Positions 1-64,000 of a stretch of 64,000 bases of DNA are shown piece after piece. This DNA comes from Blastococcus sp. TML/M2B (GTDB lineage Bacteria > Actinomycetota > Actinomycetes > Mycobacteriales > Geodermatophilaceae). Made by a program: the position numbers and the translations under genes. The notes under the pieces were generated by a model. It was not told where the DNA came from. It saw only the letters and a program-made list of their open reading frames with translations, and ran no database searches. The stretch is from positions 1,550,001 to 1,614,000 of the forward strand of contig NZ_JAENZZ010000001.1 of NCBI RefSeq assembly GCF_016612865.1, given 5' to 3'. Within the stretch, counting starts at the first letter, position 1. The number at the start of each line of letters is the position of its first letter.

Positions 1-828
1 CGCGTGGCCATGGGCCGGGCCATCGTCCGGCAGGCCGAGGCGTTCCTCTTCGACGAGCCGCTGTCCAACCTCGACGCCAAGCTGCGCGGTCAGATGCGCA
101 CCGAGATCTCGCGGCTGCAGCGCCGGCTGGGCATCACCACGGTCTACGTCACCCACGACCAGACCGAGGCCATGACCCTCGGCGACCGGGTCTGCGTCCT
201 GCGCAAGGGCAAGATCCAGCAGGTCGCCTCCCCGCGGGAGCTCTACGAGCAGCCGGTCAACCTGTTCGTCGCCGGGTTCATCGGCTCGCCGCCGATGAAC
301 TTCCTGCCGGCGACGCCGAAGGGCGACCGGCTGGAGACGCCGTTCGGCGAGATCGTGCTGGACGAGAAGCGGGCCGCCGCCGTCGCCGGCCACGAGCTGC
401 TGCTGGTCGGCATCCGGCCGGAGTACTTCGAGGACGCCTCCCTGGTGGAGGAGGCCAAGCGGCCGCACGGCTCGGTCTTCACGGCCCGGGTCGACGTCAC
501 CGAGTGGCTGGGCGACTCGCAGTTCGCCTACATCCCCTACGACGCGCCCGAGTCGATCCGGAAGCAGCTGCGCGACCTGTCCCGCGAGCTGGACTCCGAG
601 GAGCTGCGCACCCAGGCGATCGTCTCGATCGACTCCACCAGCCGGATCCGCGAGGGCCGCGAGGCGGAGTTCTGGCTGGACACCCGCAAGGTGCACGTCT
701 TCGACCCGGAGACGGGGGAGAACCTCACCCGCGACGCCGAGGCCGGTGCCGAGCTCACCCGCATGGCCACCCAGGACCGGGAGGAGCAGCAGGAGCACGC
801 GCGCGGGGAGTCCATCGGGGCGGCCTGA
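1..828 (+). CDS. Sugar-type ABC transporter ATP-binding protein, 5' end missing
   Basis: ATPase subunit of a carbohydrate importer of the MalK/UgpC/MsmX type; it would act at the inner face of the membrane. The frame is open from base 1 and begins inside the ABC signature ([10 protein letters not shown]), so Walker A and the upstream half lie outside the window. Visible are Walker B and D-loop ([15 protein letters not shown]), the switch histidine ([16 protein letters not shown]), and a C-terminal regulatory TOBE-like region of about 170 residues, with GIRPEYF and a later KVHVFD (LHLFD-like) stretch. The family is identified with confidence, the sugar is not. It ends 63 bp before lspA, which has its own promoter. 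Confidence 0.9.
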
Positions 829-878
829 GCGAGGGGCCGGCGGGGGCGGCGCAGCCGGGTGCCCGCGGACGGCGCGGC

Positions 879-884
879 TATCGT
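879..884 (+). promoter_or_regulatory. -10 element (TATCGT) for a leaderless lspA transcript
   Basis: TATCGT lies 7 nt before the GTG at 892. A TANNNT hexamer 6-8 nt before a start codon recurs throughout this window and implies transcription starting at the start codon. No convincing -35 is seen. Confidence 0.5.
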
Positions 885-891
885 CGTCGGC

Positions 892-1479
892 GTGACCGAG
901 CAGCCCGACCCCGTCGGCGCCCCGGCGGCCCGCCCCCGCACGCGGCTGCTGCTGCTCCTGGCCGCGGCGGTGCTGCTGGTGGACCTCGCGACCAAGCTGG
1001 TCGTCGTCGCCACGGTGGAGCCCGGCGAGGACATCACCGTCCTCGACGGGGTGCTGTACCTGACCCACCTGCGCAACACCGGTGCGGCGTTCTCCTTCGC
1101 CGAGGGCTTCACCGTCGTGTTCACGCTGGTGGCGCTGGCGGTCGTCGCGGTCATCGTGCGCACCGCCCGGCGGCTGTTCTCCACCGGCTGGGCGGTGACC
1201 CTCGGGCTGGTGCTCGGCGGCGCGGTCGGCAACCTGGTCGACCGCGTCTTCCGCGACCCGGGCTTCCTGCGCGGGGGAGTCGTGGACTTCATCGCCGTCC
1301 TCGACCCCGACGGGCGGGCCTGGCCGGTCTTCAACGTCGCGGACTCCGCGATCGTCTGCGGCGGGGTGCTGGGCGCGGTCCTGGCGTTCCGCGGGATCGA
1401 CTTCGACGGCACCCGCGCCCACGCGGGGACGGCGGGCTCCACCGACCGGGACAGCCCGACCGTCACAATGGGGGAGTGA
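892..1479 (+). CDS. lspA: Lipoprotein signal peptidase (signal peptidase II)
   Basis: Membrane aspartyl protease that removes the signal peptide of prolipoproteins after Lgt has lipidated the cysteine. The 195-residue protein has four hydrophobic segments and both catalytic-aspartate motifs: GNLVDRV (Asp117) and NVADSAIV (Asp151). The motif [11 protein letters not shown] is also typical. A longer frame opens at 859, but GTG 892 is preferred because the TATCGT hexamer sits 7 nt upstream and the extra residues are not conserved-looking. The gene overlaps the downstream pseudouridine synthase by GTGA, so they are probably co-transcribed. The C-terminal tail after residue 170 is hydrophilic. lgt, the partner enzyme, is at 35364. 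Confidence 0.95.
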
Positions 1480-2429
1480 CCAGCGCTCCCGGCTCTCCCG
1501 CGTCCGGGATCCACCGTGCCCTGCCCGTCCCCGACGGCCTCGAGGGGCAGCGGGTCGACCAGGCGCTGGCCCGCCTGTTCGGCCTGACCCGCAGCGTCGC
1601 GGCCGAGGTCGCCGACGCGGGGAACGTGCTGGTCGACGGCCGGGTCCGGGGCAAGGGCGACCGGGTCAGCGGGGGCAGCTGGCTCGAGGTCGAGCTGCCG
1701 CCACCCCCGGGCGAGCCGGTGGCGCCGCGGCCGGTGGAGGGCATGGCGATCCTGCACGACGACGACGACCTGGTCGTCGTCGACAAGCCCGTCGGGGTCG
1801 CCGCGCACCCGAGCCCCGGGTGGGACGGCCCGACCGTCATCGGCGGCCTCGCCGCCGCCGGCTACCGCGTCTCCACCTCCGGCGCCGCCGAGCGGCAGGG
1901 CGTCGTGCACCGCCTCGACGCCGCGACCACGGGCGTGATGGTCGTCGCCAAGAGCGAGCGCGCCTACACCGCCCTCAAGGCGGCGTTCAAGGAGCGCAGG
2001 GTCGAGAAGGGCTACCACGCGCTGGTGCAGGGGCACCCCGACCCCTCGCGGGGCACCATCGACGCGCCGATCGACCGGCACCCCCGGCACGACTGGCGGT
2101 TCGCGGTGGTCCAGGGCGGGCGCCCGTCGGTGACCCACTACGAGGTGATGGAGGCCTTCCCGGCCGCCAGCCTGGTCGACATCCGGCTGGAGACCGGGCG
2201 CACCCACCAGATCCGGGTGCACTTCTCGGCGCTCCGGCACCCCTGCGTCGGCGACACGACCTACGGCGCCGACCCGACCCTGGCGGCCCGCCTGGGCGTG
2301 AGCCGCCAGTGGCTGCACGCCGTCCGGCTCGGGTTCCCGCACCCCGCCGACGGCACCTGGGTGGAGTTCACCAGCGAGTACCCGGCCGACCTCGCCGGCG
2401 CGCTGGCCGTCCTGCGCGCCGAGGCCTGA
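1476..2429 (+). CDS. RluA/RluD-family 23S rRNA pseudouridine synthase
   Basis: Converts uridine to pseudouridine in RNA, most likely the large-subunit rRNA. The N-terminal S4-like RNA-binding domain spans about residues 20-90 ([16 protein letters not shown] and [14 protein letters not shown]). The catalytic domain follows, with the nucleophile in HRLDAATTG (Asp148) and the family motif [12 protein letters not shown]. At 317 residues it is of usual RluD length. The GTG start at 1476 overlaps the lspA stop, giving translational coupling; the same lspA-rluD pair is common in actinobacteria. The exact target uridine cannot be read from the sequence, so no symbol is given. Confidence 0.92.
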
Positions 2430-2450
2430 CCGGGCGGTGGGGGACCAGCC

Positions 2451-3242
2451 GTGAGCGGGCTGCCGGACTCGCTGGCCGACTTCGGCCCCGCCGCATTCGC
2501 GGCCGCGGTCGTCGCCGTCTACCTGGTCGTCGGTGAGCCGGTCGCGGGCCACGTCCTGCACCGCCGCTTCGAGGGCCGGCTGCGGAGCGACCCCGGCGCC
2601 CGGCGCTCCTTCTACGGCCGGCTGCTGGTCCTCGAGTGGGGCCTGGCGCTGCTGGCGCTGGTCGTGTGGCTCTCCGCCCCCGGCGTGGACGCCGCCGCCG
2701 TCGGGCTGGCCTGGCCGCGGTCGCCCGGCCCGCTGACGCTGCTGCTCGTCGTCCTCGTGCTGCTCTTCGTCGGCGCCTCCACCCGGGCGCTGCGGGGCGG
2801 TGCGCTCACCGAGGCCCCGCAGCCCGTGCGGCCCGCGGCCGGGAGCCGGGCCGGCCGGCACGCCGAGCCGCCCGGGCAGGCGACGCTGGCGCTGCTGCCC
2901 CGGACGCCGGGGGAGCGCCGGCTGTTCACCGTCGTCGGGCTGACCGCCGGCATCTGCGAGGAGTGGCTCTACCGCGGCTTCTTCCTCGCCGTCGTGGCAG
3001 CGGTCGCCGGGGGCCTGCCCTCGGCCGTGCTCGTGCTCGTCGCGGCGGTCGCGTTCGGCCTGGCGCACGCCTACCAGGGCCGCGCCGGCATCGTGCTCAC
3101 CGGCGTGCTCGGCGGGGTGATGGCCGCCCTCTACCTCGGGACCGGGTCGCTGCTGCTCCCCGTGCTGCTGCACGCGGCCATCGACCTACGCTTCCTGCTC
3201 GTGCCCACCCGCGCCCTGCCCGCCGGACGACCGGCGTGGTGA
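2451..3242 (+). CDS. CPBP-family intramembrane metalloprotease
   Basis: Probable membrane-embedded protease of the CPBP (CAAX protease and bacteriocin-processing, Abi) family. Several hydrophobic segments are present over 263 residues. The C-terminal half has the family motif GICEEWLYRGFF (EExxxR) and the second histidine motif FGLAHAYQG, then a third conserved stretch LLLPVLLHAAIDL. These are the presumed metal ligands and catalytic glutamates. Substrate is unknown; members act in prenyl-protein processing, bacteriocin immunity or anti-sigma processing. It starts 21 bp after the pseudouridine synthase and overlaps the next gene by GTGA. Confidence 0.88.
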   Translation: MSGLPDSLADFGPAAFAAAVVAVYLVVGEPVAGHVLHRRFEGRLRSDPGARRSFYGRLLVLEWGLALLALVVWLSAPGVDAAAVGLAWPRSPGPLTLLLVVLVLLFVGASTRALRGGALTEAPQPVRPAAGSRAGRHAEPPGQATLALLPRTPGERRLFTVVGLTAGICEEWLYRGFFLAVVAAVAGGLPSAVLVLVAAVAFGLAHAYQGRAGIVLTGVLGGVMAALYLGTGSLLLPVLLHAAIDLRFLLVPTRALPAGRPAW

Positions 3243-3673
3243 CCGCACGCGTCGCCGGCCCCGCCGACTGGCCCGAGATCGCCGCCCTGCGCACCCGCGT
3301 CTTCGTCGAGGAGCAGGGGGTGCCGCCCGAGATCGAGCTGGACGAGCGGGACGCCACCGCCGTCCACGTGCACGCCCGGGACGACGCCGGACGCGTCGTG
3401 GCGACCGGGCGGCTGCTGCTCCCCGACGACGGCGGGACGACGGCGTCCCTGGGGCGGATGGCGGCCGACGCCTCGGCGCGGGGCCGCGGGTACGGCGCCG
3501 CCGTGCTGGCCGAGCTGCACCGCCAGGCCGTGCTCGGCGGGATGACCGCGATCGAGCTGCACGCGCAGCTCACCGCCCGCGGCTTCTACGAGCGGGCCGG
3601 CTACACCGCCGTCGGGGACGAGTACCTCGAGGCCGGTATCGCGCACGTCACCATGCGCCGCGAGCTGCCGTGA
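3239..3673 (+). CDS. GNAT-family N-acetyltransferase (ElaA-like)
   Basis: A 144-residue acyl-CoA N-acyltransferase. The acetyl-CoA loop is visible as ARGRGYGAAV (RGxGxG), preceded by the beta strand GRLLLPDD and followed by the C-terminal GFYERAGYTAVGDEYLEAGI typical of the YjcF/ElaA branch. The early motif RTRVFVEEQGVP is also characteristic of that branch. Substrate unknown. GTG 3239 overlaps the CPBP stop codon (GTGA), and a second GTG lies one codon earlier. It closes the lspA-led gene string; dnaE begins 230 bp later. Confidence 0.85.
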   Translation: MTARVAGPADWPEIAALRTRVFVEEQGVPPEIELDERDATAVHVHARDDAGRVVATGRLLLPDDGGTTASLGRMAADASARGRGYGAAVLAELHRQAVLGGMTAIELHAQLTARGFYERAGYTAVGDEYLEAGIAHVTMRRELP

Positions 3674-3903
3674 CGCCGCTCCGGCCTGCGCTGCCGCGGG
3701 CGGACGGGGCGGGTGTGACGGATCGGTCCGGCCGGGCGCCGACACGTCCTGTCAGACCCTCGGCGTAGACAGCTTCCAGTGCGAGGATCGAGGGCACCCC
3801 GAGCCACCTCTCCCGAGGCCTCGCACACCGGTCTTCCCCACCGGTCGCCCACCGGAGGACCGCCGGCCGGGCACGCACGACCACCGAGGAGCACCGACCG
3901 CCC

Positions 3904-6900
3904 GTGAGTTCGTCCGATTCGTTCGCGCACCTGCACGTGCACACCGAGTACTCGATGCTCGACGGTGCGGCCAAGCTGCCCGAGGTGACGAAGGCGGCCG
4001 CCGAGCAGGGCATGCCGGCGCTGGCCATGACCGACCACGGCAACGTCTTCGGGGCCTACGACTTCTACAAGCAGGCCACCAGCGCGGGCGTGAAGCCGAT
4101 CATCGGCATGGAGGGGTACTACACCCCGGGCTCGCGGTTCGACCGCGCCCCGTTCGACTTCGGCGACAAGCTCCTCGACGAGGAGGGCGACGGCGGCTCC
4201 AACCGGGGCAAGGCGGCGTACACGCACATGACGCTGCTGGCCCGCACCACCGAGGGGATGCACAACCTCTTCCGCATCTCCTCGCTGGCCAGCCTCGAGG
4301 GGCAGTACCGCAAGCCGCGCTTCGACCGCGACCTGCTCGAGCGCTACGGCGCGGGCCTGATCGCCACGACCGGCTGCCCGTCGGGCGAGGTCAACATGTG
4401 GCTGCGCGCGGGCAAGGAGGACAAGGCGCGCCAGGCGGCGGCGGACTTCCAGGACATCTTCGGGAAGGAGAACTTCTACGCCGAGCTGATGGACCACGGC
4501 CTGTCCATCGAGAAGAAGACCCGCCCGGCGCTGATGGCGATCGCCAAGGACCTCGGCATCCCGCTGCTGGCCACGAACGACCTGCACTACACGCACAAGG
4601 AGGACTCGGCCGCCCACGACGCCCTGCTGTGCATCCAGACCGGTTCGCGGCTCAACGAGCCCAACCGCTTCCGGTTCAACGGCGACGGCTACTACCTGAA
4701 GAGCGCCGCGGAGATGCGTGCGCTGTTCCCCGGTGAGCTGGCGGTGGCCTGCGACAACACGCTGCTGGTCGCCGAGCAGTGCGAGGTGACCTTCACCGAG
4801 GGCGCCGACCTCATGCCGCGCTTCCCCCTGCCCGAGGGGGAGGACGAGACCTCCTGGTTCATCAAGGAGGTGGAGCGCGGGCTGCACAAGCGCTACCCCA
4901 ACGGCATCCCGGACCACGTCCGCAAGCAGGCCGACTACGAGACCGGGATCATCTGCCAGATGGGCTTCCCGGGGTACTTCCTCGTGGTCGCCGACTTCAT
5001 CAACTGGGCCAAGGACAACGGCATCCGCGTCGGCCCCGGCCGTGGCTCGGCCGCCGGCTCGCTGGCCGCGTTCGCGATGGGCATCACCGATCTCGACCCG
5101 CTGGCCCACGGCCTGATCTTCGAGCGGTTCCTCAACCCCGAGCGCGTCTCCATGCCCGATGTCGACATCGACTTCGACGACCGCCGCCGCGGCGAGGTCA
5201 TCCGGTACGTGTCGGAGAAGTACGGCGAGGAGCGGGTCAGCCAGATCGTCACCTACGGGACGATCAAGGCCAAGGCCGCGATCAAGGACGCCGCCCGCGT
5301 GCTCGACCGGCCCTACTCGGTCGGGGACGAGCTCACCAAGCTCATGCCGCCGGACGTCATGGGCAAGGGCATCCCGCTGTCGGGGGTCTTCGACCCGGCG
5401 CACCCCCGCTACAAGGAGGCCGCGGAGTTCCGCGCCCGCTACGAGTCCGACCCCGGTGCCGCGGAGGTCGTCGACCAGGCGAAGAAGCTCGAGGGCCTGA
5501 AGCGGCAGTGGGGCGTGCACGCCGCCGGCGTCATCATCGGCCGCTACCCGCTGATCGACTCCATCCCGATCATGCGCCGCGAGGCCGACGGCGCGGTCAT
5601 CACGCAGTTCGACTACCCGACCTGCGAGACGCTCGGCCTGCTCAAGATGGACTTCCTGGGCCTGCGCAACCTCACCGTCCTCGACGACGCGCTGCGCAAC
5701 ATCGTGATCAACGGCAAGGAACCGGTCGACCTCGACGAGATCAGCAAGGACCTCACCGACCCGGCGACCTACGCCCTGCTCTCCCGGGGCGAGACGCTCG
5801 GGGTCTTCCAGTTCGACGGCGGCCCCATGCGCTCGCTGCTGCGGCTCATGCGGCCGGACAACTTCGAGGACATCTCCGCCGTCGGCGCGCTCTACCGGCC
5901 CGGCCCGATGGGTGCGAACTCGCACACCAACTACGCGCTGCGCAAGAACGGCCAGCAGGAGATCACGCCGATCCACCCCGAGCTGGCCGAGCCGCTCGAG
6001 GAGATCCTGGGCGGCACCTACGGCCTGATCGTGTACCAGGAGCAGGTCATGGCGATCGCGCAGAAGGTCGCCGGGTACTCCCTCGGCAAGGCCGACCTGC
6101 TGCGCCGGGCGATGGGCAAGAAGAAGAAGTCCGTCCTGGACGCGGAGTTCGTCGGGTTCGAGGCCGGCATGAAGGCCAACGGCTTCTCCGCCGCGGCGAT
6201 CAAGACGCTCTGGGACATCCTGGTCCCGTTCGCCGACTACGCGTTCAACAAGGCGCACTCGGCGGCCTACGGCCTGATCTCCTACTGGACGGCCTACCTC
6301 AAGGCGAACTACCCGGCCGAGTACATGGCCGGCCTGCTCACCAGCGTGCAGGACGACAAGGACCGCCGGCCGGTCTACCTGGCCGAGTGCCGCCGGATGG
6401 GCATCAAGGTGCTGCCGCCGGACGTCAACGAGTCCTCCTGGGACTTCACCGCCGTCGGCAACGACATCCGCTTCGGCCTGGCCTCGGTGCGCAACGTCGG
6501 GACCAACGTCGTCGACTCGATCGTCAAGACGCGCGAGGAGAAGGGCGCGTTCAAGGACTTCCCCGACTTCATGAAGAAGATCGACACGGTGGCCTGCAAC
6601 AAGAAGGTCATCGAGTCCCTGGCCAAGGCCGGCGCCTTCGACTCCATGGGGCACTCGCGGCAGGGCATCGTCGCCATCCACGCGCAGGCCGTGGACTCGG
6701 CGATGGGGCTCAAGCGCAAGGAGGCCGAGGGCCAGTTCGACCTGTTCGGCAGCTTCGGCGAGGGTGACGCGGCCGAGGACCCGTTCGGCAGCGCGCTGGA
6801 CATCGTCATCCCGACCGCCGACTGGTCGAAGAGCGAGCGGCTGGTGTTCGAGCGGGACATGCTCGGCCTCTACGTCTCCGACCACCCGCTGCACGGCGTG

Positions 6901-7461
6901 GAGCACGTGCTCGCCCAGAACGCCGACACCCCGATCGCCGAGATCAACGCCGGCGGGGTCGAGGACGGCGCGAACGTCACCATCGCCGGCATCCTCACCG
7001 CGGTCTCGCCGCGCACCAACAAGCAGGGCGCGCCCTGGGCGATCGCGACGCTGGAGGACCTCGAGTCCGGCATCGAGGTGCTCTTCTTCCCCAAGACCTG
7101 GGCGGAGGTCTCGGAGAAGGTCGTCCGCGACCAGATCGTCGTGGTCAAGGGCCGGATCAGCCGCCGCGACGACCAGCCCTCGCTGTTCGGCTCCGAGGTG
7201 ACGCTGCCCGAGCTGACCGAGGGGCCGCGCGGCCCGGTGCTGGTCTCGATGGCGGCCGCGCGCTGCACCCCGCCGGTGGTGGAACGTCTCCGCGAGGTCC
7301 TGGGCAGCCACCCGGGCACCACCGAGGTGCAGCTCAAGCTGGTCAACGGCAGCCGCGAGACCGTGCTGCGCCTGGACCAGGGCCTCCGGGTCCGGCCGAG
7401 CACCGCGCTGATGGGCGACATCAAGGCGCTGCTCGGGCCCACCAGCGTCGCGATCCTGTGA
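3904..7461 (+). CDS. dnaE: DNA polymerase III alpha subunit (replicative polymerase)
   Basis: Catalytic subunit of the chromosomal replicase, 1185 residues, normal for actinobacterial DnaE1. The N-terminal PHP domain (about 1-290) begins with HLHVHTEYSMLDG and carries metal-binding histidines. The polymerase active site is in PDVDIDFDDRRR (Asp421 and Asp423) and KMDFLGLRNL (Asp583). A helix-hairpin-helix region follows at about 800-920, then an OB fold around 1025-1110. The GTG at 3904 is preferred because the protein aligns from SSDSFAHLHVHTEYS, and GAGGAG lies about 12 nt upstream. The 230-bp gap before it should hold the promoter, though I cannot assign a -10 with confidence. The frame is intact, unlike polA in this window. 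Confidence 0.97.
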   Translation: MSSSDSFAHLHVHTEYSMLDGAAKLPEVTKAAAEQGMPALAMTDHGNVFGAYDFYKQATSAGVKPIIGMEGYYTPGSRFDRAPFDFGDKLLDEEGDGGSNRGKAAYTHMTLLARTTEGMHNLFRISSLASLEGQYRKPRFDRDLLERYGAGLIATTGCPSGEVNMWLRAGKEDKARQAAADFQDIFGKENFYAELMDHGLSIEKKTRPALMAIAKDLGIPLLATNDLHYTHKEDSAAHDALLCIQTGSRLNEPNRFRFNGDGYYLKSAAEMRALFPGELAVACDNTLLVAEQCEVTFTEGADLMPRFPLPEGEDETSWFIKEVERGLHKRYPNGIPDHVRKQADYETGIICQMGFPGYFLVVADFINWAKDNGIRVGPGRGSAAGSLAAFAMGITDLDPLAHGLIFERFLNPERVSMPDVDIDFDDRRRGEVIRYVSEKYGEERVSQIVTYGTIKAKAAIKDAARVLDRPYSVGDELTKLMPPDVMGKGIPLSGVFDPAHPRYKEAAEFRARYESDPGAAEVVDQAKKLEGLKRQWGVHAAGVIIGRYPLIDSIPIMRREADGAVITQFDYPTCETLGLLKMDFLGLRNLTVLDDALRNIVINGKEPVDLDEISKDLTDPATYALLSRGETLGVFQFDGGPMRSLLRLMRPDNFEDISAVGALYRPGPMGANSHTNYALRKNGQQEITPIHPELAEPLEEILGGTYGLIVYQEQVMAIAQKVAGYSLGKADLLRRAMGKKKKSVLDAEFVGFEAGMKANGFSAAAIKTLWDILVPFADYAFNKAHSAAYGLISYWTAYLKANYPAEYMAGLLTSVQDDKDRRPVYLAECRRMGIKVLPPDVNESSWDFTAVGNDIRFGLASVRNVGTNVVDSIVKTREEKGAFKDFPDFMKKIDTVACNKKVIESLAKAGAFDSMGHSRQGIVAIHAQAVDSAMGLKRKEAEGQFDLFGSFGEGDAAEDPFGSALDIVIPTADWSKSERLVFERDMLGLYVSDHPLHGVEHVLAQNADTPIAEINAGGVEDGANVTIAGILTAVSPRTNKQGAPWAIATLEDLESGIEVLFFPKTWAEVSEKVVRDQIVVVKGRISRRDDQPSLFGSEVTLPELTEGPRGPVLVSMAAARCTPPVVERLREVLGSHPGTTEVQLKLVNGSRETVLRLDQGLRVRPSTALMGDIKALLGPTSVAIL

Positions 7462-8048
7462 CCACCCCGCCGCCGGCACCGGTGCTGCCCGACCTCGTCG
7501 CGGCGGCGGCGGCCACCGACCGCTGGCAGCCCCGGCAGGAGCTGCGCGCGGACCTGCGCGCCGCGGTCTGGCTGGTCCTGGGTCTGGCCGCGGCCGGCGT
7601 GCCGGCCGGGCTGGTGTGGTGGCTGCTCGCGCCGCGGGCGGACTTCCGGATCACCGAGGACGGCCCGGTCGTGGTCGGCTCCCCGTCCGCGGAGCTGCTG
7701 GTGGCCGACGACGCCGTCTTCGTGCTGGTCATGGCCGTGGTCGGGCTGCTCGCCGGCGTCGTCGCCTGGCTGCTGCGCCGCCACCGCGGCGTCGCCCTGC
7801 TCGTCGCCCTCGCACTGGGGGCGACCGCCTGCGGGGTGGTGGCCTGGCTGGTCGGCGAGCTGTTCGGCGAGGGGCCGACGGCGGCCGAGCTGGCCGACGT
7901 CGGCGGCACGGTCACCACCGGCCTGGACCTGGGGGCGCTGGCCGCGCTCGCCGTGGCGCCGTTCGTCGCGCTGCTGGGGTACGTGGTCGGCGTGGTGATC
8001 AACGCCGACGACGGCCTGGGCCGGACGGGGACGCCCCCGGTCAGTTGA
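7458..8048 (+). CDS. Four-helix membrane protein, DUF2567-like
   Basis: A 196-residue membrane protein with four hydrophobic segments at about residues 38-58, 95-112, 118-137 and 157-180, and a short extracytoplasmic stretch (PRADFRITEDGPVV) after the first. This layout resembles the actinobacterial DUF2567 family, whose function is unknown; the family call is from memory. The GTG start overlaps the dnaE stop (GTGA). Its 3' end overlaps the convergent LON-domain gene by 8 bp. Confidence 0.75.
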   Translation: MTTPPPAPVLPDLVAAAAATDRWQPRQELRADLRAAVWLVLGLAAAGVPAGLVWWLLAPRADFRITEDGPVVVGSPSAELLVADDAVFVLVMAVVGLLAGVVAWLLRRHRGVALLVALALGATACGVVAWLVGELFGEGPTAAELADVGGTVTTGLDLGALAALAVAPFVALLGYVVGVVINADDGLGRTGTPPVS

Positions 8049-8862
8049 CCGTCATGGGGGTGGCGAAGCGCTGCAGCGGTGCCGGGACCGCCCCCAGCTC
8101 GCGCAGCAGCGTGAGCTCGCGCCGCAGCAGCCGCGTCTCCGCCGCCAGCCGGCGCCGGGTGGTCGACTCGGCCAGCAGCACCTGCCGGTCCTCGGTGGTG
8201 AGCAGCGCCGCCGAGGCGACCAGCCAGGACAGCGCCGCGGGGTCGTCGGCCACCGCCGCGAGCAGTGCGGCCCGCTCGGCGTCCTCCCCGCCGCTGCCGG
8301 CCCCGAGGTCGGCGACCTCGTCGACGTAGTCGGTGAACAGCTCCTGCACGCCCGAGGCCAGCACCGCCAGCGAGCCCCGGGCGACCGAGGCGGCCACCGC
8401 GTCGAGGTCCTCGTCGCACTCGGCCGGGCCCTGCGCGGTCGCCGTGCCGGGGAGGGCCAGGCCGTCGGCGTCGCCCGCGGCCTCCTCGGCCGCCTCCTCG
8501 TCGGCGAGCCACTCGACCTCGCCCTGCAGGTAGGGCGGGTCCTCGCCGACGACGACGTCGCGCAGCCGGAACCGGTCGCCGCCCACGGTGACGATGCGGA
8601 AGCCGCCGTCGGCCTGCGGGCGCACCAGCTGCAGCCGCGCGGTGCAGCCGATGTCGTACAGCGCCTCGGCCGGCGCCACGCGCTCGACCTCCCAGCCCTG
8701 CCGGATCGCGACGACACCGAAGAACCGCTGCTCGCTCTCCTCCGGCATCGCCAGCAGGTCGAGCACCAGCCGCCGGTAGCGCGGCTCGAAGACGTGCAGC
8801 GGGAGGACGACACCGGGGAACAGGGGAGTGCCGAGCGGGAACAGCGGGATCAACTCACCCAT
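8041..8862 (-). CDS. LON peptidase substrate-binding domain protein
   Basis: A stand-alone LON N-terminal-like domain, 273 residues, without ATPase or protease domains. It opens with the family signature ([20 protein letters not shown]) followed by [11 protein letters not shown], then about 190 residues of LON-N fold ending in a helical segment rich in Leu and Arg. Its role is unknown; homologues are loosely annotated as peptidase substrate-binding proteins. An acidic, alanine-rich insert sits near residues 115-135. A TAGGCT hexamer 6 nt before the ATG indicates a leaderless message. Divergent from hisD. Confidence 0.85.
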
Positions 8863-8868
8863 CCCGGC

Positions 8869-8892
8869 AGCCTACGGGCCGCTGACTACGCT
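8869..8892. promoter_or_regulatory. Divergent promoter pair between the LON-domain gene and hisD
   Basis: Reverse strand: TAGGCT at 8869-8874, 6 nt before the ATG of the LON-domain gene. Forward strand: TACGCT at 8887-8892, giving a start near 8899 and a leader of about 30 nt with GGAGG at 8920-8924, 6 nt before the hisD GTG. The two -10 elements are 12 bp apart, so the polymerases should compete. Confidence 0.5.
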
Positions 8893-8930
8893 GGGACTCC
8901 GTCCCACCCCACCCCTCCCGGAGGCAACCC

Positions 8931-10235
8931 GTGCTCGCCCGCATCGACCTGCGCGGAACCGCGCTGCCGGGATTCCGCGAGCTCGCCGGCCTGCTGCCGC
9001 GCGCCGCCACCGACATCGACTCCGTCCTGGCCACCGTCCGACCGCTGTGCGAGGACGTGCGCATCCGGGGCGCCCAGGCGGTCCGCGAGATCACCGCGCG
9101 GCTCGATGGCGTGGACAACGAGGACTTCGCCGTCCCGCAGGCGGCACTGGACCGCGCGCTGGCCGAGTGCGACCCGACGCTGCGTGCCGCCCTGGAGGAG
9201 GCGATCGCGCGGGTCCAGCGGGTGCACGCCGACCAGCGCCGCGCCGACGTCACCACCGAGGTGGTGCCCGGCGGGACGGTCACCGAGCGCTGGGTCCCGG
9301 TCCGCCGGGTCGGGCTGTACGTCCCCGGCGGCCTCGCCCCGCTGCTGTCCAGCGTGGTCATGAACGTCGTCCCCGCGCAGATCGCCGGCGTGGAGTCCAT
9401 CGCCGTCGCCTCCCCGCCGCAGCGCGACCACGGCGGCCTGCCCGACCCGGGCGTCCTGGCCGCCTGCGCGCTGCTGGGCATCACCGAGGTCTACGCCGTC
9501 GGTGGGGCGCAGGCCGTGGCCGTCTTCGGGTACGGCGCGGGCTCCTGCGAGCCGGTGGACATGGTCACCGGCCCCGGCAACGTCTACGTGACCGCTGCCA
9601 AGCGGCTGCTGCGCGGGATCATCGGCATCGACTCCGAGGCCGGCCCCACCGAGGTCGCGATCCTCGCCGACGAGACCGCCGACCCCGCGCACGTCGCGGC
9701 CGACCTGATCAGCCAGGCCGAGCACGACCCGCTCGCCGGAGCGGTGCTGGTCACCGACAGCGAGGCGCTCGCCGACGCCGTCCTCGCGCTCGTGCCGGGG
9801 CAGGTCGCCGCCACCAAGCACTCCGACCGGATCAACACGGCGCTGCACGGCAGCCAGTCCGGCATCGTCCTGGTCGACGACATCGACGCCGGGCTGCGCG
9901 TGGTCGACGCCTACGCCGCCGAGCACCTCGAGATCCAGACCCGGGACGCCCGGGCCGTCGCCGGCCGGGTGCGCAACGCCGGCGCGGTCTTCGTCGGCGC
10001 CTGGTCGCCGGTGTCGCTCGGCGACTACGCCGCCGGCTCCAACCACGTGCTGCCCACCGGCGGCTGCGCGCGGTTCTCCAGCGGCCTGTCGGTGCAGTCC
10101 TTCCTGCGCGGCATCCACGTCATCGAGTACGACGAGCAGGCGCTCGCCGGCGTCGCCGGGCACATCGACGCCCTCGCCGGTGCCGAGGACCTGCCCGCGC
10201 ACGCCGCCGCGGTCCGGATCCGGCAGCGCACGTGA
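8931..10235 (+). CDS. hisD: Histidinol dehydrogenase
   Basis: Zinc enzyme catalysing the last two steps of histidine biosynthesis, L-histidinol to L-histidine with two NAD+. The 434 residues match the family length. Visible motifs are the nucleotide-binding region [14 protein letters not shown], the zinc-ligand segment ISQAEHDP, and the catalytic glutamate-histidine pair in [11 protein letters not shown] 8931 has a good Shine-Dalgarno (GGAGG, 6 nt spacing). It leads a tightly packed operon with hisC (GTGA overlap) and hisB. Confidence 0.97.
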
Positions 10236-11344
10236 CGTCGATGGACGAGCTCCCGCTGCGGCCGGAGCTGCGGGGGCGCACGCCCTACGGCGCCCCGCAG
10301 GTGCCGGCGCAGCATCGGCTGAACACCAACGAGAACCCGCACCCGCTGCCCGACGAGCTGCTCGCCGACCTCGGCGCGGCGCTCGGGCACGCGGCGCTGG
10401 AGCTCAACCGCTACCCCGACCGGGACGCCGTCGAGCTGCGCGCCGACCTCGCCGCCTACCTCACCCGGTCGGCCGGGACGCCGGTCGACCCGGCGCAGGT
10501 GTGGGCGGCCAACGGCTCCAACGAGGTGCTCCAGCAGATCCTGCAGGCCTTCGGCGGGGCGGGCCGCACCGCGCTGGGCTTCACGCCGTCGTACTCGATG
10601 CACCCGATCATCTCGGCGGGCACCGGCACCGGCTGGGTGGACGGGCACCGGCGGGCGGACTTCACGATCGACCCGGCCGCCGCCGTCGCCCAGGTGCGCG
10701 AGGTGGCGCCGCACGTCGTCTTCGTGACCAGCCCGAACAACCCGACCGGCACCGCCGTCCCGCTGGCCACGATCGAGGCGCTGTACGAGGCGACCTCGGG
10801 CGTGCTGGTCGTCGACGAGGCCTACGCCGAGTTCGCCCGCACCGGGACGCCGTCGGCGCTGACCCTGCTCCCGGGGCGGCCGCGGCTGATCGTGAGCCGG
10901 ACGATGAGCAAGGCGTTCGGGATGGCCGGGCTGCGGCTGGGCTACCTCGCCGCCGACCCCGCCGTCGTCGACGCGCTGCAGCTGGTGCGGCTGCCCTACC
11001 ACCTGAGCTCGCTCACCCAGGCCGCCGCGCGGGCCGCGCTGGCGCACACCGACGCGCTGCTGGCGACGGTGGACGCGGTGCGGGCGCAGCGGGACCGGAT
11101 CGTCGCCGCGCTGCCGGCGCTGGGCCTGACCAGCGTGCCCAGCGACGCCAACTTCGTGCTCTTCGGCCGGTTCGCCGACGCGCCCGCCACCTGGCAGGCG
11201 CTGCTCGACCGCGGCGTGCTGGTCCGCGACGTCGGGCTGCCCGGCTGGCTCCGGGTCACCGCCGGCACCGCCGCCGAGACCGACGCCTTCCTCACCGCGC
11301 TGGGTGAGGTCGCGCCGGATCACCGCCTCGTTCTGGGAGACTGA
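10232..11344 (+). CDS. hisC: Histidinol-phosphate aminotransferase
   Basis: PLP-dependent class I/II aminotransferase converting imidazole-acetol phosphate to histidinol phosphate. The 370-residue protein has the N-terminal [10 protein letters not shown] motif, the TSPNNPTGT and VVDEAYAEF cofactor contacts, and the Schiff-base lysine in [10 protein letters not shown] (about Lys227). GTG 10232 overlaps the hisD stop; an ATG three codons later is an alternative start. hisB follows 4 bp after its stop. Confidence 0.96.
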
Positions 11345-11348
11345 GCTC

Positions 11349-11957
11349 ATGACCGCACCTGCACGTCGCACCGCCCGGGTGGAGCGCGCGACCAGCGAGA
11401 CCAAGCTGGTCGTCGAGCTCGACCTCGACGGCACGGGCACCAGCTCGATCAGCACGGGCGTCGGCTTCTACGACCACATGCTCACCGCGCTGTCCAAGCA
11501 CAGCGGCATCGACCTCACGGTGCAGGCCGACGGCGACCTGCACATCGACGCGCACCACACCGTCGAGGACGTCGCGATCGCGCTCGGCCAGGCGTTCGCC
11601 GAGGCCCTGGGCGACAAGCGCGGCATCACGCGGTACGGCGACGCCACCATCCCGATGGACGAGGTGCTGGCGCAGGCCGCCGTCGACCTGTCGGGCCGGC
11701 CGTACTTCGTGCACGCCGAGCCCGAAGGCATGACGCCGATGATCGGGCCGGACTACCCGACGTCGCTGACCAAGCACGTGCTCGAGTCGTTCGCGTTCAA
11801 CGCGCGGATCAGCCTGCACGTGCGGGTGCTCTACGCCGGCCGGGACGCCCACCACATCGTCGAGGGCCAGTTCAAGGCGCTGGCCCGCGCGCTGCGCCAG
11901 GCCGTGGCGCTGGACCCCCGCGTCACCGACGTGCCCTCGACCAAGGGTGCCCTGTAA
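11349..11957 (+). CDS. hisB: Imidazoleglycerol-phosphate dehydratase
   Basis: Manganese-dependent dehydratase for the sixth step of histidine biosynthesis. The 202-residue monofunctional form lacks the N-terminal histidinol-phosphatase domain of enterobacterial HisB. Both metal-binding repeats are visible: GFYDHM with HHTVEDVAI in the first half, and [10 protein letters not shown] with [15 protein letters not shown] in the second. ATG 11349 is chosen over an in-frame upstream start at 11304 because it begins just after the hisC stop, behind GGGAGA, and the extra residues would overlap hisC. Confidence 0.96.
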
Positions 11958-11960
11958 CCG

Positions 11961-12137
11961 GTGAACTCCGGGCTGATCCTGCTGGTGTTCGGCGGCTTCC
12001 TCCTCGGCGGCGCGTGGAGCATCTGGAGCGTCGACGAGGACGACCCCCGCCGGAGCACCCCGCAGGTGGTGTTCGCCGTCGTCCTGCTGCTGGCGGCGCT
12101 GCTGGCGTCCGCGGCGGGCGTGCTCCGGCTCGTCTGA
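11961..12137 (+). CDS. 58-residue two-helix membrane protein in the his operon
   Basis: A very small ORF, GTG to TGA, that begins 3 bp after the hisB stop. The product has two hydrophobic helices (about residues 4-21 and 36-55) separated by a charged loop, SVDEDDPRRSTPQ. Third codon positions are nearly all G or C and the gene fits the operon spacing with no gap, which supports it being real. I do not recognise a family. It could be a small regulatory or complex-associated membrane protein; its place in the operon does not show a histidine role. Confidence 0.65.
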   Translation: MNSGLILLVFGGFLLGGAWSIWSVDEDDPRRSTPQVVFAVVLLLAALLASAAGVLRLV

Positions 12138-12144
12138 CCCGCGG

Positions 12145-12744
12145 ATGAGCGGGGCGGACGAGCAGCGCCTCCTGCGCACCGTGCTCGCCGACCCGACGGT
12201 CGCGGCGGTGCTCGACCGGGCGCCGGCCCTGGGCGTGGCCGACTGGTGGCTCACCGCCGGGGTGCTGTTCCAGACGGTGTGGAACGACCTCACCGGCCGC
12301 CCGCCCGGGACCGGCATCCGCGACGCCGACCTCTTCTACTTCGACGAGGACACCTCGTGGGAGGCGGAGGACGTCGTCATCCGGGCCGGGGCGGAGCTGT
12401 TCGCCGACCTGCCCGTGCCCGTGGAGATCCGCAACGAGGCGCGGGTGCACCTCTGGTACGCCGACCACTTCGGGACGCCGGCCCCGCCGTTCCGCGACTG
12501 CGCCGACGCCATCGACTCCTTCGCCGCGGTCTGCTGCGCCGTGGGCGTCACGGTGGACGCCTCCGGCGAGCCGCGGGTGTACGCGCCGTACGGGCTCGAC
12601 GACCTGTTCGGGCTGGTCGTGCGCCCCAACCCGCGGCTGGCGCCGCGGGCGGTCTACGAGGCCAAGGCGGCGCGCTGGCTGGGGGAGTGGCCGGAGCTGA
12701 CCGTGCTGCCGTGGGACGCGGCGGTACCGATACCGCACCGCTGA
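12145..12744 (+). CDS. Nucleotidyltransferase-like protein (DUF925/NTP_transf_6)
   Basis: A 199-residue protein resembling the DUF925 (PF06042) nucleotidyltransferase-like family. Characteristic features are WWLTAGVLFQTVWND near the N-terminus, the acidic DADLFYFDEDTSWEAED stretch that supplies candidate metal ligands, the basic strand VEIRNEARVHLWY, and GLDDLFGLVVRPNP. The biochemical substrate of the family is not established. ATG 12145 lies 7 bp after the small membrane protein, so it is likely read with the his operon. Confidence 0.82.
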   Translation: MSGADEQRLLRTVLADPTVAAVLDRAPALGVADWWLTAGVLFQTVWNDLTGRPPGTGIRDADLFYFDEDTSWEAEDVVIRAGAELFADLPVPVEIRNEARVHLWYADHFGTPAPPFRDCADAIDSFAAVCCAVGVTVDASGEPRVYAPYGLDDLFGLVVRPNPRLAPRAVYEAKAARWLGEWPELTVLPWDAAVPIPHR

Positions 12745-12788
12745 CCCGGGCGCACCCCGGGCCGGGGTGCCTCTCCCTCATCCGGGTG

Positions 12789-12843
12789 ATGATCATCTGC
12801 GTCCGCTCGGCTGCGGGCCGCCGCGGGACGACCAGATGATCAT
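12789..12843. repeat. 11-bp inverted repeat (ATGATCATCTG / CAGATGATCAT) over a gene start
   Basis: Arms at 12789-12799 and 12833-12843 are perfect reverse complements with a 33-nt gap. Each arm contains the 8-bp palindrome ATGATCAT, unusually AT-rich for this genome, and the two palindromes are 47 bp apart. The right arm covers the likely ATG of the glycosyltransferase (12836). It could be a paired operator or an RNA stem hiding the start codon. Confidence 0.6.
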
Positions 12844-14788
12844 GGTCCTCCGCATGCAGCAGTCGCTGCCCGCCGCCCCGGCCGACCCACGGTCGGCCGA
12901 CGCGCAGCTCCGCCTCGGTGACGTGCTCCTCGAGCAGGGCGTGATCACCCGCGACCAGCTGCGCGAGGCCCTCGACGGCCACCGGCAGGTCGGTGAACCC
13001 CTCGGTGCCGTCCTGCTCGCGCGGGGAGCGATCACCCGCCGGCAGCTCTACACCGCGCTCGCCCAGGTGTGGGGCGCCGACATCACCTTCCTCGACTCCG
13101 ACGACGTCGACCCGGAGCTCGCCCGGCTGTTCCCCGCCGATCTGCTCGCCCGCGAGCTGTGGCTGCCGGTGCGGATCGAGCAGTCTGCCGACGGCGGCCG
13201 GCAGGTCGTCGTCGCCGTCGCCGGTCGCCCGTCGGTGCACATCGCCGACGAGGTCGCCGCCCGCACCGGCATCCCCCGGGTGCGGCAGGTGGTGACCTCC
13301 GACTGGGACGTGCACCGCGGCCTGCGCACCGCCTGGCGCGACGAGCTGGTGCACACCTCGGTGCGCGCGCTGGCCGAGCAGCGCCCCGCTGAGTCCGCGT
13401 CGCAGGTGTTCGTGTGGTGGCAGATCGCGCTCGCCGTCGGCCTGGTCGCGGGCACCACGCTGTCGGCCGTCCTGTGGTTCTCCGCCACGGCGCTCGTCGT
13501 CGTGGCGGTGCTCAACGTCTCCGTCGCGCTCGCCGTGGGCGCGAAGGCCCTGATCAGCACGGTCGGCACCGCGTACGAGACCGTCGAGCAGGTCACCGAC
13601 GAGGAGGTCGCCGCGCTCGTCGACGCCGACCTGCCGCGGTACTCGATCCTCGTGCCGGTCTACAAGGAGGCCGGGATCGTCGGGTTGCTCATGCGCAACC
13701 TCGCCGCGCTGGACTACCCGCGGGAGAAGGTGGAGATCCTCCTGCTGCTCGAGGAGGACGACGAGGAGACCCTCGCCGCCGCGCTGGCCGCCGCCCCGCC
13801 GGACATCGTCCGGATCATCGTGGTCCCGCACTCGCTGCCCAAGACCAAGCCGAGGGCCTGCAACGTGGGCCTGACCTTCGCCCGCGGCGAGTTCGTGGTC
13901 ATCTACGACGCCGAGGACCGCCCGGACCCCGACCAGCTGAAGAAGGCCGTCGTCGCGTTCGGCAAGGGCGGCGAGGACCTGGCGTGCGTGCAGGCCGCGC
14001 TGAACTACTTCAACGCCACCGAGAACGTGCTCACCCGCATGTTCACCCTCGAGTACTCCTCGTGGTTCGACTACACGCTGGCCGGCCTGGACAAGCTGCG
14101 GCTGCCGATCCCGCTCGGCGGCACCAGCAACCACTTCCGGGCCGGCGCGCTGCGCGAGCTCGGCGGCTGGGACCCCTACAACGTCACCGAGGACGCCGAC
14201 CTGGGCATCCGCGCCTCGGCCCGCGGCTACCGGGTCGCCGTCGTCAACTCCACGACGTACGAAGAGGCCAACATGGCCGTCGGCAACTGGATCCGGCAGC
14301 GCAGCCGCTGGGTCAAGGGCTACATGCAGACGGTGCTGGTGCACAGCCGCCGGCCGGTGGCGCTCTTCCGCAGCGTCGGGGCCCGGCAGACCGCCGGGTT
14401 CGCCCTGCTCATCGGCGGCACCCCGCTGATGTTCCTGGCCACGCCCTGGCTGTACGCCTTGTTCGTCGTGGACCTCGTCCGGCCCGGGCTGCTGGTGTCC
14501 GCCCTGCCGCAGTGGCTGGTGACGGTCAGCCTGGGCAACCTGCTGCTCGGCAACGGCGTGATCATCTACCTGTCGCTGCTCGCCGGGTTCAAGCGGCGCA
14601 ACTACCGGCTGGTGCCCTTCGCGCTGCTGTCCCCGCTGTACTGGCTGCTGCACTCGGTCGCGGCCTACAAGGCGGCCTGGCAGCTGGTCACCAAGCCGTT
14701 CTACTGGGAGAAGACGACGCACGGGCTGTCCAGCCACGTCGCCCCCGGCCCGGCGGCGACCGCCACCGACCGGGCGGACGACCAGTGA
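12836..14788 (+). CDS. Processive family 2 glycosyltransferase with N-terminal MshEN-like domain
   Basis: A roughly 650-residue membrane glycosyltransferase. Residues about 20-80 carry two tandem MshEN-type motifs (LRLGDVLLEQG then PLGAVLLARG, each followed by ITRxQL and LxxAL), a fold that in MshE and NfrB binds cyclic di-GMP. After a linker and two membrane helices (about 195-240) comes the GT2 domain: YSILVPVYKEAG, the acidic DAEDRPDPDQL, VTEDADLG, and the acceptor motif QRSRWVKG (QxxRW) of processive synthases. Three or four C-terminal helices follow. Start uncertain: ATG 12836, 12842 or 12854. The next gene overlaps it by GTGA. Inferred role: exopolysaccharide synthesis gated by a nucleotide second messenger. 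Confidence 0.85.
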   Translation: MIMVLRMQQSLPAAPADPRSADAQLRLGDVLLEQGVITRDQLREALDGHRQVGEPLGAVLLARGAITRRQLYTALAQVWGADITFLDSDDVDPELARLFPADLLARELWLPVRIEQSADGGRQVVVAVAGRPSVHIADEVAARTGIPRVRQVVTSDWDVHRGLRTAWRDELVHTSVRALAEQRPAESASQVFVWWQIALAVGLVAGTTLSAVLWFSATALVVVAVLNVSVALAVGAKALISTVGTAYETVEQVTDEEVAALVDADLPRYSILVPVYKEAGIVGLLMRNLAALDYPREKVEILLLLEEDDEETLAAALAAAPPDIVRIIVVPHSLPKTKPRACNVGLTFARGEFVVIYDAEDRPDPDQLKKAVVAFGKGGEDLACVQAALNYFNATENVLTRMFTLEYSSWFDYTLAGLDKLRLPIPLGGTSNHFRAGALRELGGWDPYNVTEDADLGIRASARGYRVAVVNSTTYEEANMAVGNWIRQRSRWVKGYMQTVLVHSRRPVALFRSVGARQTAGFALLIGGTPLMFLATPWLYALFVVDLVRPGLLVSALPQWLVTVSLGNLLLGNGVIIYLSLLAGFKRRNYRLVPFALLSPLYWLLHSVAAYKAAWQLVTKPFYWEKTTHGLSSHVAPGPAATATDRADDQ

Positions 14789-15345
14789 CCACCGTGCCGT
14801 CGCCGCTCGCTCCGCTTCCGCACCGGCGGCGCACCGCCGTCTCCCCGGTCGATGCGTCTCCGGTCGCTGCCGGCGCCGCACCTCGGTCCGTTCCCCTGGG
14901 CCGGGTGAGCGCGGCCGCGCTGCTCGCAGTCGGCGCGGTCGCGGGCGGGCTGCTGGTCGCCGGCCGGCCCTGGCAGGACGCGCTGCTGCCGGGGTTCGCG
15001 CTGCTGCTCGCCGCCTACGGGGCGGTCTTCTGCCTGCGGGCGGTGACCGTCACCGGCTTCCTCGCGGGCTCCGCCGGGGCCGGACTGGTGATCGCCGGAT
15101 CGATCCCGCTGCTCGGGGCGCTGGCGGTGGCCGGGGTGCTCGCCGTCGCGTGCGGCGGGGCGCCCGAGTGGCGCCGGGTGGAGGCCTGGCAGTCCGACCG
15201 CGCCCGGATGGGTGACTCCGCCCCGGGGCCGGTCGGTCGGCTGTGGCGCTGGGACCGCGTGGCCGCGGCCTTCCTGGTGCTGTCCTTCCCGCCGGCCATG
15301 GCGGCCTTCGCGGAGTTCTTCATCGCCTGGAGCACCTCGCGCTGA
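14785..15345 (+). CDS. Hypothetical membrane protein coupled to the glycosyltransferase
   Basis: A 186-residue protein with a proline- and arginine-rich N-terminal tail (about 1-45) and four predicted helices, two pairs at about 48-92 and 94-120 and one near the C-terminus (FLVLSFPPAMAAFAEFFIAW). I recognise no domain. The GTG overlaps the glycosyltransferase stop (GTGA), so the two are probably translated together and the product may be an accessory subunit of the polysaccharide synthase. The last helix precedes the stop directly. Confidence 0.7.
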   Translation: MTTVPSPLAPLPHRRRTAVSPVDASPVAAGAAPRSVPLGRVSAAALLAVGAVAGGLLVAGRPWQDALLPGFALLLAAYGAVFCLRAVTVTGFLAGSAGAGLVIAGSIPLLGALAVAGVLAVACGGAPEWRRVEAWQSDRARMGDSAPGPVGRLWRWDRVAAAFLVLSFPPAMAAFAEFFIAWSTSR

Positions 15346-15380
15346 GGCCCGTGCCCCGGCCGGGCAGCCGGTGCGCCCGC

Positions 15381-15430
15381 ATGCGCACGAGCGTGGCCTC
15401 CCGCCCGCCGGAGACCACGCTCGTGCGCAT
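15381..15430. terminator. 16-bp perfect hairpin downstream of the glycosyltransferase operon
   Basis: Arms 15381-15396 (ATGCGCACGAGCGTGG) and 15415-15430 are perfect reverse complements with an 18-nt loop that can itself pair (TCC with GGA). It lies 36 bp past the membrane protein stop and 77 bp before the hisH -10. No U-tract follows, as is common in high-GC actinobacteria. It could equally be a dispersed REP-like palindrome. Confidence 0.6.
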
Positions 15431-15506
15431 CCGCGCGACCGGTGGGCTGGTGGTGGCCGTCGCAGCGCCTCGGGGGAATCCCCGGCGGGGCCGCTGCGCT
15501 GGTCGG

Positions 15507-15512
15507 TAGCGT
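15507..15512 (+). promoter_or_regulatory. -10 element (TAGCGT) for leaderless hisH
   Basis: TAGCGT lies 7 nt before the hisH GTG, so hisH appears to be transcribed from its own leaderless promoter after the hairpin at 15381-15430. Confidence 0.5.
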
Positions 15513-15519
15513 GGCAGGC

Positions 15520-16158
15520 GTGAAGAAGGTGGCGGTCCTCGACTACGGGTCGGGCAATCTGCGCTCGGCGGAGCGCGCGCTCGCGCGGGTGGGGGCCGAC
15601 GTCACCGTCACCTCCGACGCGCAGACCGCGCTCGAGGCCGACGGTCTCGTCGTCCCCGGCGTCGGCGCGTTCGCCGCGTGCATGGAGGGCCTCAAGGCCG
15701 TCGACGGCGCGCGGATCATCGACCGCCGGCTGGCCGGCGGTCGTCCGGTGCTCGGCATCTGCGTCGGCATGCAGATCCTCTTCGAGCGCGGCGTCGAGCA
15801 CGGTCACGATGCGGAGGGCTGCGGCGAGTGGCCCGGCGTCGTCGAGCCGCTCCGGGCCCCGGTGCTGCCGCACATGGGCTGGAACACCGTCGACGTCGCC
15901 CCCGGCAGCGTGCTCTTCGACGGGATCGAGGACGAGCGCTTCTACTTCGTGCACTCCTACGGCGTCCGCGAGTTCACCCTCGGTCAGGACGACCTGCCCT
16001 CGCCGCTGCCCAAGCCGAAGGTCACCTGGGCCGAGCACGGCGACCGGTTCGTCGCGGGCATCGAGAACACCGCGCTGTCGGCGACGCAGTTCCACCCGGA
16101 GAAGAGCGGCGACGCCGGCGCCCAGCTGCTCACCAACTGGCTGGGCACGCTCGCCTGA
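15520..16158 (+). CDS. hisH: Imidazole glycerol phosphate synthase, glutamine amidotransferase subunit
   Basis: Class I glutaminase that feeds ammonia to HisF in the fifth step of histidine biosynthesis. The 212 residues include the nucleophile in [10 protein letters not shown] (Cys81) and the His-Glu of the triad in FHPEK (His192, Glu194), plus the N-terminal [18 protein letters not shown] 15520 is chosen over a frame opening at 15442 because the -10 hexamer is inside the longer version. Its partner hisF is at 18654. The convergent methyltransferase stop abuts its stop with no gap. Confidence 0.96.
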
Positions 16159-16863
16159 TCAGGGCAGCGCGAGCAGCCGCAGGGCGAGGAAGCCCGGGCG
16201 GGTGCTCAGCTTCGCGGCCTCCTCGGGCCAGCGCTGCCGCATGCTCTCCGGCGGCCGCGGCTCGACCAGCCGCTGGATGACGAACCCGGCGTCGGTGGCC
16301 GCGGCGCAGAGGTCGGACAGCGGCTCGCGCCAGAACTGCACCTCGTGCCGCCCCGACAGCATCGACCAGGCGTCGGTCTCCAGGACGCGGTCGAAGTAGG
16401 AGCCGCCCTTGCGCAGCCAGTCGGTGGTCGGGTGCTGGGTGGAGACGACGGCAGCACCGCCGGGCTTCAGGACCCGGCGCATCTCGGCGAAGGCGGCGCG
16501 CTCGTCCGCGACGTAGTGGATCGCGAGGGCGCAGACGACCAGGTCGACGGAGGCGTCGGGGTAGGGGAGGGGCTCGTCCAGCCGGGCGACGCGGATCTCG
16601 GCGCGGTCGCCGACCCGCGCCCGCGCCAGCTCCACCATGGCGCTGCTGGCGTCGAAGCCGACGACCTCCGCGCCGCGCGCCAGCAGCTCCTCGGCGTAGA
16701 GGCCCGGCCCGCACCCGGCGTCCAGCACCCGCAGGCCGGTGACGTCGCCCAGCAGCTCCAGCACGGCCGGCCGGTCGTAGTGGGCGTTGTAGGCGCCGTC
16801 CTCGGCGTGCGCCAGGAACTCGTCGGCCATGGACTCGTAGGGGCGCCAGAGCTCGTCGGTCAC
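16159..16863 (-). CDS. Class I SAM-dependent methyltransferase
   Basis: A 234-residue UbiE/COQ5-like methyltransferase. SAM-binding motif I is VLDAGCGPGLYAEELL, motif II the acidic strand VVGFDASSAM, motif IV VDLVVCALAIHYV, and post-motif VLKPGGAAVVSTQHP. The C-terminal region (from about 165) has no identified substrate domain. Substrate unknown. GTG 16863 has TAGGGT 6 nt upstream, so it is probably leaderless. It lies on the reverse strand inside the his region, convergent with hisH, and shares no obvious role with it. Confidence 0.88.
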   Translation of the reverse strand: MTDELWRPYESMADEFLAHAEDGAYNAHYDRPAVLELLGDVTGLRVLDAGCGPGLYAEELLARGAEVVGFDASSAMVELARARVGDRAEIRVARLDEPLPYPDASVDLVVCALAIHYVADERAAFAEMRRVLKPGGAAVVSTQHPTTDWLRKGGSYFDRVLETDAWSMLSGRHEVQFWREPLSDLCAAATDAGFVIQRLVEPRPPESMRQRWPEEAAKLSTRPGFLALRLLALP

Positions 16864-16869
16864 CGGGCG

Positions 16870-16875
16870 ACCCTA
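16870..16875 (-). promoter_or_regulatory. -10 element (TAGGGT) of the methyltransferase gene
   Basis: On the reverse strand TAGGGT is 6 nt before GTG 16863, the same leaderless layout seen elsewhere in the window. Confidence 0.45.
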
Positions 16876-16885
16876 GTGGCGCGGG

Positions 16886-17485
16886 TCACCACCGGCCGCG
16901 GTGCACGACCTCGTCCAGGCCGCGTCGCCCGCGCCGCAGCGAGGGGGAGCGGCGGTCGCCCTCGCCGGGGTAGCCGATCGACAGGCAGCCGACCGGCCGG
17001 TACTCCCCGGGCACCCCGAACGCGGCGCGCAGCGCGTCCACCTTGTCCCCGGGCACGCCGAAGAAGCAGGCGCCGAGCCCCTCGTCGACGGCGGTCAGCA
17101 GCACGAGCAGCGACGCCATCCCGGCGTCGACGTCCCAGTACGGCACCGGCCAGCGCGCCTCGTCGCGGTCGGTCCAGCCCTTGTCCGGCTCGGCGTACCG
17201 GTCGAGGTAGGCCTGCTTGTTCGCGAACGGCACGACCAGCAGCGGCGCCCGGCGCATCCGCGTCAGCCAGGCGTCCGGCGCGCCGGCGTCGGTGGTCGCC
17301 GTCCAGAAGCGGTCCCGGTCCTCGTCGTCCTCCAGCACCAGGAACGCCCAGCCCTGGCTGAACCCGGCCGAGGGCGCCCGGATGGCGTGCGCCAGCAGCC
17401 GCTCCCGCACCTCCGGCGGCACCGGCCGGTCGGGGTCGTAGTCGCGCACCATGCGACGGCGGCGGACCACCTCTGCGAACTCCAC
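16886..17485 (-). CDS. Nitroreductase-family flavoprotein
   Basis: A 199-residue FMN-dependent oxidoreductase of the nitroreductase fold. The N-terminal FMN-phosphate motif is [18 protein letters not shown], followed by [18 protein letters not shown], and a C-terminal FMN contact region [19 protein letters not shown] with [10 protein letters not shown]. The substrate is not evident. GTG 17485 is chosen as start because [14 protein letters not shown] begins the family alignment; a longer frame runs back through the priA start and is rejected. A weaker hexamer CAGGCT lies 6 nt before it. Divergent from priA. Confidence 0.88.
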
Positions 17486-17523
17486 GGCGACAGCCTGCCG
17501 CAGAACTCCGATGACATCGCTCC

Positions 17524-17529
17524 TAGGCT
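17524..17529 (+). promoter_or_regulatory. -10 element (TAGGCT) for leaderless priA
   Basis: TAGGCT lies 7 nt before the GTG of priA, in the 51-bp space shared with the divergent nitroreductase gene. Confidence 0.5.
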
Positions 17530-17536
17530 GGTCACC

Positions 17537-18268
17537 GTGCCGAAGCTGCAGCTGCTCCCCGCCGTCGACGTCGCCGACGGACAGGCCGTGCGCCTCGTCC
17601 AGGGGGAGGCCGGGAGCGAGACCTCCTACGGCGACCCGCTCGAGGCCGCCCTCCAGTGGCAGCGCGACGGCGCCGAGTGGGTCCACCTGGTCGACCTGGA
17701 CGCCGCCTTCGGCCGCGGCAGCAACCGCGAGCTGCTGGCCCGCGTCGTCGGTGAGCTGGACGTCGACGTCGAGCTCTCCGGCGGCATCCGGGACGACGAG
17801 TCGCTGGCCGCGGCGCTGGCCACCGGCTGCCGCCGGGTCAACCTGGGCACCGCGGCGCTGGAGTCGCCCGAGTGGTGCGCCCGCGCCATCGCCGAGCACG
17901 GCGACCGCATCGCCGTCGGGCTGGACGTGCGCGGCACCCGGCTGGCCGCCCGCGGCTGGACGCAGGAGGGCGGCGAGCTCTACGAGACCCTCGCCCGCCT
18001 GGACGCCGAGGGCTGCGCCCGCTACGTCGTCACCGACATCACCAAGGACGGCACGCTCAAGGGCCCGAACCTGGAGCTGCTGCGCGAGGTCTGCGCCGCG
18101 ACGCCGCGCCCGGTCATCGCCTCCGGCGGCGTGAGCTCGCTGGACGACATCCGCGCCCTGGCCGGGTTGACCGCCGTCGGCGTCGAGGGCGCCATCGTCG
18201 GCAAGGCCCTGTACGCCGGCGCCTTCACCCTGCCGCAGGCCTTGCGGATCACCGAGGAGCTCGCGTGA
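17537..18268 (+). CDS. priA: Bifunctional HisA/TrpF isomerase PriA
   Basis: A (beta-alpha)8 barrel isomerase that in actinobacteria catalyses the Amadori rearrangement for both histidine (ProFAR, HisA) and tryptophan (PRA, TrpF). The 243 residues have the two catalytic aspartates, Asp11 in [10 protein letters not shown] and Asp167 in [13 protein letters not shown], and phosphate-binding glycines in SGGIRDDES and [10 protein letters not shown]. The bifunctional call rests on phylum knowledge and on there being no trpF among the trp genes here. GTG 17537 is preceded by a leaderless -10. It overlaps the RidA gene by GTGA. Confidence 0.93.
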
Positions 18269-18657
18269 GCGTGGTGCGGCTGGGCTCGGGCAGCCCGTGG
18301 GAGGCGGTGGTCGGCTACAGCCGCGTCGTCGTCCGCGGTGACACCGCCTGGGTCAGCGGCACCACCTCCACGGTGGACGGCGAGGTCGCCCACCCCGGCG
18401 ACGCCGCCGCGCAGACCCGGCAGGCGCTCGCGATCATCGAGCAGTCGCTGGAGCGGGCCGGGTTCACCATGGCCGACGTCGTCCGCACGCGGCTGTTCGT
18501 CACCGACATCTCCCGGTGGGAGGAGGTCGGGCGGGTGCACGGCGAGGTCTTCGGCGACATCCGGCCGGCCACCTCGATGGTGCAGGTCGCCGCCCTCATC
18601 GACCCCGCCCACCTGGTCGAGATCGAGGCCGACGCGGTGCGGGGGGCCGGGGCATGA
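18265..18657 (+). CDS. RidA-family enamine/imine deaminase-like protein
   Basis: A 130-residue YjgF/YER057c/RidA protein, a trimeric fold that hydrolyses reactive enamines and imines from PLP enzymes. The C-terminal half has the conserved arginine in [11 protein letters not shown] and [19 protein letters not shown], with the terminal acidic VEIEADAV strand. It sits between priA and hisF with overlaps on both sides (GTGA and ATGA), so it is made with the histidine enzymes. A role in damage control during histidine or tryptophan synthesis is inference. RidA paralogues are diverse and some have other substrates. Confidence 0.88.
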
Positions 18658-19424
18658 GCGTGTCGGTGCGCGTCATCCCGTGCCTGGACGTCGACCAGGG
18701 CCGGGTGGTCAAGGGCGTCAACTTCGTCGACCTGCGCGACGCCGGCGACCCGGTCGAGATGGCCCGGGTCTACGACGCCGAGGGCGCCGACGAGCTCACC
18801 TTCCTCGACATCAGCGCCAGCTCGGGCAACCGGGAGACGACCTACGACGTCGTCCGCCGCACCGCGGAGAGCGTGTTCATCCCGCTCACCGTCGGCGGCG
18901 GCGTGCGCACGGTCGAGGACGTCGACCGGCTGCTGCGGGCCGGCGCGGACAAGGTCGGCGTCAACACCGCCGCCGTCGCCCGGCCGGAGCTGATCGCCGA
19001 GATCGCGCACCGGTTCGGCAGCCAGGTGCTGGTGCTGTCGGTCGACGCCCGCCGCGTGCGCGACGGCGCGGCCACCGATTCGGGCTTCGAGATCACCACG
19101 CACGGCGGGCGCCAGGGCACCGGCCGGGACGCCGTCGAGTGGGTGGTGCGGGCCGCCGAGCTCGGTGTCGGCGAGGTGCTGCTCAACTCGATGGACGCCG
19201 ACGGCACCCAGGCCGGCTTCGACACCGAGCTGATCCGCGCGGTGCGCCGCGAGGTGACCGTGCCGGTGATCGCCAGCGGGGGAGCCGGCAAGGTCGAGGA
19301 CTTCCCGCCCGCGGTCGAGGCCGGCGCCGACGCCGTCCTCGCCGCGAGCGTCTTCCACTTCGGCAAGCTGCGGGTCGGCGACGTCAAGGCCGAGCTGTCC
19401 CGCGCGGGGATCCCGGTCCGGTAG
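18654..19424 (+). CDS. hisF: Imidazole glycerol phosphate synthase, cyclase subunit
   Basis: Cyclase half of the HisH-HisF complex, producing imidazole glycerol phosphate and AICAR. It is a 256-residue (beta-alpha)8 barrel with the catalytic aspartates in [13 protein letters not shown] (Asp12) and LSVDARRV (Asp131), and the phosphate sites [11 protein letters not shown] and [13 protein letters not shown] 18654 overlaps the RidA stop (ATGA). It ends the second his cluster; hisI is 10 kb downstream. Confidence 0.97.
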
Positions 19425-19434
19425 CGCCCCGCGG

Positions 19435-19929
19435 TCAGCGTCCGGGCGCCGTCATGCGCGGCCAGCGGCTCACCAGCGCCGCGGCGGTGAGCAGCACGGC
19501 CAGCGACAGGCCGGCCTGGACCCAGGTCCACCAGCCCACCGGCGTGTGCCCGGCCCACGGGCAGGTGATGGTCTCGACGGCCATGAGGACGCCGGCGGCG
19601 ATGCCGGCGACCGGGGCGTGCCGGCTGCTGCGCCACAGCAGGGTCACCGCCAGCACGATGGTGCCCAGCGCCGACAGGTCGATGACCGCCTGCCACGCCG
19701 GGTAGGCCAGGTCGCCCGCGGGCAACGGCTCGACCGCCGGGCACAGCACCCAGGCCACGGCGAAGGCGATGGCGAGCCACCGGCCGGGTCGCCCGGAGGG
19801 GACCGGACCACCAGTGCCCGCAGGCGCGGGAGCGGGCGCAACCGGGGCCGGGACCTGCTGCCGGGACTGCGGCCGGGGCGCTACCGGGGAGACCGGCGCG
19901 GGGGTCGCGGAGGAAGCGTCGAGCGTCAC
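19435..19929 (-). CDS. Hypothetical four-helix membrane protein
   Basis: A 164-residue protein with a proline/alanine-rich disordered N-terminal segment (about 1-48) and four helices at about 50-66, 82-100, 105-120 and 132-152. No domain is recognised. GTG 19929 has TACGGT 7 nt upstream on the reverse strand, supporting this start and a leaderless transcript. Convergent with hisF, 10 bp apart. Confidence 0.68.
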   Translation of the reverse strand: MTLDASSATPAPVSPVAPRPQSRQQVPAPVAPAPAPAGTGGPVPSGRPGRWLAIAFAVAWVLCPAVEPLPAGDLAYPAWQAVIDLSALGTIVLAVTLLWRSSRHAPVAGIAAGVLMAVETITCPWAGHTPVGWWTWVQAGLSLAVLLTAAALVSRWPRMTAPGR

Positions 19930-19936
19930 GCGCGGA

Positions 19937-19942
19937 ACCGTA
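19937..19942 (-). promoter_or_regulatory. -10 element (TACGGT) of the 19435-19929 gene
   Basis: TACGGT on the reverse strand, 7 nt before GTG 19929, matching the leaderless pattern. Confidence 0.45.
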
Positions 19943-20051
19943 GAGGTCGACGAGCCGCTGCGCCTGCATCCGGCTCGCCGGGCGCGCGACGGACCGTCGA
20001 CGCGCGGCGGCCGGGGGAGCAGGGTGGGGAGCCCGACCCCGGAGCGCCGCC

Positions 20052-20405
20052 ATGCACCTGCATCGCATCATCCCGAACCTGACGGTCGCCGACCCGACCA
20101 CCGGGCACGAGTTCTACGAGGAGTTCCTCGGCCTGGAGAAGCAGTTCGACATGGGCTGGGTCGCCAGCTTCCGGTCCCCGGCGAACCCGAGCATCCAGGT
20201 GACCCTCGTGAGCAGGGACGAGACGGCGCCCGAGCAGTCGTCGATGAGCGTGGCGGTCGCCGACGTCGACGCCGCGTACGCCGAGGCGCAGCGCCGCGGC
20301 TACGAGATCGTGCACCCGCTCACCCAGGAGCCGTGGGGGGTCCGCCGCTTCTTCGTCCGCGATCCGCACGGCGTCGTCGTCAACGTCCTCGGGCACGCGG
20401 ACTAG
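20052..20405 (+). CDS. VOC-superfamily (glyoxalase/bleomycin-resistance-like) protein
   Basis: A 117-residue single vicinal-oxygen-chelate domain. Visible are the beta-alpha-beta start LHRIIPNLTVADP, the segment HEFYEEFLGLEKQFDMGWV, and the closing metal-ligand strand RRFFVRDPHGVVVNVLGH. Such proteins are lyases, dioxygenases or resistance proteins; the substrate cannot be assigned. It has GGAG 8-9 nt before the ATG. The SRPBCC gene follows after 13 bp and may be co-transcribed. Confidence 0.87.
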   Translation: MHLHRIIPNLTVADPTTGHEFYEEFLGLEKQFDMGWVASFRSPANPSIQVTLVSRDETAPEQSSMSVAVADVDAAYAEAQRRGYEIVHPLTQEPWGVRRFFVRDPHGVVVNVLGHAD

Positions 20406-20418
20406 GAGGCGACCGGCC

Positions 20419-20868
20419 GTGCGGTTCCGGTACTCCCTGACGACGCGGGCCACACCCGAGCAGGTGTTCACCGCCTTCACCGACTTCTCGGAGCGCCGCC
20501 TGGAGGTCTGGCGGAGGACCCTGGACCCGGCGAAGTACGAGCTGCGCGAGAGCGGCCCCGGCTGGGCGGTCGCCCGCGAGGGCAGCGCGGGCACCCGCAT
20601 CTGGGTGCTGCTCCGCTACGAGTGGCAGCCGCCGGGCACCGTCCGCTGGACGCTGCTGGACAGCGACCACTGCGACGCCGGCCGTGGCGAGATCCGGATC
20701 GCCCCCGGTCCGGACGGGGGCAGCCGGCTCGACGCCGAGATCGACCACCACCACCCGCGGGGCGCGCGGGGGCGGGCGATCCTGCTGGCCCAGCGGCTGA
20801 TCGGCCCGGTCGCCTTCCCTCGGCTGTGGCGCTCGGCCCTCGACGCGCTGGCCGGGCCGCCGGGCTGA
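20419..20868 (+). CDS. SRPBCC-fold (START-like/polyketide cyclase-like) protein
   Basis: A 149-residue protein with the helix-grip fold pattern: FRYSLTTRATPEQVFTAFTD at the N-terminus, beta strands through WVLLRYEWQPPGTVRWTLLD, and a long C-terminal helix from about residue 115. It would bind a hydrophobic ligand. Ligand unknown. GTG start with AGGAGG about 11 nt upstream. Convergent with the TIGR03085-type gene, 7 bp apart. Confidence 0.82.
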   Translation: MRFRYSLTTRATPEQVFTAFTDFSERRLEVWRRTLDPAKYELRESGPGWAVAREGSAGTRIWVLLRYEWQPPGTVRWTLLDSDHCDAGRGEIRIAPGPDGGSRLDAEIDHHHPRGARGRAILLAQRLIGPVAFPRLWRSALDALAGPPG

Positions 20869-20875
20869 TCACGGC

Positions 20876-21493
20876 TCAGCAGATGCGCACCCGTGCCACC
20901 CCGGTGCGGCCCGACGCCCACAGCAGCAGCTCCAGCGGCTCGCCCTCCACGGTGCGCCCGCCCGCGCCGATGCGGGCCTCGGTGCCGGGCCGGTCGGTGC
21001 GGCGCAGCACGGCACCGCGGCGGCCGGCGGCGCGGCGGGCGTACAGCCTGGCCGGCACCCAGAGCTGGTCCTGCACCCCGGCCGGCAGCTCGCGGGGCGT
21101 CCACCCGGGCTGGGCCCGCCGCACGTCCTCGTGGTGGATCGCGAACTCCGGCGCGTTCAGCCGTTCGAGCCCCGGCCAGGCCAGCGGCGACCAGGCCGGT
21201 GGGCCGGAGCGCACCGCCGTCACCAGCTCGGCGTAGGAGCGCTGCAGCCGGGCGCTGTCCTCCACGCGGTGCGACCAGGCACCCAGCCGCCCCAGCCCCG
21301 GCACCTGCTCGAGGGCGTAGCCCGGCATCGCGTCCGGCCGCCGGTCGCGGACGGCGAGGTGCGCGGCCAGGTGCGCCGTCGTCCACCCCGCGCAGCAGGT
21401 CGGGGCGTCCGGGCCGAGCTCGTCGAGCAGGTCGGCCAGCGCGCGGCGCTCCTGGTCGGCGAGCGGAGCGGACGCGTCGGGAGCGGAGGTCAT
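20876..21493 (-). CDS. TIGR03085-like metal-binding protein (DinB/MDMPI fold)
   Basis: A 205-residue helical-bundle protein of the maleylpyruvate isomerase/DinB type. Family marks are ERRALADLLDELGPDAPTCCAGW, TTAHLAAHLAVRDRRPDAMPG (first histidines of the metal site), and EFAIHHEDVRRAQPGW (third). The C-terminal domain holds LYARRAAGRRGAVLRRTD. Members are usually annotated as mycothiol-dependent or metal-binding enzymes with unknown substrates. ATG 21493 is preceded by TAGCGT at 6 nt. Divergent from the ABC exporter. Confidence 0.85.
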   Translation of the reverse strand: MTSAPDASAPLADQERRALADLLDELGPDAPTCCAGWTTAHLAAHLAVRDRRPDAMPGYALEQVPGLGRLGAWSHRVEDSARLQRSYAELVTAVRSGPPAWSPLAWPGLERLNAPEFAIHHEDVRRAQPGWTPRELPAGVQDQLWVPARLYARRAAGRRGAVLRRTDRPGTEARIGAGGRTVEGEPLELLLWASGRTGVARVRIC

Positions 21494-21499
21494 CGCCCG

Positions 21500-21505
21500 A
21501 CGCTA
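21500..21505 (-). promoter_or_regulatory. -10 element (TAGCGT) of the TIGR03085-like gene
   Basis: TAGCGT on the reverse strand lies 6 nt before the ATG at 21493, the usual leaderless spacing in this window. Confidence 0.45.
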
Positions 21506-21527
21506 TCGGCATCCGGCGCGCGGAATA

Positions 21528-21546
21528 AACCGAATACCGTTCGGTT
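21528..21546. promoter_or_regulatory. 19-bp palindromic operator candidate (AACCGAA-N5-TTCGGTT)
   Basis: Perfect 7-bp inverted repeat with a 5-bp spacer, in the divergent region between the TIGR03085-like gene and the ABC exporter. The centre also reads ACCG-TT-CGGT, a shape common for TetR-type repressors. It overlaps TTGACG (21545-21550), 13 bp before TAACAT (21564-21569), a possible though short-spaced exporter promoter. No regulator gene is adjacent. Confidence 0.5.
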
Positions 21547-21603
21547 GACGGGTGAGATCCACGTAACATCCGAAGGCCGAACCGAACCACCCCGAGGAGA
21601 CCC

Positions 21604-23387
21604 GTGCCGCGCCGCCGTCGAGATGCCGTCGTGCGGCGAGGGGTCCGGCACGTCGGGCGCGCCATCGCGCTGCAGCCGAAGATCTTCGCCGCCGCCCTGC
21701 TGGGCAGCGCCCTGTTCGCCGTCATGACGGTGGTCAGCGCCTACGTGATCGGCGAGGTCACCGACCGCGTCGTGCTGCCCTCGTTCGACGACGGCGAGGC
21801 CTCGGTCGCGGCCCTGGCGGTGGCGGTGCTGGCCATCATCGGCGTGGCCCTGCTGCGCATCGTCGGGATCGTCGGCCGCCGCCTGCTCTCCGGGATCATG
21901 CAGTACCGGCTGCAGGCGCAGATGCGCCGCGAGGTGACCGGGCAGTACCTCCGGCTGCCGCTCTCCTGGCACCAGCAGCACCCCACGGGTCAGCTGCTGT
22001 CCAACGCCAACTCCGACGTCGAGGCGGCCTGGTTCTTCGTCGCGCCGCTCGCCTTCGGGCTCGGCGCCGTCGTGATCATCTTCATCACCGGCGGCGCGAT
22101 GGTCGCGACCGACCCGCTGCTGGCGCTCATCGGGCTGGTCGTCTTCCCCCTCGTCTTCGTCATCAACGCGCTGTACTCGCAGATCATGAGCCCGCGCCAG
22201 CAGCGGGCCCAGCAGCTGCGCGCCGAGGTCAGCGAGATCGCCCACGAGAGCTTCGACGCCGCGCTGGTCGTCAAGACCCTCGGCCGCGAGGAGTCGGAGA
22301 CCGAGCGGTTCGACGCCCGCGCCGGGGAACTCCGCGACGGGCTCATCGCCGTCGGCCGGATCCGCGGGCTGTTCGACCCGCTGATCGAGTCGCTGCCCAA
22401 CATCGGGACGCTCGCCGTGCTGCTCGTGGGCGCCCACCGGGTGGCCGACGGCGCGATCGACGTCGGCGACCTGGTCTCCATCGCCTACCTGTTCACCCTG
22501 CTGGCACTGCCGATCCGCGCCATCGGCTGGGTGCGCTCGCCGAGCTGCCGCGCGCCCTGGCCGGCTACGACCGGATCACGCCGGTCCTCGAGGCCACCGG
22601 CGAGACGCCCTACGGGCCGGACGACGCGGTGACCGGGGGCGGCGGTGCCGCGCTGGGGCTGCAGGGCGTCGGCTACACCTTCGCCGGCGTCGAGCGTCCG
22701 GCCGTCCGCGACGTCACCTTCGACGTCCCCGCCGGCCGCACCGTCGCGGTGGTGGGGCCGACCGGCTCGGGCAAGTCCACGCTCGCCGGTCTGCTGGTCC
22801 GGCTCGTCGACCCCGTCGACGGGACCGTGCTCATGGACGGCCTGGACCTCCGCCGGCTGCGCGAGGGGCAGGTCAGCGACTCCGCTGCCTTCGTCGCCCA
22901 GCAGGCGTTCCTCTTCGACGACACGGTGCGCGGCAACATCACCCTCGGGGGCCCGTTCTCCGACGAGGAGGTGTGGGCGGCGCTGCGGGTGGCCGCCGCC
23001 GACGACTTCGTGAGCGCGCTGCCCCAGGGCCTGGACACCCACGTCGGCGAGCGCGGCGCCTCGCTGTCCGGCGGTCAGCGGCAGCGGCTGGCGCTCGCCC
23101 GCGCGATCGTGCGCCGGCCGCGGCTGCTCGTGCTCGACGACGCCACCAGCGCCGTCGACCCCGCCGTCGAGGCGCGGATCCTCGACGCGCTGCGGTCCAG
23201 CGACTCCCCGGCCACCGTGGTGGTCGTGGCCTACCGCCAGGCGACCATCGCGCTGGCCGACGAGGTGGTCTGGTTCGAGCGCGGCCGCGCGGTCGCGCGC
23301 GGCAGCCACGCGTACCTGCTCGGCGAGGTGCCCGGCTACGCCGACCTCGTGCGCGCCTACTCCCAGGCCGAGGGGGTCTCGGCATGA
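21604..23387 (+). CDS. ABC exporter half-transporter 1 (degenerate NBD), frameshifted as sequenced
   Basis: Membrane plus ATPase half of a heterodimeric exporter, about 593 residues once the frame is restored. Six helices span about 20-320. The frame breaks at 22531-22540: after IRAIGWV the expected LAELPRALAGYDRI continues two bases out of phase. The ATPase domain has Walker A GPTGSGKST and signature LSGGQRQRLALARA, but Walker B is LVLDDATSAVD (Asp for catalytic Glu) and the switch histidine is Tyr (VVVAYRQ), so its own site is noncanonical. SD GAGGAG precedes GTG 21604. It overlaps the partner by ATGA. The GTGA at 22629-22632 that makes it look like two genes is coincidental. Confidence 0.85.
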
Positions 23388-25228
23388 CCGTCACGCTGCC
23401 CGACGAGGACCGCAAGGAAGGCGCGCTCAAGACGCTGCGCCGGGGCCTGCGGATGATGCCCGAGTTCCGGCGCGGGCTGCCGCTCACGATCCTGCTCGCG
23501 GTGCTCGCCACCGCCGGCCGGGTCGTGGTCCCCATCGCCGTCCAGCAGGTGCTCGACCGCGGCATCGGCGCCGACGGCGGGCCGGACCTGGACTTCGTCA
23601 CCTGGGTGGTGCTCGCCTGCGCGGTCGTCGTGGTGCTCACCGCCGTGGCGGTCTACCGGATGAACCTGCGGCTGTTCCGCACCACCGAGACCGCGCTGGC
23701 CGGGCTGCGCGTGCGCGCCTTCCGCCACGTGCACGACCTGTCCGCGGTGCACCAGCAGGGCGACAAGCGCGGCGGGCTCGTGTCACGGGTGACCAGCGAC
23801 GTCGACCAGCTGTCGCAGTTCATGCAGTGGGGCGGTGTGCTCGGCCTGATCAGCTTCGGCCAGCTGCTCGTCGCCACCGTGGTGATGTTCTTCTACTCGT
23901 GGCAGCTGACGCTGGTCGTGCTGGCCTGCTTCGTGCCGCTGGGCATCGCCGTCCGCTGGTTCGCCGCGAAGCTGGCCGTCGTCTACGGCGTGGTCCGCGA
24001 GCGGATCGGCGACCTGCTGGCCGCCGTCTCCGAGTCCGTGGTCGGGGCCTCGACCGTGCGCGCCTACGGCGTGCGCGAGCGCACGGCGGAGCGCATCGAC
24101 GGCGCGATCGACCGGCACTACCGCGCGGCGGTGGACGCGCAGCGCGTGGCCGTGGGCGTCTTCGTCAGCGGTGAGTTCGCCGCGGCGCTGGCCAACGCGG
24201 CGCTGGTCGTCGCCGGCGTCTACCTGGGCCTGGCCGGTGACATCACCGCCGGCACCCTCGTCGCCTTCCTGTTCCTCGTCACCCTGTTCGTCGCGCCGGT
24301 GCAGACCGCCAGCGAGGTGATCAACGAGGCGCAGAACGCCGTCGCCGGGTTCCGCCGCGTGCTCGACATCATCGACACCGAGCCCGACGTCCAGGACCCC
24401 GCCATCACCGACCCCGACGGCACCCACCACCTGCCCGCCGGCGTGCTCGGGGTGCGCTTCGAGCACGTGACCTTCCGCTACGCGCCCGGCGCCCGGAAGG
24501 CCCTCGACGACATCGACCTCACCATCGCGCCGCGCCGCCGGGTGGCGATCGTCGGCGAGACCGGCTCGGGCAAGACGACCTTCGCCAAGCTGGTCACCCG
24601 GCTCATGGACCCGGTCGAGGGGCGGGTGCTCCTGGGCTCCGACGACGCCGGCTGGGTCGCCCTGCCCGACGTCGCGTTCGAGTCGCTGCGCGCGCGGGTG
24701 GTGATGGTGCCGCAGGACGGCTTCCTGTTCGACGCCACCGTCGCGGACAACGTGCGCTACGGCCGGCCGGGCATTCCCGACGACGCCGTCGCCGCCGCCT
24801 TCGACGACCTCGGTCTCACCGACTGGGTCACCGGCCTGCCCGCGGGCGTGGCCAGCCCGGTCGGGCAGCGCGGCGAGTCGCTGTCGGCGGGGGAGCGGCA
24901 GCTCGTCGCCGTCGCCCGCGCCTACGTCGCCGACCCCGACCTGCTCGTGCTCGACGAGGCGACCAGCGCGGTCGACCCGGCGACCGAGCAGCGGCTCACC
25001 CGGGCGCTGGACACCCTCACCGCCGGGCGGACGACGCTCACGATCGCGCACCGGCTCTCCACCGCCGAGCGCGCCGACGAGGTGCTGGTCGTCGACTCCG
25101 GGCACGTGGTGCAGCGCGGCAGCCACGCCGAGCTGGTCGGGGTCGAGGGCACCTACGCGCGGCTGCACGCCTCGTGGCGCCGCGCGTCGGCCGGCGAACC
25201 GGAGCCCGTCGGCCGACCGCGGCCCTAG
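23384..25228 (+). CDS. ABC exporter half-transporter 2 (canonical NBD)
   Basis: A 614-residue half-transporter: six membrane helices in about residues 30-335, then an ATPase domain with Walker A GETGSGKTT, Walker B LVLDEATSAVD and switch TIAHRLS, all canonical. Its signature is LSAGERQ instead of LSGGQ, which would face the degenerate site of the upstream half. The pair thus matches asymmetric exporters such as BmrCD or TM287/288. Substrate unknown; multidrug, lipid or peptide export are possible. ATG 23384 overlaps the upstream stop. Confidence 0.9.
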   Translation: MTVTLPDEDRKEGALKTLRRGLRMMPEFRRGLPLTILLAVLATAGRVVVPIAVQQVLDRGIGADGGPDLDFVTWVVLACAVVVVLTAVAVYRMNLRLFRTTETALAGLRVRAFRHVHDLSAVHQQGDKRGGLVSRVTSDVDQLSQFMQWGGVLGLISFGQLLVATVVMFFYSWQLTLVVLACFVPLGIAVRWFAAKLAVVYGVVRERIGDLLAAVSESVVGASTVRAYGVRERTAERIDGAIDRHYRAAVDAQRVAVGVFVSGEFAAALANAALVVAGVYLGLAGDITAGTLVAFLFLVTLFVAPVQTASEVINEAQNAVAGFRRVLDIIDTEPDVQDPAITDPDGTHHLPAGVLGVRFEHVTFRYAPGARKALDDIDLTIAPRRRVAIVGETGSGKTTFAKLVTRLMDPVEGRVLLGSDDAGWVALPDVAFESLRARVVMVPQDGFLFDATVADNVRYGRPGIPDDAVAAAFDDLGLTDWVTGLPAGVASPVGQRGESLSAGERQLVAVARAYVADPDLLVLDEATSAVDPATEQRLTRALDTLTAGRTTLTIAHRLSTAERADEVLVVDSGHVVQRGSHAELVGVEGTYARLHASWRRASAGEPEPVGRPRP

Positions 25229-25231
25229 GCT
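25226..25231 (+). promoter_or_regulatory. -10 element (TAGGCT) of the 25239 membrane gene
   Basis: TAGGCT lies 7 nt before GTG 25239; its TAG is also the stop codon of the ABC gene, so the promoter is embedded in the end of that gene. Confidence 0.45.
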
Positions 25232-25238
25232 GCGCGCC

Positions 25239-25658
25239 GTGACCCACCCCGCCCCGGCCGTGCCCGCACCGCGCATGCCGCCGTTCCCCGCCATGGTGGC
25301 CGCGCCGCTGGCGGTGCTCAGCGCCTTCGCGCCCGGCTTCTTCTTCCTGGTCGCGCTCGGCTTCTCCGGCGGCGAGCTCTCCGGCCCGGAGTGGGTGCTG
25401 CTCGCGGTTCCGCTCGCGCTCAGCCTCGGCCTGCTCGTCGGCGCCGTGCTGCTGGTGCGCGGCCGGTCGTGGCTGGTGCTGGCCACCGCCGGCGGGGTGC
25501 TCGCCGGGCTCGTCCTGGGTGGCACCGCGTTCGGCGGCTGGGCCGAGGACGCGCTCGGTTTCGGCCTGGCGGTGGGGCTGCTGCCGGCCGCCGCGGCGCT
25601 GCTCGCCGCGCATCCCGCGGTGCGCACCTGGGTCGCCGCGCGGCGCGGCGTCCGCTAG
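25239..25658 (+). CDS. Hypothetical four-helix membrane protein
   Basis: A 139-residue, strongly hydrophobic protein with four helices at about 19-45, 52-70, 75-97 and 105-125 and a short basic C-terminus (TWVAARRGVR). No family recognised. It has its own leaderless -10 in the end of the upstream ABC gene, so it need not be part of the exporter. Convergent with the glutamine-synthetase-like gene. Confidence 0.68.
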   Translation: MTHPAPAVPAPRMPPFPAMVAAPLAVLSAFAPGFFFLVALGFSGGELSGPEWVLLAVPLALSLGLLVGAVLLVRGRSWLVLATAGGVLAGLVLGGTAFGGWAEDALGFGLAVGLLPAAAALLAAHPAVRTWVAARRGVR

Positions 25659-25671
25659 CCGCCCGGGCGGC

Positions 25672-27150
25672 TCAGCCCACGTGCCAGTGCCGCCGGACCA
25701 GCTCCTCCCGCGCCGAGCCGTCCTCGGCCAGCGCCTCGGCCGGCGTCGCCTCGTCGATCTCGCGGAGCCCGGCGATGACGGCGTCGAGCAGCGCCGCCGG
25801 GAAGACGCCCTCGGCCTCGAACAGCGCCCGCTCGGCGTCGAGCGCGTCGGCCGACTCGGCGCACGAGGTCGGCAACTGCTCGACGTCGTCGCTGTCGCCG
25901 GTGCTGAGCCGCTCGGCCAGCTCGAGGCTGCCGTCGTCGATGAGGCCGCGCCGGACAGCGACCGCCATGCCGGCCAGCAGCAGGTGGACGTCGGCAGAGC
26001 CGTCGCCGAGCCGGAACTCGACGGTCTGGGGGTGGACGTCCGGCTCGGGAACGGGCGCGCTGCCCGCCGGGTTGGCGTGCGCCACCATGCCGGGCAGCAC
26101 GTCCCCGTTCCAGGCCAGCGGGACGCGGACCAGGCCGGTCCGGTCCTTCTCCGCCCAGGTGATGGCTCCGGGCGACTCGTCGCCGTCGGCGAACCGCAGG
26201 TAGGAGGTCGGGACCGTGTTGCCGAACGCGGTCAGGGCTCTGGCCGCGGAGAGGTACCCGGCGACCAGCCGCCGTCCGGTGTCGTTCAGCCCGTCCCGGC
26301 GCACGATGGTGCTGGCGCCGTTGCGCACCAGCCGGCTGTGCACGTGCAGGCCGTTCCCGGCTCCGCCGCTGCTCACCGACGGCGCGAAGGTCGCCTCCAG
26401 CCCGTGCGCGGCGGCCACCTCGCGCACCACCCACTTCGCCAGGACGAGGTGGTCGGCGGCCTGCTCGACGGGCACCGGCTGGAACTCGATCTCGTGCTGG
26501 ACCAGCTGCCGGTCCTCCTCGAGGATGCCGCCGACCTCGCCGTGGGCGTACTTGAGCGGCACCCCCATGGCGGTCAGGTGGCCCAGCACCTGTTCCCGGA
26601 CCCGTTCGCCCTTCGCGAAGGGACCCGACTCCTGGTACCCCCGCTCCTCCTCGACCGGGTAGATGCGGGAGGGGGAGTCGACGAGGTAGTACTCCAGCTC
26701 GCCGAAGGCCTCGAGCGTCATGCCCGTCTCCGCCTGCAGTGCCTCGGCCGCCTTCCGCACGATCTGCTCGCGGGCGTGCCGCAGCGGCGTGCCGTCCTCG
26801 TCGTAGAACGAGCAGAGCAGGTCCAGCGAGGGCCGCTCGCCGAACGGGTTGACGAAGGCGGTGCGGTACCGCGGCACCACGTAGACGTCGCTGGCGTCGG
26901 CGTCGGTACCGGCGAACACGCTCGAGCCGTCCACCCGCTCGCCGCGCACCAGTACCTCGGTGAGGTGCGCGCGCGAGGTGATGCCGAAGGCCAGCGTCTT
27001 CAGCCGGCCGTCACCGCCGACGTAGCGCAGGTTCACCTGGCGGAGCTCCAGCTGCTCGGCCGCCCGCACCAGGTCGGCCGCGGTGAACTCCACCGCCGGC
27101 ATGCCGAGCAGGCGGACGAGCGGGTGCGGTTCGAACGCGTCGATGGCCAT
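25672..27150 (-). CDS. Glutamine-synthetase-family protein (divergent GlnA-like)
   Basis: A 492-residue protein with the glutamine synthetase fold: an N-terminal beta-Grasp region (VNLRYVGGDGRLKTLAFGI) and a catalytic domain with ELEYYLVDS, HEIEFQP, NGLHVHSRL, the arginine motif SYLRFADGDESPGAITWAEKD and VEFRLGDGSADVHLLLAG. It diverges from true GlnA: the usual Lys-Pro before the glycine-rich GNG-x-H motif is Ser-Val, and the adenylylation-site loop is not evident. It may ligate another amine or amino acid to glutamate. ATG 27150 is chosen over GTG 27162 because GGGAG precedes it by 5 nt. Divergent from the KstD-like gene. Confidence 0.82.
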   Translation of the reverse strand: MAIDAFEPHPLVRLLGMPAVEFTAADLVRAAEQLELRQVNLRYVGGDGRLKTLAFGITSRAHLTEVLVRGERVDGSSVFAGTDADASDVYVVPRYRTAFVNPFGERPSLDLLCSFYDEDGTPLRHAREQIVRKAAEALQAETGMTLEAFGELEYYLVDSPSRIYPVEEERGYQESGPFAKGERVREQVLGHLTAMGVPLKYAHGEVGGILEEDRQLVQHEIEFQPVPVEQAADHLVLAKWVVREVAAAHGLEATFAPSVSSGGAGNGLHVHSRLVRNGASTIVRRDGLNDTGRRLVAGYLSAARALTAFGNTVPTSYLRFADGDESPGAITWAEKDRTGLVRVPLAWNGDVLPGMVAHANPAGSAPVPEPDVHPQTVEFRLGDGSADVHLLLAGMAVAVRRGLIDDGSLELAERLSTGDSDDVEQLPTSCAESADALDAERALFEAEGVFPAALLDAVIAGLREIDEATPAEALAEDGSAREELVRRHWHVG

Positions 27151-27222
27151 GCCCGCTCCCACGAGCGCGGAGGCGCAGGAGTTCCTCCGGGGCCGTCACG
27201 GGCCCACCGCCCTCCGGCCCGC

Positions 27223-27228
27223 TAGCGT
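27223..27228 (+). promoter_or_regulatory. -10 element (TAGCGT) of the flavoprotein gene
   Basis: TAGCGT is 6 nt before GTG 27235, the leaderless arrangement. Confidence 0.45.
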
Positions 27229-27234
27229 CGGGTC

Positions 27235-28896
27235 GTGCAGAACACCACCGAGGCAGACGTCGTCGTCGTGGGCGCGGGGCTCGCGGGGCTGGTGGCCACC
27301 GCCGAGCTGGCCGACGCCGGCAAGCGGGTGGTCCTGGTCGACCAGGAGCCCGAGGCGAGCCTCGGCGGCCAGGCGCACTGGTCCTTCGGGGGCCTGTTCC
27401 TCGTCGACTCGCCCGAGCAGCGCCGGCTGCGGGTGCACGACTCCCTGGAGCTCGCCCGCCAGGACTGGTTCGGCACCGCCGCCTTCGACCGGACCGAGGA
27501 CCACTGGCCGCGGCAGTGGGCCGAGGCCTACCTCCAGTTCGCCGCCGGTGAGAAGCGCGCCTGGCTCAAGGAGCAGGGCGTCGGCTTCTTCCCCGTCGTC
27601 GGCTGGGCCGAGCGGGGCGGCTACACCGCCACCGGGCACGGCAACTCCGTGCCGCGCTTCCACATCGTGTGGGGCACCGGCCCCGGCGTCGTCGCGCCGT
27701 TCCTGCGCCGCGTCCGGGCCGCCGTCGAGGCGGGCACCGTCGAGCTGCGGTTCCGGCACCGCGTGTCCGAGCTGGTCGTCAGCGGCGGCGCGGCGACCGG
27801 CGTGCGGTGCGCGGTCCTCGAGCCCAGCGGCGTGGCCCGGGGCGAGGCCAGCTCGCGCACCGAGGTCGGCGCGTTCGAGATCGCGGCGCAGGCCGTCGTC
27901 GTCACCTCCGGCGGCATCGGCGGCAACCACGAGCTGGTGCGGCGCAACTGGCCGGCCCGGCTGGGCCCGGCGCCGCAGCGGATGCTCTCCGGCGTCCCCG
28001 CGCACGTCGACGGGCACATGCTCCAGGCGACCGCGGCCGCCGGCGCCAGCGTGGTCAACGAGGACCGCATGTGGCACTACACCGAGGGCATCGCCAACCA
28101 CTCGCCGGTCTGGGCGCAGCACGGCATCCGCATCCTGCCCGGGCCCTCGTCGCTGTGGTTCGACGCGCTCGGCCGGCGGCTGCCGGTGCCGCTGTTCCCC
28201 GGCTTCGACACCCTCGGGACGCTGGCCCACATCGGCACCACCGGGTACGAGCACACCTGGTTCGTCACGACGAAGAAGATCGTCGAGAAGGAGTTCGCGC
28301 TCTCGGGCTCCGAGCAGAACCCGGACCTCACCGGCAAGGACGTCCGGTTGCTGGTCAACCGCGCGCGGGCGGGCGTCTCCGCGCCGGTGCAGGCCTTCCT
28401 CGACAGGGGCGAGGACTTCGTCGTCGCTCCGACGCTGCCCGAGCTCGTCGAGGGGATGAACCGGATCACCGGGGGGACGCCGGCCATCGACCTGGCCGAG
28501 CTCGAGCGGGAGATCGTCGCCCGCGACCGGGAGATCGCGCACCCGTTCACCAAGGACCTGCAGGTCACCGCGATCCGCGGCGCGCGGAACTACCTCGGCG
28601 ACAAGCTGATCCGGGTGGCCCAGCCGCACCGCATCCTCGACCCGGAGGCCGGGCCGCTGATCGCCGTCCGGCTGAACATCATCACCCGCAAGTCGCTCGG
28701 CGGGCTGGAGACCGATCTGTCCGCCCGGGTGCTGCGCCCCGGCGGCGTGGTCTTCGACGGCCTGTACGCCGCGGGCGAGGTGGCGGGCTTCGGCGGCGGC
28801 GGCATGCACGGCTACCGGTCGCTGGAGGGCACCTTCCTCGGCGGCTGCCTGTTCTCCGGCCGGACGGCGGGCCGGGCCGTCGCGGCGGCGCTGTGA
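27235..28896 (+). CDS. FAD-binding dehydrogenase (KstD-like flavoprotein)
   Basis: A 553-residue flavoprotein of the FAD-dependent succinate dehydrogenase/ketosteroid dehydrogenase superfamily. The dinucleotide fold VVVVGAGLAGLVATAELADAGK starts at residue 9 and is followed by the acidic VLVDQEPEASLGGQA. The second FAD contact is VVVTSGGIGGNHELV, and the C-terminus has GLYAAGEVAGFGGGGMHGY and LEGTFLGGCLFSGR, the classic FAD-binding end. It resembles the M. tuberculosis Rv0785 type, not proven steroid enzymes. Substrate unknown. It overlaps the downstream membrane gene by GTGA. Confidence 0.88.
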   Translation: MQNTTEADVVVVGAGLAGLVATAELADAGKRVVLVDQEPEASLGGQAHWSFGGLFLVDSPEQRRLRVHDSLELARQDWFGTAAFDRTEDHWPRQWAEAYLQFAAGEKRAWLKEQGVGFFPVVGWAERGGYTATGHGNSVPRFHIVWGTGPGVVAPFLRRVRAAVEAGTVELRFRHRVSELVVSGGAATGVRCAVLEPSGVARGEASSRTEVGAFEIAAQAVVVTSGGIGGNHELVRRNWPARLGPAPQRMLSGVPAHVDGHMLQATAAAGASVVNEDRMWHYTEGIANHSPVWAQHGIRILPGPSSLWFDALGRRLPVPLFPGFDTLGTLAHIGTTGYEHTWFVTTKKIVEKEFALSGSEQNPDLTGKDVRLLVNRARAGVSAPVQAFLDRGEDFVVAPTLPELVEGMNRITGGTPAIDLAELEREIVARDREIAHPFTKDLQVTAIRGARNYLGDKLIRVAQPHRILDPEAGPLIAVRLNIITRKSLGGLETDLSARVLRPGGVVFDGLYAAGEVAGFGGGGMHGYRSLEGTFLGGCLFSGRTAGRAVAAAL

Positions 28897-29621
28897 GCGA
28901 CCCGCGCCACCCGGACCCCTGGTCGGACCCCGACCGGCCCGCACCGCCGCCGTACGCCGGACCGCCGCGGACCGCGCCGCCGCAGCAGCCGTGGGGCCAG
29001 CCCCCGCCCGGCCAGCAGCCGTGGGGTCAGCAGCAGCCCTGGGGACAGCCCCCGTACGGCCCGCCGCAGTGGGGGCAGCCGCAGTACGCCCAGCCGCCGT
29101 GGGGACAGCCGCCGTACGGGCAGCCGTGGGGCCCGCCGCGGCCGGTCGAGCGCACGCCCGGCCAGGTCATCGGCGCGGCCGTGCTCGCCTTCGTGCAGGG
29201 CCTCGTCGTGCTCATCGCCTCGCTCTACGTCTGGTTCTTCGCCTCGATCGCCGATATCGCCTCCAGCGGCCGGCCGGGCGTCTACACCTCGGCGACCGCG
29301 CGGCAGCTGGCGACGGAGGGCACGGTGCTCGCCGTCCTCCAGCTGGCGTCGGTGGTGCTGCTCGTGATCGGCGGCATCGTCGCGCTCAACCGGCGCACCC
29401 GTGCCGCGTACCGGCTGCTCGCCGGCGCGCACGTCGTCCAGGTGGTCCTCGCGTTGTACTGGGGCGGCCGCATGCTCGACCTGCTCGGCGGCCTGGGCGG
29501 GTCCGACGGCGAGGGCTCGCTGGCCGCGTTCGCGCTGTTCTTCGCGGTGGCGCCCGCGGTCTCGCTCGGGCTGCTGCTCAGCGCCACGTCGCGGCGCTGG
29601 TTCACCGCCCCACCGGCCTGA
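28893..29621 (+). CDS. Membrane protein with proline/glutamine/tryptophan-rich N-terminal repeats
   Basis: A 242-residue protein. Residues about 1-90 are low-complexity, built from imperfect PWGQPP/PYGQPQ units. The rest has about four helices (about 97-120, 150-172, 178-200, 215-235). Such P/Q/G/Y-rich cytoplasmic tails on actinobacterial membrane proteins are common; function is unknown. GTG 28893 overlaps the flavoprotein stop. hisI starts 25 bp later behind a weak -10 (CAGACT at 29635-29640). Confidence 0.75.
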
Positions 29622-29646
29622 GCGGGTCGCACGGCAGACTGGCGGC

Positions 29647-30033
29647 ATGCCCGATGTCGTCCCTCCCGTGCTCGACCCCGAGGTCGCGGCGCTGCTGCGC
29701 CACGACCCCACCGGCCTGGTGACCGCCGTCGTCCAGCAGCACGACACCCGCGAGGTGCTCATGGTCGCCTGGATGGACGACGAGGCCCTGCGCCGCACGC
29801 TCACCACCGGCCGGGCCACGTACTGGTCGCGCAGCCGGCAGGAGTACTGGGTCAAGGGCGAGACCTCCGGCCACCGGCAGTGGGTGCACGAGGTGCGGGT
29901 GGACTGCGACGGCGACGCGCTGCTGGTGCTCGTCGACCAGGAGGGCGCGGCCTGCCACACCGGCGAGCGCAGCTGCTTCTACCGCGAGCTGCCCGCGGTC
30001 CCCGGCGTCCGTCCCGCGGCGGCCGGCGCATGA
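29647..30033 (+). CDS. hisI: Phosphoribosyl-AMP cyclohydrolase
   Basis: Third step of histidine biosynthesis: opens the adenine ring of phosphoribosyl-AMP. The 128 residues contain the metal-binding region [12 protein letters not shown] and the zinc cysteines in [13 protein letters not shown], with [19 protein letters not shown]. It is the monofunctional form, with no HisE domain attached, and hisE is not in this window. ATG 29647 starts 6 nt after CAGACT. It overlaps trpE by ATGA, linking the last his gene here to the trp operon. Confidence 0.96.
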
Positions 30034-31525
30034 GGTTCGGCGTCGACACCCCCGCGCGCGAGGACTTCACCGCCGACCGGCCGATGGTGCCGGTGGTCCG
30101 CCGGCTGCTGGCCGACAGCGAGACCGCGGTCGGCATCTACCGCAAGCTCGCCGGCAACCGCCCGGGCACGGTGCTGCTGGAGTCGGCCGAGCAGGGCCGG
30201 CGCTGGGCGCGGTACAGCTTCGTGGGCGCCCGCAGCGCGGGCGTGCTCACCGAGCGCGGTGGCGTCACGCAGTGGCTGGGGGAGGAGATCCCCGGGCTGA
30301 CCGACGACCTGCCGGGCGATCCGCTCGACGCCGTCCGCACGCTGGCCCGCCGGCTGCGCTCGCCGCGCACCCCGGACCTGCCGCCGCTCACCGGCGGGCT
30401 GGTCGGCTACCTGGGCTACGACGTCGTCCGGCGGCTGGAACGGCTGCCGGAGACCAGCACCGACGACATCGGCATGCCCGAGCTGGCGATGATGCTGGTG
30501 ACCGACTTCGCGGTGCTCGACCACGCGGACGGGACACGGTGCTGCTGATCGCCAACGTGCTCCGCGGGTCGGAAGGCGGCTACGACGACGCGGTCGCCCG
30601 GCTGGACGCGATGGCCGCCGACCTGGCCCGCGCCGTCCCGCCGGGGGTCGCCGTCCTGGGGGAGGCAGCCGTCCCGGAGGTGACCAGCAGCATGGCGCCC
30701 GGCGTGTACGAGGCCGGTGTCGAGCGGGTGCGCGAGCACATCCGCGCGGGCGACGCCTTCCAGGTGGTGCTCGCCCAGCGGTTCGAGACGCCGACCACCG
30801 CCGACGCGCTCGACCTCTACCGGGTGCTGCGCGCCACCAACCCCTCGCCCTACATGTACCTGCTGCGCTTCGAGGGCCGGGAGACGCCGTTCGACGTCGT
30901 CGGCTCCTCGCCGGAGGCGCTCGTGACCGTCACCGGGTCGTCGGCGGTCGTGCACCCGCCGGCGGGTACCCGCCCGCGCGGGGCCACGCCGGAGGAGGAC
31001 GTCCGGCTGGCCGAGGGGCTGCTCGCCGACCCGAAGGAGCGCGCCGAGCACGTCATGCTGGTCGACCTCGCGCGCAACGACCTGGGCCGGGTGTGCGTGC
31101 CGGGGTCGGTCGAGGTGCCCGACTTCATGCGCGTCGAGCACTACAGCCACGTCATGCACCTGGTCTCCACGGTGGCCGGCGAGGTGGCACCGGAGCACGA
31201 CGCGCTGGACGTCTTCGACGCCACCTTCCCGGCCGGCACCGTCTCCGGCGCCCCCAAGCCGCGGGCGATGGAGATCATCGAGAGCGTCGAGCCGACCCGG
31301 CGGGCGCTCTACGCCGGCACGGTGGGCTACGTCGACGCCAGCGGGGACATGGACATGGCGATCGCGATCCGCACCGCCGTCCTGCACGACGGGACGGCCT
31401 ACGTCCAGGCCGGCGCGGGGATCGTCGCCGACAGCGACGCCGCCCTGGAGGAGGCCGAGACCCGGCACAAGGCGCGCGCGGTGCTCTCGGCGATCGCCCG
31501 CGCCGAGGGGCTGCGGGAGCTGTGA
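30030..31525 (+). CDS. trpE: Anthranilate synthase component I, frameshifted as sequenced
   Basis: Converts chorismate to anthranilate using ammonia from TrpG; first step of tryptophan synthesis. About 497 residues when the frame is restored. The N-terminal half contains [19 protein letters not shown] with the feedback-site motif LLES. The chorismate-binding domain holds [27 protein letters not shown], and the end motifs [20 protein letters not shown] and [10 protein letters not shown]. The frame breaks at 30531-30540: AVLDHADGT should continue VLLIANVLR but is two bases out of phase. The identity is certain; a real null would make the cell a tryptophan auxotroph. ATGA overlap with hisI. Confidence 0.9.
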
Positions 31526-32139
31526 CCGCGCGCCGGGAGCTGACCAGCGCCGTCCTCGGGGCGGTGGCGTCGGGCGCGCTGGCCCTGGTCGCCGGCGGGC
31601 AGGCGTGGGCGGAGGTCACCGCCGACCGGCGGGCCCCGCTGCCCCCGGTCTCGGCCGACCTCTCCGGCGCCGACGCCGCACCGCTGGTGCCCGCCGCCGG
31701 GCTCGTGCTGCTGGCCGCGGCGGTCGCGCTGCTGGCGGTGCGCGGCGCCGGTCGCGTCGCCGTCGGCCTGCTCGCGGCGGCGGCCGGGGGCGCGCTGCTC
31801 TGGTCGGGCGGGCGCGCCCTGGCCGGCGGGCTGGACGACGCCGGCGCCGACCTGCCCGGCCTCTCCGGCGCCACGGTCGGCGACGTCACCGCCGACGTCG
31901 CGGCGTCGGGGCCGCTGCTCGTGGTGCTCGCCGGGCTGGTCGCCGTCGCCACCGGCGCGCTCGTCGTGCTGCGCGGCCGGTCCTGGCCGGGCATGGGCCG
32001 CCGGTACGAGCGCACCGACGGGGCGCCGGCGGCCGGCAGCACCGCACCGGCCCGGCCGCGCACCGACGAGGACCGGGCGGTCGACGCCTGGAAGGCGCTG
32101 GACCGGGGCGAGGACCCCACCGACCGGCGCGACGTATAG
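31522..32139 (+). CDS. Trp-operon-associated membrane protein (TIGR02234-like)
   Basis: A 205-residue membrane protein found between trpE and trpC in many actinobacteria. Four helices are visible at about 8-26, 52-71, 77-95 and 130-150, and the C-terminal tail is charged (about 165-205). Function is unknown; a role in tryptophan or precursor handling is inferred from context only. GTG 31522 overlaps the trpE stop. The short HGxxPAAW protein that usually follows in this position is not seen here. Confidence 0.85.
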   Translation: MTARRELTSAVLGAVASGALALVAGGQAWAEVTADRRAPLPPVSADLSGADAAPLVPAAGLVLLAAAVALLAVRGAGRVAVGLLAAAAGGALLWSGGRALAGGLDDAGADLPGLSGATVGDVTADVAASGPLLVVLAGLVAVATGALVVLRGRSWPGMGRRYERTDGAPAAGSTAPARPRTDEDRAVDAWKALDRGEDPTDRRDV

Positions 32140-32198
32140 CCCAACCGGCGGGCACCACGCCGACCGCCCCCCTGGCCGGGCGGGATCGGCGGCGGCTC

Positions 32199-32204
32199 TA
32201 GAGT
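32199..32204 (+). promoter_or_regulatory. -10 element (TAGAGT) ahead of trpC
   Basis: TAGAGT at 32199-32204 would start transcription near 32211, giving about 85 nt of leader before trpC. The leader contains the short ORF at 32237-32299. Confidence 0.4.
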
Positions 32205-32236
32205 CGTGCTACCGATCCGGCTGGTGAGGGGACGAC

Positions 32237-32299
32237 GTGCGACAGGCAGTGGAGACGGGCAGCGGGCGCACCCCCGCGCCGGCAGGAGCGACCGCGTGA
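32237..32299 (+). CDS. Candidate 20-codon leader ORF coupled to trpC
   Basis: GTG at 32237 has a good Shine-Dalgarno (GAGGGG, about 6 nt spacing) and reads 20 codons ([20 protein letters not shown]) to a TGA that overlaps the trpC GTG as GTGA. The peptide has no tryptophan, so it is not a classical attenuator peptide. It may couple ribosome flow into trpC, or be chance. No family seen. Confidence 0.3.
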
Positions 32300-33105
32300 A
32301 CGTCCTCGACGAGATCGTCGCCGGTGTCCGCGAGGACGTCGCCGCCCGCGAGGCGCTCATCCCGCTCGCCGAGGTCAAGGCGGCCGCGCGCGACGCCCGT
32401 CCCGCCCTCGACGCCCTGGCCGCGCTGCGCGCCCCCGGCGTCGGCGTCATCGCCGAGGTCAAGCGCCGCAGCCCCTCCAAGGGCGAGCTGGCCGACATCC
32501 CCGACCCCGCCGAGCTGGCCCGCCAGTACGCCGACGGCGGCGCCCGGGTCATCTCCGTGCTCACCGAGCGGCGCCGCTTCGGCGGCTCGCAGGCCGACCT
32601 CGACGCCGTCCGCGCGGTCGTTGACGTGCCGATCCTGTGCAAGGACTTCGTCGTCAGCAGCTACCAGGTGCACGAGGCCCGGGCGCACGGTGCCGACGTG
32701 GTGCTGCTGATCGTCGCCGCGCTCGAGCAGAACGTGCTCACCGGGCTGCTGGAGCGGGTCGAGTCGCTCGGCATGACCGCCCTGGTCGAGGTGCACACCG
32801 AGGCCGAGGCCGACCGCGCCCTGGCCGCCGGTGCCGCCGTCATCGGCGTCAACGCCCGCGACCTCACCACGCTGCAGGTGGACCGCTCGACGTTCGAGAA
32901 GATCGCCCCGGGCCTGCCGTCGGAGGTGGTCAAGGTCGCCGAGTCCGGCGTCCGCGGCCCGCACGACCTGATCAGCTACGCCGCGGCCGGCGCCGATGCC
33001 GTGCTCGTCGGCGAGGGGCTGGTCACCGCCGGCGACGCCCGCCAGGCGGTGGCCGACCTGGTCACCGCGGGGGCGCACCCCGCGACCCCGCGCACCACCC
33101 GCTGA
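32296..33105 (+). CDS. trpC: Indole-3-glycerol-phosphate synthase
   Basis: Ring-closing step of tryptophan synthesis, CdRP to indole-3-glycerol phosphate. The 269-residue (beta-alpha)8 barrel has the catalytic lysine region [44 protein letters not shown], and the phosphate sites VAESGVRG and [11 protein letters not shown]. It is monofunctional, with no TrpF domain, consistent with PriA serving TrpF. GTG 32296 is favoured (homologues begin [18 protein letters not shown]) over an in-frame start at 32206. Confidence 0.96.
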
Positions 33106-33148
33106 CCCCCTCCACCTGCTGCGGCGCGCCGCGCGCGACACTGGGGGC

Positions 33149-34567
33149 ATGACGACGACCAGCCCTCCGCAGCCCGGAGATCTCTCTCTTCCGGCGCGCC
33201 CGGGCTGGCCGGACGCCACCGGGCACTTCGGCATCTTCGGCGGCCGGTTCGTGCCCGAGGCGCTCATCGCCGCGCTCGACGAGCTGACCGAGGCCTACGA
33301 GGCCATGCGTGTCGACCCGGCGTTCCTCGAGGAGTTCGCCCGGCTGCAGCGGGACTACACCGGCCGGCCGAGCCCGGTCACCGAGGTGCCGAAGTTCGCC
33401 GCGCACGCCGGCGGCGCCCGGATCCTGCTCAAGCGCGAGGACCTCAACCACACCGGCTCGCACAAGATCAACAACGTGCTGGGCCAGGCGCTGCTCACCA
33501 AGCGGATCGGCAAGACCCGCGTGATCGCCGAGACCGGCGCCGGCCAGCACGGCGTGGCGACGGCGACCGCGGCCGCGCTCATGGGGCTGTCCTGCACCGT
33601 CTACATGGGCGAGGCGGACACCCGGCGCCAGGCGCTCAACGTGGCCCGCATGCGCCTGCTCGGCGCCGAGGTCATCCCGGTGACCACCGGCTCGCGCACC
33701 CTCAAGGACGCGATCAACGAGGCGTTCCGCGACTGGGTGACCAACGTGGAGACGACGAACTACGTCTTCGGCACCGTGGCCGGCCCGCACCCGTTCCCGG
33801 CGATGGTGCGGGACTTCCAGCGGGTCATCGGCGACGAGGCGCGCGCCCAGGTGCTCGAGCGCGAGGGCCGGCTGCCCGACGCCGTCCTGGCCTGCGTGGG
33901 CGGCGGCTCCAACGCGATCGGCATCTTCACCGCCTTCGTCGGCGACGAGGGCGTGCGGCTGGTGGGCCTGGAGGCCGGCGGCGACGGCGTCGGCACCGGC
34001 CGGCACGCGGCGACCATCACCGGCGGCACCCCCGGCGTGCTGCACGGGGCGCGCTCGTTCCTGCTGCAGGACGAGAACGGGCAGACCATCGAGTCGCACT
34101 CGATCAGCGCCGGCCTGGACTACCCGGGCGTCGGCCCCGAGCACAGCTACCTGCACCAGATCGGCCGCGCCGAGTACCGGCCGGTCACCGACGCCGAGGC
34201 CATGGAGGCCTTCGCCCTGCTCTGCCGGACCGAGGGGATCATCCCGGCCATCGAGTCGGCGCACGCGCTGGCGGGCGCGCTCGTGCTCGGCCGGGAGCTC
34301 GGGGCGTCGGGGGCCGGTGGGCGGGGAGGCGAGCCTCCTCTGCTGCTGGTGAACCTCTCGGGTCGCGGCGACAAGGACGTCGAGACGGCGTCCGCGTGGT
34401 TCGGGCTGGGCGAGGACGCCGCGCCGACCGACGAGGACGACCGGGCCGTGGAAGAGGGGCGCGGGGCCGACCCGGGCCCGGGCCTGGACACCCACCAGCA
34501 GCCGACCGAGGGTGCGGTCAGCAACGACCAGGCCGTCGCCGGCCAGGACGCGGGGGAGACGGCGTGA
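33149..34567 (+). CDS. trpB: Tryptophan synthase beta chain
   Basis: PLP enzyme condensing indole with serine. The Schiff-base lysine is in [13 protein letters not shown] (Lys106), the PLP phosphate loop is [10 protein letters not shown], and [10 protein letters not shown] and [12 protein letters not shown] are also present. The protein is 472 residues; family members average about 400-420. The surplus is a C-terminal hydrophilic tail, from about residue 420, rich in Asp, Glu, Gly and Gln with no fold expected. ATG 33149 is preceded by GACACT at 6 nt, which might give an internal leaderless start. It overlaps trpA by GTGA. Confidence 0.96.
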
Positions 34568-35367
34568 CCAGCCGGCTGGCGCAGCGGATCGAGGCGGCGA
34601 AGGCCGAGGGGCGGGCGGCGCTGATCGCCTACCTGCCCGTCGGCTACCCGGACGTCGAGGGCTCGATCGAGGCGATGGTGGCCGCCGTGGAGGCCGGCGC
34701 CGACGTCATCGAGATCGGCGTCCCCTACAGCGACCCCGGCATGGACGGCCCGGTCATCCAGGAGGCCGTCGAGGTCGCGGTGCGCGCGGGCGTCGGCCTG
34801 CGGGACGTGTTCCGCGCGGTCGAGGCCGTCGCCGCCGCCGGCGCCGTCCCGGTGGTGATGACCTACTGGAACCCGGTCGAGCGCTACGGCGTCGAGCGGT
34901 TCGCCGACGACCTGGCCGCGGCCGGGGGAGCGGGGCTCATCACCCCGGACCTCATCCCCGACGAGGCCGGCGAGTGGATCGCCGCGGCCGAGCGGGCCGA
35001 CCTCGACCGCGTCTTCCTCGTCGCCCCCTCGTCCACCGACGCGCGGCTGCGGTCGACGACGGCGGCCAGCCGGGGCTTCGTCTACGTCGCCTCGACGATG
35101 GGCGTCACCGGCGCCCGCGACACCGTGAGCGACGCCGCCCGCATCCTGGTCGCCCGCACCCGCGAGGCCCGGCCGGGCATCCCGCTGTGCGTGGGCCTGG
35201 GCGTCTCCAACGGCGCCCAGGCCGCCGAGCTCGCCGCCTTCGCCGACGGCGTCATCGTCGGCTCGGCCTACGTGCGGGAGCTGCTCGAGGGCCGCGGTGC
35301 CGACGGCGTCCGCGCGCTCACCGCCGACCTGGCCGCGGGCGTCCGCCGCGCGGGGGTGCCGGCATGA
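34564..35367 (+). CDS. trpA: Tryptophan synthase alpha chain
   Basis: Cleaves indole-3-glycerol phosphate and channels indole to TrpB. The 267-residue barrel has the catalytic glutamate in [11 protein letters not shown] (Glu50) and aspartate in [10 protein letters not shown] (Asp61), with [15 protein letters not shown] and [10 protein letters not shown] forming the phosphate site. GTG 34564 overlaps the trpB stop (GTGA) and its stop overlaps lgt (ATGA). Confidence 0.97.
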
Positions 35368-36302
35368 CGGTGCTGGCGTCGATCCCGAGCCCCTCGCAGG
35401 GCGTCTGGGAGCTCGGGCCCTTCCCGCTGCGCGCCTACGCGCTGTGCATCATCGCCGGCATCGTGGCCGCGGCCTGGCTGACCGAGAAGCGCTGGATCGC
35501 CCGCGGCGGCGCCCCTGGCGACGTGCTGGACATCGCCACGTGGGCGGTGCCCTTCGGCATCGTCGGCGGCCGGCTCTACCACGTGATCACCAGCCCGCGG
35601 CCCTACTTCGGCGAGGGCGGTGACCCGCTCAAGGCCTTCGCCATCTGGGAGGGCGGCCTGGGCATCTGGGGCGCGATCGCGCTCGGCGGGGTGGGGGCGT
35701 GGATCGCCTGCCGCCGCCGTGGCATCCCGCTGCCGGCCTTCGGCGACGCCCTCGCGCCCGGCCTGCTCGTCGCCCAGGCGATCGGCCGGCTCGGCAACTG
35801 GTTCAACCAGGAGCTCTTCGGCGGCCCGACCGACCTGCCGTGGGGCCTGGAGATCGATCCCGTGCACCGGCCGGCGGAGTACCTCGACGTCGCCACCTTC
35901 CACCCGACGTTCCTCTACGAGTTGCTGTGGAACCTCGCCGCCGCGGCGCTGGTGATCTGGGCCGACCGCCGCTTCCGGCTCGCCCACGGCCAGGCGTTCG
36001 CGCTCTACGTGCTCAGCTACTGCACCGGCCGGCTGTGGATCGAGCTGCTGCGCACCGATCCGGCGGAGACCTTCTTCGGCGTGCGGCTCAACGTCTTCAC
36101 CGCCGTCGTCGTCGGCCTGCTGGCCCTGGCCTACCTGGTGTCGCAGCGCGGCCGCCCCCGCGAGGTCATCACCCGCGGCGCCGAGTTCGCCGCGGCCGGG
36201 GGCCCGGCCGCCCCGTCACCGTCGCCGGACCGGGACGGGGACCCCGCCCGTGAGGATGATCACGAGCACCCCGGAACCGCGCGGCCGCCCGCCGACGGGT
36301 GA
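35364..36302 (+). CDS. lgt: Prolipoprotein diacylglyceryl transferase
   Basis: Membrane enzyme that transfers diacylglycerol to the lipobox cysteine, the step before LspA. The 312 residues have about seven helices and the Lgt signature GRLGNWFNQELFGGPT, plus HPTFLYELLWN and YCTGRLWIELLRTD. The C-terminal tail (about 265-312) is disordered, rich in Pro, Asp and Glu. It is co-translated with trpA (ATGA overlap), the order also seen in mycobacteria, and ends the trp string before a 329-bp gap. Confidence 0.96.
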   Translation: MTVLASIPSPSQGVWELGPFPLRAYALCIIAGIVAAAWLTEKRWIARGGAPGDVLDIATWAVPFGIVGGRLYHVITSPRPYFGEGGDPLKAFAIWEGGLGIWGAIALGGVGAWIACRRRGIPLPAFGDALAPGLLVAQAIGRLGNWFNQELFGGPTDLPWGLEIDPVHRPAEYLDVATFHPTFLYELLWNLAAAALVIWADRRFRLAHGQAFALYVLSYCTGRLWIELLRTDPAETFFGVRLNVFTAVVVGLLALAYLVSQRGRPREVITRGAEFAAAGGPAAPSPSPDRDGDPAREDDHEHPGTARPPADG

Positions 36303-36631
36303 GGAGCGCCAACGACCAGCGGGAAGCTGCCGTGCTGCCGCGAACGTGATTTACGCAGCTGTTCGCCGTGTTACGGCTGTGTACGCTTCGGTCGGGCCCG
36401 CCGGCGATCCCGGACGGGCCCGAGTGTCGGACCGGGCCAGCGTCGCCCCGCGGACGACGGCCCGTCGGTGACGACCCGAGGGGCTCCCGCCTGCACACCC
36501 GGGTCGACCTCCCCTCCCGGGCTGCGCCGGCCTCCGCAGTGCTGTCCGCCAAGACCTTGACCACCGGCACGGGCTCCAGCCCCGCCCGCTCTCCTCGGGA
36601 GGAGACGGGCGCCGCCGACGACGGGAGTGAC
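36303..36631 (+). promoter_or_regulatory. gltB promoter region with AT-rich imperfect repeats
   Basis: The 329-bp gap holds an AT-rich island at about 36344-36390. CGTGATTTACGCAGCTGT (36344-36361) and CGTGTTACGGCTGTGT (36367-36382) are imperfect tandem copies about 23 bp apart. TACGCT at 36382-36387 could be the -10. That gives about 240 nt of leader, ending with GGGAG (36623-36627), 4 nt before the gltB ATG. No GlnR-type site is clear. No other gene is seen in the gap. Confidence 0.5.
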
Positions 36632-39600
36632 ATGCCCGACCTCACCGCCCCCGCCGCTCCGAAGTCAGCCGTTCCGTTCTCCGCGGTTCCCGCTGCCTCC
36701 GGCCTCTACGACCCGGCCAACGACAAGGACGCCTGCGGTGTCGCCTTCGTGGCCGACGCCCGCGGACGCCGGTCGCGCGACATCGTCGCCAAGGGCCTCA
36801 CCGCCCTGCACAACCTCGACCACCGCGGCGCCGCCGGCGCCGAGCCCAACTCGGGCGACGGCGCGGGCATCCTCACCCAGGTGCCCGACGCCCTGCTGCG
36901 CGCCAGCGTCGGGTTCGACCTGCCGCCGGCCGGCGAGTACGCGGTCGGCATCGCGTTCATGCCCGCCGACGACGCCGAGCGCGCCGCCCGCGTGGAGGAC
37001 GTCGCCCGCCTCGCCGCCGAGGAGGGCCTGACCGTCCTGGGCTGGCGCGACGTGCCGATCGACCCCGAGGGTGCCGACCTCGGCCCCACGGCGCGCGCGG
37101 TCATGCCGCACTTCGCCCAGCTGTTCGTCGCCGAGACGATGGGCGCCCGCGCCGACGAGGCGGCCTTCGGCGGCAACGTCGAGTGCAACGGCGTCACCCG
37201 CCTGGAGCGGCGCTCCTTCGTGCTGCGCAAGCGTGCCGAGCGCGCCGCCGTCGACGCCGGCAGCTCGCTGTACATCGCCTCGCTGTCGTCCCGGACGATC
37301 ACCTACAAGGGCATGCTGACCACCGACCAGCTGCCGCTGTTCTTCCCCGACCTGCGCGACGAGCGCTACGAGTCGGCGATCGCGCTGGTGCACAGCCGCT
37401 TCTCGACCAACACCTTCCCGAGCTGGCCGCTGGCCCACCCGTTCCGCTTCATCGCGCACAACGGCGAGATCAACACGATCAAGGGCAACCGCAACCGCAT
37501 GCGGGCCCGCGAGGCGAAGCTGGCCACGGAGATGTTCGACGGTCCCGCCGGGCCGGCCTCCGAGCTCGGCCTGGACCGGATCTTCCCGGTCACCGCCAGC
37601 GACTTCAGCGACTCGGCGACCTTCGACGAGGTGCTGGAGCTGCTGCACCTGTCGGGCCGCTCGCTGCCGCACGCGGTGCTGATGATGATCCCGGAGGCGT
37701 GGGAGAACCACGACGAGATGGACCCGGCCCGCCGGGCCTTCTACCGGTTCCACTCCTCGATCATGGAGCCCTGGGACGGGCCCGCCGCGGTCTGCTTCAC
37801 CGACGGCACGCTCATCGGCGCCGTCCTGGACCGCAACGGGCTGCGCCCGGGCCGCTGGTGGCACACCAAGGACGACCTGGTCGTGCTGGCCAGCGAGGTG
37901 GGCGTGCTCGACATCCCCGCCGCCGACATCGTGGCCAAGGGCCGGCTGCAGCCGGGCCGGATGTTCCTGGTCGACACCGCGTCGGGGCGCATCGTCTCCG
38001 ACGAGGAGGTCAAGGGCGCCCTGGCCGCCGAGCACCCGTACGACGACTGGCTGCACGCCGGCCTCGTGCACCTGCCGACGCTGCCCGAGCGCCGCCGCTC
38101 GCGGCCCAGCCACGAGTCCGTCGTCCGCCGGCAGGCGCTGTTCGGCTACACGGAGGAGGAGCTGCGCGTCCTCGTCCAGCCGATGGCCGCCTCCGGCGCG
38201 GAGCCGATCGGCTCGATGGGCACCGACACCCCGATCGCGGCGCTGTCGGACCGCTCGCGGCTGCTCTACGACTACTTCGGGCAGCTGTTCGCCCAGGTGA
38301 CCAACCCGCCGCTGGACGCCATCCGCGAGGAGCTGGTGACCAGCCTGGGCCGCACCTTCGGCCCCGAGCAGAACCTGCTCAAGGCCACCCCGGCCTCGGC
38401 CCGGCAGGTGTTCCTGCCGTTCCCGGTCATCGACAACGACGAGCTGGCCAAGATCCTGCACATCGACGACGACGGCGACCTGCCCGGGTACGCCGCCGTC
38501 CGGATCACCGGCCACTTCGACGTCAACGGCGGCGGCCCGGCCCTCGCCCAGGCCGTCGAGGAGCTGCGCACCAAGGTCTCGAAGGCGATCGCCGCCGGGG
38601 CCCGGATCATCGTGCTCTCCGACCGCGACTGCGACGAGCAGCGCGCGCCGATCCCGTCGCTGCTCATGACCGCTGCGGTCCACCACCACCTGGTGCGGGA
38701 GAAGACCCGCATGGAGGTCGGGCTGGTCGTCGAGTCCGGCGACTGCCGCGAGGTGCACCACGTCGCGCTGCTGCTCGGCTACGGCGCGGCCGCGGTCAAC
38801 CCCTACCTGGCGTTCGAGTCGATCGAGGACCTCATCCGCGACGGCGCGCTCACCGGCGTCGAGCCGGCGCAGGCCGTCCGCAACATGGTCAAGGCGCTCG
38901 GCAAGGGCGTCCTCAAGGTCATGAGCAAGATGGGCATCAGCACCGTCGGCTCGTACACGATGGCGCAGATCTTCGAGGCCGTCGGCCTGTCCCAGGACCT
39001 CGTCGACGAGTACTTCACCGGGACCTCCGCGCCCCTGGGCGGCGTCGGCATCGACGTGCTCGCCGAGGAGGTGGCCATGCGCCACCGCCGCGCCTACCCG
39101 GACAACCCGACCGAGACCGCGCACCGCCGGCTCGAGGTCGGTGGCGAGTACCAGTGGCGCCGCGAGGGCGAGATCCACCTGTTCAACCCCGAGACGGTGT
39201 TCCTGCTGCAGCACGCGACCCGGTCGCGTCAGTACGACGTGTTCCAGAAGTACACCGACACCGTCGACCGGCTCAGCGCGGAGGCCTCGACGCTGCGCGG
39301 GCTCTTCGAGCTCAAGACCGGCGTCCGCCCGCCCGTGCCGCTCGAGGAGGTCGAGCCGGTCAGCGAGATCGTCAAGCGGTTCCAGACCGGTGCGATGAGC
39401 TACGGCTCCATCTCGCAGGAGTCGCACGAGACCCTCGCGATCGCCATGAACCGGCTGGGCGGCAAGTCCAACACCGGTGAGGGCGGCGAGGACCCCGACC
39501 GGTTCACCCCCGACCCGAACGGCGACCTGCGCCGCTCGGCGATCAAGCAGGTGGCCAGCGGCCGGTTCGGCGTCACCAGCGAGTACCTGGTCAACGCTGA

Positions 39601-41287
39601 CGACATCCAGATCAAGATGGCCCAGGGGGCCAAGCCCGGCGAGGGCGGCCAGCTGCCCGGCGGCAAGGTCTACCCGTGGGTGGCGCGCACCCGGCACTCC
39701 ACGCCGGGCGTGGGCCTGATCAGCCCGCCGCCGCACCACGACATCTACTCGATCGAGGACCTCAAGCAGCTCATCCACGACCTGAAGAACGCCAACGACC
39801 AGGCGCGGATCAACGTCAAGCTGGTCGCCGAGGTCGGCGTCGGCACGGTCGCGGCCGGCGTGAGCAAGGCGCACGCCGACCTGGTGCTCATCTCCGGTCA
39901 CGACGGCGGGACGGGCGCGGCACCGCTGACCTCGCTCAAGCACGCCGGCTCCCCGTGGGAGCTCGGCCTGGCCGAGACCCAGCAGACCCTGCTGGCCAAC
40001 GGGCTGCGCGACCGCATCGTCGTGCAGGCCGACGGCCAGATGAAGACCGGCCGCGACGTGATCATCGCGGCGCTGCTGGGGGCCGAGGAGTTCGGTTTCG
40101 CCACCGCACCGCTGGTCGTCGCCGGCTGCGTGATGATGCGGGTCTGCCACCTCGACACCTGCCCCGTGGGCGTCGCGACGCAGAACCCGGAGCTGCGCAA
40201 GCGGTTCACCGGGCGGCCGGAGTTCGTCGTCACCTTCTTCGAGTTCCTGGCCGAGCAGGTGCGCGAGTACCTCGCCGAGCTGGGTTTCCGCACGCTGGAC
40301 GAGGCGGTCGGCCACGCCGAGCTGCTCGACACCCGGCAGGCGGTCGACCACTGGAAGGCCGCAGGTCTGGACCTGTCGCCGCTGCTCGTCGTCCCGGAGC
40401 TGCCCGAGGGCGCGCCGCGCCGCAAGGTGCGCGACCAGGACCACGGCCTCGACGTCGCGCTGGACCAGACGCTGATCCAGCTCTGCGAGGGCGCGCTGCT
40501 CGACGCCCGCCCGGTCACCCTCGAGCTGCCGGTGCGGAACGTGAACCGCACCGTCGGCACGATGCTGGGCTCGATGGTCACCCGGCGGTTCGGGGGAGAG
40601 GGGTTGCCCGACGGCACGATCGACCTCACCTTCGGCGGGTCGGCTGGGCAGTCGTTCGGCGCCTTCGTGCCGCGCGGCATCACCATGCGGCTCTACGGCG
40701 ACGCCAACGACTACGTCGGCAAGGGCCTCTCCGGCGGCCGGATCGTCGTCCGCCCCTCGCGGGAGGCGCCGTTCGCCGCCGAGGACAACGTCATCGCCGG
40801 CAACGTGATCGGCTACGGCGCGACCGGTGGCGAGATCTTCCTGCGCGGCCGGGTGGGCGAGCGGTTCTGCGTCCGCAACTCCGGTGCGCTCGCCGTCGTC
40901 GAGGGCGTGGGGGACCACGCGCTCGAGTACATGACCGGCGGCCGCGCGGTGATCCTCGGCCCGACCGGGCGGAACATCGCGGCCGGCATGTCCGGCGGCA
41001 TCGGCTACGTGCTCGACCTGGCCCGGCACCGGGTCAACGGCGAGATGGTCGACGTCGAGCCGCTGGACGGCGAGTCGGCCCAGTGGCTGCGGGACGTGCT
41101 CGTGCGCTACGCCGAGGAGACCGAGTCGCCGGTGGCCGGTGCGCTGCTGGCCGACTGGGGCCGCTGGTCGGCCCAGTTCAGCGTGATCATGCCGCGGGAC
41201 TACAAGCGGGCGCTGGACGCGCAGCGCATGGCCGAGGCCAACGGGACCGATGTCGATCTCGCAGTGATGGAGGCCGCTCGTGGCTGA
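36632..41287 (+). CDS. gltB: Glutamate synthase large subunit
   Basis: NADPH-glutamate synthase alpha subunit, 1551 residues. It makes glutamate from glutamine and 2-oxoglutarate. The nucleophile Cys35 (DACGVAF) would follow cleavage of a 34-residue propeptide. The glutaminase domain (to about 440) has HNGEINT and [10 protein letters not shown]. The FMN domain has [18 protein letters not shown], and the 3Fe-4S cluster cysteines are Cys1166, Cys1172 and Cys1177 in [18 protein letters not shown]. The C-terminal GXGXG beta-helix has repeats such as GGRIVV and [14 protein letters not shown] 36632 is chosen for its Shine-Dalgarno; a longer in-frame extension to 36368 would swallow the leader. gltD follows 53 bp later. 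Confidence 0.96.
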
Positions 41288-41340
41288 GACGCGCTACGCA
41301 ACCGAAAGTCTCACGGCGACCGCGCAGGAGGGCTGTGCAC

Positions 41341-42843
41341 GTGGCTGACACCACCGGATTCCTGAAGTTCGAGCGGGAGCTGCCGCCGCGGCGGCCCGTG
41401 GAGCTGCGCATCCGTGACTGGAAGGACGTCTACACGGCCCGCCAGAACGGCGAGGACCCGCTGTTCCCGACGGCCGAGGTGCGCAAGCAGGCGGCGCGCT
41501 GCATGGACTGCGGCATCCCGTTCTGCCACCACGCGTGCCCGCTGGCCAACCTGATCCCGGAGTGGAACGACCTGGCCCGCCGCGACGACTGGCACGACGC
41601 CATCGAGCGGCTGCACGCGACCAACAACTTCCCGGAGTTCACCGGGAAGCTGTGCCCGGCGCCGTGCGAGGGCTCCTGCGTGCTCAACCTGCAGGAGTCG
41701 CCGGTCGCCATCAAGCAGATCGAGTGGGAGATCATCGACCGGGCCTGGGACGAGGGCTGGGTCGAGCCGCAGTCGCCCGCCGAGCGCACCGGCAAGAAGG
41801 TCGCCGTCGTCGGCTCCGGGCCGGCCGGGCTCGCCGCCGCCCAGCAGCTCACCCGGGCCGGGCACGAGGTCACCGTGTACGAGCGGGCCGACCGCATCGG
41901 CGGGCTGCTCCGCTACGGCATCCCCGAGTTCAAGATGGAGAAGGCCGTCCTCGACCGGCGGCTGGACCAGATGCGCGCCGAGGGCACCCGGTTCGTCACC
42001 GGTGTGGAGGTCGGCGGCCCCGGTGCCGACGACCTGTCCAGCGAGCAGCTGCGGGCCGAGTACGACGCCGTCGTCCTCGCCGGTGGCGCGACGGTCGGGC
42101 GCGACCTGCCCGCCCCGGGCCGGGAGCTGAACGGCATCCACCTGGCGATGGAGTACCTGCCGATGGGCAACCGCCAGGCGCTCGGCGAGCTCGACGACCC
42201 GCCGATCAACGCCGCCGGCAAGCGCGTGGTGATCATCGGTGGCGGTGACACCGGGGCCGACTGCCTCGGTACCGCGCACCGCCAGGGAGCGGCCTCGGTC
42301 ACGCAGCTGGAGATCATGCCCGCGCCGCCGGACCGCCGGGACGCGGGCGCCAACCCCTGGCCCACCTACCCGATGATCATGCGGGTCTCCAGCGCCCACG
42401 AGGAGGGCGGGGAGCGGCTGTACTCGGTCAACACCGAGCGCTTCCTGGGTCATGAGGAGGGCCCCGCCCACGGCAACGTGCGGGCGCTGCTGCTGCACGA
42501 GGTGGAGCGGGTCGACGGCCGGTTCCAGAAGATCGAGGGCACCGAGCGCGAGCTGCCGGCCGACCTCGTCTTCCTCGCCATGGGCTTCACCGGCGCGCAG
42601 CGCACCGGCCTGCTCGACGCCCTCGGCGTGGAGATGGACCAGCGGGACAACGTCGTCCGCGACGCCGAGTTCATGTCGACCGTCCCCGGCGTCTTCGTGG
42701 CCGGTGACATGGGCCGCGGGCAGTCGCTCATCGTGTGGGCGATCGCCGAGGGCCGCGCCGCGGCCGCCGCCGCGGACACCTGGCTCACCGGCGCCTCGGC
42801 GCTGCCCCGCCCGGTGACCCCCACGGCCGTGGCCCTGCGGTAG
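41341..42843 (+). CDS. gltD: Glutamate synthase small subunit
   Basis: NADPH-dependent partner of GltB, 500 residues. Two cysteine clusters at the N-terminus, CMDCGIPFCHHACPL and CPAPCEGSC, bind 4Fe-4S centres. The FAD dinucleotide fold is VAVVGSGPAGLAAAQQL and the NADPH fold VVIIGGGDTGADCLGTA, ending with PGVFVAGDMGRGQSLIVWAI. GTG 41341 sits 9 nt after AGGAGG; the GTG six bases earlier is too close to it. The 53-bp gap after gltB lacks a promoter-like hexamer, so the pair is likely one operon. Confidence 0.96.
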   Translation: MADTTGFLKFERELPPRRPVELRIRDWKDVYTARQNGEDPLFPTAEVRKQAARCMDCGIPFCHHACPLANLIPEWNDLARRDDWHDAIERLHATNNFPEFTGKLCPAPCEGSCVLNLQESPVAIKQIEWEIIDRAWDEGWVEPQSPAERTGKKVAVVGSGPAGLAAAQQLTRAGHEVTVYERADRIGGLLRYGIPEFKMEKAVLDRRLDQMRAEGTRFVTGVEVGGPGADDLSSEQLRAEYDAVVLAGGATVGRDLPAPGRELNGIHLAMEYLPMGNRQALGELDDPPINAAGKRVVIIGGGDTGADCLGTAHRQGAASVTQLEIMPAPPDRRDAGANPWPTYPMIMRVSSAHEEGGERLYSVNTERFLGHEEGPAHGNVRALLLHEVERVDGRFQKIEGTERELPADLVFLAMGFTGAQRTGLLDALGVEMDQRDNVVRDAEFMSTVPGVFVAGDMGRGQSLIVWAIAEGRAAAAAADTWLTGASALPRPVTPTAVALR

Positions 42844-42870
42844 CACCGCGCTCCTCCGGAGCGCTCTCCT

Positions 42871-42907
42871 CCCGGCCCCGCGACCACGACCCGGTCGCGG
42901 GGCCGGG
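42871..42907 (+). terminator. 15-bp GC hairpin after gltD
   Basis: Arms 42871-42885 (CCCGGCCCCGCGACC) and 42893-42907 are perfect reverse complements with a 7-nt loop, 27 bp past the gltD stop. No U-run follows, the usual actinobacterial form. It separates gltBD from pyk. Confidence 0.75.
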
Positions 42908-42962
42908 GCGTGTGTGGGGAACCGCTCCCGGGCGCGATGCGGTCCGGAGGACTGCGGTGAAC

Positions 42963-42968
42963 TAGCGT
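42963..42968 (+). promoter_or_regulatory. -10 element (TAGCGT) for leaderless pyk
   Basis: TAGCGT lies 7 nt before the pyk ATG at 42976. Confidence 0.5.
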
Positions 42969-42975
42969 TCCCACC

Positions 42976-44391
42976 ATGTCCCGCCGCGCCAAGATCGTCT
43001 GCACCCTGGGTCCGGCGACCAGCTCTCCGGAGCAGGTCATCGCCCTCGTCGAATCGGGCATGGACGTCGCCCGCCTGAACTTCAGCCACGGGGCGCACGA
43101 CGACCACGCCGCGGCCTACCAGCGGGTGCGGGAGGCCTCCGACCGGACCGGCCACGCCGTCGCCGTCCTGGCCGACCTGCAGGGCCCCAAGATCCGGCTG
43201 GGCACCTTCTCCGAGGGCCCGGTCGAGTGGCCCACCGGCAGCCAGGTGATCATCACCGTCGACGACGTCCAGGGCACCGCCGAGCGGGTGTCCACGACCT
43301 ACAAGGACCTCGCCAACGACGTCGCCGTCGGCGACCGGCTGCTGGTCGACGACGGCAAGCTGGCGCTCACCGTGCTGTCGGTCCACGGCCCCGACGTCAC
43401 CTGCCTGGTCATCGAGGGCGGCCCGGTCTCGAACAACAAGGGCCTGTCGCTGCCCGGCGTCTCGGTGAGCGTGCCGGCGCTGTCGGACAAGGACGAGCTC
43501 GACCTGCGCTTCGCGCTGCGGCTGGGCGTGGACTTCATCGCGCTGTCCTTCGTCCGCTCCGGCTCCGACGCCGAGCTGGTGCGCGAGATCATGCGCCAGG
43601 AGGACGTCGAGGTCCCGGTCATCGCCAAGCTGGAGAAGCCCGAGGCGGTGGAGCGGCTGGACGAGATCGTCGAGGCGTTCGACGGGATCATGGTCGCCCG
43701 CGGCGACCTCGGCGTGGAGCTGCCGCTGGAGCAGGTGCCGCTGGTGCAGAAGCGCGCCATCCAGGCCGCGCGCGAGCGCAACAAGCCGGTCATCGTGGCC
43801 ACCCAGATGCTCGAGTCGATGATCGTCAACTCGCGGCCCACCCGCGCCGAGGCCTCCGACGTCGCCAACGCCGTGCTCGACGGCGCCGACGCGGTGATGC
43901 TCTCCGGTGAGACGTCGGTCGGCGCGCACCCGATCGCCGCCGTCCGCACGATGGAGCGGATCATCGACGCGGTCGAGAGCGACCACGCCGCCGTGCCCGA
44001 GGTGGCCCGCCGCTCGCGGTCCCGCTCCGGGGCGATCGTGCGCGCGGCCAAGGACGTCGGCGAGGCGCTCGACGTCAAGGCGCTGGCCACCTTCACGCAG
44101 ACCGGCGAGACCGCCCGGCGGCTCTCCTCGCTGCACCCGCGCCAGCCGCTGCTGGCCTTCACCGTCGACCCCGCCGTCCGCAGCCGGCTGGCGCTCACCT
44201 GGGGCGTGGAGACCTTCCTCGTGCCCGAGGTGTCGCACACCGACGACATGGTCGCCCAGGTGGACTTCTCGCTGCTGTCGATCGGCCGGCTCAAGGTCGG
44301 CGACCGGGTCGTGGTGGTGGCGGGCAGCCCGCCCAACACCGTCGGCTCGACCAACCTGATCCGCGTCCACGAGGTGGGAACCGACTCATGA
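42976..44391 (+). CDS. pyk: Pyruvate kinase
   Basis: Last step of glycolysis, phosphoenolpyruvate plus ADP to pyruvate plus ATP. The 471 residues have the N-terminal KIVCTLGPATSS, RLNFSHGAHDDH, LADLQGPKIRLG, the active-site lysine region VPVIAKLEKPEAVERLDEI, the signature IMVARGDLGVELPLEQVP and TRAEASDVANAVLDGADAVM. The B-domain is at about 70-165. The C-terminal allosteric domain ends with GSTNLIRVHEV. It overlaps tesB by ATGA, so glycolytic output and thioesterase are co-expressed, an arrangement shared with mycobacteria. Confidence 0.97.
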   Translation: MSRRAKIVCTLGPATSSPEQVIALVESGMDVARLNFSHGAHDDHAAAYQRVREASDRTGHAVAVLADLQGPKIRLGTFSEGPVEWPTGSQVIITVDDVQGTAERVSTTYKDLANDVAVGDRLLVDDGKLALTVLSVHGPDVTCLVIEGGPVSNNKGLSLPGVSVSVPALSDKDELDLRFALRLGVDFIALSFVRSGSDAELVREIMRQEDVEVPVIAKLEKPEAVERLDEIVEAFDGIMVARGDLGVELPLEQVPLVQKRAIQAARERNKPVIVATQMLESMIVNSRPTRAEASDVANAVLDGADAVMLSGETSVGAHPIAAVRTMERIIDAVESDHAAVPEVARRSRSRSGAIVRAAKDVGEALDVKALATFTQTGETARRLSSLHPRQPLLAFTVDPAVRSRLALTWGVETFLVPEVSHTDDMVAQVDFSLLSIGRLKVGDRVVVVAGSPPNTVGSTNLIRVHEVGTDS

Positions 44392-45260
44392 CCGCCAGCG
44401 ACGGCACGACCCAGGCCGCGGCCCTCATGTCGGTGCTCGCCCTCGAGGAGCGCGAGCCCGACCTGTTCGTCGGCAAGACGCCCGACACGACGATGCAGCG
44501 CATCTTCGGCGGCCAGGTGGCCGGCCAGGCGCTCATGGCGGCGGCCCTGACGCTGCCCGAGGGCCGCTCGGTGCACTCGCTGCACTCGTACTTCCTCCGC
44601 CCGGGCGACCCGAACGAGGAGATCCGCTACGCCGTCGAGCGGATGCGCGACGGGCGCACGTTCAGCACCCGGCGGGTGGTCGCCTGGCAGCGCCGCGGCG
44701 AGAAGGACGCGGCGATCTTCGCGCTCACCGCCGACGCCTCCGCGGGGGAGGCCGCCTACGCCGAGCACGCGCTCCCGATGCCCGACGTCCCGGAGCCGGA
44801 GAGCCTGCCGACGTTCCTCGAGCTGCTGGCCAGCCGCGGCGAGGAAGGACGCGCGGCGATGAGCATCGGCCAGGCCGTGGAGCAGCGGATGCTCGAGCAC
44901 CCCTTCCACCGCCCGCCCAAGACCTACCCCGACACCAAGTCCTGGGCCTGGATGCGGGTGGCCGGGCGACTGCCCGACGACCAGGCCGTGCACGCCGCTG
45001 CCCTGACCTTCGCCAGCGACCTGAGCCTGCTCGGTGCGGGCACCGCACGCATGGGCGGCGGCTGGGGCCGCACCGCGGGCTCGAGCCTGGACCACGCGGT
45101 CTGGTTCCACCAGCCCGTGCGCGCCGACGAGTGGTTCCTCTACGAGACCGACAGCCCGGCGGCGTCGCACGGCCGGGCGCTGTGCTTCGGCCAGATCTGG
45201 GCCCAGGACGGCACCCACATCGCGACGGTCACCCAGCAGGGCCTCATCCGCTCGCTCTGA
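44388..45260 (+). CDS. tesB: Acyl-CoA thioesterase II
   Basis: A 290-residue double-hotdog thioesterase hydrolysing acyl-CoAs. The N-terminal hotdog carries IFGGQVAGQALMAAALTLP and VHSLHSYFLRPGDPN; the C-terminal hotdog carries ASDLSLLGAG, LDHAVWFHQPVRADEWFLYETDSPAA and GRALCFGQIWAQDGTHIATVTQQGLIR. The catalytic Asp/Thr/Gln set of TesB fits these regions. ATG 44388 overlaps the pyk stop. Convergent with the PLP decarboxylase. Confidence 0.93.
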   Translation: MTASDGTTQAAALMSVLALEEREPDLFVGKTPDTTMQRIFGGQVAGQALMAAALTLPEGRSVHSLHSYFLRPGDPNEEIRYAVERMRDGRTFSTRRVVAWQRRGEKDAAIFALTADASAGEAAYAEHALPMPDVPEPESLPTFLELLASRGEEGRAAMSIGQAVEQRMLEHPFHRPPKTYPDTKSWAWMRVAGRLPDDQAVHAAALTFASDLSLLGAGTARMGGGWGRTAGSSLDHAVWFHQPVRADEWFLYETDSPAASHGRALCFGQIWAQDGTHIATVTQQGLIRSL

Positions 45261-45280
45261 GGCCGCCGCCCGCCCGCCGC

Positions 45281-46951
45281 CTACTCGGCGGCGGCGGGCT
45301 CCTGCGGGCGCTCGTCGGCGGGCCGCTCATCAGCCGGCTGCTCGGGCTCGCCGACCGGTGCCGCGGCCTGCTCGGCGTCGGCCCGCTCGCTCTCGGCCCG
45401 CTCGCTCTCGGCCCGCTCGCGCTCGGCCCGCTCGCGCTCGGCCCGCTCGCGCTCGGCCTGCCGGGCGGCGGCCTGCTCCGCGGCCTGGGCGGCGAAGTCG
45501 GCGGCCAGCCAGTCGTGGCCCTCGCGCAGCAGCGTCCACACCCGCTCGACGTGGGCGCGGGTGGTCGACGGGGCGCCGACGGCGATCCGGAGCACCGCCC
45601 GGCCGCCGACGGTGGTGTGGGTCAGGAACACCTCGCCGCCGTCGTTGAGCCGCTCGAGCAGGGTCATCGTGGCGACGTCGGCGTCGACGCCCGAGGGCCA
45701 CCGCGGGGTCAGGCAGACCAGCGACAGCGGGTGCGGGGTGAGGACGTCGAAGCGCTCGTCGGCCTCGGCCCACCCGGCGAGCTCCTGGGCAAGGGCGACC
45801 GACCCGCGGATGTGCGCGCGCAGCCCCTCGGCGCCGTACCAGCGGAGCACGAACCACAGCTTGAGCGCGCGGAAGCGGCGGCCGAGCGGGACCTGCCAGT
45901 CGCGGTAGTCGACGACGGTGCCGGCGTCGGTGGCGGCGTTGCGCAGGTACTCGGGGAGGATCGCCAGCGCGCCGGTGAGGGCGGCCCGGTCGGCGACCCA
46001 GAACAGGGTGGCGTCGAAGCCGGTGAGCAGCCACTTGTGCGCGTCGGTGGTGTAGCTGTCGGCCCACTCGACGCCGTCCTGCAGGTGCCGCAGCTCCGGG
46101 ACGACGGCGCTGACGCCGGCGTAGGCGGCGTCGACGTGCAGCCAGGCGCCGAACTTCTGGCAGACCGGGCCGATGGCGGCCAGCGGGTCGACGGCGGTGG
46201 TGGAGGTGGTGCCGACGGTCGCGCAGACCAGCACCGGGGTGTAGCCGCGGGCGACGTCGCGCTCCATGCGGGCGGCGAGCGCGCCGGGGTTCATCGCCAG
46301 GTCGCCGTCCACCTCGACGATGCGGACGGCGTCGCTGCCCAGGCCGGCGATGCGGACGGCCTTCTCCATGGAGGAGTGCGTCTCGGCGGAGACGTAGACG
46401 GTGGCCCGCTCGGGCTCGACGCCGCGGCGCACGGTGGCGCCGCCGCTGGCCCGGTGCAGGGCGGCCAGGAGGGCGACGAGGTTGGCCCCGGAGCTGGAGT
46501 CCTGGACGACGCCGCCGCCGGTGCCGGTGGAGCGGAAGGAGGCGGGCAGGCCGAGCAGCTCGGCGAACCAGTCCATGACGTGCTGCTCGAGCTCGGTGGC
46601 GGCCGGGCTGGTCACCCACGACATGCCCTGCACGCCTAGGCCGGCGGAGACCAGGTCGCCGAGGACCGAGGGCCCGGAGGTGTTGGCCGGGAAGTACCCG
46701 AAGAAGCCGGGGTGCTGCCAGTGGGTGAGCCCGGGCACGACGACGCGGTCGAGGTCGCCCAGGACGTCGGCGAACGGCTCGCCCCGCTCCGGCGGGGCCT
46801 CGGGCAGCGCGGCCCGCACGTCGCCGGGAGCGACCGTCGACCGCACGGGCAGCGACCCGACCCGCGACCAGTAGTCGGCGATCCAGTCCACGACCTCGTG
46901 GCCGTGCTGCCGGAACTGCTCAGGAGTCATGTGCGGCGCGGGCTCGGTCAC
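45281..46951 (-). CDS. PLP-dependent group II decarboxylase (aromatic-L-amino-acid type)
   Basis: A 556-residue PLP enzyme of the aromatic amino acid/glutamate decarboxylase family. The Schiff-base lysine is in TDAHKWLLTGFD (about Lys306). Further marks are LTHWQHPGFFGYFPANTS, GTGGGVVQDSSSGANL, VDAAYAG and FRALKLWFVLRWYG. The substrate could be tryptophan, tyrosine or phenylalanine-like. GTG 46951 is chosen because TAGGGT lies 7 nt upstream and TEPAPHMTPEQFRQHG opens the family alignment. The C-terminus (about 480-556) is an added charged tail: ERA repeats predicting a coiled coil, then a Pro/Glu-rich end. Confidence 0.9.
   Translation of the reverse strand: MTEPAPHMTPEQFRQHGHEVVDWIADYWSRVGSLPVRSTVAPGDVRAALPEAPPERGEPFADVLGDLDRVVVPGLTHWQHPGFFGYFPANTSGPSVLGDLVSAGLGVQGMSWVTSPAATELEQHVMDWFAELLGLPASFRSTGTGGGVVQDSSSGANLVALLAALHRASGGATVRRGVEPERATVYVSAETHSSMEKAVRIAGLGSDAVRIVEVDGDLAMNPGALAARMERDVARGYTPVLVCATVGTTSTTAVDPLAAIGPVCQKFGAWLHVDAAYAGVSAVVPELRHLQDGVEWADSYTTDAHKWLLTGFDATLFWVADRAALTGALAILPEYLRNAATDAGTVVDYRDWQVPLGRRFRALKLWFVLRWYGAEGLRAHIRGSVALAQELAGWAEADERFDVLTPHPLSLVCLTPRWPSGVDADVATMTLLERLNDGGEVFLTHTTVGGRAVLRIAVGAPSTTRAHVERVWTLLREGHDWLAADFAAQAAEQAAARQAERERAERERAERERAESERAESERADAEQAAAPVGEPEQPADERPADERPQEPAAAE
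45378..45452. repeat. Five tandem 15-bp repeats in the decarboxylase C-terminus
   Basis: Five in-register copies of TCGGCCCGCTCGCTC or TCGGCCCGCTCGCGC plus a partial sixth. On the reverse strand they encode (ERERA/ESERA) units. The last two variants differ by one codon (Arg to Ser). Confidence 0.9.
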
Positions 46952-46958
46952 GCTGAAC

Positions 46959-46964
46959 ACCCTA
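46959..46964 (-). promoter_or_regulatory. -10 element (TAGGGT) of the decarboxylase gene
   Basis: TAGGGT on the reverse strand, 7 nt before GTG 46951. Confidence 0.5.
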
Positions 46965-47020
46965 GGCGGGCCGGTGGGGCCGACCCCCGCTACCGCCGCA
47001 GCTGCGCGAGTACCGCACCG

Positions 47021-47053
47021 CACCGCGGTACCGAGCCCATCACCGCGGTACCG
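47021..47053. repeat. Two CACCGCGGTACCG direct repeats 20 bp apart upstream of the decarboxylase
   Basis: Copies at 47021-47033 and 47041-47053 are identical over 13 bp, and each ends in the palindrome CGGTACCG. The 20-bp spacing places them on one DNA face. They lie about 57 bp upstream of the -10 of the decarboxylase gene and between it and the tRNA gene. Candidate regulator-binding sites. Confidence 0.5.
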
Positions 47054-47188
47054 GGGGACCGCCGGAGGCGGTGTCGCGCCGAGCGGGGGCCCGGAGGGTC
47101 CCCGACGAACGGCAGGGAAGGGCTCCGAGCACAGGGGGAACGGCACGTGGCCGCGTTCGTCGTCCGCAGGACGACAAAGACAACCCAG

Positions 47189-47262
47189 TGCCCCCGGTGC
47201 GACTCGAACGCACACTGCGCGGGTTTTGAATCCGCTCCCTCTGCCGATTGGGGTACGGGGGC
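47189..47262 (-). tRNA. tRNA-Leu(CAA)-like, short variable arm
   Basis: Reverse-strand cloverleaf with a seven-base acceptor stem (GCCCCCG with CGGGGGC), discriminator A, and T arm GTGCG-TTCGAGT-CGCAC. The anticodon loop TTCAAAA gives CAA (Leu, UUG codon) at 47228-47226. The CCA is not encoded. It is odd: tRNA-Leu normally has a long variable arm, but here only 5 nt (GCAGT) lie between the anticodon and T stems; the top anticodon-stem pair is A-C and the D-stem is weak (CCC/GGG). It could be an atypical tRNA or a degenerate one. TACGCT at 47289-47294 (reverse) may be its -10. Confidence 0.75.
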
Positions 47263-47322
47263 GCGCCGGCCGGGCCGGCAGCCGGGTCAGCGTAACCGGG
47301 GCGGTCAGGGGCCTGACGTCGC

Positions 47323-47328
47323 TAGGCT
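47323..47328 (+). promoter_or_regulatory. -10 element (TAGGCT) of the response regulator gene
   Basis: TAGGCT is 7 nt before GTG 47336. Confidence 0.5.
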
Positions 47329-47335
47329 CAGCCCC

Positions 47336-47937
47336 GTGAGCAGCGCGCCGGCCAGGGTTCTCATCGCCGAGGACGAAGCACTCATCCGTCTCGACCTCAA
47401 GGAGATGCTCGAGGAGGAGGGGTACGAGGTCGTCGCCGAGGTGGGCGACGGCCAGCAGGCGGTGGACCGCGCGGCGGAGCTGGCACCGGACCTGGTGATC
47501 CTGGACATCCAGATGCCGGTGCTCGACGGGCTGTCACGGCGGCGGAGCAGATCGCGGCGGCGCGGATCGCTCCCGTCATCGTGCTGACGGCGTTCAGCCA
47601 GCGGGAGCTGGTGGAGCGGGCCCGTGACGCCGGCGCGATGGCCTACCTGGTGAAGCCGTTCTCGAAGCACGACCTGGTGCCGGCGATCGAGGTGGCGCGG
47701 GGCAGGTTCGCGGAGATGGCGGCGCTGGACGGCGAGGTGCGCACGCTGGAGGAGCGGTTGGCGGCCCGGCAGGTTGTGGAGAAGGCCAAGGGTCTGCTGA
47801 TGGCTGCGCGCGGCGTGACCGAGGCGGACGCGTTCCGCTGGCTGCAGCGCTCCGCCATGAACGAGCGGACGTCGATGCGGGTGCTCGCGGAGCGAATCCT
47901 GGCCGACGGCGTACCTCCTGAGGCCGGCGCCACCTGA
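47336..47937 (+). CDS. ANTAR-domain response regulator (PdtaR/Rv1626-like), frameshifted as sequenced
   Basis: A two-domain RNA-binding response regulator of about 199 residues once the frame is restored. The receiver domain has VLIAEDEALIRLDL and the phospho-acceptor Asp57 (VILDIQMPVLDG), with the conserved lysine in YLVKPFSKHDL. The C-terminal ANTAR domain (about 130-190: VVEKAKGLLMAARGVTEADAF) binds RNA stem-loops and antiterminates transcription. The frame breaks at 47531-47540: after VLDGLS the sequence is two bases out of phase, so as written the protein ends before the ANTAR domain. Leaderless -10 upstream. Its histidine kinase is not in the window. Confidence 0.9.
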
Positions 47938-48233
47938 GCGTCGGCGGCGCCGTCGATGTAGCGGCTCCAATGCGTCGGTGACCTGTCGATCGTCGGTATC
48001 GGAAACTGTCCGCCTACGAAGTTGCGGGACGGTCTCGGGGTGGCCCTCCGACCCCGCCGTGGCGCCCGTTCCGGCCCGGTCAGGGACGCGATCACGAGAC
48101 GGTCACGAATCGTCGGGGGCCGCTCAAACTCGCGCGGGGAGCGCCCTACTGTTTGCCAGCCGCTCCCCACCGGGACGGCGATCGACCACCGGCGGAGCGA
48201 ACAGCGATCCGCCGATCTGGCTCTGGAGGACAT
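47938..48233 (+). promoter_or_regulatory. Leader region of the Liv-type transporter operon
   Basis: No gene in these 296 bp. TACTGT at 48147-48152 is the best -10, with TCAAAC 17 bp upstream as a weak -35. The stretch 48030-48065 could fold CGGGGT with ACCCCG as a weak hairpin ending the response regulator transcript. GGAGGA at 48225-48230 is the Shine-Dalgarno of the binding-protein gene. Confidence 0.4.
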
Positions 48234-49390
48234 GTGCGTTTCTCGGTCAAGACGGGCGCGCCCCTGCTCGCCATGGCGCTGGCTCTCACCGCCTGCGGCA
48301 CGTCGGGCGGCGACGACGAGGAGGCCTCGGGCAGCGGCGGCGAGGCCGGCACCTGCGAGGACGTCGCCATCGGTTACTTCGGGGCCCTGACCGGCTCCGC
48401 GGCGAACCTCGGCATCAACATCCGCAACGGTGTGCAGCTGGCCGTGGACCAGTTCAACGAGGAGAACGCCGACTGCCAGGTGGCGCTGGAGGAGTACGAC
48501 TCCGCCGGTGACCCCAACCAGGCGACCGGTCTGGCCACGCAGGCCATCGGTGACGACTCGGTCATCGGCATCGTCGGCCCCGCCTTCTCGGGCGAGTCCG
48601 ACACCGCCGGCCCGATCTTCTCCGAGGGCGGGCTGCCGACCATCTCCGCGTCGGCCACCAACCCCGACCTGTCGACCAACGGCTGGGACACCTTCCACCG
48701 CGTCCTCGGCAACGACGCCAGCCAGGGCCCGGCGGCGGCGAGCTACATCGCCGACGTGCTCAAGAGCGAGAAGGTGTTCGTCGTCGACGACGCCTCCGCT
48801 TACGGCGCCGGCCTGGCCGAGATCGTCGAGGAGAGCGCCGGTGACGCCGTCGTCGGCACCGACACGATCCAGACCGGTCAGACCGACTTCTCGGCGACCG
48901 TGACCGCCATCCGCAGCTCGGGTGCCGACTCGGTCTTCTTCGGCGGCTACTACGCCGAGGCCGGCCTGCTCGTCCAGCAGATGCGCGGCGCCGGTGTCGA
49001 GGCGACGTTCGTCGTCGCCGACGGCGTGAAGGACCCTGCGGCTTCATCGAGGCCGCCGGCGACGCCGCCGAGGGCACCATCATCACCTGCCCCTGCCTCC
49101 CCCCGGAGGAGAGCCAGGACTTCTACACCGCCTTCGAGGACGCTTTCGGCTCCGCGCCGGCGACCTACTCGGCCGAGGCCTACGACGCTGCCAACGTGAT
49201 GCTCCAGGGCATCCTCGAGGGCAACACCGACCGCGAGTCGCTGCTCGAGTGGATCAACGACTACGAGGGCGAGGGCATCACCAAGTCGATCAAGTTCGAC
49301 GAGAACGGTGAGCCGGAGAACATCTCGGTCTGGGCCTACAAGGTGGAGAACGGCGAGATCGTCGCCGACCAGGAGATCGAGACCGACTGA
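48234..49390 (+). CDS. Branched-chain amino acid ABC transporter substrate-binding lipoprotein, frameshifted as sequenced
   Basis: Extracellular binding protein of the LivJ/LivK type, about 384 residues when the frame is restored. The signal peptide has the lipobox LTAC with Cys21, the target of Lgt (35364) and LspA (892). The type I periplasmic fold shows IGYFGALTGSAANLGINIRNG, VIGIVGPAFSGES, ASATNPDLS and VADGVKDP. The frame breaks at 49031-49040, after GVKDP; the continuation GFIEAAGDAAEGT is two bases out of phase. GTG 48234 keeps the signal peptide in frame; ATG 48232 is out of frame. Substrate not proven. Confidence 0.88.
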
Positions 49391-49411
49391 TCTCCTCCTG
49401 ACCCACCAGTG

Positions 49412-49448
49412 CGCGGCCGGGCCTCCTCCTTGAGGAGACCCGGCCGCG
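49412..49448 (+). terminator. Interrupted hairpin between the binding protein and permease genes
   Basis: CGCGGCCGGG (from 49412) pairs with the 10 bases ending at 49448, then one mismatch, then CTCCT with AGGAG. It lies 22 bp after the binding-protein stop. Probably a partial terminator or mRNA 3' stabiliser that raises binding-protein yield over permease. Confidence 0.65.
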
Positions 49449-49473
49449 TCGCCACCTGCCTACCGGAGACCTC

Positions 49474-50463
49474 GTGTCATTCCTGATCGACAACTTCGTC
49501 GAGCTCACCGTCACCGGTCTCGTGCTCGGCGCCGTCTACGGCCTCGTCGCCCTCGGCTACACGCTGGTCTACGGCGTGCTCCAGCTGATCAACTTCGCCC
49601 ACTCCGAAGTCTGGATGTTCGGCAGCTTCGCCGCGGTCTGGGTGACCGTGGCCCTGGGCGTCGCCCCGGGCAGCGCGCTGCCGATCGTCATCGGAGTCCT
49701 GCTGCTGGCCCTGCTGGCCGCCATGACCGTCAGCGGTGGTGTCGCGCTGCTCCTCGAGCGCGTGGCCTACCGCCGGCTCATCCGTCTCGACGCCCCGAAG
49801 CTCGTCGCGCTCATCAGCGCCATCGGCGCCAGCTTCGCCCTCGCCGAGCTCATGGGTCTGCGCGACCGCGTGGCCGGCTGGCTCGGGCTGCGCGACACGC
49901 TCGACCCGTACGTGCGCTCCGCGCGCGACAACACCCGCTTCCGGAACCCCCTCGAGACCGAGGGGGTGTTCTCCGTGGGCGGGTACACGGTCACCAACGT
50001 CGACATCATCATCATCGTCAGCGCCATCCTCATGATGGTGGCGCTGGACCAGTTCATCCGGCGCACCCGCACCGGTCGTGGCATCCGCGCGGTGGCCCAG
50101 GACTCCGAGGCCGCCGCGCTCATGGGCGTCAACCGCAACCGCGTCATCCGCGCGACGTTCCTCGTCGGCGGGATCATGGCCGGCGCGGCCGCGCTGCTCT
50201 ACCTGATGCGCTTCGGCGTGACCCGCTGGAACGCCGGCTTCCTGCTCGGCGTGAAGGCGTTCACCGCCGCCGTCCTCGGGGGCATCGGCAACGTCCGCGG
50301 CGCTCTGCTGGGCGGCTTCGTGCTCGGCCTGGCCGAGAACTACGGGTCGGCGCTGATCGGATCCGAGTGGCGCGACGTCGTCGCGTTCCTGCTGCTGGTC
50401 GTCATCCTGCTGTTCCGCCCCACGGGGCTGCTCGGCGAGAGCCTGGGGAGGGCCCGCGCATGA
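49474..50463 (+). CDS. livH: Branched-chain amino acid ABC transporter permease (LivH type)
   Basis: A 329-residue inner-membrane permease with eight or nine helices. Family marks are LGAVYGLVALGYTLVYGVLQ and INFAHSEVWMFG, GRGIRAVAQDSEAAALMGVN (the EAA-type loop contacting the ATPase) and FTAAVLGGIGNVRGALLGG. GTG 49474 follows a GGAGAC Shine-Dalgarno. It overlaps livM by ATGA. Pairs with LivM to form the channel; the solute is likely leucine, isoleucine, valine or a related amide. Confidence 0.92.
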   Translation: MSFLIDNFVELTVTGLVLGAVYGLVALGYTLVYGVLQLINFAHSEVWMFGSFAAVWVTVALGVAPGSALPIVIGVLLLALLAAMTVSGGVALLLERVAYRRLIRLDAPKLVALISAIGASFALAELMGLRDRVAGWLGLRDTLDPYVRSARDNTRFRNPLETEGVFSVGGYTVTNVDIIIIVSAILMMVALDQFIRRTRTGRGIRAVAQDSEAAALMGVNRNRVIRATFLVGGIMAGAAALLYLMRFGVTRWNAGFLLGVKAFTAAVLGGIGNVRGALLGGFVLGLAENYGSALIGSEWRDVVAFLLLVVILLFRPTGLLGESLGRARA

Positions 50464-51644
50464 CTCAGGGAAAGGCTTCCCCCGACACCGAGCCGAGCGC
50501 AGCCCGCTCGGCCTGGGGCCCCCGGCTGGGCTGGGACCGCGGTGCGCTCGCCCGCCGGATCACCGCCCTGCCCGTGCCCGCGAAGTGGACGCTCATCGGC
50601 GCGTTCGTGGTGTTCCTCTACGCGCTGCCGCTGCTGGAGATCCCGATCCTCAGCACGCCGGACACCGACTTCGGCGCGGTGCTCTTCACGGTGGCCAGCT
50701 ACGTGCTGGTCGCCCTGGGGCTCAACGTCGTCCTCGGTTACGCCGGTCTGCTGGACCTCGGGTACGTCGGGTTCTACGCGATCGGCGCCTACACGGTCGC
50801 CGTGTTCGGCTCGCTCCAGGCGCAGCTGTCCTGGTGGCTGCTGATCCCGATGGCGGTGGTCTTCACCACCATCTCCGGCGTCCTGCTGGGTGCGCCCACG
50901 CTGCGCGTCCGGGGCGACTACCTGGCGATCGTCACGCTGGGGTTCGGCGAGATCATCCGGCTCACCGCGCTCAACACCGACTGGCTGGGCGCGGCCAAGG
51001 GCATCACCGGCGTCCCGCGTCCGCCCAGCGTGGAGCTCTTCGAGATCCCGCACCTCCAGTGGGAGGGCGCGACGGCCGTCATCGACCTCGACGACACGAC
51101 GACGTTCCTCGTGTTCGGCGTGGCCGACCAGGCGCCGTACTACTGGCTCGCGCTCACGGTGATCTTCATCGTCCTGGGTGCCGACCGGATGCTGCGGCTC
51201 TCCCGCGTCGGCCGGGCCTGGGAGGCGACCCGTGAGGACGAGGACGCCGCCGAGCTCATGGGCGTCCCGACGTTCCGGTTCAAGCTGCTGGCCTTCGCCT
51301 CGGGCGCGTTCATCGGTGGCCTCTCGGGCGCCCTGTTCGCCTCGCGGCAGGGGTTCATCAACCCCGAGTCCTTCCAGCTGCTGCTGAGCATCCTGTTCGT
51401 GGCCGCGGTGGTCGTCGGCGGTGCCGGCAACCGCTGGGGCGTCATCATGGGTGCGATCGTGGTGGCCTACCTGCCGGAGCGGTTCCGCGGCTTCGAGGAG
51501 TGGCGCCTGCTGGTCTTCGGCATGGCCCTGCTCATCCTGGCCAACTTCCGCCCGCAGGGGTTGATCCCACCGAGGCGCACCAGACGCGCCCAAGCCGTCG
51601 ACGAACAGCTCGAGGCACTCGAGGAGGGGACCGATCGTGTCTGA
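50460..51644 (+). CDS. livM: Branched-chain amino acid ABC transporter permease (LivM type)
   Basis: A 394-residue permease. Helices begin at about residue 36 and continue to about 370. It has LGLNVVLGYAGLLDLGYVGFYAIGAY, the ATPase-contact loop GRAWEATREDEDAAELMGV, and VVVGGAGNRWGVIMGA. The N-terminal 30 residues are hydrophilic. ATG 50460 overlaps the livH stop; an earlier in-frame start at 50367 would lie inside livH. It overlaps livG by 8 bp. Confidence 0.92.
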   Translation: MTQGKASPDTEPSAARSAWGPRLGWDRGALARRITALPVPAKWTLIGAFVVFLYALPLLEIPILSTPDTDFGAVLFTVASYVLVALGLNVVLGYAGLLDLGYVGFYAIGAYTVAVFGSLQAQLSWWLLIPMAVVFTTISGVLLGAPTLRVRGDYLAIVTLGFGEIIRLTALNTDWLGAAKGITGVPRPPSVELFEIPHLQWEGATAVIDLDDTTTFLVFGVADQAPYYWLALTVIFIVLGADRMLRLSRVGRAWEATREDEDAAELMGVPTFRFKLLAFASGAFIGGLSGALFASRQGFINPESFQLLLSILFVAAVVVGGAGNRWGVIMGAIVVAYLPERFRGFEEWRLLVFGMALLILANFRPQGLIPPRRTRRAQAVDEQLEALEEGTDRV

Positions 51645-52473
51645 GATCCCCGTGGCCGAGCAGCCCCGCGCCCGGGAGGGCGCGGCGCTGCTGTCGGTCG
51701 ACGACGTCAGCATCCAGTTCGGCGGGCTCAAGGCGCTGGACCGCGTGAGCTTCGACGTGCGCGAGGGCGAGATCCTCGGGCTCATCGGGCCCAACGGCGC
51801 CGGCAAGACGACCTGCTTCAACGTGATGACCGGCGTCTACCAGCCCACCTCCGGCGAGGTCCGCTTCGCCGGTCAGCCGCTGGGCCGGCGCAAGCGGTTC
51901 GCGATCACCCGCCTCGGCATCGCGCGCACGTTCCAGAACATCCGGCTGTTCGGCAACATGACGGCGCTGGAGAACGTGCTGGTGGGTGCCGACGCCCACC
52001 ACCGCACGAACGTGGTCGACGCGCTGTTCCGCTCGCCGCGGCACCGCCGCGAGGAGCGCGAGGGCGAGCAGACCGCCCGCGACGTCATGCGCTTCCTCGG
52101 TCTCGAGCGGAAGGCCGACGAGCTGGCCCGCAACCTCTCCTACGGCGACCAGCGCCGGCTGGAGATCGCCCGGGCCATGGCGACCAAGCCCAAGCTGCTC
52201 TGCCTGGACGAGCCGGCCGCCGGGTTCAACCCGGCGGAGAAGGCCCAGCTCATGGACCTCATCCGGCGGATCCGCGACCGCGGCCTCACCGTGCTGCTCA
52301 TCGAGCACGACATGAGCCTGGTCATGGGCGTGAGCGACCGGGTCGCCGTGCTGGAGTTCGGCCGCAAGATCGCCGAGGGCTCGCCGGCGGAGGTCCGGAA
52401 CGACCCCGCGGTCATCGCCGCCTACCTCGGCACCGAGGTCGACGATCTCGACGACGAGGAGGCGAACCTCTGA
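51637..52473 (+). CDS. livG: Branched-chain amino acid ABC transporter ATP-binding protein (LivG type)
   Basis: A 278-residue ATPase. Walker A is GPNGAGKTT (about 51-59), the LivG-specific loop is IARTFQNIRLFGNMTALENVLVG, the signature is LSYGDQRRLEIARAM, Walker B LLCLDEPAAGFNP and switch IEHDMSLVM. The stretch ending in ELMD-like and RIRDRGLTVLLIEHD is also typical. GTG 51637 overlaps livM by 8 bp; the stop overlaps livF as TGATG. Confidence 0.93.
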   Translation: MSEIPVAEQPRAREGAALLSVDDVSIQFGGLKALDRVSFDVREGEILGLIGPNGAGKTTCFNVMTGVYQPTSGEVRFAGQPLGRRKRFAITRLGIARTFQNIRLFGNMTALENVLVGADAHHRTNVVDALFRSPRHRREEREGEQTARDVMRFLGLERKADELARNLSYGDQRRLEIARAMATKPKLLCLDEPAAGFNPAEKAQLMDLIRRIRDRGLTVLLIEHDMSLVMGVSDRVAVLEFGRKIAEGSPAEVRNDPAVIAAYLGTEVDDLDDEEANL

Positions 52474-53189
52474 TGCTGCTCGAGGTCGAGGGGCTGTGCG
52501 TCAACTACGGGCGCATCGAGGCCATCCGGGACATCACGTTCTCCGTCGAGCAGGGGTCGGTGGTCACCCTCATCGGGGCCAACGGCGCGGGCAAGACGAC
52601 GACGCTGAAGACGCTGTCCGGGCTGCGCAAGGTGCGTGCGGGCTCGGTGCGCTTCCAGGGTCGGGACGTCACGCACATGGCCTCGCACGAGCGGGTGCCG
52701 CTGGGCATCAGCCAGTCGCCCGAGGGGCGGCGGATCTTCCCGGGGATGTCCGTCGTGGAGAACCTGGACATGGGCGCCTACGCGCGCGCGGACCGGGCGA
52801 AGACGCGGTCGGCGGACCTGGAGCGGGTCTTCGGGCTGTTCCCGCGGCTGCTGGAGCGGCGGGACCAGGCGGCCGGCACGATGTCCGGCGGCGAGCAGCA
52901 GATGCTGGCGATCGGGCGGGCGCTCATGTCGCACCCGACGCTGCTGCTGCTGGACGAGCCCTCCATGGGGCTGGCGCCGAAGCTGATCCAGCAGATCTTC
53001 AGCATCATCAAGGAGATCCGCGAGCAGGGCACCACCATCCTGCTGGTCGAGCAGAACGCCGCGCAGGCGCTCAAGATCGCCGACAGCGCCTACATCCTGG
53101 AGACCGGTGAGATCGTGCGCACCGGCACCGGGCGAGAGCTGGCGGCCGACGACAGCGTGCGGGCGGCCTACCTCGGTGGTGACGTCTGA
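52473..53189 (+). CDS. livF: Branched-chain amino acid ABC transporter ATP-binding protein (LivF type)
   Basis: A 238-residue ATPase, partner of LivG. Walker A is GANGAGKTTTLKTLSGL, the Q-loop region HERVPLGISQSPEGRRIFPGM, the signature TMSGGEQQMLAIGRAL, Walker B LLLLDEPSMGLAP and switch region ILLVEQNAAQALKIAD. ATG 52473 overlaps the livG stop. It ends the operon before a strong terminator. Confidence 0.93.
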   Translation: MLLEVEGLCVNYGRIEAIRDITFSVEQGSVVTLIGANGAGKTTTLKTLSGLRKVRAGSVRFQGRDVTHMASHERVPLGISQSPEGRRIFPGMSVVENLDMGAYARADRAKTRSADLERVFGLFPRLLERRDQAAGTMSGGEQQMLAIGRALMSHPTLLLLDEPSMGLAPKLIQQIFSIIKEIREQGTTILLVEQNAAQALKIADSAYILETGEIVRTGTGRELAADDSVRAAYLGGDV

Positions 53190-53205
53190 CCGGCTGACCC
53201 GGCCG

Positions 53206-53241
53206 GCGGGGCCCGGACGTCCTCGGACGTCCGGGCCCCGC
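53206..53241 (+). terminator. 17-bp perfect hairpin after livF
   Basis: GCGGGGCCCGGACGTCC (53206-53222) pairs fully with 53225-53241; the inner pair opens to give a CTCG tetraloop. It lies 17 bp past the livF stop. Confidence 0.85.
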
Positions 53242-53342
53242 TGCGTTCGGCGGCGCCGGCTGCCGGTGGCACCTGCGGGTCTGTGGTGCGCCGCCTGGTT
53301 GCTCACCGCCCGGTCGCTTTCCGCACCGCGCGTCCCGCCCGT

Positions 53343-53376
53343 CACACGGGGCGGCGCGCCGCCGTCACCCCGTGTG
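53343..53376. repeat. Nested inverted repeat in the leader of the GNAT gene
   Basis: CACACGGGG at 53343-53351 pairs with CCCCGTGTG at 53368-53376; between them CGGCGCGCCG (53352-53361) is a 10-bp palindrome. It lies 44 bp before GTG 53420 and could be a regulatory stem or operator. Confidence 0.45.
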
Positions 53377-53419
53377 GGCGGGGCGGCACGCTGCGCTCAA
53401 TTCGTCCAGGGAGGCAGCT

Positions 53420-54052
53420 GTGCCGGGAGTCGCATCGCGATCCAGGGTGGTCACGCGGGTCGCACGTCCCGAGGACCTGCCCGTCGTCCTGGACCTGGTC
53501 CGCCAGCACCGGTCCGAGGCGCACGCCGAGGAGGTGCTGACCGGCCACCCGCCGGTGCACGCCGCCGGCGCCGGCTTCCGCCGCCTGCTCGAGGACGGCG
53601 GGCACCAGGTGGTCCTGGCCGTCCTGCCGGGGGCCGACGGCTGCCCGGAGACCGGGGTCGCCGTGGGCCTGGCGGTGCTGGGCCTGGACCCGCTGTCGCT
53701 GGTGCTGGGCACCCCGCAGGTCACCGTGGACACCTTCGTCGTGCACCGCGACCACCGGCGCTCCGGCGTCGGTGCCGCCCTGCTCGCCGCCGCCGCCGGC
53801 TACGCGCGGGCCAACGGTGCGGCGCACGTCGTCGCCGCCGTGGCCCAGGAGGCCGACCGGCAGCGGTTCTTCGCGCGCATGGGCTTCGCTCCGCTCACCA
53901 CCCGCCGGATCGCCTCGGTGCACACCCTCGGCCGGTCGCTGGCCGCCTGGCAGCGCCGCCGGCTCGGGATCCTGCCGCTGCCGCGGCGGGTGCCCGCCAT
54001 GGCCCGGCGGCGCGGGGTGCCGCCGCTGCCCTCGGCACCTGCCGGCCGCTGA
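53420..54052 (+). CDS. GNAT-family N-acetyltransferase
   Basis: A 210-residue acetyltransferase. The acetyl-CoA motif is VHRDHRRSGVGAALLAAAAGYA (R-x-x-G-x-G/A type), with DTFVVHRD as the preceding strand and FFARMGFAPL as the C-terminal one. The tail beyond about 165 is basic (RRRLGILPLPRRVPAMARRR). Substrate unknown. GTG 53420 has GGGAGG 5 nt upstream and is preferred over the frame opening at 53372. It is separated from the liv operon by the terminator. Confidence 0.8.
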   Translation: MPGVASRSRVVTRVARPEDLPVVLDLVRQHRSEAHAEEVLTGHPPVHAAGAGFRRLLEDGGHQVVLAVLPGADGCPETGVAVGLAVLGLDPLSLVLGTPQVTVDTFVVHRDHRRSGVGAALLAAAAGYARANGAAHVVAAVAQEADRQRFFARMGFAPLTTRRIASVHTLGRSLAAWQRRRLGILPLPRRVPAMARRRGVPPLPSAPAGR

Positions 54053-54073
54053 CCGGCCGGCAGGCGACGGGCG

Positions 54074-54484
54074 TCAGGTGCGGTCGGCCAGGGTCATCGT
54101 GGTCAGCCGTGCGGTGGCCGTCTGCCGGCCTTCGTCGTCGGTGACCTGGATGAGGAACGTCGACAGCGTGCGGCCGCGGCGCACCGGGGTGCAGACCGCG
54201 GTCACCGTGCCCGAGGTCGCGGCGCGCAGGTAGCTGGCGTTCAGCTCCACGCCGACGACCTGCTTGCCCGGGCCCGCGCCGATCGCACCGGCCACCGAGC
54301 CGATCGTCTCGACCAGCGCGCAGGTGGCCCCGCCGTGCAGCAGGCCGAAGGGCTGCTCGTTGCCGGCCACCGGCATGGTCGCCACCAGCCGGTCGGGGGT
54401 GTAGTCGACGATCTCGATGCCCAGCTTGTCGTCCAGCGGGCTGAGCGCGTGGCCGGGCAGCCATTCGGGGGGAGGAGTGCTCAC
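54074..54484 (-). CDS. Hotdog-fold thioesterase (PaaI/YdiI-like)
   Basis: A 136-residue single hotdog domain with the active-site segment QPFGLLHGGATCALVETIGS and the strands VGVELNASYLRAATSGTVTAV and GRTLSTFLIQVTDDEGR. These match 4-hydroxybenzoyl-CoA or menaquinone-pathway thioesterases; substrate not assigned. GTG 54484 has TACGGT 6 nt upstream. Divergent from polA. Confidence 0.87.
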   Translation of the reverse strand: MSTPPPEWLPGHALSPLDDKLGIEIVDYTPDRLVATMPVAGNEQPFGLLHGGATCALVETIGSVAGAIGAGPGKQVVGVELNASYLRAATSGTVTAVCTPVRRGRTLSTFLIQVTDDEGRQTATARLTTMTLADRT

Positions 54485-54490
54485 CCCGGC

Positions 54491-54496
54491 ACCGTA
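54491..54496 (-). promoter_or_regulatory. -10 element (TACGGT) of the hotdog gene
   Basis: TACGGT on the reverse strand lies 6 nt before GTG 54484, pointing away from polA. Confidence 0.45.
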
Positions 54497-54544
54497 GCCA
54501 CCCCGTCCCGGGGTCGCCCGGCCCCGGGTGTCGGTGCCCGCACC

Positions 54545-54550
54545 TAGGAT
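54545..54550 (+). promoter_or_regulatory. -10 element (TAGGAT) for leaderless polA
   Basis: TAGGAT is 8 nt before the polA ATG at 54559. Confidence 0.5.
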
Positions 54551-54558
54551 CGGAACCG

Positions 54559-57295
54559 ATGTCCGCTCCGGTCTCCACCTCCGCGCCCGCCACCCCTGCC
54601 AGCACGGGCACGCGCCCCCGGCTGCTGCTCCTCGACGGTCACTCGCTGGCCTACCGCGCCTTCTTCGCGCTCCCGGTCGAGAACTTCTCCACCACGACCG
54701 GGCAGCCGACCAACGCGGTCTACGGCTTCACCTCGATGCTGATCAACATCCTGCGCGACGAGCAGCCCTCGCACCTGGCCGTGGCGTTCGACGTCGGCCG
54801 CAAGACCTTCCGCAGCGAGATCTTCGCCGAGTACAAGGCCAACCGGGCCGAGAGCCCGACCGACTTCCGCGGCCAGGTCAGCCTCGTGCAGGAGGTGCTC
54901 GGCGCGCTGCGCGTGCCGGTCATCACCGCCGAGGGCTACGAGGCCGACGACGTCATCGCCACGCTCACCGTGCAGGCGGTCGAGCAGGGGATGGACGTGC
55001 TCATCGCCACCGGCGACCGCGACGCGCTGCAGCTGGTCAACGAGCACGTCACCGTGCTCTACCCGCGCAAGGGCGTCTCGGACATGACCCGGTTCACCCC
55101 CGACGCGGTCGAGGAGAAGTACGGCCTCACCCCGACGCAGTACCCGGACTTCGCCGCGCTGCGCGGCGACCCGAGCGACAACCTGCCCAGCATCCCGAGC
55201 GTGGGGGAGAAGACCGCGGCCAAGTGGGTGCGCGAGTACGGCTCGCTGGACGCGCTGGTCGACCAGGTGGACACCGTCAAGGGCAAGGTCGGCGAGAAGC
55301 TGCGCGAGCACCTCTCCTCGGTGATGCAGAACCGCCGGCTCACCGAGCTCGACCGGTCGGTGCCCCTCGAGGTGGGCCCGCAGGACCTCGCCGTCCAGGC
55401 CTGGGACCGCAACGAGGTGCACACCCTCTTCGACAACCTGCAGTTCCGCGTGCTGCGCGAGCGGCTGTTCGCCACGCTCTCCAGCGCCGAGCCGGAGGTC
55501 GAGGGCGGCTTCGAGGTCGTCCTCGACGAGCTCTCGCGCGGCGAGCTGGCGGAGTGGCTGGACACCTACGCGCAGGGGCGCACCGGGGTGATCTTCCGCG
55601 GGAGCTGGGGCCGAGGCGTCGGCGAGCTCGCCGGCCTCGGGCTGGCCGGCAGCGACGACCACGCCACCTTCGTCGACCTGGGCCCCGGCCTCGAGGTCGC
55701 CGACGAGCAGGCGCTCGCCGCCTGGCTCGCCGACCCCGACCGGCCGAAGGTCGTGCACGAGGTCAAGGGCCCGCTGCTGGCGATCTGGTCGCGCGGGTGG
55801 GAGCTCGAGGGCGTGGTCAGCGACACCGCGCTGGCCGCCTACCTGGCGATGCCCGGCCAGCGGTCGTTCGACCTCGCGGACCTCGCCGTCCGGTACCTCC
55901 GGCGCGAGCTCAAGGACACCGCCGAGCCCGAGGGCCAGCTGACCCTCGACGGGCTCGGCCCGTCCGAGGACGACGTCGCCCGCGAGGCCGCGCACGCCGA
56001 CGTGCTCAAGGCCGTCGCGGTCAACGACCTCTCCGACGCGCTGGAGACGGTGCTGGGGGAGAAGGGCGGCGACGCGCTGCTCGGCGGCATCGAGCTTCCG
56101 CTCACCCGCGTGCTGGCCGCCATGGAGTACCGCGGCATCGCCGTCGACCTGGACTTCCTGCGCGACCTGCAGCAGGAGTTCGCCGACGGCGTCGCCCAGG
56201 CGGCAGCGGAGTGCTACGCCGTGATCGGCCGCGAGGTGAACCTGGGCTCGCCGAAGCAGCTGCAGGCGGTGCTCTTCGACGAGCTCGGCCTGCCGAAGAC
56301 GAAGAAGAACAAGACCGGGTACACGACCGACGCCGACGCGCTCACCTCGCTGCTGGCCTCGACCGGGCACCCGTTCCTCGAGCACCTGCTGCGGCACCGC
56401 GACGTGACCCGTTTGCGCACCGTCATCGACGGGCTCATCCCGATGGTCGACGACGCCTCGCGGATCCACACCACGTTCCAGCAGACGATCGCCGCCACCG
56501 GCCGGCTCTCCTCGACCGACCCCAACCTGCAGAACATCCCGATCCGCACCGCCGAGGGCCGCCGGATCCGGCAGGCGTTCGTCGTCGGGCAGGGCTACGA
56601 GTCGCTGATGACGGCGGACTACAGCCAGATCGAGATGCGCATCATGGCGCACCTCTCCGGCGACGAGGGCCTGATCGAGGCCTTCACGTCGGGGGAGGAC
56701 CTGCACTCCTTCGTCGCCTCGCGGGCCTTCGACATCCCGATCAGCGAGGTCGACCCGGAGATGCGCCGGCGGATCAAGGCGATGAGCTACGGGCTCGCGT
56801 ACGGGCTGTCGGCCTACGGGCTGTCCGGGCAGCTGCGCATCTCCGTCGAGGAGGCGCGCGAGCAGATGAACGCCTACTTCGAGCGGTTCGGCGGCATCCG
56901 CGACTACCTCGACGGGGTCGTCGACGACGCCCGGCAGACCGGGTACACCGAGACGACGCTGGGCCGCCGCCGTTACCTCCCCGACCTCACCAGCGACAAC
57001 GGCCAGCGCCGGCAGATGGCCGAGCGCATGGCGCTCAAACGCCCCGATCCAGGGCTCGGCCGCCGACGTCATCAAGGTCGCCATGCTCAACGTGGAGAAG
57101 GCGATCGCGGCCGAGGGGCTGGAGTCGCGGATGCTGCTGCAGGTGCACGACGAACTCGTGCTCGAGGTGGCGCCGGGGGAGAAGGACGCCCTGGAGACGC
57201 TGGTCCGCCGCGAGATGGCCGGTGCCGCCGAGCTGTCGGTGCCGCTGGAGGTCTCGGTCGGGTTCGGTCGCACCTGGAACGACGCCGCGCACTGA
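54559..57295 (+). CDS. polA: DNA polymerase I, frameshifted as sequenced
   Basis: Repair and Okazaki-fragment polymerase, 911 residues when the frame is restored. The 5' nuclease domain (1-290) has LLLDGHSLAYRAFFAL, EGYEADDVIATL and GDRDALQLV. The middle domain (about 310-500) lacks clear 3'-5' exonuclease residues. The polymerase domain has motif A MTADYSQIEMRI (Asp687), motif B RRRIKAMSYGLAYG and motif C LQVHDELVLEV (about Asp864). At 57031-57040 an extra A in the run (AAA where AA is expected) shifts the frame, so as written the protein loses motif C and is a predicted null. Identity is certain; the break is probably a sequence error. TAGGAT lies 8 nt before ATG 54559. Confidence 0.93.
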
Positions 57296-57340
57296 CCCCC
57301 GGGGCAACCCTGCAGCTGAGGTCGAGCGTGAGACCTGTCC

Positions 57341-57916
57341 TCAGCCGGTCCGCGCGGGGCTGATGCGCTGCCAGCCGTGGACGACGCGGCCGGTCGCCGC
57401 GTCGAAGCGGTACCAGCTGCCCTGTCCCGGCTGGTCGTACCGGCGGTCGACGGGGACGCCGAGCAGGTGGCACAGCAGCAGTGCACCCACCGCGCCGTGG
57501 GCGACGACGGCGACGTCGCCCACCGCGGCCGCGACCGCCCGCTCGACGGCGCGCACGAAGCGCCGCTGGGCGTCGACCGCCCGCTCCCACCCGCGCACGC
57601 TCTCCTCGGGCCGCGCGAAGAACGCGTCCGCCACCGCCTCGAACTCGGCGGGCGGGAGGTAGCCCGTCGCCGAGCGGTCGTTCTCGCCCAGCTCCGGGTC
57701 GACCTCCACCGCCAGGCCGGTCGCCTCGGCGAGCGCCCCGGCCGTCTCCAGCGCCTTCCGCTCCGCGCTGCTGACGACAGCGGTCAGCGTGGGCACCCAC
57801 GGCTGCGCGACCAGGTGGGTCAGGCGGGCGCGACCGTCGGCGGACAGGCCCCACTCGGGAACCGGCACGCCGGGGTCGACGGCGACCTCGGCGTGGGTCA
57901 CCACGTAGATCTGCAC
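57341..57916 (-). CDS. Histidine phosphatase-family protein with altered RHG motif
   Basis: A 191-residue protein of the phosphoglycerate mutase-like histidine phosphatase superfamily. It has the second catalytic region VVAHGAVGALL and SSAERKALETAGALAEATG. The first motif, normally RHG, reads THA (YVVTHAEVAV): His is kept but the Arg and Gly are changed, so phosphatase activity is uncertain. GTG 57916 is chosen; an in-frame TTG at 57928 is possible. Its stop lies 45 bp past the convergent polA stop. A conserved gene next to polA in related genomes is not something I can confirm here. Confidence 0.8.
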   Translation of the reverse strand: MQIYVVTHAEVAVDPGVPVPEWGLSADGRARLTHLVAQPWVPTLTAVVSSAERKALETAGALAEATGLAVEVDPELGENDRSATGYLPPAEFEAVADAFFARPEESVRGWERAVDAQRRFVRAVERAVAAAVGDVAVVAHGAVGALLLCHLLGVPVDRRYDQPGQGSWYRFDAATGRVVHGWQRISPARTG

Positions 57917-58021
57917 GTCGGCAGTCAACCGCGCGCCGGCTGCCGGCGGGCAGGTCCGGGCCGCGACCCGGTCGGTGTCCTCACGTCGGCGCGTCGCGGA
58001 CGGACCGTCCGGCGCACCGGG

Positions 58022-58876
58022 TCACGCGGGCGTGCGGCAGACCAGGATCAGCGTGCCGGGCACCAGGGCGCCGCGCTCGGGGGACCACTGGCCCCAGGTC
58101 TGGGTGCGGCTCGGCGTCCACTCCGGCTCGACCAGGTCCTCGAGGACCAGGCCCGCGCCGACCACCGCCCGGACCCAGTCGCCGACCGTGCGGTGGTGCT
58201 CGACGTAGACCGTGCGGCCCGAGCCGTCGGTCTCCACGTAGGGCCGCCGGTCGAAGTAGGACGAGGTGACCTGGAGGTCCTCGGGGTCGGGGGAGTCGGG
58301 GAACGGCCAGCGCATCGGGTGGTTCACCGACGCCACGAAACGCCCGCCGGGCCGCAGCACCCGGGCGACCTCGGTCAGCACCGCGTGCGCGTCCGCGACG
58401 AACGGCAGCCCGCCGAACGCCGAGCAGGCCAGGTCCGCCGAACCGGTCGCCAGCGGCAGCGCCCCGGCGTCGGCCTGCAGCAGCGGGACGTCGAGGCCGG
58501 TGGCCCGGTTGAGCTCGGCGGCGCGGGCCAGCATGCCGGCGGAGAGGTCCAGCGCGACGACGGCGGCGCCCTCACGGGCCAGCCAACGGGCGCACGGCGC
58601 CGAGCCGCAGCCGATCTCGACCACCCGGCGGCCGGCGACGTCGCCCAGCAGGCGGGCGTCGGCCTCGCGCAGCCCCTCGGGGCACCAGAGGAAGTCCGCG
58701 TCGCCGAGGTCGGAGCCGTGCTCGGCCAGGTAGGCGGGGGCGGCGGCGTCCCACCAGCGCCTGTTGGCGCGGGCGGACTCGTCCTGGCCCGCGGGGCGCC
58801 GGGCCACGCCGCCGGCGGCGGGGTAGCCGTCGCCGCCGAGGGGCAGACCGCCGGCGGGCGGGGGAGGGGTGCTCAT
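58022..58876 (-). CDS. Class I SAM-dependent methyltransferase
   Basis: A 284-residue methyltransferase. An N-terminal glycine/proline-rich tail of about 35 residues precedes RWWDAAAPAYLAEHGSDLGDADF, then motif I VVEIGCGSAPCARWL, acidic VVALDLSAGM, motif IV DLACSAFGGLPFV and RVLRPGGRFVASVNHPMRW. The C-terminal half has GDWVRAVVGAGLVLEDLVEPEW. Substrate unknown. It lies just upstream of rpsA on the opposite strand, so the two are divergent. Confidence 0.88.
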   Translation of the reverse strand: MSTPPPPAGGLPLGGDGYPAAGGVARRPAGQDESARANRRWWDAAAPAYLAEHGSDLGDADFLWCPEGLREADARLLGDVAGRRVVEIGCGSAPCARWLAREGAAVVALDLSAGMLARAAELNRATGLDVPLLQADAGALPLATGSADLACSAFGGLPFVADAHAVLTEVARVLRPGGRFVASVNHPMRWPFPDSPDPEDLQVTSSYFDRRPYVETDGSGRTVYVEHHRTVGDWVRAVVGAGLVLEDLVEPEWTPSRTQTWGQWSPERGALVPGTLILVCRTPA

Positions 58877-59097
58877 GACACGCCGATGGTGACACGCCGC
58901 CGGGGCGGCCGGACGGCGCGCACCCAGGTGGACCCGGGCCTCCCGACGTCCGTACCATGAGGAATGCGCCAGAGGTCTGTCGTGGTTTTCCCCACACGGA
59001 ACGCCAGAGCCGGCTTCCCCCGCTGAACCACCCTCGTGGTCCCGAGGCCACGGGGTTCCCTGTCCCTACGCATAAACCGTCCGGAGCAACCAACCAC

Positions 59098-60567
59098 ATG
59101 ACCTCCACTCAGGTCCGTCCTTCCAGCACCCCCCAGGTCGCCGTCAACGACATCGGCAGCGAAGAGGACTTCCTCGCCGCCATCGACGCCACGATCAAGT
59201 ACTTCAACGATGGCGACATCGTCGAGGGCGTCATCGTCAAGGTCGACCGGGACGAGGTGCTGCTGGACATCGGCTACAAGACCGAGGGCGTCATCCCCTC
59301 GCGCGAGCTCTCCATCAAGCACGACGTCGACCCGAACGAGGTCGTCAAGGTCGGCGACGAGGTGGAAGCCCTTGTTCTCCAGAAGGAGGACAAGGAAGGC
59401 CGGCTGATCCTCTCCAAGAAGCGCGCTCAGTACGAGCGCGCCTGGGGCACGATCGAGGCCAAGAAGGAAGCCGACGAGGTCGTCACCGGCACCGTCATCG
59501 AGGTCGTCAAGGGCGGCCTCATCCTGGACATCGGTCTCCGCGGGTTCCTCCCGGCCTCGCTGGTCGAGATGCGCCGCGTCCGCGACCTCCAGCCCTACGT
59601 GGGCCGCGAGCTCGAGGCGAAGATCATCGAGCTCGACAAGAACCGCAACAATGTCGTGCTCTCCCGTCGCCAGTGGCTGGAGCAGACCCAGTCCGAGGTG
59701 CGCAGCGAGTTCCTCAACAAGCTCGCCAAGGGCCAGGTCCGCACGGGCGTCGTCTCCTCGATCGTCAACTTCGGTGCGTTCGTGGACCTCGGCGGCGTCG
59801 ACGGTCTGGTGCACGTCTCCGAGCTGTCGTGGAAGCACATCGACCACCCGTCCGAGGTCGTCGAGGTGGGCCAGGAGGTCACCGTCGAGGTCCTCGACGT
59901 CGACTTGGACCGCGAGCGGGTCTCCCTGTCGCTGAAGGCGACGCAGGAGGACCCGTGGCGTCAGTTCGCCCGCACGCACCAGATCGGTCAGGTCGTCCCG
60001 GGCAAGGTCACCAAGCTGGTTCCCTTCGGTGCGTTCGTGCGCGTCGACGAGGGCATCGAGGGCCTGGTGCACATCTCCGAGCTGGCCGAGCGCCACGTGG
60101 AGATCCCGGAGCAGGTCGTGCAGGTCGGCGACGAGCTCCTGGTCAAGGTCATCGACATCGACCTGGACCGCCGCCGCATCTCGCTGTCCCTGAAGCAGGC
60201 CAACGAGGGCGTCGTCGGCGACGAGGAGCAGTTCGACCCGGCCGCCTACGGCATGTCGGCGTCCTACGACGAGCAGGGCAACTACATCTACCCGGAGGGC
60301 TTCGACCCCGAGACGGGCGAGTGGCTCGAGGGCTTCGACGAGGCCCGCGAGACCTGGGAGCGGCAGTACGCCGAGGCCCAGGCTCGCTTCGAGGCGCACC
60401 GCAAGCAGATCGCGGCGGCCAAGGAGGCCGACGCCGAGGCTGCGGCCGGTGGCAGCTACTCCAGCGACGACGCTGCTGGTCCGGACGCCCCGGCCAGCAC
60501 CGGCGGCACGCTGGCCAGCGACGAGGCCCTGGCCGCGCTGCGGGCCAAGCTCGCCGGCGGCGAGTGA
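59098..60567 (+). CDS. rpsA: 30S ribosomal protein S1
   Basis: Largest ribosomal protein, bringing mRNA to the 30S subunit. The 489 residues hold four S1 OB folds at about 38-106, 122-190, 208-277 and 293-363 (for example VVSSIVNFGAFVDLGGVDGL and KVTKLVPFGAFVRVDEGIEG), then a long acidic, alanine-rich C-terminal tail (about 385-489). Actinobacterial S1 has four domains, not six, which fits. ATG 59098 is chosen because TSTQVRPSSTPQVAVNDIGS opens the family; the upstream frame to 58957 has the wrong composition. A TACCAT at 58953-58958 may be the -10, with a 130-nt leader. Confidence 0.96.
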   Translation: MTSTQVRPSSTPQVAVNDIGSEEDFLAAIDATIKYFNDGDIVEGVIVKVDRDEVLLDIGYKTEGVIPSRELSIKHDVDPNEVVKVGDEVEALVLQKEDKEGRLILSKKRAQYERAWGTIEAKKEADEVVTGTVIEVVKGGLILDIGLRGFLPASLVEMRRVRDLQPYVGRELEAKIIELDKNRNNVVLSRRQWLEQTQSEVRSEFLNKLAKGQVRTGVVSSIVNFGAFVDLGGVDGLVHVSELSWKHIDHPSEVVEVGQEVTVEVLDVDLDRERVSLSLKATQEDPWRQFARTHQIGQVVPGKVTKLVPFGAFVRVDEGIEGLVHISELAERHVEIPEQVVQVGDELLVKVIDIDLDRRRISLSLKQANEGVVGDEEQFDPAAYGMSASYDEQGNYIYPEGFDPETGEWLEGFDEARETWERQYAEAQARFEAHRKQIAAAKEADAEAAAGGSYSSDDAAGPDAPASTGGTLASDEALAALRAKLAGGE

Positions 60568-60605
60568 GCAGCTAGCCCGGCGCCGAGCGCCCGGCACTGA
60601 ACGAC

Positions 60606-60638
60606 GGAGGCCCAGGACCCACGCGGTCCTGGGCCTCC
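60606..60638 (+). terminator. 14-bp hairpin after rpsA
   Basis: GGAGGCCCAGGACC (60606-60619) pairs fully with 60625-60638 across a 5-nt loop, 38 bp past the rpsA stop. Confidence 0.85.
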
Positions 60639-60705
60639 GGCGTTCTCCGGGGGAGGTCACGACCCCGAGGACCGGACTCCGAAGACGACAGGCTCCGGCG
60701 ACGAC

Positions 60706-60741
60706 GACAGGCCCCGTGGACGGTCGTCCACGGGGCCTGTC
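60706..60741. terminator. 16-bp second hairpin between rpsA and the 60817 gene
   Basis: GACAGGCCCCGTGGAC (60706-60721) pairs fully with 60726-60741, with loop GGTC. It lies 75 bp from the stop of the reverse-strand gene at 60817 and may serve as that gene's terminator or a back-up for rpsA. Confidence 0.75.
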
Positions 60742-60816
60742 GGATGCCGGCGCCGTCCCAGATCCCCCTGGGGCGGCGGGCGCTGCTCGGCTGCGGGGCG
60801 CGTGCGCGCCCGGCCG

Positions 60817-61092
60817 TCAGAGGCTGAGGATGATGGCGAACGCGGTGCGCGGGCGGCCGCCGTTGCCGGCGAGGAAGGTCCAGGTGTGCCGGCCGGCGGG
60901 CGGGGTCTGCACCAGCCAGCGCAGGAAGGCGTTGCGCGGCCCGGGCTGGGGGCGCTGGAACGCCATGCGCTCGCGGACGGCGGGGATGTCCGCGCAGCTG
61001 ACGCCGTTGGTGGCGCCCATCCGGTGCCGTCCGGCGCCCCGGGAGGCTGCGCGGGTGGACGGGGTGCCGGCGGTGGTCCGGTGACGGGACAT
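60817..61092 (-). CDS. Small hypothetical protein
   Basis: A 91-residue basic protein with no recognised domain. The N-terminal 25 residues are Arg/Thr/Ser-rich; the rest reads FLRWLVQTPPAGRHTWTFLAG and ends in TAFAIILSL. Third codon positions are nearly all G or C on this strand, and TAACTT at 61136-61141 (reverse) looks like a -10 about 43 nt upstream of the ATG. It is not in the conserved set I know. No signal peptide or membrane helix. Confidence 0.6.
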   Translation of the reverse strand: MSRHRTTAGTPSTRAASRGAGRHRMGATNGVSCADIPAVRERMAFQRPQPGPRNAFLRWLVQTPPAGRHTWTFLAGNGGRPRTAFAIILSL

Positions 61093-61226
61093 GGGGGGGC
61101 CTGCCTCTCTTCGGCGGGGAAGATCGCCGAGGCCGAAGTTAGCCGTGTGACTGGTGGGACTCGTGCGACGCGCCGGTGGGTGCGCGGTCGTGTTACCTCT
61201 CCGTGACCTCCGACGGCGCCGGTCGC

Positions 61227-61232
61227 TACTCT
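61227..61232 (+). promoter_or_regulatory. -10 element (TACTCT) for leaderless coaE
   Basis: TACTCT lies 6 nt before the coaE ATG at 61239. Confidence 0.5.
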
Positions 61233-61238
61233 GCGCAC

Positions 61239-61835
61239 ATGCTGCGGATCGGACTGACCGGTGGGATCGGCTCGGGGAAGAGCACGGTCTCGGCCCTGCT
61301 CGACGCCCGGGGCGCGGTGATCGTCGATGCCGACCGCATCGCCAGGGAGGTCGTCGAGCCGGGCACGCCCGGGTTGGCCGCGGTCGTCGAGGCGTTCGGG
61401 GACGGCGTGCTCGCCGCCGACGGCTCGTTGGACCGGCCGGCGCTGGCCGCCATCGTGTTCGCCGACCCCGCGGCGCGCGCCCGGCTGGACGCGATCGTCC
61501 ACCCGCTGGTCCGCGACCGGGCGCTCGAGCTGACCGCTGCCGCGGCGCCGGACGCCGTCCTGGTCAACGACGTCCCGCTGCTCGTGGAGACCGGTCAGGC
61601 GAGCAGCTACGACCTGGTCCTGGTGGTGGAGGCCGACCTCGGGACCCGGCTGGCGCGGCTCGTGGAGCGCGGCATGACCGAGGAGGACGCGCGGGCGCGC
61701 ATCGCCGCGCAGGCGACCGACGAGCAGCGCCGGGAGGTCGCCGACGTGGTGCTGGACAACAGCGGCACGCGCGAGGAGCTGGCCGCGCAGGTCGACCGGT
61801 TCTGGGGGGAGCGGGTCGAGCCGGCCCGTGGCTGA
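61239..61835 (+). CDS. coaE: Dephospho-CoA kinase
   Basis: Phosphorylates dephospho-CoA, the last step of coenzyme A synthesis. The 198 residues have the P-loop [12 protein letters not shown] (5-16), [36 protein letters not shown], and the lid residues [23 protein letters not shown] 61239 sits 6 nt after TACTCT; the frame opening at 61176 is rejected. It is the single-domain form; the long C-terminal DUF/GrpB extension of mycobacterial CoaE is absent. It overlaps the next gene by 8 bp. Confidence 0.95.
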
Positions 61836-62394
61836 TCCCGGGTCGCGGGCGCGGCGGCGCGAACGGGGCCGGCTCGAGGCCCTCGTCGGGGTCGACCTGC
61901 GGCCGGTGGCGGAGGGAGTCCTCTCCCGGCTGGTCGCGGCCGCTCTCGAGGGTGCCTCGGCCGACGAGGTGACCCCGCCGGTCACCCCCGGCCCTGGGTG
62001 GAGCCCGGAGCGGGTCGAGTGGCTGCGGGCGTTCCACCGGGACCGGCGGGCCGGGCTCGACGGGCCCGCCGGTGAGGTCACCTGGGCCGTCGTCGAGTTC
62101 GCCCCGGGGGAGGACCAGGACACCGGCCGCGTCCTCGGCTCCGTGCGGCTGCGCCGGACCGGCGAGCCCGGCGGGTTCGAGACCGGGATCTGGCTCGTGC
62201 GCGACGCCCGGGGGCGGGGGGTCGGCACGACGGCGGTGCGGCTGCTCCTGGAACGGGCCCGGGAGGCCGGTGCGGCGACGGTGCGGGCCGACACGACGAC
62301 CGGCAACGCAGGCGCCGTCGCGCTGCTGCGGGCACTGGGGTTCAGCACGACCGTCCAGGGTGAGCGCGTCCGGGCGGAGCTGACGCTCGGCTGA
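61828..62394 (+). CDS. GNAT-family N-acetyltransferase (RimJ/RimL-like)
   Basis: A 188-residue acetyltransferase. An N-terminal segment of about 60 residues is charged. The acetyl-CoA loop is [20 protein letters not shown] (RGxGxG/A) preceded by GFETGIWLV, and the C-terminal strand is [24 protein letters not shown]. The pattern NxxAxxLxxxxGF is typical of RimJ/RimL enzymes acting on protein N-termini or small molecules. GTG 61828 overlaps coaE by 8 bp, so the pair is coupled. Confidence 0.85.
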
Positions 62395-62420
62395 GGTGGC
62401 CGGAGGGCCCCGGAACGGAA

Positions 62421-62453
62421 GAACCCCAGGCGCCCGGTGGGCTCCTGGGGTTC
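62421..62453. terminator. Bipartite hairpin between the GNAT gene and tRNA-Val
   Basis: GAACCCCAGG (62421-62430) pairs with CCTGGGGTTC (62444-62453), and GCCC with GGGC inside. It can end the forward GNAT transcript and the reverse tRNA transcript. From the reverse side it lies 7 nt past tRNA-Val. Confidence 0.75.
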
Positions 62454-62459
62454 TCGTGG

Positions 62460-62531
62460 TGGGCGATACTGGGATCGAACCAGTGACCTCTTCCGTGTCA
62501 GGGAAGCGCGCTACCGCTGCGCCAATCGCCC
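62460..62531 (-). tRNA. tRNA-Val(GAC)
   Basis: Acceptor stem GGGCGAT/ATCGCCC, discriminator A, anticodon loop CTGACAC giving GAC, T loop TTCGATC. 72 nt, no encoded CCA. Last of three tRNA genes in one reverse-strand transcript. Confidence 0.95.
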
Positions 62532-62586
62532 GGCCCGGTCTCGCGACCGGTCCCTCCTCCGCGCTCGTGCTCCGCGGAGGAGAACG

Positions 62587-62657
62587 AGGTGGAGACGGGA
62601 TTTGAACCCGTGTAGACGGCTTTGCAGGCCGTTGCCTCGCCTCTCGGCCACTCCACC
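62587..62657 (-). tRNA. tRNA-Cys(GCA)
   Basis: Acceptor stem GGTGGAG/CTCCACC, discriminator U as expected for cysteine, anticodon loop CTGCAAA giving GCA. 71 nt. Middle gene of the cluster. Confidence 0.95.
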
Positions 62658-62698
62658 GCACGCGGGCGCCGATCTCGCGATCAGCGCCCGAGGTTCCG

Positions 62699-62770
62699 AG
62701 CGGATGACGGGATTCGAACCCGCGACCCTCACCTTGGCAAGGTGATGCTCTACCACTGAGCCACATCCGC
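62699..62770 (-). tRNA. tRNA-Gly(GCC)
   Basis: Acceptor stem GCGGATG/CATCCGC, discriminator U, anticodon loop TTGCCAA giving GCC. 72 nt. First gene of the cluster, 14 nt after the predicted transcription start. Confidence 0.95.
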
Positions 62771-62790
62771 ACTGCGTTGTTGCGAGGAGA

Positions 62791-62819
62791 ACGTTACCTG
62801 ACGGCCTTTCGGCGTCCAA
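62791..62819 (-). promoter_or_regulatory. Sigma-70-type promoter of the tRNA-Gly-Cys-Val operon
   Basis: On the reverse strand TTGGAC (62814-62819) and TAACGT (62791-62796) are separated by 17 bp, close to the housekeeping consensus. The start would be near 62784. This is the best-formed promoter in the window. Confidence 0.75.
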
Positions 62820-62875
62820 CGAGGGGGGGTCCCCCGCTGCGTCGCGCGCCGGCACTGCAGGAGCGTTCCCGCAGG

Positions 62876-63341
62876 TCAACGCCCCGTCGGGTCTGCTCCG
62901 CCGTTGGACAGCAGGACGTGCAGCTCGTCGTCGAGGCGCAGCAGCTCGCTCTCCGAACCCGACGGCACCAACGCCTCGGTCTGCCGCAGGAAGCTTGCGA
63001 CGACGGCGCGGGACAGCTCGAACAGCGCCTCGCCACGAGGGGGCGCGCAGGTGCAGGAAGAGCACGTCGCTGGCCGCGTGCGCGGGCCAGACGCGGACGT
63101 CACCCTCGCCCGACGGGCGGTCGAGGCCCACCTGGAGCAGCTCGCGGCTGACCAGCCAGGCGATGCCCTCGTCGGTGTCGACGGTGCCGCTGTCGTCGCC
63201 GATGTCGCCGAAGGCGATGCGGACCGCGAACGGGTCCGCCGCGTCGTAGCAGAGGAGGGGCGGCACCTCGGTCCACGATTGCGGACCGATCAGCTGCAGC
63301 GTGACGGGGGACGTGTGACCGGGATTCCAGCGGCTGGCCAT
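62876..63341 (-). CDS. ssgB: SsgA/SsgB-family cell-division regulator, frameshifted as sequenced
   Basis: An SALP-family protein, 154 residues when the frame is restored; in Streptomyces SsgB recruits FtsZ to sporulation septa. Visible are YDAADPFAVRIAFGD, EGIAWLVSRELLQVGL, RPSGEGDVRVWP, LFLHLRAP, RGEALFELSRAVVASFLRQTE and LDDELHVLLS, which match SsgB more than SsgA. The frame breaks at a run of five G (63039-63043) where four are expected, between HLRAP and RGEALFE. The symbol rests on motif similarity and the nearby tRNA-Gly-Cys-Val cluster. ATG 63341 lies downstream of a palindrome at 63367-63389. Confidence 0.88.
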
Positions 63342-63366
63342 GTCAGGTCAACGACATCCCGCTCGG

Positions 63367-63389
63367 GGAGTGACGCAGCTCGTCACTCC
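63367..63389. promoter_or_regulatory. Palindrome GGAGTGACG-N5-CGTCACTCC upstream of ssgB
   Basis: Perfect 9-bp inverted repeat with a 5-bp spacer, 26 bp upstream of the ssgB ATG. Its position suits an operator or a leader stem. Confidence 0.5.
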
Positions 63390-63610
63390 AGTCACACCCG
63401 CCACACCGGCCACGCCTGTCGGTCATGCAAAGGTGTGTGTCCGCCGAGGACGGTTCGGAAACGGGTTTGGTGCAGTCGGGACGGAAGAGGTTGCGCGGGG
63501 GCCACTGCCCGCAAGGCCCCCGACGTAGGCTGCGGAGGTCGTCCGGGGGACCGATACCGGTACGACGCAGCCTTGACCTGGAAGGTGACCCGCTGAGCGG
63601 ACAGGAGACC

Positions 63611-64000
63611 GTGGCCACGCCGGACCGGCACCCGAAGCGGGAGACCGGCACCGAGCGGCGCGCCCGGTACGACGCGGACGACACGGACAGCCTGCGCGAG
63701 CGGGTCGCCGACGCGCGCTGGCGCCGCCGGATCGCGGCGCGGCGCAGCACCAACCACGCCTACCGGGTCGGGGTCGGGGTCGTCGGTGGTGTCGTGGTGG
63801 CGTTCGGGCTGGTCACCATCCCGCTGCCCGGGCCGGGCTGGCTGACCGTCATCGCAGGCCTCTTCGTGCTGGCCACCGAGTTCACCTGGGCTGAGCGGCT
63901 GCTCGAGTTCACCCGCGAGCGGGTGGCCCGCTGGACCGCGTGGGTCGGGGCGCAGCCGGTGTGGGTGCGCGGCCTGCTGGGGCTCGCCACGGCCGCCTGC
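63611..64000 (+). CDS. TIGR02611-like membrane protein, 3' end beyond window
   Basis: First 130 codons of a membrane protein. A charged N-terminal region of about 55 residues precedes two hydrophobic helices (about 56-80 and 85-105) around the family motif IPLPGPGWLTVIAGL, the PGPGW signature of the TIGR02611/PGPGW family of unknown function. GTG 63611 follows AGGAG by only 3 nt, which is short. TAGGCT at 63526-63531 would give about 70 nt of leader. The frame runs off the window, so the length is unknown. Confidence 0.8.
   Translation, partial: MATPDRHPKRETGTERRARYDADDTDSLRERVADARWRRRIAARRSTNHAYRVGVGVVGGVVVAFGLVTIPLPGPGWLTVIAGLFVLATEFTWAERLLEFTRERVARWTAWVGAQPVWVRGLLGLATAAC

Follow-up and report, generated by a model that had tools for sequence, protein, structure and literature searches.

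A predicted c-di-GMP-responsive glycosyltransferase with an N-terminal MshEN domain in Blastococcus sp. TML/M2B, a lineage-specific variant of a widespread type

What is a glycosyltransferase that begins with an MshEN domain, a domain known to bind cyclic di-GMP (c-di-GMP), doing among the histidine biosynthesis genes of a soil actinobacterium, and could the messenger control it directly? The question is raised by an open reading frame in a 64,000-nucleotide stretch of the Blastococcus sp. TML/M2B genome, which as a whole is referred to below as the window. A preliminary description, made from the sequence alone, had proposed a glycosyltransferase family 2 (GT2) protein with QxxRW and tandem N-terminal MshEN motifs at this position. 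Its coordinates, frame and length were right, and the domain content and order in 12836-14788 are confirmed as real. The features of the locus are listed below.

12719..15454, no strand assigned: segment with the glycosyltransferase (GT)-partner pair, missing from genome G081, whose his region is collinear (genome comparison)
12836..14788, plus strand: MshEN-GT2 protein, 650 aa plus stop (ORF translation, HMM matches)
12911..13069, plus strand: tandem c-di-GMP motif, MshEN_N, aa 26-78 (NF053729 match, motif test)
13085..13324, plus strand: C-terminal half of the MshEN domain, aa 84-163 (PF05157 match)
13406..13540, plus strand: two predicted TM helices ahead of the GT domain, aa 191-235 (hydropathy scan only)
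13619..14335, plus strand: GT2 catalytic domain, approximately aa 262-500, with DAE at 358, TED at 451 and QRSRW at 488 (GT2 HMMs, motifs)
14423..14572, plus strand: predicted C-terminal TM segments, aa 530-548 and 561-579 (hydropathy scan only)
14785..15345, plus strand: partner membrane protein, 186 aa, GTG start, about five hydrophobic segments

An alternative in-frame GTG start at 12767 would make the MshEN-GT2 protein 23 residues longer. Its two motifs, of 24 residues each, occupy aa 26-49 (motif I) and aa 55-78 (motif II) and are separated by a spacer of five residues. An over-cut-off match to NF053729, the NCBIfam model for MshE-related c-di-GMP motifs, covers aa 26-77 (E 1.9e-16; 59.6 bits, cut-off 38). 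The PF05157 search proposed in the preliminary description also gave a match over the cut-off (E 3.2e-8; 33.9 bits, cut-off 23.1); it lies at aa 84-163, beyond the motif pair, and corresponds to the C-terminal half of the MshEN domain that directly follows the pair. The double motif is not due to chance: in 81,526 53-aa windows from a six-frame translation of the 64 kb, the relaxed double-motif test returned it alone (aa 26-78), and shuffling the N-terminal 190 aa 2,000 times gave no match. Structural relatives of the N-terminal part in the PDB are the N-domains of MshE, PilF and PilB, with 5htl_A found at E 3.6e-7 by the 55-aa motif region. Matches to GT2 models together cover aa 267-541. Both TED and QxxRW, the latter as QRSRW, are present, as in processive GT2 synthases, and the DxD site reads DAE (aa 358-360) and so departs from the DxD pattern. 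The PDB relatives of this part are cellulose synthases.

The reading that we favour, and consider moderately likely, is that the locus encodes a membrane-embedded processive exopolysaccharide synthase switched by c-di-GMP through its MshEN domain, with the 186-aa protein as a dedicated subunit. The membrane-embedded GT2 domain would make an exopolysaccharide and pass the polymer across the membrane, while the cytoplasmic N-terminal MshEN domain would bind c-di-GMP. By analogy with NfrB of E. coli, the bound messenger would activate the catalytic domain. The 186-aa membrane protein from the overlapping gene would be in physical contact with the synthase.

We compared the putative binding site with that of V. 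cholerae MshE, whose residue numbering (PMC5013675) is used here. The equivalents of Arg9, Leu10, Gly11, Gly18, Leu25, Leu29, Leu39, Gly40, Gly47, Leu54 and Leu58 are kept, and those of Gln32, Arg38 and Gln61 are replaced by His, Pro and Val, respectively. The preliminary description had made its case depend on the motif Arg, Leu and Gly residues being kept in homologues. In the window protein, all Leu and Gly and the Arg of motif I are in place, and the Arg of motif II is not, its position being taken by Pro, which the published relaxed motif permits. As can be seen, both Gln residues that bond the ligand, together with the second motif Arg, are absent from the protein.

These losses speak for an alternative that we regard as possible, but clearly less so than a c-di-GMP-switched enzyme, namely that the Geodermatophilaceae MshEN domain no longer binds c-di-GMP and serves as a structural part or as the contact of another regulator, the enzyme being constitutive or controlled otherwise. 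According to PMC5013675, there is a precedent in XpsE, whose MshEN domain lost binding, with R38 and Q61 among the changed residues. In the MshE complex, Leu and Gly residues contact the guanine pockets or give them their form; the bonds to ribose and phosphate are made by Gln32 and Gln61 (PMC5013675). Changes of the hydrophobic residues are described as costing more than 10-fold in affinity, and those of Arg9, Asp12 or Gln32 at most 5-fold (PMC5013675); in another assay, the loss of binding was 61% for Q32A and 83% for R9A (PMC4624772). Thus, the Leu and Gly residues that the window protein retains are at the costly positions, and the Gln32 change is among the milder, which argues against a non-binding domain.

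Conservation in the family was scored on 26 rows, made up of the query plus 25 orthologues; one orthologue is without the motif region, leaving 25 scorable rows. It was 0.95 for the 14 core motif positions vs 0.75 for the remaining 34 (one-sided p 6.5e-4); the conservation of Leu and Gly may stem from fold constraint alone. At position 24, the Gln site, motif II has Val in 25/25 rows and motif I has Gln in three of the 25. The turn Gly of motif II is replaced by Gln in 6/25 rows, a further point in favour of a domain that has lost its ligand. Judged from the sequence, c-di-GMP binding by this MshEN domain is plausible, and it may be weak.

The genome itself (4.1 Mb, four contigs) contains 31 GGDEF and 25 EAL stretches (some are fragments of a single domain); this abundance also argues against loss of binding. 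Its only PF05157 protein is the MshEN-GT2 protein. No GGDEF domain is present in the 64-kb window, the nearest stretch being ca. 186 kb away. The search for diguanylate cyclases near homologues, suggested in the preliminary description, found a GGDEF ORF in the flanks of 5/80 loci (the best 80 of 297 relatives), using a profile built from seven GGDEF domains of the host genome and flanks of unequal length. Since the 11 named family genomes all have many GGDEF stretches (27-40 in ten and 22 in the eleventh), we do not take these five loci as support.

The state of the motif can be set against the presence of GGDEF domains in whole genomes. In 77 genomes, which represent the best 80 of 297 relatives minus the incomplete rows L011, L066 and L069, an intact motif occurred with GGDEF in 42 and without it in two, and a degenerate motif with GGDEF in ten and without it in 23 (Fisher p 7.7e-10). 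For a motif pair to be called intact, each of its motifs had to carry Gly at position 3 and to match no fewer than 9 of 11 relaxed positions, a definition set after the rows had been seen; a true GGDEF was one with E <1e-20, and eight genomes with weaker matches (3e-7 to 2e-14) were scored as being without it. When these were scored as having it, the counts became 42/2 vs 18/15 (p 3.5e-5), and a rank test of summed motif scores, which uses no threshold, gave p 3.8e-8. Addition of ten rows, i.e., the query and nine rows from a class sample of 394 genomes, resulted in 45/2 for intact and 11/29 for degenerate motifs; the nine were added because their match extended into the N-domain, and 23 genomes with a GT-only relative were left out. 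With those 23 scored as motif-less, the counts were 45/2 vs 32/31 (p 1.4e-7, relatedness ignored). We do not rely on the Fisher p because the homologues are related. On the tree, motif status changes five to seven times and there are four to seven independent pairs, of which 0.9 to 2.3 agree on average and none oppose, which is not significant. The association between intact motif and GGDEF is suggestive.

The GT search of the class sample scored three first-look candidates per genome, so that a few distant copies could escape, and a GGDEF count of 9 in this sample stands for at least 9. In five genomes of one genus (L158-L162, code f29 g58), which supplied five of the nine added rows, the first motif is degenerate and GGDEF is absent at E 1e-20; other members of this genus that do have GGDEF gave no GT match in the class sample. 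GT-only relatives without the MshEN half (L165-L178, L180-L185) occur in several actinobacterial families, and GGDEF is present in 21/23 class-sample genomes with such a relative. Since some relatives have a degenerate N-domain or none, the motif is dispensable for the GT part, which again favours a non-binding domain.

The protein belongs to a widespread family. A scan confirmed 297 relatives, and among the best 80, which were studied, the same MshEN-to-GT2 order recurs in many phyla; titles name Actinomycetota, Chloroflexi, Thermus, Bacteroidetes, cyanobacteria, Proteobacteria and others. The nearest named homologues among these 80 are from Geodermatophilus, Modestobacter and Klenkia (71-79% identity, with one partial row at 83%). 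Aligned rows of this set contain TED and QR[ST]RW in 81/81 cases, and their DxD site reads DAE in 80/81 and DGE in one. The c-di-GMP motif model matches 41/53 rows of alignment A1 at E 0.001. Neighbouring ORFs of the 69 loci outside Geodermatophilaceae among the best 80 of 297 were grouped by single-linkage clustering. Of the 69 loci, 41 have a multi-TM protein, encoded in most cases immediately downstream, 31 have a BcsB-like protein and 23 a small protein. PF03170 confirmed two proteins of the BcsB cluster over the cut-off, one neighbour is a GH113 protein and one a CotH protein; four multi-TM and two small proteins had no convincing match in Pfam. PF03170 has no match in the genome that contains the window. 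Six proteobacterial loci (L039, L046, L047, L052, L054 and L076) share a longer cluster of BcsB-like, MshEN-GT, multi-TM, GH113-like, small and CotH-like proteins, typed by Pfam on L052.

These data bear on a second alternative, that the enzyme adds one or a few sugars to a lipid or carrier and makes no polymer. GT2 enzymes are diverse, DAE replaces DxD, and one xagB-like gene has in the past carried the annotation beta-monoglucosyldiacylglycerol synthase (PMC4643136), all of which would suit such an activity. However, TED and QRSRW are as in processive synthases, TM helices are predicted on both sides of the catalytic domain, the best NCBIfam GT matches are cellulose and PNAG synthases (with scores far below the equivalog cut-offs), and BcsB-like neighbours accompany homologues in the 31 loci mentioned above. 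We consider this alternative improbable and retain a processive synthase.

The start of the membrane protein gene at 14785 overlaps the GT stop by four bases, GTGA, and the suggestion that its product is the partner of the GT is supported by co-occurrence. A 22-row partner profile found it in 28 of 112 Geodermatophilaceae genomes and the orthologous GT was found in 26; the partner is present in 26/26 genomes with the GT vs 2/86 without it. In 24 of the 26 both genes lie on one contig within ca. 1.2 kb, in two (G160 and G161) they are on different contigs, and in one of the 26 (G184) the GT match starts only at aa 181. One of the two extra genomes with the partner (G132) has broken pieces of both genes together at L187:5022-5670, and in the other (G178, 80% complete) there is no GT within the 12 kb of the partner's contig read. 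Within the 394 genomes of the class sample, 33 had GT-family matches and only that of the window had the partner (eight first-look candidates per genome were scored for the partner, so that a few distant copies could escape). The partner was not found by tblastn in the 69 loci outside Geodermatophilaceae among the best 80 of 297, and it has no convincing relative in Pfam, NCBIfam or PDB. Alignment of its profile with the downstream multi-TM family gave a score of 38.6 over approximately 110 columns (hhalign probability 42-60%); the highest score among 40 block shuffles was 24.4, and reversed controls scored about 15. Judging by this alignment, the partner is probably a shortened homologue of the usual downstream multi-TM neighbour.

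The pair is located between an NTP_transf_6 gene (12145-12744) and hisH, among his genes; Pfam matches around it are histidinol dehydrogenase, aminotransferase, IGPD, GATase and two His_biosynth genes. Genome G081 of the same genus is collinear with the window over 10200-12718 and 15455-19448 at 90-91% DNA identity and carries another ORF in the gap, and the GT orthologue is present in one of 23 same-genus genomes, that of the window. Thus, the pair arrived by transfer or by movement within or near the family. The GC content of the segment is 0.736, near that of its flanks (0.747-0.748). Rfam gave no matches in 7000-20000, and no sigma-70-like promoter or terminator pattern was detected in 11900-16200, a weak test in GC-rich DNA. 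The his genes on both sides, on the same strand and with short gaps, might suggest that the gene, lying between hisB and hisH, serves histidine biosynthesis, a view that we reject since the orthologue is confined to one of the 23 genomes, G081 is collinear without the pair, and hisD, hisC, hisB, hisH and hisF are absent from the flanks of 11 named family loci.

The interval from hisB/NTP_transf_6 to hisH appears as a variable slot in the genus (12719-15454 in the window; L151, L152, L153 and L155). It is occupied by a DUF222 protein in L151 and L155 (with an HNH-like end in L155), by an ORF that looks similar by eye in L152, and in L153 by a very long ORF with an Ig-like/YD-repeat look (YD repeats by eye). 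In genome G086, an M28 peptidase gene lies between hisH and a shortened methyltransferase gene (L154:3397-5730).

In support of the c-di-GMP-switched synthase, we counted the matches over cut-offs, TED and QR[ST]RW, the PDB relatives, the GGDEF and EAL domains of the genome, the conservation of the core positions, the occurrence of intact motifs together with GGDEF in the 77 genomes, the BcsB-like and multi-TM neighbours of homologues, and the co-occurrence of the partner. Counted against it were the lost Gln and Arg residues, the small number of phylogenetic contrasts, rows with a degenerate motif and GGDEF, the GT-only genomes, the lack of BcsB, DAE, and the lack of a nearby GGDEF domain.

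The locus had been put forward as an undescribed system. This does not stand, as homologues in many phyla have the same domain order, which is in print for Sfz2 (PMC8250860), and fusions of MshEN with glycosyltransferases are mentioned in PMC5013675. MshEN-GT2 relatives being widespread, the window contains a local form of a known type, and the Geodermatophilaceae system is a lineage-specific variant of it. One can speculate further, with little confidence, that MshEN is a general c-di-GMP switch of XagB/Sfz2-type synthases across phyla that tends to decay when diguanylate cyclases are lost, and that the Geodermatophilaceae version works without BcsB, with a shortened subunit and with a Gln-less site of shifted affinity or cyclic dinucleotide choice. 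If this were true, one domain would explain c-di-GMP control across a wide range of exopolysaccharide synthases, among them a candidate for stalk formation whose N-domain was read as a translocation part. Geodermatophilaceae would then offer a c-di-GMP target open to direct testing, and the motif, having decayed repeatedly, would provide natural variants for comparison. By itself the finding is of moderate interest, the window protein belonging to a widespread family.

We found no study of an MshEN glycosyltransferase in Geodermatophilaceae in the open-access literature searched. Among the closest known systems are Sfz2 and the XagB-like proteins, compared here by domain descriptions and gene order, which share an N-terminal MshEN-type domain followed by GT2. 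Sfz2 of stalk-forming, iron-oxidising Zetaproteobacteria is described as having an EpsE-like domain (IPR007831) at the N-terminus, considered by its authors for a role in translocation, and at the C-terminus a GT2 domain that carries QxxRW and TED; its gene lies beside a BcsB-like one (PMC8250860). The order in xag-like clusters is bcsB, xagB, xagC, xagD (PMC4643136), and the Xanthomonas xag genes direct a biofilm polysaccharide described as uncharacterised and are upregulated when c-di-GMP rises (PMC3528676; PMC3609779). In contrast to these clusters, the window genome is without BcsB, the downstream partner is much shorter, and His and Val replace both Gln residues, which we count as a difference.

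NfrB of E. coli, for which c-di-GMP binding has been shown (PMC8669469), likewise combines GT2 and MshEN in one membrane protein, and the NfrB model matches aa 25-179 of the window protein. As the preliminary description had observed for this actinobacterial protein, the order is reversed, MshEN being N-terminal here and C-terminal in NfrB; the match reaches 47.4 bits vs an equivalog cut-off of 1170, and no analogue of NfrA or YbcH lies beside the window gene. BcsA and PgaC share a GT2 domain with TED and QxxRW, but the window protein scores far below their equivalog cut-offs. Control is exerted through PilZ in the cellulose synthase BcsA and is PgaD-dependent in the PNAG synthase PgaC. MshE, PilF and PilB have the MshEN domain in common with the window protein, but the output of these proteins is an ATPase, and that of the window protein a glycosyltransferase.
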